From contig NC_087381.1 in NCBI RefSeq assembly GCF_963675165.1, forward strand, positions 5,023,378 to 5,087,377: 64,000 nucleotides of DNA, given 5' to 3'. How positions within the stretch are numbered: position 1 is the stretch's first letter; every line of letters begins with the position of its first letter. The stretch is from Halichondria panicea. Lineage: Eukaryota > Porifera > Demospongiae > Suberitida > Halichondriidae. The notes beneath the pieces are model-generated. The model saw only the letters and a program-made list of their open reading frames with translations, was not told the origin of the DNA and did not search any database. The translations under genes were made by a program, and so were the position numbers. This document shows positions 1 through 64,000 of the stretch, one piece after another.

Positions 1-1644
1 TTGTCAGATGTTGATATTTGGGATAATTTAGAATATGGTCGTTTTGGTACTTCCCAGGAGAAATTAGGGGAATATTCACCGGAGGTGCCACTTACAATTC
101 AAATACATTTACAGCCTTGTCCTCTTGGTTTTAATTTTGAGCAAGAGTCATTAAGTTGTGTGTGCCTACCCTTTCTTGTTGAAGCCTCCATACATTGCAA
201 CATCAACAGACAAACAGTCATTAAACCCACAGATCTTTGGATTAACGTTACCAACACTACTGCAATCATTCACCGACACTGTCCAATCGGATATTGTAAA
301 ACAGCCGGCATAGAATTTTTGCTCAACGACCCCAGCACACAGTGTTTGCTCAACCGTGATGGAACACTTTGTGGGAAGTGTGAGGGAAATATGAGTCAAG
401 TTCTGGGGAGCTTCAGTTGTAGAACGTGCTCTGATTTCTGGCTGCTGTTAATCGTACCTGTTGTAGTTTTGTGCGGTATTTTACTCGTCATTTTTCTCAT
501 GGTTTCTAATCTTACGGTTGCCACGGGAACAATCAATGGATTGATCTTCTACGCAAATATTGTTCAGGCGAACAAAGCGATTTATTTCAGCTCCCAGACA
601 AAGATTTCTACACAGATATGTAGCGTTTTTATCTCCTGGCTCAATCTGGATCTCGGATTCGAAGTGTGCTTGTACAACGGTCTAGACGCTTTTGTTAAGA
701 CAATTCTTCAACTAGTTTTCCCACTCTACATATGTGCTCTGGTGATAGTCATTATCTTATCAAGTCACTACTCTATTAGAGCCGCTAGACTCAGCGGAAA
801 CAATTCAGTTCAAGTCTTGGCAACTCTATTTCTCCTCTCATACTCAAAATCTATACGGCTTGTTATCACTGCACTATCTGTGACACGTCTTACTATTCAT
901 GACTACGTTAATGGCTTCAACACCACCAAGTTTGTGTGGCTGTACGATGGAAATGTGAACTATTTGCAAGGCAAACATGTTATCATTTTTTTGATTGGTG
1001 TTTTCATACTGATTGTAGTGTCACTCCCATTCACAACGTTACTGTTCTTTGTGCAATGCCTACAAAAGATATCCCATCTCAAATACTGTACGTGGGTTTG
1101 GAAAATGCAGCCACTTTTCGATGCTTACACCGGGCCTTATAAGAGCAAGTTCAGATACTGGACTGGACTTTTACTCCTAATTCGTGTGGTTTTGTACACT
1201 GTATACACAATGAATATTGATGGGGATCCATCCATTAACCTACTCGCTACTGTTATCGCAATTCAGTTACTTTTAGTACACTTAATAACTGTCGGTAAAG
1301 TTTATAAATCAAAGCTGTTGGGAATTCTGGAGCTATCTTTCCTGCTGAATGTGATCGTTCTTTCTGTTAGTAGCTTGTTTGCTGTACACATCAACAAAGA
1401 CCAAGAAATTGTAACTAATATTTCAGTGTTTCTGGCCATTGTTACATTTGGAGGGATTATGGTTGGGCATGCAGTTGTGTCACTGAAGTCTTCCAAAAAA
1501 TTGACTAACACTTTCAATAATAAGAGAACGAGGAAAGATGTGATTGAAAATGTGTCGGATATGCAACAGAATCGAGAATTGAGACCCATAATACTGCAGG
1601 TTGTGTCCCTTGACGATCTTCAAGATCCTCTTTTAGAGAATTAG
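1..1644 (+). CDS. 3' part of a multi-pass membrane protein gene (5' truncated by window edge)
   Basis: An open frame runs from the first base to a TAG at 1642-1644 (547 codons). The first codon is TTG, so the true start lies upstream. Residues ~30-140 are Cys-rich and look extracellular. About eight hydrophobic segments follow (roughly 147-174, 236-254, 275-293, 327-351, 386-405, 412-430, 437-460, 475-497), then a basic and acidic cytosolic tail. The motif PLFDAYTGPYKSKFRYWTG just before a membrane helix is, as I recall, a hallmark of a large uncharacterised family in sponges, cnidarians and choanoflagellates, often with beta-helix or EGF-like ectodomains. A broken paralogue lies at 33373-34103. 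Function unknown; a surface receptor or channel-like role is inference only. Confidence 0.75.
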   Translation: MSDVDIWDNLEYGRFGTSQEKLGEYSPEVPLTIQIHLQPCPLGFNFEQESLSCVCLPFLVEASIHCNINRQTVIKPTDLWINVTNTTAIIHRHCPIGYCKTAGIEFLLNDPSTQCLLNRDGTLCGKCEGNMSQVLGSFSCRTCSDFWLLLIVPVVVLCGILLVIFLMVSNLTVATGTINGLIFYANIVQANKAIYFSSQTKISTQICSVFISWLNLDLGFEVCLYNGLDAFVKTILQLVFPLYICALVIVIILSSHYSIRAARLSGNNSVQVLATLFLLSYSKSIRLVITALSVTRLTIHDYVNGFNTTKFVWLYDGNVNYLQGKHVIIFLIGVFILIVVSLPFTTLLFFVQCLQKISHLKYCTWVWKMQPLFDAYTGPYKSKFRYWTGLLLLIRVVLYTVYTMNIDGDPSINLLATVIAIQLLLVHLITVGKVYKSKLLGILELSFLLNVIVLSVSSLFAVHINKDQEIVTNISVFLAIVTFGGIMVGHAVVSLKSSKKLTNTFNNKRTRKDVIENVSDMQQNRELRPIILQVVSLDDLQDPLLEN

Positions 1645-2281
1645 CATGCACTGGAACTATAATATATAATATCGGCTCTAGCACATAATAGAGTGCATGC
1701 ATGCAGTGACTCTTTGCAGTGTGTCTATATATTGACTTTTCTTCAGGAGTACCTAAATAATCCTTGTTTCATCACACTCTCTAGATTAACGCACAATTAA
1801 TGTTCATAACCTATGTTGCGTTCCAACAAGGCTGATGGAATAAGGTGTGGCCAATTTTGATTGGTTCCACATATCCTCCATTTTCTATCAGATGTGGCAT
1901 AAGCCCAACCACATGCATAATTATGTCACTCTTATTTTTCCAACATTCATGTTCGAAGCCTTAATTGTCAGGCAACCGTCTGCAAATGCATAGTGCATGA
2001 GTGTTAATTAAGGGATGCACAAACGCCTGCGCAAGTATGATTTATATAGGAAATAAAAGCACCACGGGTTCTGATGCCTCGGTGGAGGTGTCAAAGCTAT
2101 GTAACATAAAGCTATAAGCTATTATACTATCTATTGCTTAGATTTTAAATTATAATAATTCATGCATTAATTAATTTTGCTGCTGCACAGAGAAAATCGA
2201 AAAGTGGGTAATGATCGACCATGATTGTTGTCAAAAGGATCTATGCCTAAAAGTCCAAGTCTAAAATTAATGTACCCCACG

Positions 2282-2284
<3 letters not shown>

Positions 2285-2315
<31 letters not shown>
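2285..2315. repeat. (CA)n microsatellite
   Basis: About 15 uninterrupted CA dinucleotides, ending just upstream of the exon fragment. Confidence 0.95.
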
Positions 2316-2317
<2 letters not shown>

Positions 2318-2319
2318 TT

Positions 2320-2445
2320 CACCGTGATGCTAGAGTCACCCCTTCACTGGTGTGGACAGAATGAGTAATCTCGTCTTTGGGTGCTACGTCATTAACCTAG
2401 CTGAGCAGCAGCCACATTTCCGGAGAGAAACGATCCTTTCACATG
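2320..2445 (+). pseudogene. Fragment of exon 2 of the gene at 16624-17700
   Basis: This stretch aligns by eye with 17395-17515: shared blocks include CTTCACTGGTGTGGACAG, TACGTCAT and GAGCAGC, then CCGGAGAG and GAACGATCCTT. No open frame is maintained, and only the 5' half of the exon is present. It is a degraded copy on the plus strand. Two longer minus-strand copies lie at 14990-15265 and 15780-16065. Confidence 0.7.
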
Positions 2446-2694
2446 GAAAATTAAATGAGGAAAGATCCGGCAAGAGCACATGAGTATCTTACTAAGGGGA
2501 TTCTGTATCGGCTAGCTATGTACAAATCACATCATATATAAATTAAGTCGGTTAGGCTGACTATTGGGTACTACCTGATTCTTCCAGGTACTACCTCAAA
2601 AAAGGAATTTCACACCTATTAAAACGGCAATAAAAAGCAATTGGCAATAGTGTGCAAAAACAAGAATAAAATGTGAGTGCAACAGCCTATAAAT

Positions 2695-3662
2695 TTAAAG
2701 TGGGTACTGCTCAGCTATATTTTCTAAAAGTTTTTCAAGTAAATCCAATGCTCCAAACCTTCTTCTCCACAGAAACTCAATAAGATATGTGGGGAAGAGG
2801 TTACTTGAAGTATTCATGACTCCTTGCTTTCTCATCATTCGTTTAGTGCATGACCAATGTCCCTCTACACTCTGGGTGTGAGCCCCGGTCACTGGATCAA
2901 CGAAGTTCTCTGAGTGGTTCACTGTTTGGTGGGTGTATCCAGAGATGCCAACGTCAAAGTAGGCACGCCATTCATCAGATATGACAGTTGTTCCAGGCCT
3001 GATATAAGTTTGGATTATTGGCATGAGAGTTTGCTTCGTCCTGTCAGGAACGACCACCATGAAAGCATTGGATGTTCCTCGCTCTATACCACCAAACACC
3101 CAGTGGCCATCCGTGACCCGCCCACGATTGTACCAAATTTGGACTCATCGATCTCCACGATTTTGCCAGGTCCACCTATCGTAATGGGAGAAGTAATGAA
3201 ATAATTATACATGCAAACAGAATGTGACTTACCAATCGTGATAGGGTGGGCAAGGAAATACTCGGCGCATATATCCCGAAAGAAGTTGAACCAATCGATT
3301 GCAACTCTCTGTGAGACTTTAGCTTCGATACTAGCCTCAGTCACTCTTTGCTGCCTAGACCAGAGATATACCAGCCTTAGGATGGTTTCGAAAGAAAGCT
3401 TTGTCTTGCTAAAAAAGCTTTTATCACGAATGCTTACTACTGCCTGGCACCCTTTTCGGGGACATCTCCAGGAGAAAGAATTTTTTCTCTTTACAATTCA
3501 ACAACTAGAAGAACATTTTCGACAGTCCATTGAAGAAGCAAGAAGATTCTTCCTCTGTAGCCAGTACATGATGTCTTCCTCATTCGTAAGAACTTCCTTG
3601 AGGAGATCAGCGTACGTCCAAGTTCTAGGAGTAGACAAAAGTGGTGGAGCCGCAGTAGCCAT
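2695..3662 (-). pseudogene. Merlin transposase (ISXO2-like DDE), two exons, inactivated
   Basis: Exon 1 runs 3662-3233 and exon 2 runs 3175-2695; the 57-base intron has a GTAAGT donor and TAG acceptor. Exon 1 encodes an N-terminal zinc ribbon (CRKC, later RCPRKGC) and a helical region. Exon 2 starts with GGPGKIVEIDESKFG, the first catalytic motif of the ISXO2 family. It continues through FGGIERG, ISDEWRAY (second Asp), VNHSENFVDPVTGAHTQ and the C-terminal WRRRFG. Lesions: an in-frame TGA about 48 codons in, and a small deletion with frameshift just after SKFG (~3133). The catalytic order is otherwise recognisable. The copy cannot encode an active enzyme. Confidence 0.88.
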
Positions 3663-3840
3663 TGAAGATTGAAAAATTGAGTGAAAGAGTTGCAGTTTGA
3701 TGAATGTGCATGGTGATTTCTTATATATGGTTCTGTTCCCTGATTTTGACCGGTATTGACATGCAACTATGGACTATGACTATGAATCCAATTAACACCT
3801 TTTAGCTGAAGCGATAAGTGTGAAATTCCTTTTTGAGGTA

Positions 3841-4036
3841 CAGTTGAGCCTCGGTTATCCGAACACCTTTGTCCCCGGGCCCATTCGGGTAAGTGAAATA
3901 TTCGGATAATCAAAAGCTGGCTTTTTGCCAGCCACGTGGGCAATTTCCTACTGCGCATGCTCAGATTGCACTATGCTCTGCATTCGGATAATCGAGGATT
4001 CGGATAACCGGGATTCGGATAACCGAGGCTCAACTG
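3841..4036. mobile_element. TA-flanked MITE (Tigger/pogo-like ends) inside the Merlin end
   Basis: Its ends are CAGTTGAGCCTCGGTTATCC and the inverse complement, with TA duplications at 3839-3840 and 4037-4038. There is no coding capacity. The ends resemble those of the two longer MITEs at 25702-26000 and 39550-39857 (CAGTAGAACCTCGATTATCC). TA duplication and CAG ends fit the pogo/Tigger branch of Tc1-mariner. Confidence 0.88.
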
Positions 4037-4309
4037 TAGTACCTGGAAGAATCAGGTAGTACCCATTAGTCAGCCTAACCATTAAGTCAAGTGCTGCTGA
4101 CATTATTCATTGTACTTCACTAGATCAAACACGTATCACAGCGCCTATATAGCCACACATGTACAGAGCACTTAGCACATTACAAGCAAGGAAGACGATA
4201 GTGAATCCGTATGGCGCGCCGTGTGTTTCAATAACAATGTCTGCATATACATAGGCGTGTCCTGGTGTGAATATACCGACATAGCATGCACGTGCAATGA
4301 TCGCCTTAT

Positions 4310-4660
4310 GCAGTGATCATGTCTGCACATGCAACCATTAGTCTCTGCACATGCAGTGATCATGTCTGCACATGCAACCATTAGTCTCTGCGTGTGCAGT
4401 GATCATGTCTGCACATGCAACCATTAGTCTCTGCACATGCAGTGATCATGTCTGCACATGCAACCATTAGTCTCTGCACATGCAGTGATCATGTCTGCAC
4501 ATGCAACCATTAGTCTCTGTGTGTGCAGTGATCATGTCTGCACATGCAACCATTAATCTCTGCACATGCAGTGATTATGTCTGCACATGCAACCATTAGT
4601 CTCTGCACATGCAGTGATCATGTCTGCACATGCAACCATTAATCTCTGCACATGCAGTAC
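4310..4660. repeat. Subterminal 43-base tandem repeat, left arm (~8 copies)
   Basis: The unit alternates CTGCACATGCAACCATTAGT and CTGCACATGCAGTGATCATG. Variants such as GTGTGCAGTG occur between copies. It is inverted relative to the right-arm array at 7988-8194. Repeated TGCACATGCA and TGATCA palindromes make transposase-binding sites a plausible inference. Confidence 0.92.
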
Positions 4661-5003
4661 AGTACAGGTGTACCTGAGTCCCATTGAGAAACATATACTT
4701 TGACCTGATGCAGCAGCTCTATTTAAAGCACGTGTATCAAAGATGTATTAAAAATTAATGATGGATATAATAGATGGTATGGACATGGATGAAGACGAAT
4801 CTGCCATTGAAGTACTCGGCTGGAACATATTTTGCATGTGCAGACATGATCATAGCCTCGACTCAAGTCCGCTTTACAGCGGCCTGGTATACCTTGTATG
4901 CGCATGCGCGAAATAATTCGTATATTTATCAGTATTACGCAAGTGATAAAATCTGACAAAGTACACAAAGAAAAAATACGTAAGACTGCGTGGTTGGTGG
5001 TAG

Positions 5004-7460
5004 AATGTTCAAGACAATGGCAGCCACCAGAATATGCAGATTGTGCTGCAACATTGTTACTTCTACTCGCTGCTCAGCTCTGTTCAGCAAAGAGTCTGTT
5101 CAAAGATGCCTTCCAGACAGACTTGGCAAACTGCTAGAGCTGCCAGTTAGTGAGTGTGATGGGCTATCTTCATACATTTGTAGAGCTTGCACAAACAAAT
5201 TCCAGTCTCTGGAGTCTAAACTTAAAGCCTTTAAAAGTATGGCTAAGTGTGGTTTTGAGCAGGGTCGAAATAAGGCTTCCATCTGTAGTCCTATGGTATC
5301 AGGTAGGAAGAGAACTAAAGACACCAGTGGGCTTGAAGCATCACCTCACACAGTCCATGCTAGACCTCTAGCAAAACGTCTGACAGTAGGAGCACCTGGA
5401 AGAAGGCTTGCTTTCTCAACCAGGGAGGAACGTAGGTTGATTGCAACAAATCATATATGTAGATGACAGGAATCATCTCTTTTTCATAGCGCACACAGAC
5501 TGTCCTCGTCAGCCACCGCTGTTAGAGTTGACCAATCTCGAGCAGTTTTCTTCTGTTGACGGTATGTTAAACCACCTACAAACGAAATGAACGTAAATTA
5601 ATATATAGCCATTAACTTAAAGGTTCAGAAGGTGTTGCAAGAGATATTTCCAAGCCTGGTTCGACTGAAACAGTTATGGTGAGGATAACAGATCTGATAC
5701 TGTAAACACACCAAAATCACACTAATTAATTAAACAATATACAGATCACAGTGAGCTCACCCAGTACAGTGACTGCGGAAGTAGATGAAAGTCTCCAGAA
5801 ATTACACCAGGCACTGAATAGTGGCAACATTCAGTCTATTGCCAAGGCAGCATTTTCTTGCCCTTCACTGAAGGACCAATTGGTAGAGGGTGTGGTGAAA
5901 ATTCTTGACGACGAATGTTCCACTCTATGTCGTAACTCTGGGGAGTTTGTCTCTCTATTTCACCGGGTTCCAATTGACAATGTGGAAGCGTTATCGTGGA
6001 AACAGGCTGTGTCTGAACTACAGCGAAAGTCTCCGATTCTATTTAGGCTTATCCAGACGATCGTAGGACGTTCAGATCATAGGAACTTGCATAAACGCGG
6101 AGAGAGTCGTGTATGGCCACAGCAATTCTCTTGAAAGAGCGTAACACAAGAATGTGTGGTATTCAGTCGTTTCTGTCTCTCGTACTCTTCAACTGTAGAG
6201 TAAACAAAAAGGTTTGTACATGTACATGTACATGTATGATGTGTGTCCACTACGTATTTTCAGATACAGGTATAATTATTATATCACAGAGAGGGATTGG
6301 AAACGGAAGTTACCTTGCCACGTTAGGCCAGGGTTTAATTGAGGCTACAAAATGTATGTATGATTGTAACGTTAGTAAAATCTAGACTAGATAGTGCCTG
6401 CAGTATACTCCCAACTGTCACCTGAGGAACGTATGGATTGACACATGCAGTACACTGATAATTAAGTATTACCATTAGCTAGAAGCATACTCATAAAGAT
6501 CTCAGAGCATGACACTCTTTGTAGCTATTTTGAAAAACGTATTTTTTCCAAAGGATGCTCACCATTATAGAGGGCATGAGAATGCATGTTGTTTTAGGGG
6601 GGCTTTGAATGCATTAATTGCAGTGGTCTTAATTCCAGAAACATCGTTTCCCCAAGTGCTGCACAACCGTACACAGATTTAAAAATTAATGTAACGCGAT
6701 GCTACCTCCGTTTCCAATCCATCTCCTCTTATATAATTATGATTACATTGAATTACTCACAGGTATACTCCAGGCTGAATCATCTTAGTGTCACTATCAG
6801 TTACTGTGCCGTGTTGAAGTTGGTCACGAAAATCAGCAAGCTGTACCAACGTCCTATCGATGCCTGGATTGATGAGGGTGCATGTTTCAAGTTCGTGGGG
6901 GACAACGTTGCTAAAACAAAGGGCGTTAGAGACATTCGTAGTGACCATCATGGTGAGCTAGTGCAAATGTACAGTTTGTTGGCAAAGGACCATCTCCAGT
7001 CTCAACCTTTTCCCCCCTAACCTGGGTTCCCTAAAAATAACTCACTTCCTTCCTACAAAGGCCGACATTGAGGGCATCCAAGAAAATTTGGTCGTTCTAG
7101 TCGGTCAAATACTGTGCGAGTACATCAAGCCCCTCCAGCGGTACAAACGGTGTGTTGTCAGTCACATTAAGCACCCCCACAGCACAGAGATGGCCAAAAA
7201 ATCTGAGGTTGTAGTCCTTGATGTTCTACACAAGAATGAGGCAAAGGCCGCAGACATGATAGACATAATGATCGAGAAACATTCATACTTGAAAGATTCT
7301 ATTGAACTTACTGTTATGTCAGGTGGCGATCAGATGACTTGTGAAAGACAGCGATGTAGCAAAAACATATGCGAGATGCGGACACTCGCAGTGGACGATT
7401 GGAGCAGTTAGAGCCTTGTATAGAGGACTGGCACTGCCTTATGAGTATTCTGGGGGTAGG
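5004..7460 (+). pseudogene. Zinc-finger (ZAD-like) plus DUF6589-like transposon protein, degraded
   Basis: The first exon (from ATG 5004) encodes RICRLCC, a Cys pair and CRACTNKF, a ZAD-like N-terminal zinc-binding module. The next exon (~5745-6211, shifting frame near 6105) has WKQAVSELQRKSPILFRLIQ and KERNTRMCGIQSFLSLVL. A GT donor at 6212 joins an exon at 6763 beginning VYSRLNHLSV, then FKFVGDNVAKTKGVRDIRSD. From ~7060 come IKHPHSTEMAKKSEVVVLDV, MSGGDQMTCERQR and, after another frameshift near 7375, LEPCIEDWHCLMSILG. From memory this series matches proteins grouped as DUF6589 in cnidarians, sponges and fungi. The C-terminal half is missing. At least two frameshifts make it non-functional. 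The family's catalytic role is not established to my knowledge. Confidence 0.75.
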
Positions 7461-7472
7461 TGAAGCACTCAC

Positions 7473-7844
7473 TTGGACTTCTTATCGACCCGTTTGTTTC
7501 CACTGAGTATACCAGCAGGAACACCACGATCATGTAGACTAGTCACTTGATCTACCATTAGAGACACTAGGGGACAATACTACGCTCACTAGGAGGAGAA
7601 CTAATTCTATCCAGCTTCTTGTCGAATAAAAAAGGCAAAGTTTGGTAGCAGATAGACTTTCATATCCAGTAGGAACCCACAGGAAAACATCATTCCCTTC
7701 GTACAGCATCCGTAGAGTGTCAAGCTGTTTATCCCTCAGAACTAAATGACTTCTCTTCACACAAGAAAGGGCATAAGCCAGAGCGGAAGAGAACTCAGTG
7801 TCAGTCGAGCTAGTCATCTTTGCTATATGTAAAGTGTGTAACAC
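7473..7844 (-). pseudogene. RecQ-like helicase N-terminal exon, degraded
   Basis: Reading on the minus strand, MTSSTDTEFSSALAYAL leads to LRDKQLDTLRMLYEGNDVFL and WVPTGY, the Q-motif and start of helicase motif I. The following GKS is lost (PTGYESLS). The frame then shifts through LPFLFDKKLDRISSPPSERS to VSLMVDQVTSLHDRGVPAG and ILSGN (motif Ia region), ending at a GTGAGT donor at 7472. DEAD/H and later motifs are absent, so this is a remnant. It converges on the DUF6589-like gene and lies inside the same inverted repeats. Similar stand-alone RecQ-like genes are abundant in sponge and cnidarian genomes, which would fit carriage by transposons. Confidence 0.72.
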
Positions 7845-7987
7845 GGACCACTAAAATTAGAATACAAAATAGTATACGTGTTTATTTTACTGACAGTATC
7901 CACAAATACACGGATTACCCCCTTTTGGGGTAATGTAAGCGCATGCGCATACAAGGTAAGGCCGCTTCTAAAGCGGCCTCGAGGCTA

Positions 7988-8194
7988 ACATGATCACTGC
8001 ATGTGCAGACATGATCACTGCACACGCAGAGACTAATGGTTGCATGTGCAGACATGATCACTGCATGTGCAGAGACTAATGGTTGCATGTGCAGACATGA
8101 TCACTGCATGTGCAGAGACTAATGGTTGCATGTGCAGACATGATCACTGCATGTGCAGAGACTAATGGTTGCATGTGCAGACATGATCACTGCA
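7988..8194. repeat. Subterminal 43-base tandem repeat, right arm (~5 copies)
   Basis: The same unit as at 4310-4660 in inverted orientation, part of the right inverted end of the DUF6589/RecQ element. Outward of it a ~100-base terminal block occurs twice in tandem (~8188-8290 and ~8291-8387). Confidence 0.92.
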
Positions 8195-8416
8195 TAAGGC
8201 GATCATTGCACGTGCATGCTATGTCGGTATATTCACACCAGGACACGCCTATGTATATGCAGACATTGTTATTGAAACACACGGCGCGCCATACGATCAT
8301 TGCACGTGCATGCTATGTCGGTATATTCACACCAGGACACGCCTATGTATATGCAGACATTGTTATTGAAACACACGGCGCGCCATAAATCCGCAATACT
8401 ATGCAGAGTAAGACGC

Positions 8417-8598
8417 TGTTGTTATGTAATTATTACGTAATGGAACATTCTAGAATATTCTGTAGTCTATATTTAACCATTGTGTTCGTTTTTACTTTAG
8501 CACATGTTCTTACTCCTGATTTTTGTCTCTTGTGTGCGACTGTCTATTATTATCTCTTGTTGTTGAATAGTCAACTAAACTAGCATAGACCTATATAA
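8417..8598 (+). repeat. 5' LTR of the Copia element (first part; remainder 10196-10200)
   Basis: This aligns with 14161-14366 over its full length. The 3' LTR carries a 20-odd-base internal duplication around ATTCTAGAATA that the 5' LTR lacks. The LTR resumes after the insertion with CAACA at 10196-10200. Confidence 0.93.
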
Positions 8599-10192
8599 GG
8601 CAACTCCAAGTGATACTCTGGTTTCTGGTCCACCGCCCGCATCAGATTTTATTCTTAGATTTCTATCTCATTATTGGATTTCTATCTCATTATTTCTACT
8701 ACGCATGCGCAGAATGATCCATGTTGGTACAAAATAGTGTGATAATGATATTCATTTGAAAAATAATGAGTTCATAAGGTGAAATTGATAATGACACAAT
8801 GAGAAAAGCCGCCCGCCCGCTATGGGGGGTGATCAGTGCCAAAACCTCCAGTTCTTTTTATTTAGTACTAAAATTATTTGCATGGTGAAGTTCTACATAC
8901 AAATGACACGCTCTCTCTTGTTTGCATGGTGAAGTTCTACATACAAATGATACTCTCATTTGCATGGTGAAGTTCTACATACAAATGACATGCATGCTCT
9001 CTCTTGTTTGCATGGTGAAGTTCTACATACAAATGACATGCACGCTCTCTCTTATTTGCATGGTGATTTTCTACATACAAATGATACTCTTATTTGCATG
9101 GTGAAGTTCTACATATAAATGATACTCTTATTTGCATGGTGAAGTTCTACATACGATGAAAGTTCTACATACAAATGAGAAGTTCTACATACAAATAACG
9201 CTTTGTTAGTTTTACAATGACACTCTCATATATATTTGCATTGACTTGAAACCACTCCCTTTTTCATCTATAAGGAAGGGCTCGGATGAAAAAGGGAAGG
9301 TTGGAATACAATTAGAACAAACCACTATAACTACATAATGTGTGGGTGTTTATTCAGCTTTGATCCCAGACCGTCAGAAATGTATTTTATACTCGAGGCT
9401 ATATAGCAACAGAAATAGTACATGCGTGAGTGGTGGCACGCAAGTTGTTAGGACGTTAACATTGTGGGAGCGTGACATTCTTCACGCATGCCCCTATAGG
9501 ACAACTGTAAATTTATAGTGGCATGTTGAAGGAGGACACAATTAACATTATAGTATAGACGGACATTTTAATTAACATATCAACTACGTGTTGGACACGC
9601 CCGCTCATGTGGCAATCCTTTTTGGTCACATAAGTGGGCATGTCCAATAACGGAGTTAAAAAAATTACTCTCTCCCCTGAGCCTTTTCTTAGATGAAAAG
9701 GGGAGTAGTTTCCAGTTTAGCAAATTAACTATGCAAATGCAGAGTATCATTTGTATGTAGAGCTTCACCATGCAAATGAGAGTATCATTTGTATGACTTG
9801 TAGAACTTCACCATGTAAATGAGACTATCATTTGTATGTAGAACTTCACCATGTAAATGAGACTATCATTTGTATGTAGAACTTCACCATGTAAATGAGA
9901 CTATCATTTGTATGTAGAACTTCACCATGTAAATGAGAGTATCATTTGTATGTAGAACTTCACCATGCAGATGAGAACTTCACCATGCAAATAAGAGAGA
10001 GCGCGTCATTTGTATGTAGAACTTCACCATGCAAATAAGAGAGAGCGCGTCATTTGTATGTAGAACTTATATGCAAATGATTTTAGTACTAAATAAAAAG
10101 AGCTGGAGGTTTTGGCACTGATCACCCCCCATAGCCCGCATGCAATTAGAAAAACTTCAGGACCAGAAACCAGAGTGTCACTTGGAGTGGCC
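8599..10192. mobile_element. PIF/Harbinger-like non-autonomous element in the Copia LTR
   Basis: The ends are GGCAACTCCAAGTGATACTC and an inverse complement with one mismatch in the first nine bases (GGAGTGGCC). The 3-base duplication TAA (8596-8598, 10193-10195) fits Harbinger. There is no transposase. Both arms are built of inverted tandem repeats, and the centre holds a further inverted pair around CCCTTTTTCATCTA. It must be younger than the Copia insertion. Confidence 0.85.
8878..10075. repeat. Inverted arrays of a ~35-45-base tandem repeat
   Basis: Left array ~8878-9200: repeated TTGCATGGTGAAGTTCTACA followed by TACAAATGA and variable TCTCTCTT linkers. Right array ~9735-10075: the inverse complement. 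The arrays lie subterminally in the Harbinger-like element. ATTTGCAT and its complement recur at every boundary. Confidence 0.92.
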
Positions 10193-10200
10193 TAACAACA

Positions 10201-10221
10201 GGTTATGCATGGGCCCAGACA
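10201..10221 (+). promoter_or_regulatory. Candidate Copia primer-binding site for an internal initiator-tRNA fragment
   Basis: Directly after the 5' LTR comes GGTTATGCATGGGCCCAG. Apart from an extra four bases (CATG), this matches the complement of the anticodon region of initiator methionine tRNA (GGTTATGGGCCCAG). Drosophila copia primes from that same internal tRNA fragment. Assignment is by recall of that motif. Confidence 0.6.
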
Positions 10222-10311
10222 CCTACCTGTACTGACAAGCTAGTATATTGATTGAGAGTTGGAAAACAGAACTGGAGTGTGACTGGCTGAGTAGAATCTT
10301 GTTATTCGAGT

Positions 10312-13300
10312 ATGGCTCAAGGAACGACGGACGACAAGTGGTCGATTGATAAGCTGGAAGGCTCGAATTGGTCTACGTGGAAATTCCAAATGAAACACAT
10401 GTTGCTGGCTTAAAGGACTTTGGGGTCACGTGGATGGCTCAGAAACTATCGGAGAAGAGGCGGCTATACTCGTACTCCAGCCCAGACAGCTGAATTTGAA
10501 AGAAGAGCACAAAGGGCATTCTCGTCCATTGTCATGACAATTGCTACATCCCGGCTCTATTTGATTACTTCATGTGATGGAGCAAAAGATGCCTGGGATA
10601 CTCTGCGTGATCACTTTGAGCGTGATACACTGGCCAATAAGTTACTCGTAAAGAAACAATATTTTCCAATGGAAATAGGAGAGAACACGTCAGTTGAAGG
10701 TCATTTAAAGCAGATGAAGGAACTGACAGATAGACTGGCCTCGATTGGAGCTCCTGTCGATGAAGAAGACCAGGTGGTGACGCTGTTGGGAAGCTTACCT
10801 CAGAGTTATTCGTCACTGGTGACAGCCTTGGAAGCTCGAGAGAATGTGTCTCTAAGCTATGTACAGCAGAGCCTTGTTCATGAAGAGAGCAAACTAAATG
10901 GAGAGCGCGGATCAAACCAAGATACGTCAGCTCTACTGGGAGGACATAAACGAAAGTTTCAGCGTGGCAGAATAACTCTGTGGTGAAGAGGGACACATCC
11001 GAAGAGACTGTCCAAACCGACCGAGACATAAAGCAAAATCAGCTGAGTCAGAATCAGACACGGAGGAAACTGGTGCATTTACAACATCCAAGAGTACGTC
11101 CCAGACATCTGTAACCAGTAAGAGATGGCTGATAGACTCAGGGGCATCAAGTCACATGACCAACGCAAAGGAGCTGCTCACTGACTATGAGGAATTCTCG
11201 AAACCTGAGAGTGTGAGCCTCGGAGATGGTCGAACTGTGGACGCTATCGGTGTTGGAAAAGTTGACCTGTCCATGCAATTTAAAGTGAGTGATCCTAAAA
11301 GGTGTGTAATGTATCAAGTACTCTATGTCCCCAAACTTGCCTGCAACTTGTTTTCAGTAAGAGCAGCCGGAAATTTTCTTAAGTTTGGAAAGTCGAAATG
11401 CGGGATCAGAAACACAAGGGGACGTTTGCTTGGTCTCGTAGGGAAACTATATCAACTGGATTGCAAGACAACAACCCCTGAGTACGCGTCAGTTGCAGCC
11501 CGCAATCAGCAGGAAGAGAGTGCCGATCTCTGGCACCAAAGGCTAGGTCATGTGAACCAGCAGCAGATATACGATTTCGCCTCTCAAGACATTGTGAAGG
11601 GAGTAAGAGTCTCGAAGTCCCCAGATATCTCTTTCTGTGAGAGTTGCGTCCAAGGAAAGATGCAGAGGAAGCCATTTAAACCAATGGGAGAAATTCGCTC
11701 AACAAGAAAGTTGGAACGCATACACAGTGATGTGTGTGGTCCCATGCCAACGGAGTCATTTGGAGGAAAAAAGTACTTTGTCACGTTCATTGATGACTTC
11801 TCAAGGTGTTGCAAAGTTTACTTCATGCGACACAAATCTGAAGTGCTAGATAAGTTCAAGGAATACGAAGCACTCACAACAAATGAATGTGGTCTAAATA
11901 TCGGCACACTACGATCGGACAACAGAGGTGAATATGTTTCCAAGGAATTTGAAGCCTACTTGAAGAGCCAAGGGATTCGACACGAATTAACAACTCCCTA
12001 CTCACCACAACTGGCAGAGAGAATGAACCGCACACTCATGGAAGCTGCTCTATGTATGATTGCTCAAGCAAAATTATCGGATCGCTTTTGGGCAGAGGCA
12101 GTTGCTACAGCTGCGTACCTCAGAGATAGGATGCCTAGTCGAGCCTTCAAGATCAAAATCACACCATATGAGAGGTGGTACGCACAGAAACCGAAATTGA
12201 GCCACATACGAGTTTTTGGTTGTACAGCGTACGCACACATACCAGATTCGCAAAGAAACAAACTTGCAAAGAAGGCTGAAAAACGACGGTTTGTATAGGA
12301 TACTGCTCTCAATCCAACGGATACCGACTAATGGACGAAACAACATCTAAAGTCGTCATTCGAAGAGATGTCGTTTTCAACGAGACTGTTTTTCAAGAGA
12401 CTGATTCACTAACTGATTTACAGACCCTAACTTCAGTACGAACGGAAACAGTACCCTGTACTAGTGAAGCTGAAACTGAAGCTGAATCTGAAGCTGAATC
12501 TGAAGCTGAACCCGAAGCTGAAGAAACTCCTGAACCCGAAGCTGAAGAAACTCATCGATACCCTAGTCGACAACGGGCTCAACCAGTGAGGTATGGTCAG
12601 GATGAGTACATTAATGCTGCAATCCTTGAAAACAACCCAGCCTCAGTAGAAGAAGCATTATCAGGTGATGACTCTGAGGGCTGGAAAGCAGCTGCTGATT
12701 CCGAATATCAATCCCTGATTGAAAACAAGACTGTAGAACTACCAAGTGGTCGAAAAACTATTGGAAGCAAGTGGGTCTTTAAGGCCAAACGAGGAAAGGA
12801 CGGTGAAGTGGAGCGACTCAAAGCTCACCTAGTAGCCAAAGGTTACACACAAAAATTTGGTGTAGATTATGATGAAACATTTGCACCAGTAGTGCGTTTC
12901 ACATCAATTCGAGTGTTACTAGCACTGGCTGTACAGAAGGACATGCTTGTCCACCAAATGGATGTTGTAACAGCCTTCTTAAACGGCACACTAGAAGAAG
13001 AGATATACATGGAGCAACCGTCCCACTATGTCGAGAAAGGCAAAGAAAAACTAGTCTGCAAGTTAAACAAGTCACTCTATGGACTGAAACAATCTCCACG
13101 ATGTTGGAACGCTGTGTTTACGGAATACATGGAGCAAGCAGGATTTGTTCAAAGCAGTGCTGATCCTTGTGTGTTTGTCCAAACTGAAGAGGGTGACCTA
13201 ACAATCGTTGCTGTGTATGTGGACGATTTAATCATCTTAACCAAGACACCTGAAAAGATGAAGGAGGTGAAGCAAAGTTTGGAGGGACGTTTTAAGATGA

Positions 13301-14138
13301 AGGATTTAGGAAAGCTCCACTACTATTTCCATAGACCACGATGAAGATGGGAAGTGTATACAAATGCATCAGAAGCAGTACATACAGGCAATGCTGGAGA
13401 AATTTGGACTGACTCAAGCTAATGCAGCTTTGACACCAGCTGATGTAAACGTAATTCTCAAAAGGGACGACGAAACCAGCAAACCAGTTGAGTATCAGTC
13501 ACTTGTAGGAAGTCTGTACACGTCCAGATACAGCTCAAGCAGTGGGAGCAGTGTCCAAGTTTAACTCGAACCCGAGTGAAGCACACCTGACGGCCGCCAA
13601 GAGAATATTGAGGTATCTAAAGGGAACAGCCGATCTAACACTGAAGTATGAGAAATCGAAGGCCGATGTACTAATGGGCTATTCCGATGCCGATTGGGCT
13701 GGAGACCAAGACAATCGTCATTCTACAAGTGGAAACCTGTTCTTGATAGCCGGAGGGGCAGTTTCATGGATGAGCAAGAAACAAACGATGGTAGCTCTAT
13801 CCACCGCGGAATCTGAGTATGTCGCTCTTAGTGTTGCCACTCAAGAGGCCGTGTGGATGAGAAGATTGCTCACAGACTTAGGAGTGTGCCAAAAGGTGCC
13901 GACTGTATTGATGGAAGACAATCAAGCAGCAATCGCTATTAGCAAGAATCCTGTGTCACATGCTAGGACGAAGCATATTGACATCAAATTTCACTATGTA
14001 CGTGAAGCTGTAAAGGAAGGGATCATTTCATTGACGTATTGTCCGACAGAAAAAATGGTAGCTGACTTGCTCACTAAGCCATTGAACCGAATTCGTTTCA
14101 AGTCACTTCGCGACGAAATGGGCATGTCTCAGGAATAA
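10312..14138 (+). pseudogene. Copia gag-pol, broken into several frames
   Basis: ATG at 10312 opens gag (WSIDKLEGSNWSTWKFQMK). The frame shifts near 10410 and continues to ~10960. A zinc knuckle (CGEEGHIRRDC, first Cys pair damaged) leads into a frame with the protease site DSGASSHM at ~11135. The HHCC zinc domain (LWHQRLGH...CESCVQGK) follows at ~11530-11670. The integrase core has HSDVCGP and RSDNRGEY; the segment before the third acidic residue (SPQLAERMNRT) lacks a few residues usual for the family. Later frameshifts lie near 12296, 13328 and 13515. The reverse transcriptase (YVDD at ~13216) ends by 13330. The RNase H domain (YSDADWAGD, ALSTAESEY, VMEDNQAA-like) ends with a stop at 14136-14138. 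It cannot encode a working polyprotein. Confidence 0.93.
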
Positions 14139-14160
14139 CAATCGTAAAATTAAGTGGGAG

Positions 14161-14366
14161 TGTTGTTATGTAATTATTACGTAATGGAACATTCTAGAAT
14201 ACTCTGTAGAACATTCTAGAATATTCTGTAGTCTATTTAACCATTGTGTTCGTTTTACTTTAGCACATGTTCTTACTCCTGATTTTTGTCTCTTGTGTGC
14301 GACTGTCTATTATTATCTCTTGTTGTTGAATAGTCAACTAAACTAGCATAGACCTATATAACAACA
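14161..14366 (+). repeat. 3' LTR of the Copia element
   Basis: 206 bases, TGTTG to CAACA, followed by the GACGC duplication. It is uninterrupted and so shows what the 5' LTR looked like before the 8599-10192 insertion. Confidence 0.95.
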
Positions 14367-14989
14367 GACGCTCCATCCCCTCATCTGCTCCTGGATCCGG
14401 TAATTGAGGAATCGTATTGAATACATGCATGAGAAGGTAGCTACCAATTTGGTCTGTTTGATGAGGACAGATGTGCATGTCGCTATATACTATGACAACA
14501 CCAGCACATTAATTGATTATTATGCATGCAGCAGAAAGTTTCTAGATGATATATATAAATTACAAGCTGCATGGTAAACTGCTTTATTGATGACTATGGT
14601 TTGATGAAGCATAGTTATTTCCTGCAACTTCAAATCATTAAGTGGTATAGCCTATAGCAACAGATACTAAAGTTCCAGGAAAAATAATGCAGTATATACA
14701 CACAGCAATTTTGAGAAGTTCCTTGGCATTCTACATTATAGTGTTAATAGACAGAGTCATGTGTGGCCACCATTGTTTATATTGATGTTGGTTGTGCAAC
14801 GACATGCAGGGCCTACGTTGTGCTTTAGAGGAATAATGTGGGAATAATAGGCGATTTGAAAGGTAGTTTGTAGCTGTTATAACTTGACTAAAAGAATGCA
14901 ATCCTTACATACAAGGCTGCATAACGTTCAATTCTGGTGTTGTCATAGTAGCGACACATCTGTCCTCATCAAACAGACCAAATTAGTAG

Positions 14990-15265
14990 CTACCTTCTCT
15001 GAATGCACTCTCCAATGCAATGTACGATTTTTTAATATATTATACACTCTTTTCGAACCAGTCTGCTTGTTTCCGGCGTACAGACACTGACAAGGCCATG
15101 CATCTTCGAACTACCAGGTGAGGTCATAGTACAAGCCGGTGAAGCATCTTTACTCTCCGTAAATGAGGCTGCCACTCAAGTTGATAACATAACGCTATAG
15201 GGGACGGATTGCCCATTCTGTCCACACCAGTGAAGGGGGTGCATGACTCTATAGCCTCACGGTTC
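14990..15265 (-). pseudogene. Pseudo-exon copy of exon 2 of the gene at 16624-17700
   Basis: The inverse complement shares CCCCCTTCACTGGTGTGGAC, GTACGCCGGAAACA and the terminal GCATTCA of the parent exon, in order. Insertions and deletions break the frame. The homology extends into 3' flank (TAGCTACTAATTTGGTCTGT). Confidence 0.7.
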
Positions 15266-15779
15266 CAGAATTAACCTGACTGTATAATTATAGTGTCATT
15301 TGTTTTGTAATTATTTTGTTCAGACATGCATGCAAGTACGATATCATAATTAAATGGGTTTTGGTTATAACTATGTACTTGGATCTATAGACAGTATAAT
15401 TAATGTAGGCAGTACAAATGGTGGCAGAGACTCGGACAGACTCATGAAAGTGACCTCCCTCATAGCTATATAATTGATCTCGTTGTAATTATTTACTTCA
15501 ATTATCATCAGTTTTCTGCTTCGGAAGTTCCATGCACTGCATATACTTTTCCTGGAGCTTTAGCTGTGGCTATATATACAACCTTATGAAACTATGGATT
15601 TATTGTGGCAGGAAATAGTTATTATGCTTAGTGTAATTCATCAAAACACTGCAATGCATACACAACCATGCAGTCATCATCAATTGCTTCTACATGTTTA
15701 ATTACAAAAGTACTAAGCTTTCAACCTTTAGATTATACATCATCTATAGAAACGTTTCGACAGCTTAAGCGTAAAACAG

Positions 15780-16065
15780 ACCAAATTGGTAGCCACATTC
15801 ACTGAATGCATTTCGCACCATGTATACTGCTGTACAGTACCTGATCAATTACCAGGTCGTTATCTAGGTTCTTGTATCCTCGTTTATCGCACCGGCTTGT
15901 CTGTTTCCAGCGTACAGACAAGGACCATCTTCGAACTCCCATGCAGGTAACCTCTCCGAAAATGGGGCTGTCGCTCAGGTTGATGACGTAACGCTAAGGA
16001 CGGATTGCTCATTCTGTCCACACCAGTGAAGTGGTGACTCTAGCCTCATGATCACGATTCCATAA
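15780..16065 (-). pseudogene. Second pseudo-exon copy of exon 2
   Basis: The inverse complement matches 17395-17650, with CTTCACTGGTGTGGACAG, ATGGTCCTTGTCTGTACGC, GGTAATTGA and GCATTCAGTGAA in the same order. It is closer to the parent than the 14990 copy but lacks an open frame. A short upstream flank is also conserved. Confidence 0.75.
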
Positions 16066-16439
16066 TTGTCTGCATAGTGTGTATGTGAGGGAGGGGAGTA
16101 TGTTAAACTTTTGATCAGATGCACAAGCAAATTTAATTGCCGTGGAATAATTATCCACCAGTACTTCCATCAGGCCTAATCATTCGTACTGACCTGTATT
16201 AATTTCCAAAACCTGCCTATTATTCTCATAAATGATAAAGGTGCCTATTATGCCAGCATAATTCTCACCAAAATAATGTGCCTATAATTATAATGATTAT
16301 GCTCAAAATTATGCCCATGGAGCATAATCTACCAACCCCTTGTATGCATGGCAGTGTTTTGTACATAACAACAAAAATAATAATCACTAGATTAGTGGGC
16401 CACAGATATTAAAGTTCCTGGAAAAAATGCAGTATACAC

Positions 16440-16525
16440 AGCAATTCTTGAGAAGTGGAAGCAGTGGTCACCTATAATTATATATTAGGTGACCACTAAT
16501 TGATTCCATTTCTCAAGAATTGCTA
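16440..16525. repeat. Hairpin-forming inverted repeat
   Basis: AGCAATTCTTGAGAAGTGGA and AGTGGTCACCTA on the left pair with TAGGTGACCACT and TTTCTCAAGAATTGCT on the right, around an AT-rich loop. The repeat ends ~100 bases before the gene start at 16624. Confidence 0.8.
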
Positions 16526-16623
16526 AAGTTGTTTGTGTCACAATATCAGTTAGGCTATAAAAGATAAGTCTCTTAGAGTGTGTTAGTACTGAGTGACTGA
16601 GGAGTTGACGGTCAGTGTGAGCC

Positions 16624-17700
16624 ATGGCTGGTGTGAGCATTGCTTGGTTCGTTGTGTGTCCTGCTATTGGGCAACCTTTCATGATCGTCCCTATCAGAGT
16701 GTCACAAAAACAGTTGGAAGTTCTACTAACAGATCAAATATCTCTCCGCTACGAGATCCACGGAGTTGCAGATAAATACTTCAACCTGGTTACAGATGAA
16801 TGCATTAGCGTCAACGCACACTATGCAGCTGTATCTAGCTCTCTAAACGTCGTCAATCAAATCGGTATGCGTGCCGTGGGCAATAATGGTCAGTGTAGGA
16901 ATATTCTGGTCGATGTTGACGGGTGGTAGTGCTTCTGTGAATGGTGTCGCTCTCGATTCGACTGGCCGATACATGAGTGCTAATATTTCCGTACGTCGCT
17001 ACTCCAATCGAGTTCGTATCTCTGTGCCTAACTGTGGTGAGTTGATGACTCTTGTGACGTGGGTGTTCTGTGAGTCTCGTACTATGGATGATCCTACGGC
17101 ACCAGGAGGACGCGTAACTGCCAATGCGATCAAGTTTTTTGTTTTAAGAGGTCTTAACTTTGAGCACAGAGACTCCCACGGTCTAATCGGTAATTATAAT
17201 TATACTTGTGTGATAATAATTATGCTAATTATTTATTTAATGTTGATCTCTCTTGGACGAAGCAGCCTATATGCCTTATTTACTAAAACTACGTGTACTG
17301 TACGTAACTTCGAATTCCCTCATGTCCTATAATACATGCTACGACTATACTATTAACCTCCTCCCATGGACACCCTACAGGTCAACACTGGAACCGTGAG
17401 GTTAGTGTCACCCCCTTCACTGGTGTGGACAGGAACGGTAATCCCGCCCCCAATCGTTACGTCATCAATCTGAGCAGCCCCATCTCCGGAGAGGAACGAT
17501 CCTTCACCGGCTACTTCACCTGGGATTTCGAGGATGGTCCTTGTCTGTACGCCGGAAACAGACAGGCCGGTCCGATATACGAGATACAAGAACCCAACGA
17601 CTTGGTAATTGAGGGACGTTACAACGAGCATGTGGTGGATAGTGCATTCAGTGAAGATATCTATGCATACGGTATGTTCAGAGAGAACATGTGTGTTTAA
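16624..17700 (+). CDS. Two-exon gene of unknown function (GLIG-type sponge protein)
   Basis: ATG at 16624 is a good start (GAGCCATGG). Exon 1 ends at 17189; intron 17190-17380 has GT/AG borders; exon 2 ends at TAA 17698-17700. Exon 1 encodes ISLRYEIHGVADKYFNLVTD, NGVALDSTGRYMSANISVRR and a C-terminal DSHGLIG. Across the splice this becomes GLIGQHWNREVSVTPFTGVD. Exon 2 continues with FTWDFEDGPCLYAGNRQAG and ends FRENMCV. The frame slips by one base near 16920 between VDVDG and GSASVNGVAL, so this copy is either damaged or has a base error. No domain is recognised with confidence; a short GL-G motif is reminiscent of von Willebrand type D modules, but that is weak. Three partial copies lie nearby (2320, 14990, 15780). 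Confidence 0.6.
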
Positions 17701-18474
17701 TGTTAAAGTAGCTCCCTCCCATTTTCTTATATAGTAGTGTATGAGACTGGAACATTGGGTGTGTTGATCGTTTTGTATTGTTAAGTAGAGGTATTTACCT
17801 TATGTTAAGTAAATGTATAAGTAGATGTATTTACCTTATGTTTGATTTTTGTGACGTAATGCCACCTATGCTTGGTTTTTGTGGAGAGACCTCGTGGAGA
17901 ACTGAACGCTGTGTGTCTATGTTATTAAAACTCAAGCGAACATAATATTATGCTATTTTCGAACACTTGTTCTCGAGGACAGCAGCTCAGAGCACTATAG
18001 TACATGTACCTAACTATAGACTAGGTAAGGCTTTAAGTCCGAACTCACGGCCAACAAAAAGATTCCTTGGCGGCCGGAGCGGACAAGACCAAACACTCAA
18101 CTATTGGAACAGATTTAGTTCAACACAACACCAGCACTTTAATGGATTTTTATGCTACCAATTTGGTCTGTTTAATAATGAGAACAGATCATGAGATGTG
18201 TCGCTACTAGAACACTAGTACCAGTCTTAATTGAATGTTATGCGTATACCGTAAACTCTGCTTTACTATTCGCACACTTATAAATGCATGGGGAAGTAAA
18301 AATTGCTAAAACAGTTATACAATATCTAGGTTAATAATTATAACTAAACCAAAATATTGACTACAGAAAGTGAAATTATGCATATATAGCTAAAAAAACT
18401 GGTGAGCTATAGCTAAACTATAACTAGTTGCATGACTTGCATGTGTTTAGCTGTTTTCAGTGCAAAGAGGTTAA
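17701..18474. other. Spacer between convergent genes
   Basis: 3' flank of the GLIG-type gene, including a TATGTTAAGTA-type direct repeat near 17790-17840, and a segment at ~18120-18210 related to repeats in 14.4-15.8 kb. No gene seen. Confidence 0.55.
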
Positions 18475-21400
18475 TTAATGTACGTGCTTTGTATCAATTT
18501 GCTCAGCAACGTCAAGGTTAGCAACTGCAGGAGACCTTAGTGCTGTAGTGAGGGCTGACCAGGTTGTGTAAGGGGTGTCAGCAGACCTTTCGGCCAACCA
18601 GTGTTCCAGCATGGCAGTGAAACAGGGCTCACAGTCCCTACAGTCAGCCTTAATGACCTATCAGAATTGAAAGCATAGGTCACTTAATTAGATAGTGTAC
18701 ATGCTGAACACGGTAACATATATCAGTACATTAATACCTAATTGGCATTTGCATGGTATTAGTGTTTTGGGAACAAGTTTTACTGGGGACACTCACGTCT
18801 AGTTTGGTCGAGGCAATTCCGAGCTGCAGCCCCACACTCTTCCAGCTGGCACGTACCTCCCAGGTATCTTCTCTTACAACCTTCAAGTGCTTGTCAATGC
18901 AGAGAGGACCTGATATATAAAGAAGCTTAAACTACAGTTTATATTGCTTATAAAATGTATATGTGACAGCAGAGAATGTCTTTGTTGGTTTACCTATACA
19001 GCAAGATTCTGATCTTTTAGTGGAGAGATCACATGTTTCTACAAAGTCATCAGGAATTGGAGCATCAGCTATTTTCTGAAATTGAATAGAGTTTTGAGCA
19101 ATGTATTGTCCTTTCAATCACTCGACATAATATATATGTACTGATACGATATATTTAATCCTTTTTGTGCTACCATAATTACAGAAGTATGTTAGTTTAG
19201 TAGCCAACTTGATTGTTCCTGATTTGGTCGATAATATCCTGGCACCCGACTGTGGGAGACTCAAGTGCTTCATAGTAGGGGTAGGGGTATCGGAGATATG
19301 GGAGAGACAATCACTTAGCATTGCTGAAAGGTAATTTTCCACTCCACTAAGCTGGTGGTCTTCTTTTATTGACTACGACAAAAAATCAATAAGCTCACGA
19401 GTCTCAATTATAATATATATACCTATATAATTATTGTCAGTTGTGAATACATACCTTTCTTTTTTTGTAGCAAAAACCGAGTTGAATAGCTAGACTATAC
19501 CATTTTGCAGCTGGGCACAATTCTTTTATAGCTGAAACTACTTCAGATTCTTGACTAGTTTCTTCATCTTGAAACTGGATACAATTTAATCACACCATGA
19601 ACACACTAGAATAGAAGCTTCAATCTAAATACATAATATTATAAAACCCACTTTCAGGAACCAGGTACTCATTTGAGGGGTTGCATGTACAGCGATTTTG
19701 CAGCTCTCACAGTTTAGGCTTTTAAGGTCTTTGGGATTAAGTACCACCACCAATGATTCGTAACCTATTCTCTTCTTGCAATTGCTTTGAGGGCATTTGA
19801 AAGCAAAATCATAGCCCTGTGACTGCTGGAATAGAGAACTCTGTCTCATTCTGTCGATGACGTCTTTGATTGATTTCTCTAGCATGTCTTTGATTAATGA
19901 GCAGCAAAACTGTTCATGGCCTGGTCCTGGGACTCGTGCTACTCGATACTCACAGTACTTGGCCCAGGAAAGCAACACAATATCAAAACGCCCTTGAAAT
20001 CGAAACGTGATTTTGTTTTTGTACACCACTTTATGTTGCTGTTTCCCAAGTAATTCAAGTGAATCTCTGTAACTATTTAGTAGGTTAGCAACTAGAGCGG
20101 AAACAAATCCCATTGGCACAAAACCAGTTTTAAAACGGACACAAAGGGGCTCTGGATCTTGATCAGGATTTGCTCCATCGAGAGGCTTATTCAACACCTC
20201 ACTAGTGGCTGTTTGAAGAACTGCTGGAAGAAAGTACCCATCGATCGAATCAACAACCATGGGAACAGCTATGTTTAGATGCTCCAACAACGGTATTCGG
20301 TCTTCAATGGGTAAATGATTTTTTTGAGCAGCAATGGCTTCAATGGTGTGATCTTTGGGAGAAAAGAAACCCTTTTGCGTAAACCGATCGAACACAGGTG
20401 CTTCTACTTGAAATTTAGTTGGATCATAAATATTAAAAATAAGTTCACTAATAGAAGTGAAAACTGCTTGAGGTTAACAGATGACAATATCCTTCGAAAG
20501 TTTGAGCTTTTTATCTTTCTGAAAGTACATTACTAACCCGATGTACTTGTGAAGGAATCTTAGAGCAACTTTCACTGTCTCCGCATTCATTTTGAATTTT
20601 TCACCGACATCAACACAGTCCGCAAATTCTATGACACTCCTTTTCTTTTTCTGAGCAAGAATTTTCAAGCAAATACTAAACATTAACCACCGTGCAGGGA
20701 TTTTATATTGTCGAAATTTTCTTTCAATAAGTTTTTTAATGAGTTTTCTGTAATCATCAATTTCAGGTTTGCCTCCAGACTTATTATTAATTTGAAAGAG
20801 AACTTCTTTTTTAATTAGATTAGAGTAGTTGATTAGGCCGTCCTTATAAAAAGGGGTTGTTTCCGGCTTTGAATGAAGTTGCTTATTAGTGTTTTCTACT
20901 TTCTTTGTAGCTGCCTCACCACCAGTTTTGATGTCATCCACATAGCTTCCCATAATCAATGCAAGTGAGTTGACTTTCTTATCTACCTCACTAGAACAAT
21001 CCTGGTCAGAGGTTACATACTTCTCTACCTCCTCGTCAGAGTGACCAAAGCATGTAATACTTGACAGAGCAGTGAAAATAACTTCTTCTGGTGTATAGGT
21101 GTAATTTTCACAGATTAATGCTTCCATATCGTTTTGGTGTCTGTACTTTGTCTCCTTTGCAGTATCCAATTCCCATAACAGTTTCATGAATACAAGGTAC
21201 ATTGCCGGTCCAATTATCAAGGATGGTAGTAATTCTAAGAAAGCGGGCTGACCGCCAACGTCAGTAATATTGATTATAGCATGTAGATTTAGTGATGTTA
21301 GATCTTCATTGGAAGAATCGCTTAATGAACACTGCTTTGAACGTAGCTCCTCAAAATCGTCATAAGCTTCATCAATTTCGCTTTTACTTAGAGATATATT

Positions 21401-21947
21401 ATTCTGAGCTTTAGGAAAGTAGACAGTGTCGGGTTCAGAAGATGGACAAGTGTTAGAATTTAAGTTTGTAGCAACAACTTTTTCTTCACATTTTCTTTCA
21501 CTAGTGTTGTAATCACATCAATATCAGATGGATCCCTCGGATGTACATAATCGCTTCGTTGAAAAGGATTCACTTTTGTTTCTTCTGCAGCAGCTGCTTG
21601 ACTCATATTTCTGGTTTCAGTCTGAGCATTTAAAAGAGACATGAGTGCTCTCAATTCTCTACCGATGTTTGATTCACCAAGTAGATGCCAGCTTTGTGCA
21701 GTTGACAGAGCTACTGATTCGTGATTGTAGCCTAAGAATACTTCTCTATATTCAGAAAGGCCAGTGCTTCCAGTTGGTCCATTTTTGGGATCTTCATCGA
21801 TATCCCATTTCATTATGCCAAGCAATCTACGAATAAAAGTTGACTTTCCTATTTGTCCTGGTCCAAGAGCAAGTATTTTGAGATAGAACAGTTCGATTTG
21901 GTCATCGTTTTTTATTGCTTCCTCATAGATTTTATCCTCCTTTATCC
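18475..21947 (-). pseudogene. P-loop GTPase / COR-like protein with two C-terminal Death domains, with lesions
   Basis: Minus-strand exons read in order: 21947-19652, 19574-19455, 19372-~19148, 19075-18994, 18909-18797, 18657-18475 (TAA). All joins have GT/AG borders and keep phase. The first exon has Walker A/G1 GPGQIGKS (~21865), G3 DVGGQPAFLELLP (~21240), and a helical/winged COR-like region. A CxxxC / CxxC pair follows near 19770-19700. The next exons encode two Death-type modules: CPAAKWYSLAIQLGF with YLSAMLSDCL, then WKSVGLQLGIASTKLD with FTAMLEHWLAERS. Lesions: a frameshift in an A-run near 21475 and an in-frame TAA at 20474-20476. The reading frame resumes unchanged after the stop. 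A 5' exon upstream of 21948 must exist but I cannot identify it. Likely role of an intact copy: intracellular signalling scaffold. Two isolated lesions could also be base-calling errors. Confidence 0.75.
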
Positions 21948-22267
21948 CTGAAAATTGGTTTTAATTTGTATTTGTTCATTTGTGTACACATAATTATTCA
22001 AGGTTGCAGATCTAGAGTCACAATAATAAGGACCTGTAGCTGTACTGTAACATGCATGCGCATTGTGAATTGGTGCATGATACTAAGTGCAAAGCAACTA
22101 ATAAACTGCTGTATATGTATGCATGTATGTCTCGCTCAGGAAAGTCACGCATCAGGAATGTGGAATTGGTTGTGGCTCTACTGTTGGTTAAATACCTAAA
22201 AACTGATCTACTATTCCACGGTAGAATAGAAGCTACACATGCTACACGACTGTATAGGTACCACTAT
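21948..22267. other. Likely intron or 5' flank of the minus-strand GTPase gene
   Basis: Adjacent to the acceptor TTTTCAG at 21948. No upstream exon or start codon could be recognised with confidence. Confidence 0.4.
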
Positions 22268-23666
22268 AATAGCCTCCATCCCAGGCCGAGTTTTTGCTTT
22301 TATAACGGTTAGGCAAACAACTAGGCCTGGTACTAGTTGTTTGCGCATGCGTCAGTTATTCGTTAGATTCTGACAAATGGATATTCTCGTTCACTTTCGT
22401 GACATTTATATTTGTGTACTATCGTGTACTAGAAGTCAGTTCCCGTTTTATCATTATTGGAATTGATTGGAATGGCTCTTAGCTGAAGCTTCTCTCTTCT
22501 CTGAAGCTTAGAAAACATTATTCTGAAGACTGAACAACAAGGGAAGAGGTATAAAGCTTTGTCAAGCTTGTTAAGGTCATATATTTGTGTGTGGGCCCTA
22601 TGCTATCAAGCCTTGTTCATGTTTGGCAAGATCTAGGTAGACTATAGTTTATTAATATGGTGGATCAAGTGAAGAGTGTGAGCTAGAGAACTTGAACTTA
22701 TGCTGCCATCATCAGCTCGTCGACAATGACACTATAACCTGTTTAATACGAGAATTTTTATATGTATAATTATGTCTACATGTATTTAGAATGTCTACTT
22801 CTCTGTAGAGGAGCAATGGCTAATATCCAGCTATCCCAAAGTGGTCCTCTTGGCTATACTAACGGACTAGACTGGACAGTTTGAGGTAAGGGTTTAACCG
22901 TCTTTGGTTTCTTTTAATATTGTCCTATAGACCACAGGACTGGAGTATGACCTGCTCGTTCGAGCGTTGCTGGGTAGCTCAGAGGCATCAAGAGAATCTA
23001 CGTTTTCTCAAGCAAAATTTAACTGAGTTATGAGTTGGGGCCTAGAATCAGAGAAGTCCAGCAGCCTGCTAAGTCTTTTTGAAACGTAATTTAAAGGCAT
23101 TCAATCATCCTGAAGTTGCCCTGGGTCACTGTAATTGTGCTGCAGCACAACTGGCAGCTCTCTATGTGTATATTTTGTGTACTCACTCTGTGCATTTTCT
23201 GTGTACAAATTTCGATTATTGAATATTTTTGCCGACCACATATACAATGAAAATTTGACGCATGCACAGATAACTAGTACCAGGCTAGTTGGGCGTGGCT
23301 CGACCGTCTCCTGACGGGAGGTCGGGTTGCAAGCCTATCTGGGATTTGTTCTAGCGCCACTATAGTGGCGCCCTATCAGATTGCAGCATTTTTCACGTGC
23401 TTGGTTACACTTCCGTTTGCATCTAGTTGCAAAACCGCATGCAGTATGCTGTGGTTTACCCACGTCATCATGTCGGTTAACACCCACTTGAGAAGAAGAA
23501 TATTCATGGCAGTGTTACATAATGCTGCAGAACAAATCCCAGATAGGCTTGCAACCCGACCTCACGTCAGGGAGACGGTTGGGCCACGCCCAACTAGTAC
23601 CAGGCCTAGTTGTTCGCCTAACCGTTATAAAAGCGAAAACTCGGCCTGGGATCGAGGCTACTCCTA
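22268..23666. mobile_element. Fold-back element with 62-base inverted ends and a nested inverted repeat
   Basis: The ends AGCCTCCATCCCAGGCCGAG and the inverse complement AGCCTCGATCCCAGGCCGAG continue through CTTTTATAACGGTTAGGC to ACTAGGCCTGGTAC. Inside, ~23277-23353 pairs with ~23528-23605 (GTTGGGCGTGGC, GGTCGGGTTGCAAGCCTATC, GGGATTTGTTCT). This surrounds a core with the palindrome GGCGCCACTATAGTGGCGCC (approximate). No transposase and no clear target duplication. Confidence 0.75.
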
Positions 23667-23910
23667 TAACATGTTTAAAGTTACTCTTGAACGTTACCTG
23701 AACACAACCAGTTAGTTACCCTATACCCTTTACTTATAATTTATATGTTTGTGTAGGGAGCACCTCGAGAGGCTAGTGACCTACTGTGCTTCCTTTTCCT
23801 ATGTGTTGGATAAATCATTGATACGTGGGCGTGTATGGACCACGCCTATGAGACCGTATTTTAATCGGCACAGTACCTATTGCAGGTGATAGTGCGCATG
23901 CGTTAGTTTC
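23667..23910. other. Upstream flank of the Crinkler-like gene
   Basis: No recognisable exon, although earlier exons of the gene are expected here or further upstream. It contains an inverted pair around GTGGGCGTGTATGGACCACGCC. Confidence 0.4.
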
Positions 23911-23913
23911 CAG

Positions 23914-25576
23914 CCACGCGGTTCACAAATTAAGTTGAAAATTTGTGCCAAGAGGAACACCCGTCCTTCGGAAACAAATATTCACGATGTCACATGGGAA
24001 GATGTTTTTAAGAAGACTACTAACATCCCTGAAAGACTCAAACAAATGTAGACTCCTTTTTCTATTAGTAGACGTCTATTCTACTTCGATCATAATTATA
24101 AATTATTTTAGCCTACCCTTGTACAACCTAATAACCTCCTTTGACAGATTATTAGTGGCCCTACCTAATTACTGTGTTCCTTGACAGAATAGTAGTGGTT
24201 TCAAACTCCGGTTCTTTCTTTTTTCAGGATGATTGAGGAAGATACTCCCCCCTTAGCACTCCGTGGTTTCATACAGCACCATAACTACACGATAGAATCT
24301 TTTAAAGACTACTTCCAAGAGCACTTCTCAAAGATAGAGATCGCTGTGGATGAAATACTCAGGGACCTTGGAAGCAAACGCACTTGCATCGAAGCAAATC
24401 TCCTTTCTCCAAGCGACTACGCAAAATCATGCAGCGATAACAAAGTCGTGAAGTGCCATCGTTTTTCTTCTGAGCTACACGTAGGCCTGCAAGTGGAAGC
24501 TTTTGGCTTTAAGAGTGAGGTTATTGAGTCGAAATACTGTAAAGTAGCATCTACTTTAATGCAAGAAATGAGCAAAGTATTTCTTGATGAGGTGAGTCGC
24601 GTGAAAAAATTCCAAAGCATAGTAGAAGAGTTAGGTCGGATGTTCACTATGCAGCCCTTAACTGGAAATTGTTTCAGGTCTGATGGTGCAATCGTAGTAC
24701 AAAGTACACCTATTGCCGACTGGGAATTTAAAAATGAATTCTCTGGTGTGACTACATGTCCCGTTACCCAAAACCATCCGTATTTTATTTGCATGAAGCG
24801 TGGAAGGCTTGATCGCTCCCCAATGCTGTTAGTTTCTGTTGTTGGCTGCCATTACTTCCAAGTGTTTGGTGCTGTTTGGAATGGTGAAAGGTGTGTTTGT
24901 GTAGATCCATTGGGTTCCCCAGCTTCTCTGCTTTTTGTGCCACGTGACCCACATAATGGTGTCTTGAAGCTGGCTCGACTTTTGTCTATGATAGATAAAT
25001 ATCGCATGGATTAATTGAGTATTATAACAAACCAGATGAAGAGAGACTCGCAAACACAAGAGGGCCATACTGGACAGACGATGGCCACCTTAAGTACGGT
25101 CGGAAATTGGCAGAGATAAACTGGTTGTTGGCTACTATGGGGTTGAGGTTGTTGTGAAATTTGTTCGTGGTCAATATGGCGAAGCTGTCCACAAGCATCT
25201 CGCTTCTTTTAATTTCGCACCTAAACTCTTCACTTGTCGTCTACTACCTGGTGGGTGGTATGCAGTGGTGATGGAGAAGCTAAAAAGTTCTTCTGCGAGT
25301 TTCAGCGATAAGGCAAAACAATCATTGAAGACAGCTGTCAAAAAAATGCACGAATCTAACTATGTACATGGCGATCTACGAGAGCAAAACATCATGGTCA
25401 TGGACGACAAGACAGTTCGTATAGTGGATTTTGATTGGGCCGATACGGAGGGCACCGCAACTTATCCTCCAGAAATAAATATATCACACCTGTACAACTG
25501 GCACTGTGATGTTAAACCTGGAGAAAAGATACAAAAAGAACATGACACTCACGTAGTCGACCTCATCTGCAATTAG
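23914..25576 (+). pseudogene. Crinkler-like protein with C-terminal atypical kinase domain, frameshifted
   Basis: An internal exon (~23914-24047) encodes TNIHDVTWEDVFKKTTNIPE. A GT/AG intron (24048-24227) joins it in frame to 24228, giving MIEEDTPPLALRGFIQHHNY. The middle region (to ~25010) has no recognised domain but includes SDGAIVV, ADWEFKNEF and a conserved-looking ICMKRGRLDRSPMLLVSVVG. The C-terminal part has a kinase-like fold: GVEVVVKFVRGQYGEAVHKHL, HESNYVHGDLREQNIMV (HGD replacing HRD) and IVDFDWADTEG (DFD replacing DFG), ending at a TAG at 25574. From memory this pairing occurs in Crinkler-type proteins of fungi, oomycetes and some animals. Two frameshifts (~25012 and ~25108) separate otherwise continuous homology. 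A gene model could be broken or the assembly in error. Confidence 0.65.
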
Positions 25577-25701
25577 GTACATGACTGCACTGTTTACTTA
25601 TGTCAAAACCACGTTTGATTTCTGAGTAAATTGATTGTCTTGCTTGATTAGTTTTTAAATTTTGCGAACAGATCAGTCTATCTTCGCATGTGTAGAGTGT
25701 A

Positions 25702-26000
25702 CAGTAGAACCTCGATTATCCGGCCCTCCATTATCCGGAACCTCGATTATCCGGCTTGGCAGTTTTCTTGTTATCAGATCAGAAAATGGGGGTGTCCCTC
25801 AAACGCGCATGCGCGTTGCAGCTGTTACCATGGAGACATGCCTGCTTATCTTTTGCGCATGCGCAGACAACCATGTGGCACTGTTTTTTATCAATAAAGT
25901 GGGTGGATCAAGGCGTGGTTTATCTATTCGATTATCCGGCGTATTCACTTATCCGGCCTGCTTCTGGAACCAAGGTGTCCGGATAATCGAGGTTCTACTG
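25702..26000 (+). mobile_element. 299-base TA-flanked MITE (Tigger/pogo-like)
   Basis: Ends CAGTAGAACCTCGATTATCC and inverse complement, TA duplications at 25700-25701 and 26001-26002. Internal repeats of TTATCCGG near both ends; two CGCATGCGC blocks in the middle. It is nearly the same as 39550-39857 in opposite orientation. Confidence 0.92.
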
Positions 26001-26002
26001 TA

Positions 26003-27794
26003 TATATGGAAATTTGGTACTATCTTGTAGCATAATTTATGCTCGCATATTATTATTTCTAGCACTACGGTATGGATGAACAATCAAGTGTATATAGGAC
26101 GTGCATGACAGGGTACAATAAAGTAGGATGGCTGAACAATCCAGTGTAGGATAAAGAAGTTTGTGGTAGGATGGGGTCCGATAAGTGGTTGTGGCAAGAT
26201 ATACGACAAGGTATAGGATGGCCCGTCCTACCCCATCCTAGTATACCTTATGCCCTACCATACATCCTACAAAATGGCTGTGAAGAACGTGGTATATTAG
26301 TGCGACAGTAGGTACAGGGTCGGAGGAATAAGGGAATGTATAGTTGTTGCTTCGCATCTGGGCGTGACCGGAAACTGGTAAGTATCAACAGGAATGCTGT
26401 AAAATCTTCAGTTCATCACAGTTGGCTAAAAATACAGTGATATAATGACACTAGAAATTAATACTGTTATCTGCACAGCAGTACTGCGTCCATAATAAAT
26501 GCAGATGTTTAGAAGCGAAGATCTCAAACAAGAGCTTCCAGAAAGACTTAATAAATACTGCGTTGGATAAGCCTTCAGGTGGCATAACAAAGATTGTGTG
26601 TTCACAGTGCATCAAGAAACAGTAGAATCCTGACATTACTGGTCAGGATAGTAATCAGAAGTGTTGAAAGAAGAGCCATTCCACGTCAGTAGTTTTAGTG
26701 CAGGTAGTTCTATAAGATCGGCCCCTTGGGAAGGACACGAGTGGCACTGGGGCATCCTCTTTCAATGAGTTCGCACCCATCAGCTAGGAGGAGTACGACG
26801 GGGGTTGGAGGGGAAAGGTTCCATTTTGCTCCTGTATACAAATTAGTATGAACTTAAATTCATCATTTCCACTATACATTTTGTAACTCACAGTGATGGT
26901 CCACACAAAACTAGCCTCGATCCCAGGCCGCTTCCTTGAAGGCCGGTGAAGGAGGCTAACACAACACCAGTGCAGTGCCGTAATGTCATATCTTGATCCA
27001 GATACCAAGGATTGGGCTATAGGCTATAGTGTAAATTTTCCAATGATGAAAGGGTATTATTGATTTATATCGCTCACCTTGACAATACATCCCAGGCCCA
27101 GCCACTTGTGGACACCCCTGAGCATAGTATACATGCAAGAGATCAATGGCCAGACTCTACCAAGTGTATCTGGCAATCAATGGTCTAATCAAGCGCTTGT
27201 ATTAAATTGTGTAGTCAATCAAAGGTAGCCAACTGACATGATACATGTGATAGCAGAAACTTGAGAACCTAGGTCTGTTCTTTCACAAGAGTTATGCTCC
27301 TTCTTCCTTCGCACAAGACAGCTCACACTCGAACTCTAGCTAAGCCTATATATATCTCTGACAAATAGACCTATGACACAGAGTTCTTTGTGATAGTTGT
27401 TCACCTAACTGTTATAAAAGCGAAAACTCGGCCTGGGATCGAGGCTAGTACCAGTAGTCTTAGTGGTGACTACACATACTAGCTAGATCTATAATTATAG
27501 CTACACTGTAGCTAAAGCTATGAGAGTGGAAAAAACCAACAACGACATTTAGGGGTAAGGCCAAGTATCTTGCTGCTCTAGCAGTTCTGGAGAGACCGAT
27601 TCTAACTATGTAATTAGACGCGGCTCGCAGACTAATTTATAGATGTACGCATCCCTACCATCCTATCCTTTCTTCTAAAATCATACTTAAATACAACTCT
27701 GCGAGAGGCTTTTCATGCGCATGCCGCAGTCTGTAAAGTGGATGTAAACAGTACAACTTAAAGTACATGCACATCGTAGAATGCATGCACGATG
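26003..27794. other. Intergenic repeats
   Basis: No gene is supported. 26120-26275 contains inverted blocks of GTAGGATGGG / CCCATCCTA. 26913-26960 is a short palindrome built of AGCCTCGATCCCAGGCCG and CGGTGAAGGAGGCTA. 27405-27452 is a solo half of the fold-back end seen at 23605-23666. Confidence 0.55.
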
Positions 27795-28443
27795 AATGAA
27801 TTTACTGCTTACGTGCTCGCAACTTTTGTTCCAGATTGGTTGATAAATACAATGTCTGTGTGGTCCGACCAAGGACTATTTGTAGCTCTTTATAAGTTAG
27901 ATTACTTGTTCCACTGAGTAGATCCTTTATATTCAAAAACAATGGCATCACCTTCTGTAAAATTATTCCAAGGAGATTGGACTCCTCAGCTTCAATTTTG
28001 GTTCCATCTGTGCATTCAATGAACATTCTAATAATTTACCATCAAACGACACTCGTAGCAATACTATATTATTATATATTATTATAATCAGATCTACATG
28101 CACAAAAAATTTACCAATTTCAAGTTCAGCCGATTTTAAAGGTATGTGCATATCCGAACGAGATTTGTCAGTGACAATACGCTTGTAGCTACCACAGTGC
28201 TTGGACAAGGACTTCAAAATGATCAATTCATTTGTTTTTGCTCCTCTGTAGTCGGCGTTATCAGCTGATATACTTTGATTATTAAAGCACCAGTTGTACA
28301 AGACCTGCCCAGGAGAAGACACCACAATAAACTCGGAATTTGGCATCCTCACCAACTTTAGCAAGCACATTCTTGGGATGCTCTTTAATGTGCCATTGCA
28401 CTGATCGTGCATGATTGGGTAGTGATCCTCTCTCTGGCAGTGT
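27795..28443 (-). CDS. Possible C-terminal exons downstream of ROC-COR-Death copy A
   Basis: The exon after the acceptor TTTTACTAG (~28448) reads TLPERGSLPNHARSVQWHIK then KVGEDAKFRVYCG. An adjacent frame gives ISADNADYRGAKTNELIILK and SKHCGSYKRIVTDKSRSDMH, ending at a GTAAAT donor near 28115. A final stretch ending TAA near 27809 reads LLSGTSNLTYKELQIVLGRT. These look like real coding sequence but need a frame change in the middle. I recognise no domain. They may complete copy A or be a separate broken gene. Copy B has no visible counterpart. Confidence 0.35.
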
Positions 28444-28550
28444 CCAGTAACTAGTAAAAGGTGTATGAAGGCAAAAAGAGTTTATAAAATACATGCATTC
28501 ATACATATTTAGTGGAAGGAACAGACAGTATACAAACAGCATGAACATAC

Positions 28551-31434
28551 GTTATCTTTCAAGTACTGACAGATCTTGGTAGCAATCTCTTCCTTCCTCA
28601 GATCCAATAAGATCGTAATCAGTGCTCTGAAGGTTGCTCCGCTGGGTTCGTGACCCATCCAGATTGACAAACAGTTGATCACTGCCACTTGATTGCTCCT
28701 ACTAACATACATTTCTCGCTTTAAGTCAGCTTTTTCATTGTCAGTCAACTTAAGTGGGTTAAGGTGCAGCTCCACATCATCAAAGTGCATAGCTACTGGA
28801 GCAAGGTCGTCTTGTACAATCTCTCGATCCAACTGTTCGTCAGTGACTCCATGCTTGACCATCAACTCATGGAGGCTAGTGGTCCCTGGATCCTATATAC
28901 ACGGCATCACATAAGATGTAGAAAATTAATACAAGCCAAACAACCTATACTCTCGTACGTATATATACATTACACAAAGAAGCCAGTCTCTGAAGCACTT
29001 ATATAAAACCAAAATGGTCAAATAATACACTAAAATAGATGTTGTATATACAGCTATGGACAACGCACCATTTTCTCATAACCACTAATACTAAACACAG
29101 AGGGATCAATATCATCATGAGCCACACCAGCTAGGTCCTGTATGTGCACGAGGAGCACAGTGATGAAAGCACTTTACTAAATTCCACTCACAAGAGGGTT
29201 TCTCCCAGTGAAAGCGCTGTACTTGTTGAGAGTCTCCCTCAGACAGCTGTAAGTTCCCTCAGTCTCACTCCTCCACGTCTCAAGGACCTGAACCACCTCC
29301 TGTCTGGGACTGACTGACTGAATGTTGACAATGGAAGGGCTCAGGATTCTTCTGTACAACATGCAAGCAACTTGAATCAGATCTTCAATGTTGGCAACTT
29401 GATTGGCAAAATGAAAAATGAAGGCTTTGGAGATTTTTTCATCTTTCTTGGGATTCTTGTCACTGTGGATACACTGTATGGTGGTTTGATCGAGGCCAGC
29501 GTACGGCTCAAACTGTAAGAGGTGCTTGAAGGTAAAGCCAACTTGTTGTGTAGATTTTATTGTGCTTCTATGACAGATGACAGCTGCTGCATGTTGACCA
29601 GTGGGAGGTCAGAGGGCTGGATTTTTCAGAGGAGGATGCTTGACAACTTCATCTGGATCAATCACTGATTCAATCACATTCACACGGCCAAAACTTTCAA
29701 CAGTCTCACGGATTGTGCTCACAATTCTGGAGCGATGCATCAGACCTTCAGGCCGAACTGTGTCGACAGTGTGCATTTTGAGAAAAAGAGATTGGCCATT
29801 TTCAGCAAGCTCTAGATGTGCGATGATTCCATCATCGTTGCACCAGCAGATTCCACTCTTCCACACAGAGCAGAATCTCTGTAGGGAAGGAATATTGTGC
29901 AGTATTCTCGTGGCAGGGGCAAGGCGGAACGTGAACACTATCCTCAGAATGAGAACCTGAAGGCAGCAAGGATCAATAAACTCTGTGTAATGAGAGGTTT
30001 GGAGTATCCAACCAAAGTAGTACTTGATGCTTTGAGATTTTTTTCAAACTTGCTCTGGAGTTTCAATTCGAATCAACCCCGGAAAGAAGAGGTATCGAGT
30101 GTCAGAAGCATCTCTGTCAGTGGAAGAAGCAATCTCTTTCGAAATATAATCCAAGACTTGCTCGTCTATGATTTCGAAACACAGCTCAAAATGAGACATG
30201 TAGGCAATCAGCATCTCTATGTCGAAGACATCGAATGCTTTCTTAAATTTCGACAAAGGTACCACTCCAGTGCTTGAAGCTAGCTTGCAGTGCTGGCGGA
30301 AACTTTCAGGAGCAAACATGGTCCCAGTGACTCTGGACAGAAGCGTTGCTTGGTCAATCACTAAGAAAGACTTCTCTGGAGAGCTGTCGTTGCGGAGAAA
30401 CAAGAGGAGACCTCTTTTATGCAGCTGGTCACAGATCTCTACAAGGTGATGGACGGTGCTGGGTATGAAAGAAAGACTATCTTTGGCACGTTGTGACAGA
30501 TCCTCATTAAGATTGCTCTTAATTCTTTCGTAGACACTTCCTAACGGCAAAGCAAGTTCGTCTTTGAAGCTCTCGTCCAGGCTGATGGTTTCTGGAGAGC
30601 GGAGAATAGCGGAACTTTTCTGAATTTGTTTTCTTGCTTTTGTCATATCAACAGAATCAGCAAAACGGCAATCCATTGGGATGAACCCTGTGAACTCACT
30701 TTGGGAATTGCTTGATAATGGGGACAAAGATTCTCTCGTTGGCTTGTGGATCTTCTCCCATTTCCTTTACCTTGTCGGCATGGCTACCAACTACAATCAC
30801 GTGTGCTTTGTCTTTCAGATTAGAGCACTGGTTTTGGACGAGGGTCAACCAATGAATTGTGGAGTCAATAATTGCCTGCTCACTTTCTAAAAGCTTGGCA
30901 CATAGAATAATGATGGGTGGCGAGGTTTGAACAGCATTCTCCAGAATGGCACTGTGGCTCGTGTAAAACTCTTTCTGGCCAGCGAAATCAAAGTAGATGA
31001 TTCTTCCAAAGTCTTTAGTGTATACATCGTACGGTATGATCCCCACTGTCCTTGCATCGACACCATCTACAGGTTCTGCCTTCTGCACTTTAGCCAGAAA
31101 ACCTTTTGAGCTTAGAATGGACTTCAACAAAGTACTCTTTCCCACGCCACCGTTACCAGTGAGGAACACCGACAGAGGAAGGTGTGGGAGTTGCTCAAAA
31201 GAAAGTGTTCCTATGTGCTTTCTGTATTCCTTGTAGACATTGGCCGCCTTGGCTCCATGTCTCAAGAGGAGCTTTATGATATCTGGGTTGTTGGCCAAAT
31301 CGAGAGGTGTTTTGCCTTCTTCGTCGGTCATATTCGGATCACTGTGGCATTCTGCCAGTAGAAACTCTGCTCCTGTTTTCTGAGCATCCTTTACTGCTAA
31401 TAAGAGGATACCCGATCCGTCTCCAATTGAACGC
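28551..31434 (-). pseudogene. Ankyrin-ROC-COR-Death gene, copy A (inactivated)
   Basis: The main exon (~31434-29192) encodes the last ankyrin unit (EEGKTPLDLANNPDIIKLLL), then ROC G1 GNGGVGKST, G3 DFAGQKEFY and G4 VVGSHADKV, then a COR domain. Two smaller exons follow: 29137-29069 (DLAGVAHDDIDPSVF) and 28892-28551, a Death domain (FDDVELHLNPLKLTDNEKAD, VINCLSIWMGHEPSGATFRA). Against copy B at 48.4-51.4 kb, copy A shows a 2-base deletion near 30699, a Trp-to-stop change at 30044-30046, an insertion with frameshift near 29630, and an inserted 39 bases with a TAG just after the conserved acceptor at ~31434. It is a clear pseudogene, though the Death exon is still open. Confidence 0.88.
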
Positions 31435-32159
31435 TAGGTCGCCTCCTCGACTAGAATACAGATATAAAAACTTACAGGAGTGTAAGTAATAGGACTTACG
31501 TTTACTTGGTTTAATTCGTGAATTTGCAACATAATGCTTCGTTCTCTAGGTTTGCTTATATTATATTTGGAACCATTTCAACCATTTCAGAAGAGTGCGT
31601 AGTAGCAAAACTTGTCCATGCATGGAGTGCATGTTGCTACTCTATACTTATAGTACTTAGCTGTGTAATAGAACGCTAGCTATTGCATGGTAGCTGCAAG
31701 AGCTAATGAAAAGAAGCTGCAAGGCTCTACTCAGGATGCAGCAGCCATAGACTTTGTACTTCTGGCACATAAGGAGATGGAGCATCTTACTATGTATAGT
31801 ATTGTGGATTCACTATCGTTTAACCACATTTCCTTTCTTGTAATTATACATGTAATTGCTAAGTACTCTATACATGTGTGGCTGATAACGCGTTTTATAA
31901 TAGTGAATATCATGAGGAAAGTTAGCAGTGGTTTGTTATAATTGTGGCAATGCTTGTACAGGACGATACAGAATCAGATGCTCCATCTCCTCATATGCTC
32001 CTGATAGCAACTATCCTGTCATTGCAGTCATGGGGTCAGGTGTATCCCATTTCCTTTACATGATGGTAATACAACTCTTGTTCCAGAGGTATAATAATTA
32101 TTATAGCTTGCACAGCCGGCGCGTATAAGAACGTAATTATACTAACATCAAAACTATAC
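31435..32159. other. Intron/intergenic stretch of copy A
   Basis: An exon-like stretch on the plus strand after CTTGTACAG (31963) reads DDTESDAPSPHMLL and resembles the locus around 14372 (GATGCTCCATCTCCTCAT). Nothing else is supported. Confidence 0.4.
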
Positions 32160-32434
32160 TTTTTGTATCACAGTGATGAGTTATGGCGAGATACTTGACC
32201 ACTTCCCAGTGTCCACCTTTGTAGGCCAGAGAGAGTGGGGTGTCACCAGCCTTGTTGACTGTCCCTACATTGGTGCATGCATGCATGTGTAGAGTGATAG
32301 CAATAATCGTAATTATACTTCATACTTACTTTTAGGGTTACAATGCTGATCCTCCACAAAATATTTGATCATGTCCATGTGGCCATTGGCACAGGCCAGA
32401 GAGAGTGGAGCGTCACCAGCATCATTAACTGGCT
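32160..32434 (-). CDS. Two single-ankyrin exons upstream of copy A
   Basis: Exons 32434-32330 and 32264-32160 are each 105 bases with phase-1 ends. They encode VNDAGDAPLSLACANGHMDM and VNKAGDTPLSLAYKGGHWEV, one ankyrin repeat each. Donors are GTAAGT and GTATAG. The phase fits the start of the copy A main exon. They match the exon pairs of copy B. Ankyrin repeats bind proteins; the partner is unknown. Confidence 0.85.
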
Positions 32435-32462
32435 CTGTATAATAAATGATGGAATTTCAAAT

Positions 32463-32578
32463 TATTGTCCACTACATCAAAATTTATGGCAGTAAACCTC
32501 CAGCTCCGAGGACGAGGGCAAAGCCCCGAGGCCAAGGACAATTTACGATTGCCATAAATTTGAATGTAGTGGACAATA
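32463..32578. mobile_element. Palindromic MITE
   Basis: ATTGTCCACTACATCAAAAT and TTTATGGCA pair with TGCCATAAATT and GAATGTAGTGGACAAT. GC-rich centre with GAGGACGAGGGC and GCCCCGAGGCC. A related palindrome (TTTATGGCAGTAAACCC) is at 62425-62475. Confidence 0.75.
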
Positions 32579-32668
32579 TATAAGTGTTATATTATTATAC
32601 CCACTGGAATCAAAACTGCTTGCTACCTAAGCCACCTACTGTACTTACTGGCCACAATCTATACTTAC

Positions 32669-32950
32669 TCAGAAGACATATCTTTCATTCCAGCAGCTTC
32701 CCTTAACTCCTCAGCCTGTTGCCTATAATTCTAAGAGCAAATGTTTAGCGTACAGTACAGGTATACATGCATGATTACCATCACTTACTTAGACTGAGTA
32801 GTTTTCACTCCAGCGGCCTCCATTAACTCCTCGGCCTGCCTAAGAGCAAAAAATGTTTGTACTGTAGATATACACTGGTACAATCATTATACTTACTTGG
32901 ACTCGATACTTTTCTCGCTAGCAGCCTCCCTTAACTCCTCACCCTGTTGC
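32669..32950 (-). CDS. Tandem array of three homologous mini-exons (coiled-coil repeat)
   Basis: Minus-strand exons 32950-32897 (54 bases), 32839-32789 (51) and 32722-32669 (54) each have a TAG acceptor and a GTAAGT donor and the same phase. They join in frame. They encode QQGEELREAASEKSIESK, QAEELMEAAGVKTTQSK and QQAEELREAAGMKDMSSE. Repeated AEELREAAG suggests a charged helix or coiled coil. They probably belong to the ankyrin/ROC gene downstream. The phase does not connect directly to the ankyrin exon at 32434, so an intervening exon or another gene is possible. Confidence 0.7.
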
Positions 32951-33372
32951 CTATATAATTGTTAGAGCAACAGCTTATATTTATTGCTGCCATTAAAGCA
33001 TTGCAGCATAGATTGCAGCAATCGTCACTTACTCAGCAGACTGTCTCTGTCCCATATTTTCAGTTTTCCACCCAATACATTCACCACCAGAGAGACCAAT
33101 GTAGCCTGCAGCTATATAATTATAGTAGCCAACTATTTCACTGGCTGGATATATCTAGGAAAATTAATAATTATTTTCACCACAGACATTCCATACACCT
33201 ATTGTTGTTGGTCTAGAGGGGACTTCCATTACACATGTGACCATGAATAGCTGTCCATAAAAACAAAATTGAAAGTGTAATAAACAAATCACAATCTGTC
33301 AAACAATTATGTTCTTTTCACAGAAAAATCCATAATAAGTACATGTATTAATTATTGTGGTAGCTCTAGACG

Positions 33373-34103
33373 TTGTTTGTTTTGTCAATTGCTAGTAGTC
33401 TAGGTGTTGCATGCTTTCATCTTATTACTTTATTCTTCTGCAACATCACGGCTGTTGAGGGTGGCGATTCTGTTTATGGCGGATCGGCTGATTATTGCAA
33501 TAGACTTATCTTATATCTCTATAGTGCTACTTTTTTTGATCGGTATTTCATACTAACGGTGTCTTTCCGTTCACAACGCTACTGCAATGTCTTTAGAAGA
33601 TATCTCATCACAAATACTGCGTTGGAAAAAATGCATCCACTTTTCGATGCCTACACTGAACCTTATAAGAACAAGTTCAGATACTGGACCGGACGTTTAC
33701 TCCTAATTCGTGTTGTTTTGTACACAATGAATATTGATGCATGGGGGTCCATCCATTAACTTGCTCGTTACTGTTATCATAATTCTGTTACTTTTAGTAC
33801 ACTTACATGTATAATAGCTCTCGGTAGAGTTTATAAATCGAAGCTGGTGCATGGAGCTCTCTTTCCTGCTGAATGTGATCTGTTAGTAGCTAACAAAGAC
33901 CAACTAATTCATTGTTTCTGGCCATTGTTACGTTTTGAATGGAGGGATTGTGATTGGGTATATGCAGTTGTGTCACTGAAGTCTTCAATAAATTCATTAG
34001 AAATTTAAATGTGTCAGATGTGCAACAGAATCAAGAAAATATGAAGCCTGTAGCGCTGCAGGTTGTGTCCCCTAACGATCTGCAAGATCCTTTTTTAGTG
34101 TGA
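33373..34103 (+). pseudogene. Broken copy of the multi-pass membrane protein gene
   Basis: A stretch near 33630 reads HPLFDAYTEPYKNKFRYWTG then LLLIRVVLYTMNID, nearly the same as 1105-1220. Later pieces (TCGAAGCTGG, CTCTCTTTCCTGCTGAATG, GTTGTGTCACTGAAGTCTTC) follow in the right order. The C-terminus (CTGCAGGTTGTGTCCC, GATCTGCAAGATCC) ends at 34103. Several deletions and frameshifts remove membrane helices. Confidence 0.88.
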
Positions 34104-34326
34104 AAATAGTATACATGTATCTCTTCATGGCGTATATTTAATCCAGCTATACATGTAGTGTAGATCTAGTTTTATTGCAGTGAAAGGTGTACACTTGAAT
34201 TGAATGCATGCATTGTACCGTATTACTAGAATGTTTTGCGAACATCAAACATGCGAACTGTTCGAGCGTTGATCACTTCGCAACAATAAAATCGCAAAAA
34301 CCTAACACGTTCCTTGCCAGAACGCA

Positions 34327-34526
34327 NNNNNNNNNNNNNNNNNNNNNNNNNNNNNNNNNNNNNNNNNNNNNNNNNNNNNNNNNNNNNNNNNNNNNNNNNN
34401 NNNNNNNNNNNNNNNNNNNNNNNNNNNNNNNNNNNNNNNNNNNNNNNNNNNNNNNNNNNNNNNNNNNNNNNNNNNNNNNNNNNNNNNNNNNNNNNNNNNN
34501 NNNNNNNNNNNNNNNNNNNNNNNNNN
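34327..34526. other. Assembly gap (200 N)
   Basis: A run of exactly 200 N. Nothing can be said about its content, and the round size suggests a nominal gap length. Confidence 0.99.
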
Positions 34527-34989
34527 GCAATAATTATGCACATAATCTTCAGTGCGGCCTGGAATCGAGGCTAATCCCTTTAATTATTGCTGACTGTGCA
34601 CAATTGTTGCTGAATCAGCATTATTTTTTGCAAAATATTCGTCATGCCTAGCTGGGTGGGGCTCGATCTGCAGCTAACGCTGCTTTGCCTGCAAGTAGTG
34701 CTCACTAGTTAGAGTTGTGCCAAGAAGTATTGTTTAGTGCTGGTAGTTTCAGTACTTAATAAGACACAATTGATCAATTCGGCAGCTCAATTCTCATGAC
34801 CACCACTCCGTCCGCAAGCGAGTTATTCTTTCCAAATTTTTGGGAGCTGTTACTTTCTTACCCATCTGTAGGTCCATGTAGTTAGTTTTGTGCAAAATCG
34901 TCTTGTGCTTCGAGCAATAGCCGCCGATTATAGGTATCTGGCTAAGATAGGTTACTTACTCTATATACGTATTTTTATCTAGGGGGTAC

Positions 34990-36809
34990 CAGGGGCGATC
35001 CTAGGATTCAGTCAATGGAGGTGCTCATTGCGCGCAAAGCGCGCCGCAAAATTTTGACCACGCCCACTTCCGGGGGGGGGGGGGGTCACGCCCCTTTTGT
35101 CGGCAACGCCCACTGTTTTCTAGATGGTGCACAGTACTGACAGTATATACAACCAGTCTGCCCTAAGACCCCAAATGTTGTAAGACAGGAAGTGCTACAA
35201 GTTGCCTCATGAATATATTAATGAGAACAGTTTTTCTTTGTTTCTGATAAAAGTAAAGGTTTTTAGAGCTATCTAAGTTGAAATATGTAATAAGAAGACA
35301 GTTTAACATACGATAAACACTTTAAAATATGAATTTGGGTCAAACTGGCATTAAGTTGTGAAAACGATTGCGGAAAGTTCGAGAGTTTGAGCAAGCTGTT
35401 CACCATCAACGTAGCAAGCTAAAAATTGGTTGATCAAATCAAAAGGATCTAAATTACAACATATTCAAGGTAAATGCCATACAAATGAATGGTGTTTGCA
35501 AAGCAGTTACACAAACTTTGAAATAAATACACAACTTGGCAATAGCATAGAACACTTCATGAATGACTTCAAGCCTTCTAGCTTGCTGCTAAGCATGCAC
35601 ATGCATCAGATGCACTAGTTGATCCTTTAGGCAGTCTCTGGTTCCATTCACATCTGGAGATATGCAGCCATGAGTTCCACCAACCACAGAGATTATTCAG
35701 AATGAGCTAACTTTGAGAGTTTGCGCAAGCTGTTCACACTATCTCAATCCAGTCCAAACTTGCTGAGTCAATACATTCCATATTGAACTAATTTATCTCC
35801 TAGTAACAAGTTCTAGTTCAGTAAATGGTCTGTGTTATGAGCTTTGGAAATTCAGAAAAAAATCACCCTTCACTACAATCTGACAGAGTTGTAGGGTGCA
35901 TCATTATGAATCTCATTATATAATTATGAATTTCATTAAAACAATGTTTTTGTGATGTCATCCTTATGAAACCATTAAAATACTTGTGGTATGTATTTCC
36001 TGTCTTGTCTTGCAAATACTGAAAACTTGGGGGTCTTAGGGCAGACTGAACAGTGCAGTGCAGTACAGTGCCATCAGCAAATCAAGAATGTTTATGACCA
36101 GAAGCTCAATTCGCCTGGGATGGCAAACTCTAGCCAACTCTTCTTAAGGTATGTCAAATGTCAATGCAATCATGTCTAGTCTACTCTGTGTAAATGTAGA
36201 AGTGTAAGTGATGATAAACGTTTGTTCCTTTGCTTGATCTGACGACAGTCTTGATTCTTTTCTTTTCAGGCCACTAAAAGATTGATCAGCTTACCAGGAG
36301 GTGACAGGCAGCGTACAAAGTATGACCACCAGTACCTTGATGTTGAGGAAAAGAGACTTTGTAGTTTACATTGCAAACATTGATTATTATTAATTTATTG
36401 TACATACATGTCATGTAGGCTTAATCATATAATTATACTATACATTCATGTACCTCATGTACCTGGATCCAAGAACCTTGTTGTGCTACAGCAAACCACT
36501 TCCTGCTGCCTAGCCTTATTTATTGAGCCCCTCCCCACTCTTAGCTTTACTAGTTCCCATGGATATCCCAGTAACGATCGAAGTTTTTTAGGCCAGCTTA
36601 GCTAGCTAGCTAGATCTAACTGGTATAAAGTTATTGTAACTATCACTATTAAGCTGTAGATAGCTGCAGTAAGTGTAGCTTCCTTCTAGCCAGCCAGTGA
36701 TGGTTGAACTATCTACTTGAGCTTCTCTGAGTCTGTATAGGGTGCTGGAGCACCAGAGTCTGGATGGGGGTGCTGGAGCACCCTAAGCACCACCCTGTGT
36801 ACGCCCCTG
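34990..36809. mobile_element. 1.8-kb hAT-like element inserted in the left inverted end
   Basis: The ends CAGGGGCGATCCTAGGATT and GTACGCCCCTG are imperfectly inverse. The 5-base duplication GGTAC (34985-34989, 36810-36814) is precise, because the uninterrupted right inverted end of the host element shows the empty site. No transposase is seen. A 14-base G run lies at 35072-35085. A second element is nested at 35154-36048. Confidence 0.82.
35154..36048. mobile_element. 895-base MITE nested in the hAT-like element
   Basis: The ends CAGTCTGCCCTAAGACCCC and GGGGTCTTAGGGCAGACTG are perfect inverses, flanked by AAC on both sides (35151-35153, 36049-36051). It has no gene and is very AT-rich. Confidence 0.85.
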
Positions 36810-37182
36810 GGTACTCTTTTTGTCAACTGTATAGAAAATAAACATTCAGGGGTACACTTTTTGTCAACTGGGTATGGAAAATATATATTCAGGGGTCTTT
36901 TTGTCAACTGGTATAAAAACTGAATATATACACTTATCAGTTTAGGTCCAAAAAATAATTGTTTAGCTACTAAACTAACTACTCTTCTATATAATTTTAA
37001 ATGTACATGAACTGGAAAGAGTACCCTCAAATAAAAAGAGTACCCCCAAATAAATCCTAAGGTTAAAGTACACGTACTTTAACCTCGCTTGTATTTCTAT
37101 TTAAAGCGCAGGCTTAGAGTTTGAGTGTATCCCTACTTACTGTACCAGTACAGCTCGCCAGTATAGTACAGTGCAGTACAGC

Positions 37183-38774
37183 ATGTCTTCATGGTTATTA
37201 GAGTCCCTTAGAACACTTATCGACGATCTGAATACTGGGAACTCTGGTGTAACTACGCTGGAAGCTGCTGATAGTTAAGTTACAAGAGGAGGATAGAGTT
37301 GATGTATAGAGAATTGTTGGCTACAGAGATTGTTGATGGATCTTTGAGTCAAACAGAAACGGAAGCCCTGGGCTATGTAGCACAAGCTTATAAGGAAATG
37401 AGCAATTTGGTGGATATGCTGGTGGCACGACCAGTTGCGAGCAGATTTTGTACACCTACCTTAGCTTCTGGAGAAGTGGGAAGGCCTTCATTTCAGATTC
37501 CCTGTGATCAGCTCAGATACCTTATTGATTACCGTTTCTCTGTACCTCAAATTTCCCAGCTATTAGGTGTGTCAATTCGTACCGTTCGACGTAGAATGTC
37601 TGAGAACAATATGTCCATTCGATCAACTTATTCACAGCTCAGTGATAATCAACTGGAAAAGGTCATAGCTGACATCCAGCGCCTATTTCCTAACTGGAAA
37701 TCGACAAATGTATGGCCATCTCATTTCTCGTGGTATTCGGGTTCAATATCACCGGGTACAAGAGGCACAGTCTCGAGTTGACCCAGAAGGTAGTGTGTTA
37801 AGGAGGCTCCAGATTATCAGGAGGCGATGTTACTCCGTACCTGGTCCTCAACACCTATGGCGTATTGACGGACACCACAAGCTGATCCGGTAAGTTAAAA
37901 GTAGAGGTGTAAAGGTGTAATTACTCGTCAGTTTGGCCTGACATGACATTTCAATCTGCCCTATATAAAAATAGTATTTACATTTTGGTCTCAGGTGGAA
38001 GCTAGTAACCCATGGTGGGATAGATGGTTACAGTCGTTTGATAGTGTTCTTAAAGTGTTCCAGTAACAACAGAGCCGACACTGTTATGCAAGCTTTTTCC
38101 GAAGCTGTCCGCTATTATGGCAATCCAAGTCGTGTGAGGGCTGACCGAGGTGAGGAAAATGTTGTTGTTAGTGACTATATGATTGCCCTACGTGGATCTG
38201 GAAGAGGCAGCTTTATTGGTGGCCAAAGCGTGCATAATCAACGCATTGAAAGGCTTTGGCATGATGTGTTCAGCTCATGTATTATTGTGTACTACTCTCT
38301 TTTTTGTTACAAGGAAGATGTTGGTATATTAAACATAGATGATCCACTACACCTGTTTTCACTGCACTATGTGTATGTGCCTCGCATCAATGAAAGCCTA
38401 AAACAGTTCGAAAGTGCATGGAATAATCACCCATTGTCATCAGTGCGTAATCTGAGCCCAAATCAACTTTGGTTGACTGGCACGCATCCAGATTTCTGTG
38501 ATGATGAGGTAAGCTTACATTACAGTGATGTAAATGATTTACACTCCGTCACGTTGTTTAGGTATCATCACTCGATCAGTTTGGGTTGGATTGGAATGGG
38601 CCACTCACTTCTGACAATGATGGTGTTGTATGCGTGGATCCACCAGACGTACCTCTTACCAGTGACGATTATGAACAGCTGTGTATACAAATTGATCCTG
38701 TTCAGCTAAGTTCTGAGTATGGGTTAGATGTGTATGCAAGAACAATTCAATATGTGTACAGCCACATTAGTTAG
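37183..38774 (+). pseudogene. Integrase-core (DDE) transposase of the HECT-carrying element
   Basis: ATG at 37183 starts SSWLLESLRTLIDDLN; the frame is lost near 37275 and picked up at ~37290. A helix-turn-helix region (FSVPQISQLLGVSIRTVRRR) follows. A short deletion near 37697 shifts the frame. The integrase core has WRIDGHHKLIRW (first Asp), VRADRGEENV (second Asp) and VHNQRIERLW (Glu). Introns 37890-37994 and 38509-38561 have GT/AG borders and restore continuous homology. The last exon ends at TAG 38772-38774 after QYVYSHIS. The catalytic triad is intact; two frameshifts are not. Proteins of this type are common in fish and cnidarian genomes, as I recall. Confidence 0.8.
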
Positions 38775-39038
38775 AGATAGATATTAATTTGTTGTGTGAC
38801 TTTGTGTGTATGAAACTGACAATAATTTATTATGATTATTACACTTATAACCGAGTGGGGGTGAGCTTCCATAACCATTAATTGACATCCTCTTTAATTT
38901 TATGATAATTGCACATAATTATATTCAGTTAACGGCCGGTTAATGAGAAATGAGTGTGATGTGAACACTAGCAGTTGAGCAAAGTAGTGAGTAACGGGTT
39001 GGTTAAATGAGTCAAAAAATGAAAAGTCACTGTTCAGT
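38775..39038. other. Short spacer between convergent transposon genes
   Basis: Shared 3' flank of the integrase-like and HECT genes, AT-rich. No further feature seen. Confidence 0.5.
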
Positions 39039-39549
39039 TCAAAGGATGCCAAGGCCATCGTTTCCTTTTAGGGAGAGTACAAAACACTGCTTGAACTGTT
39101 CATAATTGTCATGCTTGAAGGGAATCCTTATACGAAGGTCACATGTGCTGGCTGTTGCCAGCTGTCCTTCAATGAAAGTCGGCACAGGTCGTGTGGGGAA
39201 TCCAAGAGGAGGCTCTTTTGATGCTCCTGTAAAGAAAATGAGAATGTCTTCGACAGTTACCACCTCTCCATTTTCTGTAATAACGTCTCGATCTGCAATT
39301 AAGGGAAAAAAGATTGCCGCCGTAACCTACAACCTTTGAACAATATCCACTTAATTAAATGTGTATTGTTGAATGTATAAGTCACTTACAAAAATAAATT
39401 AATTATAATTACCTTCACATTCCTCAATGAAGTCTAGTAGAAACATGTTCGAGGATTAGTTTCAGAAGAAAAGTTGGCCTTCAGAAGTGACTACCTTTGT
39501 TGAGAACAGTAGCCTCAGCAACAAACAGAGGTTTCATCAAAAAAGAGTA

Positions 39550-39857
39550 CAGTAGAACCTCGATTATCCGGACACCTTGGTTCCAGAAGCAGGCCGGATA
39601 AGTGAATATGCCGGATAATCGAATAGATAAACCACGCCTTGATCCACCCACTTTATTGATGAACAGCAGTGCCACATGTTGTCTGCGCATGCGCAAAAGA
39701 AAAGCAGGCATGTGTCCATGGTAACAGCTGCAACGCGCATGCGCATTTGAGGGACACGCCCATTTTCTGAATTATGTAATCTGATTAAAAAGAAAACTGC
39801 CAAGCCGGATAATCAAGGTTCCGGATAATCGAGGGCCGGATAATCGAGGTTCTACTG
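39550..39857 (-). mobile_element. 308-base TA-flanked MITE inside a HECT exon
   Basis: Ends CAGTAGAACCTCGATTATCC and inverse complement, TA on both sides (39548-39549, 39858-39859). Same family as 25702-26000, inverted. Removing it and one TA leaves the surrounding HECT reading frame continuous. Confidence 0.93.
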
Positions 39858-42315
39858 TACTTTATTATTGTTTCCAGAACACTCTGGTTTTGTAAACCCT
39901 CACACAGCTGATCCATTTCTGCCTTCGTCTTAATGAGAGTGTGATAGTCCCGTAAGGTTTTCTTCAAGTGGTCTTTATCGTTAACAGTCAGCAAACATAA
40001 TGCCTTACGGAATCCAGTTTCACACACAAGGGAATCGTTAGCCTTGTCTGGATTGTCGTCATCAAATAGAAATGTAAGGTCTTCGTCTTTGTCTGCTTTC
40101 TCAATCTAAAGATAAAAGTGCTTGTACTTACTTACTATAAATATACAACCTTACCTGCTCTAGCAAAACCCGAACTTCTGAATCTGCAACTTTCTTGTCA
40201 TTAACCACTTGTCCAATATACTGACCGGTAGCAATATAATTGTAGACGGAAGGGTGCAGCACTGGTAAGCCCGAACCACCTTGCACAATACACATGGCAA
40301 TCAACATTCCAATAGCTTTAAAGTCACCCCGCTATAAAAAAAGACAACATAAACATAAAATTGTATGACTAACATAGTGGACACATGACACCCGCCTCGA
40401 TTTAACTATAATCATAGGCACAGTGCTACGAGGACTAACCTGCAGAGCTGGTACATTCTTGTCTAGGAAACATTCACCGCTATCATTGGACACACAGTAA
40501 GAAGAAGAAACACCACTGGCAAACAGACGCCAGAATTCTCTAGAAGGACCACCGGTATCAACACCCTCTTCACCAACAAAGTGAACCTGTGAAAGTATTA
40601 TAGAAATGTTAATGTTCAACACCAACCCAAGTATCTACACTATATACTTGTACTGCAACAACATACCCGAAGTAGGTTAGTAGAATTGAATCGCTTCTTT
40701 TCAGCTGCTCTCACACCATCAACAACCACATGACTCCTCCTTACATCTAAGCTACAACGAGGGGTCATATCCCACTCCTCATCAGTACTCGGAAGCTTGA
40801 TACCATTTTTTTGCTGCAACATCACCACTACATCCTGCAGTGTGTCAACTTCTTCCTCCACGCTACACACAATAATTATATTGTACATAATATGCCAAAA
40901 AATCACGTCTAACACATACCCTTCTACAGCATCTTGCAGGCTTCTTGAAATTGCTTCTGACACATCACTTTCAAATGTTAAATCAACACTTGATGTAGCA
41001 GTTGAGATAGCCTAAAACACACATCAGTCACAGTAAGCCAGTCACATCGTATATGTAACAAGACAATAACAAATTACCCCTTGGCATGGCGTTATTGGAG
41101 AAAATGGGGGAGCAGTTGGAGAAGTAGGGGACCGTGTGCAGCCACCATCTTCTAGGAATTCCTCCATCTCAGAAGGAATGTAATCCCCACTTCGTAAATA
41201 CTCCGAACACTCACCTGCTTCAGGTGGGGAGCACTTGTTATCCCTATATACACAACAGTTGTTGGTACAGTTTTAACGCACAATCTAATAAATTACCTGA
41301 CACAAGCTTTGATGTGGCTTCTCATCAGGTGCATTGGTACTGACTTCTCGCAGTGCATACACTTTTCAACAGGAGCTATTCCCTACAATAAACAATGCCC
41401 AGTAAACAATAACACAAAAGTCACACAACTAAATAGCATACCAAGTCATCTTTGTCCACTAGTGGATCCAATGACAGGTCTTTCTGAATCGGCCTAACAA
41501 ACACTTTAGCCTGGCCAACAATACGACGCAGATACTCTGCAGTGTATCCGTCAGATGGTGGGCTAATGACAAATAGCTCTCGATTGTTGTGTTGCTGGGT
41601 GCGTAGTAACTCGTAGCCACCAGCGTTGCGTAACTTTGGAAATGCACTGGTGATTTCATCATGAAATTCGAAAGGCTCTCCAAAGTCAAGGAATGGTATC
41701 TTTTTCGGACCTAGACCTGCCCTAATTAGATCAATTTTCTCCATTGACGAAGGTGGAGTCAACTGGCCACAACTAGCTAAACAGATGAACTCGTGCTCCC
41801 AAAGGCTAAGTTTCACTTTTTTCGACTTTTTGGGCCCTTTTCCTTTTCTTTGCATCCAGGATGGCCGTTGCACTTGCGCAGTGTTACGACCAAGCATTTG
41901 CGAGCGAGGTTGCATCATCTGCTGATGCTGGAGAGGTTGCACACCACGATTAGCAGGTTGCATCATCTGCTGGAGAGGTTGCAGACCACTCACTTGATTA
42001 GCAGGTTGCATCATCTGCTGGAGAGGTTGAACACCACTAGCAGGTTGCATCATCTGCTGGAGAGGTTGAACACCACTCGGTGCTTGATTAGCAGGTTGCA
42101 TCATCAGCTGGAGAGGTTGCAGGCCACTCCTTTCAGGTTGCATCATCTGCTGACGCTGGACACCCCTTCCTGCATATCAAAAACATAGCATGTGAATTCC
42201 CAAAGTGATTATATTAAGCTCTCACTTATGAGAGTTTTATTCTGCTGCATACTCTATAAGGTTAGGGGTACTTCCAAAGCTCTTACGACATTAATTTTTA
42301 GACCCCCCCCCCCTT

Positions 42316-42596
42316 AGTCTCGCGGACCCAGACCCTGAATAAGGGTCTGGCCAATTTCACCGTACAGAGTTGTGTTGACCGCGCCACAAATATTGTGGCG
42401 CTCTAAGTGGCTGATAAGTGTTTGTAGTAAGTTGTGAAACCGCACAGCTGCACCGCTAGCTAAAGTAGATTTGGCAAATCTAATTATGTGGTTTCACACA
42501 TCCGTCTCCACCCACTAACCAATTATCAATGTAAACAGCCACTTAGGCTCATGTGTAATTTGCCAGACGATAATATATCGGCTGGTCCACGAGACT
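42316..42596. mobile_element. MITE in the first HECT intron
   Basis: Ends AGTCTCGCGGACCCAGACC and GGCTGGTCCACGAGACT are imperfect inverses. Internal inverted pairs include AGCCACTTAG/CTAAGTGGCT and CGCCACAAATATTGTGGCG. C runs flank it on both sides. Confidence 0.7.
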
Positions 42597-42916
42597 ACCC
42601 CCCCCTCTTAACATCACAAGTTTTGACACACTAGTTATTGAATGGTCACAGACCAATAGTTAAATCCCTCTAGCTCTAACTCTTCGTAATATAAATGATG
42701 ATACTATAAACGTAATCACACCTGCACTTCTTTCAGGAAGTCTTGTAAGAGCCTGCCTCAAGAAGTTTCTCGTAGCTTTCACTCCATCTGTATTATATGG
42801 ATAACCGTTTGGGTTTCCAGTAGCCATGTCACACTGCTAACAGAAGACTAACAGATAACAGTATCTTTGGTCTACGACTGAGCCACGTGTTGAAGCTTAT
42901 TGCGCATGTGCACTAA

Positions 42917-43246
42917 AGGTTAAAGTACATGTACTTTAACCTTAGGATTTATTTGGGGGTACTCTTTTTATTTGGGGGTACTCTTTTTATTTGAGGGTAC
43001 TCTTTCCAGTTCAGGTATATACATTTAAAATTATATAGAAGACAGTAGTTAGTTTTGTAGCTAAACAATTATTTTTTGGACCTAAACTGATAAGTGTATA
43101 TATTCAGTTTTTATACCAGTTGACAAAAAGACCCCTGAATATATATTTTCCATACCCCAGTTGACAAAAAGTGTACCCCTGAATGTTTATTTTCTATATA
43201 TACCAGTTGACAAAAAGAGTACCCCCTAGATACAAATACGTATATA
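42917..43246. repeat. Right inverted end of the integrase/HECT element
   Basis: Uninterrupted inverse complement of 34962-34989 plus 36810-37086. It contains three copies of GGGTACTCTTTTTATTTG-like motifs near the inner edge and three copies of CAGTTGACAAAAAG outward. Probably holds the HECT promoter, since the start codon is 90 bases inside. Confidence 0.88.
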
Positions 43247-43249
43247 CTC

Positions 43250-43741
43250 TAATTTTGGCACTAATATTGCGCCATAAGGTAGCCTCTCCTTTTTCTTTTT
43301 TCTGTTCTTTATCACAATAAGACATGATAATGAGAGACATAATATAATGTAGCTGAACAGAAATTAATATTAAAAATTATATATATATCTTGTTCTTGTC
43401 TTCTTTGTCTTTGAATTGTGACCTTTTGAAGCATGATACTAGCTTATTAAATTGTGCATGAGAACAGTATGATACAGGCTGAATACAGGCCGTTTGTACG
43501 GGCTGTATGTGAACGGCCTGTTTAGTAGTGTCTACCCAACGGTCCCGTATCAGGATGTGGTAAACGTCCTGTAACGGACATGTAACGGACCTGACACGCC
43601 CCGTGGATTTTTGGCTGTGTAAAATACTGTTTTAATTAACGTTCAATGAGATAAAATACGGTAAATAATAAATTAATTGTCCACCCACGCGCCAACAGTA
43701 AATACCAGGCCCACTATTCAAGGGGCTGGAGTCGAGGCTAG
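43250..43741. other. Spacer without a gene
   Basis: AT-rich, with short GC-richer repeats of the type CGGCCTGTTTAG / ACAGGCCGTTTG at 43470-43540. A short solo AGCCTCGA-type end occurs at 43725-43740. No gene seen. Confidence 0.5.
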
Positions 43742-44685
43742 AGTCACTTTTCTTGGTTCAGATGTCAAAATTCAGAGGAGGTACGACATAGGTTGACCTT
43801 TTGCTAATGAGTTACTCCCGTATTGCATTCCTGCAGCATGACAGGATGTCACGCCCACATTTACCTAGAGGAGGTGTGGCCTCGCGTCATATTTTATCAT
43901 CAAGTTTCACGGAGGAATTGTGAGTGTACGGAGAAAGAAGAGAATATACGGAAGCACAACACCAAAACTTGCTCTCCTAGCTAGCTAAAAGACTACAAAC
44001 GATCATAGTACTCCACAGTAGTTATAAATAATGCCTAACTATATCCTGTGACATAAGAAAATGAATAGCATAGTCGTAGTTGAAGAAATGAGCTATAAAC
44101 TTACAGTGTAAGAGTTTGTTGCGCTTTCTATGGCTACTGTGTTAATGTAATACTTATAGTAGATACTAAGATTGATAAACTAGTAGAAAATGCCTCTTGG
44201 AGAGACTCCAGAAGAGATAAACACAAAGAACAGTAAAATAGCGCTGACGGTGCATAAAATACTTGTTGAGTCAACACAAATATCATGTGGGCGTGACATC
44301 CTGTCATGCTGCAGGAATGCAATACGGGAGTAACTCATTAGCAAAAGGTCAACCTATGTCGTACCTCCTCTGGTCAAAATTTGACATCTCCAATCAGATT
44401 CGCAAGAATGCAATTAAACTGTCACATGATTCCACTTCACAGAGGAGGTTGATAGTACTTGACCTTTGTCATTTTTAAAACTATGCCAGTAGGCAATGGC
44501 TAACTTAAATTCCTGTATACATCAACTAAAAATGTTATTTCAAGCACAGAGAATCTTTCAAATCTCACTTCAAATCTCACTAAATCTGTATAGGAGTAGA
44601 GATAATAGCCAGCCAGTTTTAGCATGTCACCACGCCCATTTCCGACACGCCCACTTTTGACTGTCTGAAAACCAAGAAAGTGACT
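43742..44685. mobile_element. Fold-back element with ~100-base inverted arms
   Basis: Outer ends AGTCACTTTTCTTGGTTCAG / CTGAAAACCAAGAAAGTGACT. Inner arms 43768-43862 and 44282-44378 share GAGGAGGTACGACATAGGTT, GACCTTTTGCTAATGAGTTA and CATGACAGGATGTCACGCCC. The core holds no gene. Confidence 0.75.
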
Positions 44686-44742
44686 CTGTTTGCCAGACTA
44701 CTCTCTCCCGGGAGGAGTCTGGCCTCGAGACTAGGCATAGAT

Positions 44743-46144
44743 AGACCCATTGCAGTGGGTGTGGTTATGACGTCACGCTTTGATACTTCAATGATAGCCG
44801 CCATTTTGGGGTACCACACATCAAACAGATATTAATTTTGTGCAATTTACAGGTAAAATTAGTGATTTTTGTACTTTTATAATTATTGTGGAAATCCTAG
44901 TAGTAGGGATAAAAACAAGAACTTCTACTGACTCCCAAGTGTCATCCCAAGTCAAAGAGACAACGAATTAGAGCTGAGCAGCCTGAGACAGAGAATGGCT
45001 TGTGTATTTTCTGCAGTTTTGCTGCCACGGTTCCTGTAACTTTTTCATAGAATGTTCAATTCACGGTTCATACTTGCACACACATGTCACGAATCATAAT
45101 TATAGCTAAATATAGCTAACACACATAAACTTGAAAATAACTCTATGTCATTGCAATGTGCAAATTTCCACTAGTACAGAGCCATCTTTTCACTCCTTGT
45201 TTTCAGCCGCATTTTGAAGGATCTAGCCCAATAATGATATCTAGCTTGTTCAGGTACTTCTTCTTGCCACCTTGGTCTTGTTTTAAAGATAAATAACCTT
45301 CTACAAAGGGTATCTTTTTGGTACTAAATACTAGCCAAATCGTGTTCATTGTACGTGAAAGTCTGCTGCTGGTACCTCAAAATATTTTTTAATGAGTGAC
45401 TGAGGCTGAGATATAGATATGGCAGGGTAAAGTGAAGCTATAATTATTCAGAGTTTAGACAGAGAGGTTGGAGTCCGCAATGGTGAGGTCCACGGAAGCA
45501 GCTAGATGGCCGTTGAAGGATGACTTCGAAGATCTGGCGCCTCTCAGACACATGATGGAGGATCTGAGTAGAGAGAAAGATATTCTACATCTTAGCCAGC
45601 CAATGGTGGTGCTGTATGGTTGCTTCCATTTGTCCGAGAGCATGCTGGCCAGGCGTTTGTAGAAGGCTCCAGCTGCTGGGCCAAGGCCACCTGTGGTAGC
45701 GAAGACCAGGGGGGTAATATAGGAGTGCTCCACTTCTCTTATACGTTGCCAGTTCATAGTGCCTCTTTTCAGGTTCTCATGGTGGCGATAAGATGCGGTT
45801 AGAGAGGAGTGTCTGTTCGAGGGAGCAAATGGGTTAAAAACCCTAACGTCAAAGAACGCTCTCTCGAAAGAACTTCCCCAAAAACCATTAGCCACTACAT
45901 CAAGACGGGCACCGTTCTGTCGATTTGCGGTGGTTCTGTTGAATGTTTCGCTTGTGATGGGTTGTAGAGACGGTTCAGTGGCCACTCCATGGCAAGTTTC
46001 TTTTAAAAGCGATGCTGTGATATCTCTCAGCTCGTTGTGTCTAATTGAGGGGAATCCTCCTCTGGGTACCTCAAAATGGCTGACATTCCAATGACATCAT
46101 TATTAATTACGTCACATTATTAATTACGTCACTGCAATGGGTCT
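44743..46144. mobile_element. 1.4-kb element with inverted ends carrying a nuclease remnant
   Basis: Ends AGACCCATTGCAGTG and CACTGCAATGGGTCT, with a second shared block CCATTTTG(A/G)GGTACC ~60 bases inside. No clear target duplication. It carries the minus-strand retroelement-type remnant at 45455-46068. Confidence 0.6.
45455..46068 (-). pseudogene. C-terminal nuclease-like domain of a retroelement, fragment
   Basis: Reads GGFPSIRHNELRDITASLL, CHGVATEPSLQPITSETFN, then RLDVVANGFWGSSFERAFFD and VRVFNPFAPSNRH. A conserved tail has HSYITPLVFATTGGLGPAAG and FSLLRSSIMCLRGARSS, ending at a TAG near 45455. The CHGV...EP and LDV..FWG...FFDVRVFNP pattern matches a domain I recall next to reverse transcriptases in cnidarians and sponges, likely a PD-(D/E)XK-type endonuclease. 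There is no reverse transcriptase here, so this is a detached fragment. Confidence 0.65.
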
Positions 46145-47150
46145 TTCCAACACATGCACAAATTGATATAAATGTTACAAAATAATCATCAATAAACGCT
46201 AAATTTCTAGCTGCAGTTTTAATGTTCATAGCTGCCAGTTCTGTTACCAAGTGCCTGAACACGTACAGACCAGATGATGTCAATTTGACCTTTGCGGTCT
46301 TGACATATACCTCCAGGCTCCACTATGGTTGAACATCAGAGAGGGAAGAGCTGGTGGGAGGGACTTTATCCTGCATTGAGGACACTATACTCCCATGCAC
46401 ACTCCTTTAATACACTATTATTTGTGTGGGGGGGGGGTCAGTTTTATAATCTCAAAGATGTGTAGCTATATAACGGCTGAATTTCAGTAGCCCTTGCTAC
46501 AGAATAGTAATTTATATCAATTAAATAATTAAACTACTTGCATGTGGGAGGTCATCAAAAACATGCACCATTCCCAACTGCAGAGTCTACTATACACACA
46601 CACATGTAATATATACCATACTCACAAACGATTTATCAGAGCAGTTTAGTCACTGGTTTTAATAATTAAATATAGACACGATCTTGGTACAAGATGAGGC
46701 CGACGCGTGATATCATGTGATTGGCACAATGGAAGTGCAGAGTGGAATTTTAGAATGGAAGTGCATTCCAGAGTGGAATTTCAGAGTGGAAGTGCATCAG
46801 TTCAAGAGTGGGATCTTAGAGTGGAACTGAATGGCCCCTACGGGCTTCCGTACCATTCCATGGAATGTTTATATCATAATTAAATTCATGACCCGCTATG
46901 GTTGTTATAATTACCAGTATACCAGTATACCAGTCCATGAAAATCCTGGTATACCAATTGCCACATTGGAACTTGACCAGGCGTTCTGTCTGTAACAAAC
47001 AGCCTGTTCTCGACACTATAGGCCATTTTAACAAAAAGAATAAAATTATTCCTTGCGTTAACTAGATAGGCATGCCCGTCCCCAAAAATAGGGGGACGGG
47101 TTACAGCCCTATCTACCATTCGTTCTCTCCTCTACTATCTATGGTTCTAC
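46145..47150. other. Intergenic repeats
   Basis: No gene supported. Contains a G run near 46428-46437 and a degenerate tandem repeat at 46720-46830. Confidence 0.5.
46720..46830. repeat. Degenerate tandem repeat of AGAGTGGAA-type units
   Basis: Repeated CAGAGTGGAATTT(T/C)AGA and ATGGAAGTGCA / GTGGAAGTGCAT units of 20-28 bases, about five copies. Confidence 0.75.
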
Positions 47151-47208
47151 TAGCCTCGATTCAAGGCCGATTAAAATACGTATTTTAATCGGCCTTGAAT
47201 CGAGGCTA
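47151..47208. repeat. Perfect 58-base palindrome
   Basis: TAGCCTCGATTCAAGGCCGA continues TTAAAATAC, followed directly by its inverse complement with no loop and no mismatch. Its ends are the recurrent AGCCTCGAT(C/T)C(A/C)AGGCCG motif. Direct repeats of ATGGTTCTAC flank it. Confidence 0.95.
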
Positions 47209-48445
47209 TGGTTCTACTATCCATGGTTCTACTATCCGTACTAACTATGAATATCATTAATATTAGCCGCGGGCCTCTAACCACAAAGCTCAGCTTGCTG
47301 CATAGAAGGGAGGAGCTGGGAAGCCAATAAATGCATTACGTAAGGGCTATACAATCTGATTGAGCTCAATGCAATGTATTGGACCAACAGAACTAAAGTT
47401 TATGGCCGTTCAAAGATATAGAAATCTCTCCCACTGCATGGTTTTTGACCACCACTGCATGGTCTCTATGCCACCACTCTAGGTAATGTATAATGTAACT
47501 GACATGCCACAGTTATCTCATACTCACTGTTATTTCCATACAGCTATATAAGAAGATGAAAGTGGTAGAGTTGTCAGCGGAGTCCAGTCATGATGAATCA
47601 TCCACTGAGAGTGAAAGTGAAGAGAGCTTTATAGCGATGAGAGGAGCAAGAGCTATAACCAACACACTGATTGCTTTTATTGCAATAGTGTTTAACCCCC
47701 CCCCCCCTCCACACAGCCAAACTTATACACCCACAACACACACATGTACACACCACACCCACACCAGGGAGTGTGGAGCAAAGAGTGGTGGTGTATGGTG
47801 AAGTGCCACGAGCTAGTATGAGAGTGTCAGCTGGCAAGAACAAGAACATAATAAAATAATAGTCATAAACTCTGTACTAGTGGAACTATATACCCAATTA
47901 ATGGAAATTATAATTGTCTCTTCAGTTTGTTTTTGTGTTATGATTATATATACTATAATTGTTATATTTACAGGGAATAATCGGTATGAGAATAGAGTGC
48001 TGCGACTTTTATCGACGAGGTGTGTCCTCATTTATTTGAAGCAGGGTTGATAAAATTCATTCATAAAAAGCACATACCAAAATTGTAACTATATATAATA
48101 ATAATTATAGCTAATAATATAAAATGCAAAAATGTCATTTGTGTACAGGAGTCCTATATGTCTTACACATTGCTCTATAGTTTTAGTCAGTCATGCAGTC
48201 AACCTCGTGTTCAGCACTCATGATCATAAATCACTGGGCCTGCATGTAAAGAAAGTACTATAGTCACTCAAGCAGTACTGTAACATGAATTTGTCCGATA
48301 TAATTATATAATGCATGGAGCTGCATGGGCATGGAGTTGGAAATTAACGAGCTAGCACGCTGTATAACATGTATAAATAATTATAATCATATAATTATAT
48401 ATGCAAGCTTGCATGTAACATTAGCTAAATATAGTTATTATACAG
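47209..48445. other. Intergenic, low complexity
   Basis: Contains a C run at 47697-47707 next to CA-rich sequence and AT-rich DNA. A short acidic frame at 47556 (SSHDESSTESESEES) has no supporting context. Confidence 0.45.
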
Positions 48446-49054
48446 TCACTGTATATATATGATTACTTTACGTACCTTTATTTCATTCAAGTACTGAACA
48501 ATCTTGGTAGCAATTTCTGCCTTCCTCAGATCCAATAAGATCCTAATCAGTGCTCGGAAGGTTGCTTCGCTGGGTTCGTGACCCCTCCAAATTGACAAAC
48601 AGTTGATTACTGCCACTTGATTGCTTCTACTTAAATAAGTCTCTCGCCTCACGTCAGCTTGTTCATTGTCAGTCAACTTCAGTGGGTTGAGGTACAGCTC
48701 CACATCATCAAAGTGCATAGCTACTGGAGCAAAGTCGTCTTGTTTAATCTCTCGATCCAATTGCTCGTCAGTGACTCTATGCTTGACCATCAACTCATGG
48801 AGGCTGGTAGTCCCTGGATCCTATACACATAACATGTTGAGAAAATAATAATGTCTCTGAACTCACAGTAAAAGTTTCCGACTTATATACTGCGTACACA
48901 AAAAAGCAAGTCTGAAGCACTAGCTCACATCAAGGTGGGGAAGAATTACCCTAATTTTTGTACACAATATACAACGCACATATTGCTCATCACGACTTGC
49001 ACTGCTTCTAAATACAGAGAGATCAATATCATCATGAGCCACACCAGCTAGGTC
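48446..49054 (-). CDS. Copy B ROC-COR-Death gene: linker and Death-domain exons
   Basis: The linker exon 49054-48980 (DLAGVAHDDIDLSVFRSS) has a CAG acceptor and GTGCGT donor. The Death exon 48820-48476 encodes ELMVKHRVTDEQLDREIKQD, FDDVELYLNPLKLTDNEQAD and VINCLSIWRGHEPSEATFRA, the six-helix Death fold with a central Trp. A GTACGT donor at 48475 could lead on; if it is not used, translation stops at 48446. Phase 0 joins throughout match copy A. The domain would recruit other Death-domain proteins. Confidence 0.85.
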
Positions 49055-49117
49055 CTGTATGTGCATACAAAGAATTGGTGAAAGTAATTATACATAAGCT
49101 AGTTGAATTCCACTCAC

Positions 49118-51395
49118 CAGAGGGTTTCTCCCAGTGAAGACGCTGTACTTGTTGAGAGTGTCCCTCAGACAGCTGTAAGTTCCCTCAGTCTCACTCCTCC
49201 ACCTCTCAAGGGCCTGGACCACCTCCTGTCTGGGACTAACCGACTGAATGTTGACAACTAAAGCTTGAAATTGGCTTAGGATTCTTCTGTACATGCGACT
49301 GTTTCGAGCTACTTGATCAGGAGTTTCATTGTCTGAATTGGCAACTAGTTCGGCAAAATGGGAAATAAAAGCTCTGGAGATTTTCTCATTTTTTTTAACA
49401 TTCTTGTTACTGTGGATACACTGTATGGTGGCTTGATCCAGGCCAGCATACGGCTCAAACTGAAAGAGGTGCTCGAAGGTGAGGCCAACTTGTTGTGTCG
49501 ACTTGATAGTGCTTTTGTTGGAGGAGACAGCTGCTGCAATATCTTTGATGTCGACTAATGGGAGGTCAGAGGAATTTTTCAGAGGATGCTTGACAACTTC
49601 ATTTGGATCAATTATCGATTCAATCACATTCACATTTCGCCCAAAACTTTCAACAGTTTCACGGATTGTGCTCACAATTCTGGAGCGATGAATCAGACCT
49701 TCAGGTCGAACTGTGTCAGAGCGCATTTTGATAACAAGAGATCGACCATTTTCAGCAAGCTCGAGGTGTGCGGTGATCCCATCATCGTTGCACCAGCAAA
49801 TTCCACTCTTCCACACAGAGCAGAATCTCTGCAGGGAAGGAATATTGAGCAATATTTTTCTAGCAGGGGCAAGTCGGAACGTGAACACTATCCTCAGAAT
49901 GAGGACTTGAAGGCAACGAGGATCATAAAACTCTGTGTCTTGAGATGTTTCAAATATCCAACCAAAGTGGTACTTGATACTTTGAGCGTGTTTCCAAACT
50001 TGATCTGGAGTCTCGATTCGAATGAGCCCTGGAAAGAAGAGGTATCGAGTGTCAGACTCAGAAACAGAAGCATCTCTGTCAGTGGAAGAAGCAATCTCTT
50101 TCGAAATGAAATCCAAGACTTTCTTGTCTATGATTTCAAAACACAGCTCTAAATGGGACATGAAGGCAATCAACATCTCTATGTCGAAGCCATTAAATGC
50201 TTTGCTAAATTTCGACAAAGGCACCACACCAGTGCTTGAAGCTAGCTTGCAGTGTTGGCGGAAACTTTCAGGAGCAAACACGGTCCCAGTGACTGTGGAA
50301 AGAAGTGTTGCTTGGTCAATCACTAAGAAAGACTTCTCTGGAGAGCTGTCATTACGGAGAAACAAGAGGAGACCTCTTTTATGCAGTTGGTCACAAATCT
50401 CTACAAGGTGAGAGATGGTGCTGGGTATAAAAGAAAGAATATCTTGGGTGCGTTTTGACAGATCCTCGTTAAGGTCGCTCTTAATTTTTTCGTGTACTTT
50501 TCCCAACAACAAAGCGAGGTCGTCTTTGAAGCTTTCGACAAGGTAAATATAAAAGGTATGAGCATTCAGGCTGATAGTTTCTGGAGAGCGGAGAATAGCG
50601 GAGCTTTTCTGGATCTGTCTTTTCGCTTTTTTCATATCAACTGAATCAGCAAAGCGGCAATCCATTGGAATGAACTCTGTGAACTCAAACTTAGGGAATT
50701 GCTTGATAATGGGGGCAAAAATGCTCTCTTTGGCTCGTGGATCTTCTCCCATTTCCTTCACCTGGTCGGCATGGCTACCAACTACTATCACGTGTGCTTT
50801 GTCTTTCAGATTGGTGCACTGATTTTGGACGAGGGTCAACCAATGAATCATGGAATCAATAATTGCCTGCTCACTTTCTACAAGCTTGGCACATAGAATA
50901 ATGATGGGTGGTGAGGTTTGAACAGCATTCTCAAGAATGGCACAGTGGCTCGTGTAAAACTCTTTCTGACCAGCAAAATCAAAATAAATGATTCTCCCAA
51001 ACTCTTTTGTGTATACTTCGTACGGTATAATCCCCACTGTCCTTGTATCGACGCCATCTACAGGTCTTGCCTTCTGTAGTAGTTTAGACCAAAACCCTTT
51101 TGGGGTCAGAATGGACTTCAACAGAGTGCTCTTCCCCACGCCACCGTCACCAGTGAGGAGCACAAACAAAGGAAGGTGTGGGGGTCGCTCGGAGGAGAGC
51201 TTTCCAATGAGCTTGCTGTGTTCCTTGTAGACATTGGCGACCTTGGCTCCATGTTTCAAGAGGAGCTTTATGATATTAGGGTCGTTGGACAAATCGAGAG
51301 GTGTCTTGCCTTCTTTGTCAATCACATTCGGATCACTGTGGCATTCTGCCAGTAGAAACTCCACTCTTGAAGCAGGCCCGTACTTCACTGCTAGT
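49118..51395 (-). CDS. Copy B ankyrin-ROC-COR main exon (intact)
   Basis: One open exon of 2278 bases, acceptor TTCTAG at 51396, donor GTGAGT at 49117. From an internal Met at 51388, residues 1-50 are the last ankyrin units (KEGKTPLDLSNDPNIIKLLL). ROC GTPase follows: G1 GDGGVGKS (80-87), a Thr-Val switch-I region (~117), G3 DFAGQKEFY (137-145) and G4-like SHAD (205-208, in place of NKxD). COR spans ~230-520 (LVEICDQLHKRGLLLFLRND, TRYLFFPGLI). A C-terminal region has WKSGICWCNDDG (~550). The family forms dimeric GTPase switches. Ankyrin exons lie upstream at 53.8-61.8 kb. In contrast to copy A there is no lesion. Confidence 0.92.
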
Positions 51396-51999
51396 AAGAG
51401 GAAACCTAGAATAGTACAGAAGTTAATTACTCAGGCTAACCCAACTTCGATTCATACTGTAATACCGTATAGCTGGTTATTTCGAGGTTTTTGAGGAACA
51501 CGAAAATTTAGTGCCTTGAAAATTGGTTTACATCCGGTATTGAAACCTCTCTACTGTGGGGTGTGGTCATATGTCATATGAACCGCTATCCTCGAAATGT
51601 ATATAGTGCCTCCAAAATAACCCGCTATATGGTAGATACATCATTATGACACTATAGAACCAATTTTGTAAGGTATTAATTTGATCAACATGACCTCCAT
51701 TCATATACATACATGCATAACAAAACGATGTGAAGAGTATGGAAAAAAACGTAAACAAGATATGGGTTGGCGGTACTTGGTGCATGAAAGCAGATTGAGT
51801 TGGCAATGAGCTCCAAAGCAAAATTAATATGAAGGAGTCAATTGTGCACACACTGGAACTAAACAGGAGTCAATTGCCTCTAGCCTCGTTTACACCATGC
51901 AGGCCTTTAATCTGGGTTGGAATCCGCGGTTTAAACCTAATCCGGATTCCAAAACACAATCAACAATCGATGCAAATCAAGATTACAATTTTACCAAAG
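51396..51999. other. Intron sequence of copy B
   Basis: No further exon seen. Contains AGGAGTCAATTG direct repeats at 51834 and 51869 that recur near later ankyrin exons (54210, 58350, 59757, 61873), plus a solo TAGCCTCGTT motif at 51889. Confidence 0.5.
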
Positions 52000-53520
52000 A
52001 ATACGGTTGGTACTGGATGTAAGAACCACGAAATAAGCTGTGTCAGCATATTATTATTCTATAGTATCTATAGTGTCCAATATGGTGTCTTGTGTAGTGA
52101 CCAATAGTGTCCAATAGTGTCGTTTAATATCTAGAATGATGTCAACAGTTGTTCAGTGGTGTCTATATGGTGTCCTATAGTGTCTATGGTGTCCTACAGT
52201 TTATCAGTGGCGTTCAGTAGTGCCCGTGGTGTCTATGGTGTCCAACAGTTTCTCAGTGGTGTTCTGTAGTGCCCGTGGTGTCTATGGTGTCCTACAGTTT
52301 CTCAGTGGCGTTTTGTAGTGCCCGTGGTGTCACAGGCACTACTGAACACCACTGAGAACCTGTCGGACACCATAAACACCACAGGCACTACAAAACACCA
52401 CTGAGAAACTGTTGGACACCATAGACACCACGGGCACTACCGATCACCACTGATAAACTGTATAGGACACCACAGACACCACGGGCACTACTGAACACCA
52501 ATGAGAAACTGTAGGACACTATAGGACACCACGGGAACTACAGGACACCACTGAGAAACTGTTGGGCACTATGGGACACCACAGACACCACGGGCACTAC
52601 AGAACACCACTGAGAAACTGTAGGACACCATAGACACCACGGGCACTACTGTACACCAATGAGAAACTGTAGGACACCATAGACACTATAGGACACCACG
52701 GGAACTACAGGACACCACTGAGAAACTGTTGGGCACCATATGTAGACACTATGGGACACCATAGACACCACAGACACCACAGGACACCACTGAGAAACTG
52801 TTGGACACAATAGACACCACGGGCACTACAGAACACCACTGTAGGACACTATATAAACACTATAGGACACCATAGATACCACGGGCACTACTGAACACCA
52901 ATGAGAAAACCGTAGACACCACCGGCACTACAGGACACCACTGAGAAACTGTAGGACATGATGGGGCATCATAGACACTATAGGACACCATAGACATGTA
53001 TACCACAGGCACTACAAAACACCACTGAGAAACTGTTGGACACCATAGACACTATGGGACACCACAGACACCACGGGCACTACTGAACACCACTGAGAAA
53101 CTGTTGGACACCATAGACACTATGGGACACCACAGACACCACGGGCACTACTGAACACCACTGAGAAACTGTAGGACACCATAGACACCACAGGCACTAC
53201 AGGACACCACTGAGAAACTGTAGGACATTATGGGGCACCATAGACACTATAGGACACCATAGACACCACAGGCACTACAAAACACCACTGAGAACTGTAG
53301 GACACCATAGACACTATAGGACACCACGGGCACTACTGAACGCCACTGAGAAACTGTAGAACACCGTAGATACTATAGTACACCATGGGGCACTACTAAA
53401 TAGCGTTGATAGACACTATTGGACACTATTGGACACTATAGATACTATAGAATAATGCTATATAGGTTAAAACGCTGACACAGCTTATTTCGTGGTTCTT
53501 ACATCCAGTACTAACCAAGA
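52000..53520. mobile_element. Fold-back element with inverted minisatellite
   Basis: Inverted ends of ~48 bases (GTACTGGATGTAAGAACCAC, GAAATAAGCTGTGTCAGC) at ~52004-52051 and ~53473-53520. Between them a minisatellite is in one orientation at 52070-52330 and the other at 52331-53450. Units combine GACACCATAGACAC, CACGGGCACTACTGAACACC and ACTGAGAAACTGTAGGACAC, with about 5 copies on the left and over 15 on the right. It sits in an intron of copy B. Confidence 0.88.
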
Positions 53521-53747
53521 ATACAATTGACCAATTCAGCTAGTGCTGAAAGCTACAACGATTTGCCGATAATAATTATATTCACAAAATTAATGTCATC
53601 ACTAAAATAACTCGATCAAGTGTCTTGGCTGAGATCCAGAAGAGGGGCCCTTTCTCCTCAATCCAGCTCAACCCTCTACTATTAGCACTTTCATGATCAT
53701 TATCATGATAATTATATGCACATTAATTTTTTAATTCCGATTAATTA

Positions 53748-53840
53748 GATTTTATTCCGCTGCGTTTGGCGTTTAATTTTGGGGTTCTGTAAATTTTACA
53801 GAACCCCAAAATTAAACGCCAAACGCAGCGGAATAAAATC
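53748..53840. repeat. Perfect 93-base palindrome (46-base arms)
   Basis: Arms GATTTTATTCCGCTGCGTTT, GGCGTTTAATTTTGGGGTTC, TGTAAA and the exact inverse, separated by one T. It ends 27 bases from an ankyrin exon donor. No mismatch found by eye. Confidence 0.95.
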
Positions 53841-53867
53841 AACTGGTTAGAAAGTTAAGGAATTTAC

Positions 53868-54122
53868 TTTTTGTATCACAGTGATGGATGATAGCGAGAT
53901 ACTTGACTACTTCCCAGTGTCTACCTCTGAAGGCCAGAAAGAGTGGGGTGTCACCAGCCTTGTTGACTGGCTCTGTGAAGACCGCCATCAACAACATAAC
54001 AGTCACTGATAAACACTTACTATTTGGATCAACATCCTTGTTCATGAGAGCCTTGACCATCTCCAGGTCACCACGGGAAAACTCAAGGGAGAGTGGAGTG
54101 TCTCCAGCCTCATTCACTGCAA
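53868..54122 (-). CDS. Ankyrin exon pair 1 of copy B
   Basis: Exons 54122-54021 (102 bases, VNEAGDTPLSLEFSRGDLEM, donor GTAAGT) and 53972-53868 (105 bases, VNKAGDTPLFLAFRGRHWEV, donor GTAAAT). One repeat each, phase 1 at both ends, joined by a 48-base intron. Confidence 0.88.
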
Positions 54123-54603
54123 CTGTGTGAATACAAGCAAATTATGGAAAGCACGATGATGTTTGGCAATGGTTCGAATGAGGTTCATGCAGTAATATAC
54201 TACTCTGGAGTCAATTGCCTCTGTATAGCTCTAGAGATAGAACTTGTGCTTAATAATTGTATACATGCATTTTGTGTATATGTAATCTCCTGTCTGAACT
54301 GTACCAAGTGCTAGATCAAAATGGATATACATACATGTATATGCACTCCTGATGTATGTAAGAGGCTTTTTCTCAACTGATTTGACTGATACACGTAGAT
54401 TATAGCTACATGCGGGTAATTTTCGTGGGATAAATATCCGTTATTTTCGTGGGCAAGCTAATCTCCATGAAATTTTAACGTATAGGCGTGGCTTACCGGA
54501 ACCACTACAGTTGTGGTAAACCACTTGACAATATTTATGTCACATTGATACCGCACCCACCAGAAATGACGCAAAAGGGCGTAACCCTCGATTTTCGCGC
54601 GGG
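54123..54603. other. Intron of copy B
   Basis: Includes a GTAATTTTCGTGGG-type segment at 54415-54490 that recurs inverted or partial near 60720-60810. No gene seen. Confidence 0.45.
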
Positions 54604-55292
54604 ATGTTCCTTGTCTCTCTTGCTCAGCACCTACCTACTACTTTCCTAGATCCACCACTGCAATTCTCACCTCAACTTTGCTACAAAAGAAAAGACCTAG
54701 GCTTGTGCATAGCCAGCAACCTTTCCCGGTCACTGCATTATGACCTCATATCGTCTAAGGCCTACCGAGCTCTTAACCTCATCCGACGCATTTCAAACCA
54801 ATCAGAAACCAGTACAAAGAAGTCAATATACATAAGGCTAGTTCAATCCCAAGTCACCTACTGCTCCCAAGTCTGGAGACCAAATTTGATCAAGGACATT
54901 CTAAAACTGGAGAGAATCCAGAGGAGAGCGACCAACTCAACGATTATTCAAGTTCGTAAAGATCGAGGCTGTCCAAATTGAACCTACTACCACTAATGTA
55001 TATATACTGGTTTGAAATTCAAGATAATGTTTCTAGTTGAAGGAACCATAAGACAACTTTAACGTAAAAGACCATGTCAAATTTGTTGCTGGTCGCACCC
55101 GCTTCATGCAGTTGCAACAACAAACTCATTGTCAAAGCCAAACACTACAGCGCAAGTAGACACTTCTACCTCAATCGTATTGCAAGATTATGGAACTCGA
55201 TGCCTACCACGAATACCTGCAACTCCACTAACTCTAATCAAAAATACTCTCTATTACTACTTCTGCATGAGAGTACTTTGAACACAAAACTT
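54604..55292 (+). pseudogene. C-terminal fragment of a LINE reverse transcriptase
   Basis: Reads KDLGLCIASNLSRSLHYDLI, SSKAYRALNLIRRIS, then YIRLVQSQVTYCSQVWRPNL and LERIQRRAT, the thumb-region signature of CR1/L2/RTE-like LINEs. After a break, NLLLVAPASCS and HFYLNRIARLWNSMPTTNT match the usual C-terminus, ending TAA near 55292. Frameshifts lie at ~54975-55075. 5'-truncated, sense opposite to the host gene. Confidence 0.85.
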
Positions 55293-55689
55293 TAACTCTG
55301 ACAACCTACATGTACTTACCACTTAATGTGCCCATCATGCATATGCAAGATGTTCATATCTCCACATGTAAATGTATATTCAGATGTGTTGTACCTTGCG
55401 GCACAGTCACAATTCTGATTCATGAGTCTATTCATGCATGTGGCACACGTGGCAGTCAGTGAATTAATCTCCATTGAGTGTTTAATATCTAAGATAACCC
55501 CCTGTTGTTTCTTACTGCGTTCTTACTAACTTGGCCTATAGCATGGAGACGATGTTATTTGTTCAAAAAGAGAAATATTGCTTGTTAAATCAAGAATTTG
55601 TTATGGCATTGAGAAGAGTCTGACTGCAACGTTTGCCACGAAGTCATGCACATGCGTGAATAGACTCATGAATCAGCCGCCCTCCTTGT

Positions 55690-55960
55690 GGAAGGGCTTG
55701 ATTATGATTTACGATGGTGTATAATGGTTATGACGACGTGATTTATGATGGTATAATAATGACATCTTAATTACTATATAGATTTAAGATGGTATGACGA
55801 CGTGATTTACGATGGTGTAATGATTATGACGACGTGATTTATGATGGTATAATTATGACATCGTAATTACTATATCACGACGTGATTTAAGATGGTATGA
55901 CACAACGTGATTTTATGACATTGTCCACGATGGTATATCCTATCCTAAATTACTATATCA
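55690..55960. repeat. Degenerate tandem repeat, GACGTGATTTA-type
   Basis: Repeated ATGACGACGTGATTTA(C/T)G, ATGGTATAAT and ATGACATCGTAATTACTAT blocks with a ~90-100-base higher-order period. Confidence 0.8.
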
Positions 55961-57565
55961 CGAAGTCATATAAGGATTCACGTTGGATTTTAGATGAGGT
56001 AGTTTTGATAGGTTTGGCTTGCCATAAGGGCTAGTATACTCTCTTCGATACAAATCATATTCATCACATGGAATAGTTTTACCATGGAATGTAATTAACC
56101 ACAGAGCTCTTTTAATAGCCTCTACACAGGCTCTCCTACACAGGATCTCCTTTTTCTTTTTCTGTTCTTATCACTAAGATAAAACAGCTTTTTAATAAGT
56201 GCTGACATCAGCGTTTTACATTCAAATTGCACAGAATGCGACTCATCACCAACTGTGCAGATATTTTTCCATATCGTACACCCGGAAGTGTATTATTGCA
56301 CACTTGTTATTGCACACTAGGAAGTGATTCTTATTTGGTTTTCAGCAGTGAGAGAACAAGAAAAACATAGTTTACACACTTATAATCATGCATTGCAATG
56401 TTTATCAGTCTCGTTTCCTGTTTTCTGATGCTCTGTTTCACTTCTGTGCTCTTTTTGCAGTGAAGCTGAGGGTCAGGAAGTTGTCAGTGTTCATATTTAA
56501 TGCATCAAACAGGCATAAGTGTTGGGAGTGAGTGCTTTGAGCGGAGTATTGCACATGTAGAAGTGTACTGCACCACCATATAAGCCTGTTCAGGCTTGTA
56601 TAAAGTCGTTTTGGCTTCAAAAACGGTTATTACACTTTTCTTCAGTTATAGCGGCGCATGTTTCCTCTTCTGATACACTAGAGCATGATAGAAAGCAAGC
56701 ACATGCTGTTTATCCTTCAGAACTATCCATTTTCAAAACGGGTTGCTGGTTGTCAACGTTTTTCTTGTCTTTTTTTTTTGTCTGTTCTCTACAAAATCTT
56801 TAAGTAGCCTTTTGCAAGCTCTTTTGGTGTTCTAGAGTGTTATTTCTTTGTCTTTCTAGCTGTTTTCTTTCTCTTAAACTCGTCTTCAACTGGGAGAACT
56901 CAATTTTGTTGCTACGCATTCTTCTGGTTGATAAAGCAACCGCATGTTGCGCATGCGCAGATTCAACCTGCATTTTGGTTGCCAAGCAATAAATGCATTA
57001 TCCCATGGATACTGAAGATTGTCACGAGTCTGTGCCAGTAACTGCACGAGTGCCTGCATAATATCATAGTATTAATCGAACATTCAATGAGATAAAATAC
57101 GGTATTAATTGGAGGAATAAAGAAAGAAATAGACGTAGAGTTAGGAAAAAGGAGAGCCTGTATCAGGAAGTCGCGTGAGGGTAGAAGGGTGGTAGAAGGG
57201 TGGTAGAAGGGTGAAAATGAGCGTGGGCATGCAGTGCTAAAGATGTTAGACTGCCCACGCATGTAGAGATTTATGACTATAAAACTTCACATGCAGCAAG
57301 CTGGACATGGGCTTGGAATTGGAAGTTTGCAAGCACTTACCTTGGGCTTAGCTAGATCTACTAGTCTAGATCGTGTGTTCAGACTATCACCATCTATCTT
57401 TCTTGTGTCTTTCTAAATGCTAAATCTAAACTAATAGCTTATAGTCATCATTATCATCTAGCATGCAGTAGCAGGTAGCTACTAACTGCCACCAGAGCTA
57501 GCCACGTTCCCTGATCTGACTTGCAGCACAGCTTGCATGGTTGGTGGTTGTCTCAGTAACTAGCT

Positions 57566-57594
57566 CAGTACAGTACAGTACAGTACAGTACAGT
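57566..57594. repeat. (CAGTA)n microsatellite
   Basis: Five to six uninterrupted CAGTA units. Confidence 0.93.
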
Positions 57595-57991
57595 CTGAAT
57601 GCGTGGGAGAAATACCTTATGTTATGATTGTGGGCTACATATAGCCCACGTTCATAAAAATCCTTGTGGATCCCAAACCAGGCCTTACTTTTTCTTAACT
57701 GTACGCTCATTTCATTCTTTGCTGCCTCACTTTGTCTATTCTTTTTTGCTACCTTCTATTTATGGATGAACAATGACAACAGCAAGAAAAAGTAAGGCCT
57801 GGGACGAGGCTACTCTTTTAATTGGCAAAATTTAGGATTGTTATCACTAAAATAACTCCATATTGTCTTAAATTGGCTGAGATCCAGAAGAGGGGTAATT
57901 TCTCCTTAACTTAGCTCAACCATTTTTATTACATACCATGTTTCAGGTATTCGTACACTGTGCCTTCTTTGTACAGAACCTATTAACATAC

Positions 57992-58252
57992 ATTCTGTAT
58001 CACAGTGATGAGTGATGACGAGATACTTGGCCACTTCCCAGTGTCTGCCGTTATATGCCAGAGAGAGAGGGGTGTCACCAGCTTTGTTGACTGGCTCTGT
58101 GGAAGACCACCATCAATAGCATAACAGACTCGCTACTGATAAACACTTACTATTTGGATCAACATCCTTGTTGATGAGAGCCTTGACCATCTCCAGGTCA
58201 CCACGGGAACACTCAAGGGAGAGAGGAGTGTCTCCAGCCTCATTCACTGCAA
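57992..58252 (-). CDS. Ankyrin exon pair 2 of copy B
   Basis: Exons 58252-58151 (102 bases, VNEAGDTPLSLECSRGDLEM) and 58096-57992 (105 bases, VNKAGDTPLSLAYNGRHWEV). Phases as in pair 1. The shorter intron (54 bases) retains the same GTAAGTGTTTATCAGT start. Confidence 0.86.
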
Positions 58253-59297
58253 CTAATAATACAAGCAAATTGTAGAAAGCACGATGATGTTTGGCAATGG
58301 TTTGAATGAGCACTATATACTACTCTAATTTATGAGCTAAAGAATACGGGAGTCAATTGCCTCTGTAGCTCTATATAGACCTTGATATTATAATGTGATT
58401 ACTTGCTGCTTTGACTGTGAAAACATTCTTATGGGGTACCCAAAAGGTCTACATTTTAAGTAAGGTCTAATCTATCCAGCAAAATATTTATACATGCATG
58501 CATGCATGGGCTACTCGTTCTCAGGCCATTTTATGGAAAATAGGCCTGGGATAGATTTCTAACGATTATATACTCCTGATAATTATTATTCCTGATATCC
58601 ATAGCTAAACAAGCTTGTAGTCGATCACAAAGGGCATGCAGCAACTGGTAGCACAGAAACTTCAACCTTGTAGGGAACTACACAAAAACGTCCCTTCAAT
58701 CACAAAAAAGCTTGAACTTGATGCTCATTATTTTGATACAATGCAGTGCATAAGCTTCAATCAAACTTAACTGGCCATAGATCTATAGCTATACCACTGC
58801 GCTAGCTATAAATAGCTTTCGTCTAAGATATAAAATATAACATGGAGCTATTTCTATGATTACGACAGCTTTGTCAATACCCACACGTACAGTATACGTT
58901 TATAGTTATATAGTCATTGCATGGAATTCGCCAAAAAAGTGCGAATTCCACCCACGCGTAATCTTCTCCAGACGCCTACCTTTCGACCTAGAATTGAAAC
59001 ATCAGCCTGGCGACGAGGATAGGGCTAGGATACTATCTTTGATGCAAATTATATTCATCACGGATAATAAGGAATGTAATTAACCACAGAGCTCTTTTAA
59101 TTGGCAACATTTAATTGCTGGGATCATAGTCATCACTAAAATGACTCCATAATTATATTGTCTTGGCAGAGATCCAGAAAAGGGGTCTTTTCTCCCTTAG
59201 CACAACCCTATTATTACATACAATGTACAATGTTTCAGATATTCATACACCGTGCCTTCTTAGACTTTGTACAGAACCTATTAACAAAGTGATTTAC
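58253..59297. other. Intron of copy B
   Basis: Shares long blocks with the introns at 54.1 and 61.8 kb (GGAGTCAATTGCCTCTGTAG, GGTACCCAAA, TTACGACAGCTTTG). It was therefore duplicated together with the exons. No gene. Confidence 0.55.
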
Positions 59298-59556
59298 TTT
59301 TTGTATGACAGTGATGAGTAATGACGAGATACTTGACCAGTTTCCAGTGTCTACCTTTATATGCCAGAGAGAGTGGGGTGTCACCAGCCTTGTTAACAGG
59401 CTCTGTGGAAGACCACCATCAACAAAGTAACAGTCACTGATATAAACATACCATTTGGATCAATGTGTATGTTTTTGATAAGAGCCTTGACCATCTTCAG
59501 GTCACCACGGGAACACTCAAGGGAGAGAGGAGTGTCTCCAGCCTTATTCACTGCAA
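59298..59556 (-). CDS. Ankyrin exon pair 3 of copy B
   Basis: Exons 59556-59452 (105 bases, VNKAGDTPLSLECSRGDLKM, ending with donor GTATGT) and 59402-59298 (105 bases, VNKAGDTPLSLAYKGRHWKL). The first exon is three bases longer than in the other pairs. Confidence 0.84.
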
Positions 59557-61532
59557 CTATGAATACAACATGTGTCTAGCTTCTCGCTTTTGAGTTTTTG
59601 TTGGGTTGCTTTTGGTTGTAGATTTATAGTACAGTTTGCCCTCAAGGCAAGGGAGTTTATGAGGAATGCGGGTAGTTAAACCCCACCCAGTTGCTATGAT
59701 ACAAAAGTGGGGTATATAGCACTCTGATTTATGAGCTTTAATCTGAAGAAAATACTGGAGTCAATTGCCTCTGTAGCTCTATATAGAACTTGTGCTTACT
59801 AGGTAATTGCTACTTCGACTGTGAAAACATTCTATATAGGGTACCCAAAAGGTCTACATTTTAAGTGACAATCAACTGATGAAAGGTCTACAAATATTTA
59901 CATGCATGTATGGGCTAGCCTTAGCCGATTAGCCTTGTTCCCAGGCCGATTTAACCGAAAATAGGACTGTATCTAGGTGTGTCTATAACGATTGTAACTG
60001 TACTCTAAATACCGTATAATTATATACTTGATCAGAGGCCGTTCTTGTGTAAAGGATGCTCTCAAATAGTAGCCTCTTTTGCTTAATACTAGCAGCTAAG
60101 CAGCTAGCTACATGTACGCGTAGCTAGGTAGCAGCTTCTTTTGCTTCACAAAAGCTTTTTCATGGCAGAGTTCGAGTTTTTGCACGTGAAAATTAAATTT
60201 TTTTTATGACAAACTAAACGCTGTTGAATTAGCTAGAGCTAAAACACCTCTCTTGAACAATGGCCTCTCTCGAATTGTAGCCTCCTCTGCCAGCAAAATG
60301 AAACATTATTTTATGTTAACCATAAATACTGCAATCTGATTGGCTAAAGGAAGTGTTCTATCCAACGTATAAAATGATGTACTTATTTAGAAAATCATGT
60401 ATTTCACTTATGTATCAAAAATTAGATAAGAACATTTAAATCTGATTGGCTAGATTACCCATGGTTGCTATAAATTATGATCTAAAATGCTTAGACACTG
60501 CGAAGTTCCACATGATATAGAAGCCCCCAGGGCTAGTAGAACCGTCACTACGTTCGGGATACTACAACCAACCCTTTGGGCTTCTAAATCATGTAGAAAC
60601 TTCCTAAAACATTGTCTAACGATTATGTAGCCGCGACAAGCATATAATACGGTATGCTGTACAAGTATCGAGAAATGACACGAAAGATAATATAATATTA
60701 TAGTACCGTATAATTATATAGTGTGTAATTTTTGAGGGGTAAAACATTTGGTATTTGCTCGGCAAGTTGACCTCCACGAAATTTTTCCCCCATGAAAACA
60801 TAGGCGTGGTTTATCGGAATGCAATGCAGTCCAAGCAGTGATTTCAAATGAAATTTTTTACTCACGTTTCAAGTTGAACAAAATTACTCGCTATACGGTA
60901 TACAATAATACTCTTGATACTATTCCTGATATCAGGACATTAAGAGGAGTATCCAACTCCCACGCACATTCCATTCTACATCTAGGACTGAATACATCAC
61001 TAACACTTGTAGTTGTGTAAACTGGGCTGGAGGTACAAATCACAGTGTACGTGCGTATACTGATATCATTTTTACTAATTAACCACTATACCTACGCACC
61101 TGGCCACTTAAAATACGGTTTGAGAGTGACGTAGGATGACATACTTTACCGTAACGTGGTCTGTACTACAACTGCCATAGTTAGATATACTCCTCCTTGA
61201 ACTCCTATTCAGAATCATAAAGGGTAACCACTGGTAGCACATGCAGAGACTCCAAGCCATGTAGGGAACAACACAAAAACGCCCCTTCCTTCACACAGGA
61301 GTTTGACAGTGGACTTATGCTCTGATACAGCAGAACCTCCATAAAACGGACACCATCGGGGAACACAGCCTTTTGGCTATTATATAGAGGTAGTCTTCCT
61401 TGGTAGGTTTAGATTGCCAACTATTTTTATGTATGTTCTATATATGAGTACTAGTAATTTCTTGCTGCAAATAAATCTTGGAGCTTTGCGCTTTGAAAAG
61501 GCTGTACAATTAACAATTTGAAAATGATTTAC
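59557..61532. other. Intron of copy B
   Basis: AT-rich; includes the shared GGAGTCAATTGCCTCTGTAG block (59757), a solo AGCCTTGTTCCCAGGCCG end (59940), and a TTTTACTCACGTTTC region with no ORF support. No exon seen. Confidence 0.5.
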
Positions 61533-61788
61533 TTTTTATACCACAGTGATGAGTGATGACGAAATACTTGGCCAATTTCCAGTGTCCACCTTTATATGCT
61601 AGAGAGAGTGGGGTGTCACCAGCCTTGTTAACAGGCTCTGTGGAAAACCACCATCAACAAAATAACAGCTACTGATAAACACTTACTATTTGGATCAACA
61701 TCCTTGTTCATGAGAGCCTTGACCATCTTCAGGTCACCACGGGAACACTCAAGGGAGAGAGGAGTATCTCCAGCCTCATTCACTGCAA
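61533..61788 (-). CDS. Ankyrin exon pair 4 of copy B
   Basis: Exons 61788-61687 (102 bases, VNEAGDTPLSLECSRGDLKM) and 61637-61533 (105 bases, VNKAGDTPLSLAYKGGHWKL). It is the most upstream pair visible, so the gene probably extends beyond it; the start codon is not identified. Confidence 0.85.
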
Positions 61789-62489
61789 CTGTGTATACAA
61801 ACAAATTGTGGAAAGCAAGATGATGTTTGCAATGGTTCGAATGAGGTTCAGCACTACTTAATCTGAAGAACACTGGAGTCAATTGCCTCTGTAGCTCTAT
61901 AGAATTTGTTGCTTCGACTGTGAAAACATTATGGGGTACCCAAACGGTATACATTTTAAATGGACAAGTCTACAAATTATTTACATGCATGCATGGGCTA
62001 CGAATAGCCTCGTTCCCAGGCTGATTTAACGGAAAATAGGCATGGGATAGAAAAAAACGTCTCTTCCTTCACACAGGTGTGTGACAGCTTGAACTTGATG
62101 CTCATTTGACACAACGTAGTGCATGCATAAGCTTCATTGAAATCAAAACTTAACTGGCCATAGATCTATAGCTCTATACCAGTGTGCTAGCTAAAATTTA
62201 ATAGCTATATTAAAATATAATATGGAGCTATTTTTGTGATTACGACAGCTTTGATAGTCAATACCCATGCACATGCACGTACAGTATACGTTTAGTTATA
62301 CTTAGTGTCTAGTACGTCATTGCATGGACTTCGCCACCAAATGTGCATTCCAACCTGAGATCCAGAAAAGGGGTCCTTTCTAGCTTACCCTATTATTAGA
62401 TACCATGCTCTAGGGATTTATGGCAGTAAACCCACCAAGCACGAGGTGTGGTTTACGTTACCATAAATCCCTAGCAACCATAGTATGAG
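61789..62489. other. Repeat-rich flank of ankyrin pair 4
   Basis: Shares blocks with the 58.3-59.2 kb intron. A palindrome at ~62405-62475 pairs TAGGGATTTATGGCAGTAAAC with GTTTACGTTACCATAAATCC. No gene. Confidence 0.5.
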
Positions 62490-62727
62490 CAGTGGCGGAT
62501 CCAGGATTCTTGATAGGGGGGAGCTAAAATATTTTACTAACAATGACTGTGTTTCCTGCATGACTCATCAATAATTGTTCATGGCCATAATAATGTAACC
62601 GTAGAGCTACGTGCTATCCAGTGCATGCAGTGAGTTGATAGCTAGCTCTAGATTCTATTCTTCAGGCTTTTCATCAAGGCCAGGGTGGTGCTCAAGCCCC
62701 CAAAACTCCCCACTAGATCCGCCACTG
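62490..62727. mobile_element. 238-base hAT-like MITE
   Basis: Ends CAGTGGCGGATCCAGGATT and AGATCCGCCACTG, flanked by a perfect 5-base duplication ATGAG (62485-62489, 62728-62732). The end motif and the 5-base duplication match the larger element at 34990-36809. Confidence 0.88.
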
Positions 62728-62732
62728 ATGAG

Positions 62733-63930
62733 TGTTATATATCGTATGTGATTGGCTAGCTATAAGTGCGCATTTACTCCTCTACCATGGTAACTCACGT
62801 TCAAACTATCAGAAAGTAAAAAGAAAGCATTGTGGACAAGCTTGCTCTGTCAGGGTCAGCTATTGACTTCCTGCATGCATGGGTGGAGCTTAATATTACC
62901 GTTCCTAGGACATCCAAGACTTGCAATGCCAACATGGGGTATGCTAACTGCGTGAGCTCCAGATCTGATGTATGCCCGGCCCTTTCAGGCCTGCAGTCCT
63001 TGTTTCTTTGTGCAATAATAGTATTATTGCACAAAGAAACAAGGGGAAACAAGGGCTGAAAGACTTGTAATAATCGATCCATATTATTAATACTATGGAT
63101 GCAATACTGAGATTATTACAAGTCTGTACAATAATACCAAGAGTGCATAAGAAGAGAAGAGTGTCGAAGTACTGATACTTCTACACAAACACTGTGCACA
63201 AAGTAACATGACTCGCACGTGATAAAGTATTGTAAACTTACTAGTAATCTCCTAGTAAATGTTAACCGTGACGGTGTGGTAATCGAACAATTTCTAGCTA
63301 GTCGTTCGCGTTCAACGTTCAGAGCTCATGGAGCTGCTCACTGCACACTGATAGGAGACGATCTCTTCACAAAAATCATCTAAATAGAGACAATAGTCGA
63401 GTTGATCCTCTTTACTTGCACTCTTTACTCACTATTAACAAATTCTGTGCGTTGCGTAATTATGCGCAAACGTCATCAATTGCGAGTTGCTCACGTGCAA
63501 TTGACAGGATGTCACGTTACTTTGTGCAGTGTTTGTGTAGAAGTATCAGTTGTTCGACACTCTTCTCTTCTTATGCACTCTTGATAATACCATAGATAGA
63601 AGAGAAAGGGATTGGCAACGGAGTGCACTTCCGGTACCACCCGTATTTCGCCTCGAGGCTTACTTCTAACGTGAGTCTAAACATAAATAATTCATGAGAA
63701 TTTTTTTTGCTGTCTGTAAAAAAATTCTACAAGCAGTTCTACTGCTAAACATCAACTTCTGAATCACCTCATTTGTGTAGCGATTTGGGACATAGCACAC
63801 TACTTAGTAACACAACCTTAGCTATATCATAGGTGCTATAGGAACACAAGCATGAAAAAGCCTCTGACAGAGGCTCTTTGTACCTCTAGCTACTTCATGA
63901 AAATCAAGATTATATTTTAAATGATTACCT
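62733..63930. other. No supported gene
   Basis: Contains inverted blocks: ACAAAGAAACAAGG pairs across 62998-63050, and AGAAGTATCAGTTGTTCGACAC at 63540 is the inverse of ~63155-63180, so ~63100-63600 may be a fold-back element (ATTATTAC...CAAGAGTGCATAAGAAGAG with CTTCTTATGCACTCTTGAT). Confidence 0.5.
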
Positions 63931-63932
63931 AC

Positions 63933-64000
63933 CATCAGGAGGCATGTGTTTAAGTGTTGGAGGGGTCTTTGAGAAGTAGGCATTAGACACAATAAGTTTC
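63933..64000 (-). CDS. Possible exon running off the right edge
   Basis: On the minus strand, KLIVSNAYFSKTPPTLKHMP ends in a GTAGGT donor at 63932. Open in this frame to the window edge. Only ~22 codons are visible, and I recognise no family. Confidence 0.3.

Follow-up and report, generated by a model that had tools for sequence, protein, structure and literature searches.

The stretch of Halichondria panicea DNA considered here (GCF_963675165.1, contig NC_087381.1, forward strand, positions 5,023,378 to 5,087,377; 64,000 nt, hereafter the window) carries at positions 4204-8393 a set of inverted ends and broken genes, which raises the question of whether all of these belong to one mobile element. 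A preliminary description took every feature to be part of a single element; however, comparison of host-genome copies with the window element shows that the limits of homology fall inside the outer ends, together with another set of inverted ends and a target-site duplication (TSD) of 9 bp. With high confidence, 4204-8393 consists of two nested transposons rather than a single new element, namely a non-autonomous IS3EU-type element on the outside and an internally deleted AcademH-type element within it. The features of the locus are as follows.

4204-4209, no strand: outer TSD, left copy, AATCCG (direct reading)
4210-4852, plus strand: left part of the outer element, with terminal inverted repeat (TIR), 43-bp array at 4308-4658, middle, and start of the right array at 4833-4852 (repeat analysis, empty-site alignment)
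4844-4852, no strand: inner TSD, left copy, ACATGATCA, lying within an outer 43-bp repeat
4853-7987, plus strand: inner transposon, internally deleted and probably AcademH-type, 3135 bp, with ends TAGCCTCGA...TCGAGGCTA (copy comparison)
4853-4909, plus strand: inner left TIR, matched in inverted orientation by the far ends of L001, L002 and L005
4984-5466, plus strand: ORF for the N-terminal part of the DUF6589 protein, a zf-AD-like Cys2...Cys2 domain (E=1.8e-4)
6598-7411, plus strand: remnant of DUF6589, split over two frames that overlap and retaining the candidate catalytic residues D1 (GDN) and D2 (GDQ) (Pfam match and motif scan)
7477-7478, no strand: internal deletion junction, at which bases 4629-7084 of L001 are missing
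about 7478-7850, minus strand: convergent RecQ-like helicase remnant, N-terminal part (homologous ORFs of full-length copies)
7939-7987, minus strand: inner right TIR, with two short gaps relative to L001 and limits set by eye
7988-7996, no strand: inner TSD, right copy, ACATGATCA (copy comparison)
7997-8387, plus strand: right part of the outer element, with 43-bp array and right end (repeat analysis)
8388-8393, no strand: outer TSD, right copy, AATCCG (direct reading)

The individual observations of the preliminary description were borne out. The 6-base duplications AATCCG are present at 4204-4209 and 8388-8393, the outer termini read TATGGCGCGCC and GGCGCGCCATA, and the long inverted ends consist of two 298-nt arms (4208-4505 and 7998-8295; 98% complementary) with 43-bp tandem arrays at 4308-4658 and 7998-8195. 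At the right end of the outer element, the terminal 94 bp are duplicated in tandem (8200-8293 and 8294-8387), a feature absent from that description. The two convergent gene remnants were likewise recovered, the one by a Pfam match to DUF6589 and the other, RecQ-like, through the ORFs of full-length copies. What changes is the assignment of the ends. Among the gene-bearing copies in the host genome, homology with the window ends at 4853 and at about 7979-7987, and the second inverted-end pair and the 9-bp duplication sit at these limits. This homology stops inside the outer ends; the 6-bp duplications, the TATGGCGCGCC ends and the 43-bp arrays belong to the outer element.

In the window, the DUF6589 piece scores above the Pfam cut-off (E=3.8e-10, 39.5 bits, cut-off 27), the zf-AD-like piece scores below it (22.1 bits, cut-off 28), and the exon with the candidate catalytic E is deleted. 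A search of viral contigs for relatives suitable for folding found none. The minus-strand remnant taken on its own matched no helicase family and no PDB entry; it is named RecQ-like because homologous ORFs in full-length copies match helicase models, those of L001 matching DEAD, Helicase_C and RecQ_Zn_bind as well as WRN/RecQ structures.

The family to which the window copy belongs comprises 17 copies, with TIRs of about 57 bp. An exact 9-bp TSD flanks all 13 copies in which both ends were found, the four that lack a findable end being left out of this count. The same internal deletion is present in 15 of the 17, the window copy included, and the 12 deleted copies that have both ends occupy different 9-bp targets; the deleted form has spread in the genome. 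Four further families with DUF6589 and RecQ show an exact 9-bp TSD in seven of eight copies, the value for L011 being 8 bp. The TIRs of families L003, L009 and L013 measure 69-82 bp; a search of L011 yielded short matching ends but no long inverted ones.

The pairing of DUF6589 with RecQ is genuine. All genome matches (92 for DUF6589 and 121 for RecQ) were drawn on. Of the 49 loci with DUF6589 that are not of the window type, 32 have a RecQ match in convergent orientation no more than 4 kb away, and one further locus has RecQ in another arrangement. The remaining 16 have no nearby RecQ match, a number that includes some fragments and was obtained with one half of one RecQ protein as the query, so that other RecQ genes were possibly missed. 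The distance matrices of the two genes are closely correlated over 12 families (r = 0.935, reached by none of 10,000 permutations), and the two genes share a common history. Between L009 and L013, pN of RecQ is 0.26 against a pS of 0.74, with silent sites near saturation; the DUF6589 exon of L055 and L056 gives a pN of 0.119 against a pS of 0.123, that is, no constraint. RecQ might nevertheless be passenger cargo that DUF6589 elements do not need, as the loci without a nearby match, among them five of the six of a single-ORF type, would suggest. However, this is rather unlikely in view of the recurrent convergent layout, the agreement of the gene histories and the low pN relative to pS, even with silent sites so close to saturation.

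The preliminary view of a single mobile system holds in part: DUF6589 and the RecQ-like helicase form one unit in which DUF6589 is the likely transposase, but neither the TATGGCGCGCC ends nor the 6-bp duplication are part of this unit. That view linked the composition to no described superfamily. AcademH, however, is described in PMC10045372 as having a helicase and a TSD of 9 or 10 bp, and AcademX in the same paper as having a nuclease and a TSD of 3 or 4 bp. Since both marks reported for AcademH, a helicase and a 9-bp duplication, are present, the inner element is probably of this known kind, a membership judged by composition and TSD. Like AcademH, the inner family has a helicase gene, terminal inverted repeats and a 9-bp TSD. 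It differs in that the window copy is internally deleted and non-autonomous, with broken genes and only the start of the helicase kept, and in that its transposase is linked here to Pfam DUF6589. A literature search for DUF6589 found the name in none of the papers covered, and one for PF20231 returned a single unrelated paper.

A second kind of DUF6589 element in the same genome, outside the window, bears on this assignment. In L006 and L007, DUF6589 lies within one ORF of 1732 aa between ends CAGT...ACTG, a RecQ gene belonging to the element is lacking, and the TSDs are 4 bp in both copies read with their borders (GAAC and TGAA; a third locus of the same type, C3, is left out of this count). 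XPG-like motifs were seen in the ORF by eye only. The nuclease of AcademX is XPG. The ORF gave no XPG match against Pfam and no credible match against the PDB, a two-sequence profile retrieved one unrelated PDB chain only (E=1.3), and a genome search with XPG_I gave 13 matches, none of them at a DUF6589 locus. These elements are like AcademX in their single DUF6589 ORF, 4-bp TSD and motifs as judged by eye; they differ in lacking RecQ, in their CAGT...ACTG ends and in a nuclease that finds no support from any model searched. Because a DUF6589 family lacking RecQ makes the 4-bp TSD reported for AcademX, DUF6589 is probably the Academ transposase. The inner element could instead represent a separate, undescribed superfamily that has a helicase and a 9-bp TSD by coincidence, and it is true that the likeness to AcademH is one of composition and TSD length, and that the DUF6589 name was found in none of the papers searched. 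Such a superfamily is nonetheless very improbable, because both marks agree with those reported for AcademH and the same genome holds a single-ORF family with the TSD length reported for AcademX.

The outer element can be followed through its own copies. Its 20-base end pattern, at up to two mismatches, has 47 and 48 matches in the genome for the two ends, against none and none for a backward control, which is more than chance. The 23 outer end pairs in the host genome include one with a DUF6589 locus inside, that of the window, and such a locus is absent from the other 22; with looser ends (2 mismatches), 30 of 31 pairs are without one. Inner-element sequence was found in none of 12 other outer copies read, and the 16 remaining members of the inner family lie at least 17 kb from the nearest outer end (up to two mismatches). 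Both outcomes that the preliminary description had named as speaking against it, other copies of the ends without the genes and genes away from such ends, were thus observed. The TSDs of 10 outer copies comprise seven perfect 6-bp duplications, one with a single mismatch and two unlike pairs. A joined empty site aligns across the insertion point, with gaps, in nine of 10 outer copies (85-96% identity, up to 23 gap openings, partly within repeats), L019 giving no alignment. The idea of a single composite, in which the TATGGCGCGCC ends and 6-bp TSD carry DUF6589 as transposase and RecQ as accessory, is consequently rejected and retains almost no credence, for although both end pairs are intact around the window genes, the outer copies, the empty sites, the distance of the genes from outer ends and the inner element's own ends and 9-bp TSD all stand against it.

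IS3EU elements have TA..TA termini and a 6-bp TSD according to PMC10045372, and fungal IS3EU families have TAYGG..CCRTA ends according to PMC12730594. The outer element is assigned to the IS3EU type because its TATGG...CCATA ends and 6-bp TSD match these marks. The window shows these ends, as do all 10 outer copies compared; the latter were found by means of the ends, so that the window is the only independent case. On the other hand, it differs from IS3EU in its long subterminal 43-bp arrays, in the tandem duplication at one end of the window copy and in having no recognised transposase: inspection by eye of the ORFs in L015, L038 and L039, the longest outer copies apart from that of the window, and in L040 and L041 (the latter partly N) of a related outer-type family, revealed no IS3EU transposase of the DDD/E kind. 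A gene-less outer element fits a non-autonomous IS3EU, whose autonomous partner may lie elsewhere.

The history best supported begins with the insertion of a non-autonomous IS3EU-type element that duplicated 6 bp, after which an internally deleted, non-autonomous AcademH-type copy inserted into its right-hand 43-bp array and duplicated 9 bp. The full inner family encodes two convergent genes, one for a ZAD-like zinc-finger DUF6589 protein and one for a RecQ-type helicase. The former is most likely a DDE transposase, which would bind the TAG...CTA ends and carry out cutting and joining; as transposition proceeds, the helicase would probably act by remodelling the ends, the gap or the target. 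The deletion derivative, of about 3.15 kb, was probably moved in trans by full copies. It is also tempting to speculate, although this is more doubtful than not, that one DUF6589 DDE core works with two helpers, a separate RecQ giving 9-bp and a fused nuclease-like domain giving 4-bp duplications; how far apart the strands are transferred, or how the gap that leaves the duplication is repaired, may then depend on the helper and not on the transposase core alone.

These observations remove a false new superfamily. Furthermore, a likely function for Pfam DUF6589, that of the Academ transposase, would make uncharacterised proteins recognisable as transposon genes. A single genome also proves to hold both AcademH-type and AcademX-like elements that share a core, a setting in which the reason for their differing duplication lengths would be testable.

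The features at window positions 4204-8393, which the preliminary description had read as a single TIR transposon pairing a DUF6589-like gene (Pfam PF20231) with a RecQ-like gene, are two elements, one nested in the other. The AATCCG duplications, the termini, the long inverted arms and the 43-bp arrays are all present where they had been placed; a second set of inverted ends and a 9-bp target duplication, however, lie inside the outer ends. The gene remnants stood in part: DUF6589 is confirmed, the RecQ-like gene is recognized only through its relatives, and the zf-AD-like piece falls short of its model. The features are as follows:

4204-4209 and 8388-8393: target duplication AATCCG, on both sides of the outer element
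4844-4852 and 7988-7996: second (9-bp) duplication ACATGATCA, flanking the inner element
Plus strand: zf-AD-like piece, 22.1 bits, below the Pfam cut-off of 28
Plus strand: DUF6589 piece, E=3.8e-10
Minus strand: RecQ-like remnant, identified via full-length relatives and not on its own

The outer element has the termini TATGGCGCGCC and GGCGCGCCATA, inverted arms of 298 nt that are 98% complementary (4208-4505 versus 7998-8295), and 43-bp arrays internal to both ends. Its end pattern is not a product of chance, since it matched 95 places in the host genome versus none with a backward control. The 66 ends that differ from the pattern by no more than one base formed 23 close pairs (0.6-4.1 kb), and 31 when the 29 two-mismatch ends were added; with either set (66 positions tested), only the window's own pair encloses a DUF6589 locus, contrary to the expectation that other copies with these ends would carry the genes. 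Among ten copies from the 22 non-window pairs, seven have perfect 6-bp duplications, one has a duplication with a one-base difference and two have unmatched flanks. The inner sequence is absent from these ten copies and from L038 and L039, and the joined-flank (empty-site) sequence aligns through the inner insertion point in nine of the ten (85-96% identity, at most 23 gap openings, partly within the repeat array), no alignment being obtained with L019. IS3EU elements have TA..TA ends and usually 6-bp duplications according to PMC10045372, and fungal families have TAYGG..CCRTA ends according to PMC12730594; the outer element fits both end descriptions and the duplication length, without a recognized transposase. 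Its terminal 94 bp form a perfect tandem duplicate at 8200-8387, giving two successive right ends, and a short tandem repeat (38-44 bp) lies immediately outside it at 8875-8990. A long outer copy contains a 621-aa ORF (L038:959-2824), reverse transcriptase-like by eye, which looks like another insertion or a captured piece.

In the host genome (131 Mb), the DUF6589 stretch occurs at 17 loci, which are also where the long matches to the RecQ stretch fall. Homology between the window element and three of these loci is confined to 4853-~7979 and never reaches the TATGGCGCGCC ends; the inner borders carry the inverted pair TAGCCTCGA...TCGAGGCTA. Because ACATGATCA belongs to the 43-bp repeat, the inner element was inserted in the right-hand array of the outer one. 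When both ends were sought by a fixed rule at all 17 loci, including the window, identical 9-bp flanks were found in 13 of 13 copies with both ends findable (L002, L033, L035 and L037, each with one end not findable, were excluded). Contrary to what had been supposed, the genes do not generally sit within the outer ends: the nearest such end (at most two mismatches) is at least 17 kb from each of the 16 other inner-family copies. The proposed new superfamily was rejected, since its features split between the outer element and an AcademH-type inner element.

According to PMC10045372, AcademH elements generate duplications of 9 or 10 bp and AcademX elements 3 or 4 bp, a difference linked there to the encoded helicase versus nuclease. 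The inner family resembles AcademH in its helicase and 9-bp duplication. The same genome contains a second DUF6589 type, in which the protein is a single ORF:

L006:1664-7882 (contigs C9 and C14, copies L006 and L007): 6.2-kb element, copies 99.7% identical

The 1732-aa frame, with a Cys-rich tail, is open in both copies, which have CAGT...ACTG ends and 4-bp duplications (2/2). Its C-terminal part shows XPG nuclease-like motifs by eye, confirmed by no model tried. This looks like a recently active AcademX-like family. One transposase-like family spanning both duplication types fits Academ; thus, the inner element is filed as AcademH-type, a placement set by the published description of helicase and duplication. 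At L045-L047 (contig C13:3752339-3866203), six long ORFs of 588-601 aa that encode an XPG_I-like domain form a local cluster.

The motifs [GA]DN, DWH and E with H at most two residues after occur in the frames of all seven DUF6589 elements examined, and GDQ.T in six, not being found in L009. Judged from these motifs, their D, D and E probably constitute a DDE catalytic set. An N-terminal Cys2...Cys2 pattern, present in L001, L003, L006 and L013 of six tried, is a likely end-binding domain, and the helicase would probably assist by opening or remodeling the ends or the gap.

The long form of the inner family is kept in two of 17 copies, L001 (5643 bp) and the fragmented L002, which is without a findable left end. 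The other 15, including the window copy, share one deletion (bases 2653-5108 in L001 element numbering); lost with it are the exon encoding the candidate catalytic glutamate and the greater part of the helicase gene. Twelve of these have both ends, at different 9-bp targets; most simply, a single deletion form would have been amplified by proteins produced elsewhere. Right-end-like sequence alone is commoner than inner-family copies, 22 of 40 scored places (from 193 first-look candidates) matching only the last ~130 bases; at five right-end-only places (L059-L063), the right end adjoins a left end in inverted arrangement.

Genome-wide, 92 DUF6589 matches resolve into 63 loci, 14 of them window-type deletion copies. 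The claimed linkage of the two genes held: at 32 of the 49 remaining loci, a convergent RecQ match lies downstream within 4 kb. At 16, none was found nearby with the C-terminal half of one RecQ protein as query, which could have left more distant RecQ genes undetected; at C3:3629098, a single-ORF-type copy, the match has another arrangement and belongs to a neighboring pair. Four further DUF6589-RecQ families, each bordered in two copies, all begin with TAG and end with CTA, with exact 9-bp duplications by the fixed rule in seven of eight copies and an exact 8-bp one in L011. In one paired family, L003:2069-7417 and L004:1925-7273 are 99.9% identical; this identity, equal DUF6589 scores at six loci and open 396-aa RecQ frames suggest recent movement.

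A DUF6589-Academ link was not found in print: the name DUF6589 is absent from the 5.39 million papers searched, and its Pfam accession occurs only in one unrelated paper. Subscription papers and Repbase notes lay outside this search, and novelty is therefore claimed modestly.

The DUF6589 and RecQ identity matrices of 12 families are correlated (r=0.935 with four near-duplicate copies dropped, reached by 0 of 10000 permutations; r=0.974 with all 16). Between families, protein-changing differences are far below silent ones, for L009/L013 0.26 versus 0.74 in RecQ and 0.267 versus 0.782 in the DUF6589 exon, with silent sites near saturation. The RecQ ORF was not found in three of the six pairs tested for constraint, and L055/L056 DUF6589 showed none (0.119 versus 0.123). 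On balance, the helicase and the DUF6589 protein move as a pair and are retained as a pair.

Follow-up and report, generated by a model that had tools for sequence, protein, structure and literature searches.

A HECT E3 ubiquitin ligase gene belongs to the gene set of a DNA transposon lineage in the sponge Halichondria panicea, as shown by its pairing with the transposase gene, the orientation of the pair, the element ends, the target duplications, and a conserved TC motif. From their sequence, one of the two genes of the lineage is predicted to encode a DDE integrase of the IS481/IS3-like type. The other, in convergent orientation, is predicted to encode a HECT E3 ligase that has a C2HC finger and, at its N terminus, a ubiquitin-like domain. 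Structure prediction supports both the HECT fold and the ubiquitin-like front domain. The copy from which we started, in a window of 64,000 nucleotides (the whole stretch of contig NC_087381.1 that was analyzed), is a decayed transposon copy.

Structure and decay of the window element

The initial annotation of the window described an element with inverted ends of about 320 bases. Inverted ends are present, but their borders had to be moved: the right terminal inverted repeat spans ∼42917 to 43276 (360 bases, unstranded) and ends in GCGCCATA. We place the true element end 27 bases beyond the original coordinate because two further copies of the window family, at C5:4155.9k-4168.9k and C1:9154.7k-9161.1k, align to 43276/43277. 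Comparison of the copies gives the ends TATGGCGCAATATTAG..TTGCGCCATA for the C1 and C5 elements, whose left repeat runs further out, to TATGGCGCAATATTAG, a part missing from the window copy. There, the left repeat lacks its outermost ∼30 bases and consists of an outer fragment (34962 to 34989, plus strand, 96% complementary to 43219-43246) and an inner part (36809 to 37085, plus strand, pairing with 42917-43198 in blocks of 96 to 100%). A search of the window for the terminal 18-mer, in which as many as 3 mismatches were allowed, found a single occurrence, at the right end, and none at the left. Since the outermost left bases are missing, the window copy has lost one end. The two parts of the left repeat are separated by a 1.82-kb insertion foreign to the element (34990 to 36808, unstranded, ends CAGGGGCG..CGCCCCTG), which has GGTAC on either flank and is missing at the same site in the C1 and C5 copies.

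Between the ends lie two convergent genes, as originally proposed: an integrase gene on the plus strand (∼37183-38774) and a HECT gene on the minus strand (42827 to ∼39042). The first coding part of the integrase (37183 to 37890, plus strand) holds an HTH-like region, with weak HTH-type Pfam matches in the N-terminal region, and the first catalytic Asp; it is a single open frame in the C5 copy. The second part (37975 to 38774, plus strand) holds the core with the second Asp and the Glu, followed by the C-terminal part, read at 38562-38771. The integrase-like core was confirmed by a match to Pfam rva_4 (PF24764; E = 3.9e-67). The window frame is broken twice upstream of the core, near 37271 and 37700. 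At both places the C5 copy is open; it has its own break later, within the core.

All parts of the HECT gene lie on the minus strand. Exon 1 (42722 to 42827) opens with a start codon at 42827-42825, and the distance from this ATG to the right repeat, put at about 90 bases in the initial annotation, measured 89 bases. Exon 2 (41442 to 42169) carries the PLQQMMQPA repeats noted earlier (41907-42160) and a conserved domain, A4, that ends in VFVRPIQKDL and has a predicted ubiquitin-like (β-grasp) fold in a modeled relative. The zinc finger (CMHC..HIKAC, 41296 to 41382) was likewise found, with the spacing C-x2-C-x11-H-x3-C and a match to Pfam zf_C2HC_14 (E = 0.0021) under that model's cut-off. A linker ahead of the HECT domain (40643 to 41011) contains a segment that is UIM-like by eye, SDVSEAISRSLQDA; Pfam reported no UIM in this stretch. 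Open stretches of the HECT N-lobe follow at 40131 to 40634 (RGDFKAIGML.., VHFVGEEGVDTGGPSREFW..), homologous by eye to the HECT genes of loci L069 and L070. A further N-lobe coding stretch (39858 to 40105, borders approximate) joins LMKPLFV uninterrupted in the C1 and C5 copies. Between the lobes lie coding stretches at 39423 to 39549 (borders approximate), one with a short deletion. The C-lobe open stretch (39042 to 39326) is a row of our C-lobe alignment (A1); this 3′ part of the gene reads ATASTC..GNDGLGIL and includes the catalytic TC motif reported initially, which the A1 profile places onto the TC of a solved HECT C-lobe.

The HECT domain itself was upheld mainly through relatives: the window copy alone matches Pfam HECT weakly (E = 0.087, under the cut-off), the relatives L069 and L070 match with E values of 7.1e-12 and 1.8e-9, and the curated cut-off is exceeded in L069, L070, and L079. 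Structure prediction gives a bilobal HECT fold with both N- and C-lobe kept. The initial annotation suggested that transposon ligases of this kind may account for the abundance of G2E3-like genes in aquatic animals. These genes have a HECT domain and occur in many copies, and in the G2E3 family PHD/RING-like fingers stand ahead of HECT. Among the scanned, unspliced pieces of the front part of the transposon ligase, no PHD match was listed; the C2HC finger and the β-grasp domain were seen.

A 0.3-kb pogo-like MITE, foreign to the element, lies in a HECT coding exon (39550 to 39857, unstranded) with TA on either side and has 98 to 99% matches elsewhere in the genome (best 40 of 817 candidates). 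The C1 and C5 copies are without it, and their HECT exon is uninterrupted. The next exon has a short deletion relative to both copies. The MITE in one coding exon and the deletion in the next imply that the window ligase, too, is dead. The C1 copy has, in place of the middle of its integrase, a stretch that reads like a different transposase, which by eye we take to be Merlin/IS1595-like; its HECT gene is retained with one exon shifted. Every HECT gene that we read through (window, C1, C5, L069, L070, and L073) is defective. Each stop that was checked is private to its copy: L073 does not have the TGA of L069, and L075 does not have the TAA of L070. Within the window family, differences are too few for a dN/dS judgment.

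Genome-wide pairing of integrase and ligase

We searched the complete 131-Mb sponge genome for rva_4 and for HECT. Of 156 rva_4 matches, 150 were used, and the best 150 of 234 candidates were scored, so that the counts are lower bounds; the HECT profile search gave 95 exon matches. Merging left at least 114 integrase loci and 54 Pfam-detected HECT loci. At least 28 of the 54 have an rva_4 locus no more than 2.2 kb away, against 0.59 expected within 6 kb, which answers for the host genome whether the two genes co-occur beyond chance. All 28 are convergent to the adjacent integrase. The other 26 are not close to rva_4 among the matches listed and presumably belong for the most part to the host; at least one of them, C12:4330670, is an orphan and a near-copy of a transposon HECT (L099).

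Because the window HECT was not in the Pfam list, the search was repeated with two transposon HECT proteins added as queries. Among the matches listed, 66 integrase loci were strong (at least 200 bits), and a convergent HECT-like gene lay within 6 kb at 49 of these. Only a same-strand HECT was found at 5; three of these, on C4 and C15, probably represent a single lineage, given their equal-looking scores, and the other two are apparently genes of neighbors. At the remaining 12 the two-query search detected no HECT. A third query, its table read by hand, added a HECT at two of the 12 (C15:3186879 and C8:4029621); at C14:2657228, also one of the 12, no HECT-like frame was present in the 2.5 kb read downstream. 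Over all 114 listed integrase loci, 67 have a convergent HECT, 7 a same-strand HECT only, and 40 none. From the HECT side, 67 of 112 merged loci are convergent to an integrase locus, at distances of 381 to 2188 bases. Many integrase and HECT loci are near-identical copies. Three contigs in a sponge-symbiont bin also carry the integrase; at the potential HECT place, the contig ends or another element sits.

The ligase front domain shows the same association: 26 of its 34 occurrences have one of the listed rva_4 matches within 7 kb. A further occurrence, C1:9155860, belongs to the C1 copy of the window family, in which the integrase is mostly lost. Most strong transposase matches have a facing ligase gene, and the ligase therefore seems to be a regular component of the element. 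Convergent pairing far above chance, together with the position of both genes between the ends in the copies, bears out the original proposal that the ligase is a transposon gene rather than a captured bystander. The expectation that related elements with the same ends would not lack the ligase held in part: some such elements, L074 and L076, are without its front half. These two elements share an identical deletion junction and occupy different genomic sites.

Placement and conservation of the lineage

Its ends, target duplications, and transposase match place the element as a probable IS3EU/GingerRoot-type cut-and-paste DNA transposon. Termini are TA..TA: the C1 and C5 copies have TATGGCGC..GCGCCATA, of which the window copy retains the right end, and a second family (L069, L073, L074, and L076) has the ends TATGGAACGCC..GGCGTTCCATA. 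Target duplications are exact and 6 bp long in 4 of 6 copies (L069, CTAGTC; L073, TACATC; L074, GGAGGT; C5, CGCTAT); the C1 copy has one of 7 bp (TTTGAAT), and L076 has no exact duplication. The L073 transposase matches the NCBIfam models IS481 (2.8e-13) and IS3 (2.4e-6), each under the equivalog cut-off. In the sections available of its description, IS3EU has TA..TA ends, usually 6-bp target duplications, and an IS3/IS481-like transposase (PMC10045372), to which the TATGG..CCATA ends and mostly 6-bp duplications seen here correspond; unlike the sponge elements, that paper has neither "HECT" nor "ubiquitin" in its main text. Rust-fungus IS3EU elements, as far as the available portion of PMC12730594 describes them, have TAYGG..CCRTA ends, 6-bp duplications, and accessory genes for a TET/JBP dioxygenase and an alpha-kinase, the latter running opposite to the transposase; for the TET gene, a role in escape from host silencing has been proposed. 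The sponge elements thus resemble them in ends, duplications, and an accessory gene opposing the transposase but differ in the accessory enzyme, and "HECT" and "ubiquitin" are absent from that same portion (PMC12730594). The sponge genome has 8 alpha-kinase matches, all, by eye, far from the listed rva_4 loci. Our search of an open library of papers found none that contains both IS3EU and HECT. Like the HECT E3 ligases UBR5, HUWE1, AREL1, and E6AP, the transposon ligase has a predicted N- and C-lobe fold with TC in the C-lobe; it differs from them in sequence (12 to 19% identity in the listed fold matches), in its front of β-grasp domain and C2HC finger, and in being encoded inside a transposon.

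Conservation of the catalytic Cys was assessed across families. All 12 aligned families, the window included, have both the T and the C of TC, in C-lobe stretches with a mean column identity of 35% (alignment A1). The 12 rows were chosen from 20 fetched C-lobes plus the window, L069, L070, and L079; near-identical copies were omitted, as were two decayed loci (L084 and L087) and L099, which is near-identical to the L069 family. The motif was seen at 19 of the 20 fetched loci; none was seen at decayed L087. Between families, dN was 0.31 to 0.60; dS was 1.3 to 2.9 in 4 of 7 pairs and saturated (not computable) in 3. The convergent order is common to all 12 families, read directly in the window, L069, L070, and L079 and via coordinates in the other eight. 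HECT and integrase pairwise distances correlate across the 12 families (Mantel r = 0.52, P = 0.0014; 5 of the 12 integrase sequences are fragments), with P = 0.0001 when the most diverged family is left out. Among families with longer integrase sequence, P was 0.020 for a subset of 7 and 0.12 for a subset of 6.

A possible role in trans on host proteins

We favor, at roughly 60%, the reading that this is a two-gene IS3EU/GingerRoot-type transposon whose ligase acts in trans on a host (or ubiquitylated) protein and thereby raises transposition. A promoter inside or close to the right inverted repeat would drive the ligase, which would act in trans; action in trans is suggested by the shared deletion of the ligase 5′ half in L074 and L076, two elements at different sites. 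Its front domains would bind a host (or ubiquitylated) protein, which the ligase would modify or destroy; the most likely target may be a factor involved in silencing the element or one that determines what becomes of the donor and target DNA breaks. The outcome would be more transposition of element copies in the same nucleus.

A less probable alternative is that the ligase is a self-regulator that ubiquitylates its own integrase or integration complex, limiting copy number or dismantling the complex after strand transfer. The usual linkage and correlated divergence of the genes are what interacting proteins would show, and convergent genes 0.4 to 2.2 kb apart permit joint regulation; however, linkage by itself would produce that correlation, deletion derivatives that lack a full ligase occur at different sites, and there would seem to be little benefit to a selfish element in a multi-exon gene dedicated to limiting itself. 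We prefer a role directed at host silencing or repair factors, since a ubiquitin-like domain and a finger at the front fit protein targeting and since fungal IS3EU elements carry a dioxygenase proposed, in the available text, to counter silencing (PMC12730594). We consider it improbable that the protein has no enzymatic use and serves as a HECT-fold scaffold or as a DNA- or ubiquitin-binding part of the transposition machinery. Strong C-lobe divergence, the weak Pfam match in some families such as that of the window copy, and the missing TC of L087 would agree with such a role, whereas T and C stay invariant in all aligned families while the remainder drifts and the predicted fold keeps both lobes. 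Capture or overrunning of a host HECT gene by the transposon, with the pairing accidental, is very unlikely, for although 26 of 54 Pfam HECT loci lie away from rva_4 and some integrase loci have no detected HECT, all 12 families have the pair in the same convergent order, both genes are common to copies and lie between the ends, and the front domain is found mostly in elements.

Returning to the preferred host-directed role, we tentatively extend it, at somewhat less than even odds, to an entire radiation of IS3EU elements, which may have kept its own HECT ligase with a ubiquitin-like targeting domain through deep divergence as an in-trans counterdefense that removes or reprograms a host silencing or repair factor. 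Such a ligase would be, at the level of proteolysis, what the TET dioxygenases are for fungal IS3EU.

A ubiquitin ligase as a standard DNA-transposon gene would add protein modification or degradation to the enzymes that transposons direct against host control. To our knowledge, few transposons carry such enzymes. The substrate of the ligase would offer a tangible way to learn what the element is up against. A further prediction is that many of the HECT genes annotated in animals belong to transposons and not to the host; if so, counts of gene-family expansion would change.

Small repeats within and beside the element

The left terminal inverted repeat of the element is split by a 1.82-kb insertion (window 34990-36808) with ends CAGGGGCG and CGCCCCTG and GGTAC flanking it on each side. 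Nested inside this larger insertion is a 0.9-kb unit (window 35154-36048) with inverted ends CAGTCTGCCCTAAGACCCCAAA, which matched at least ∼39 other places, many at 98 to 100% identity (40 of 156 candidates scored). Because most of the listed matches start at or near 35154 and many are 98 to 100% identical, the unit is a separate MITE that has spread recently. A HECT coding exon is interrupted by an abundant 0.3-kb MITE (window 39550-39857), which we take from its ends to be pogo/Tigger-like. Copies among the matches listed were 98 to 99% identical (40 of 817 candidates scored), so this MITE was recently active. Close to the element, on its outside, lies a perfect 88-base inverted repeat pair (window 43773-43860 and 44285-44372; arms 424 bases apart), possibly another small inverted-repeat element.

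Arrangement of integrase and HECT genes

Whole-genome integrase and HECT searches revealed that integrase+HECT units of Halichondria panicea repeatedly lie head to head, in the order integrase+, HECT−, HECT+, integrase− (contig positions C1:8835049-8843312, C13:4273596-4281265, C9:2874335-2881420, C8:780886-796887, and C16:4429680-4446657). Several pairs carry integrase cores of equal score at both ends, and the pairs are possibly composite elements with very long inverted repeats enclosing the integrase. At three loci (C4:2654326, C4:3499349, and C15:5971502), integrase and HECT read on one strand rather than convergently, with HECT 2.2 to 3.0 kb downstream.

This eukaryotic-type integrase is also encoded on three contigs (L108 to L110) that were binned with a Cycloclasticus symbiont from a Poecilosclerida sponge; these are likely host contamination of the symbiont bin.

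Internally deleted copies

In L074 and L076, two copies of a second integrase+HECT transposon family in the Halichondria panicea genome, the front exons of the ligase are deleted with an identical junction, and the two copies lie at different genomic sites. These copies form an internally deleted subfamily, which was probably mobilized in trans.
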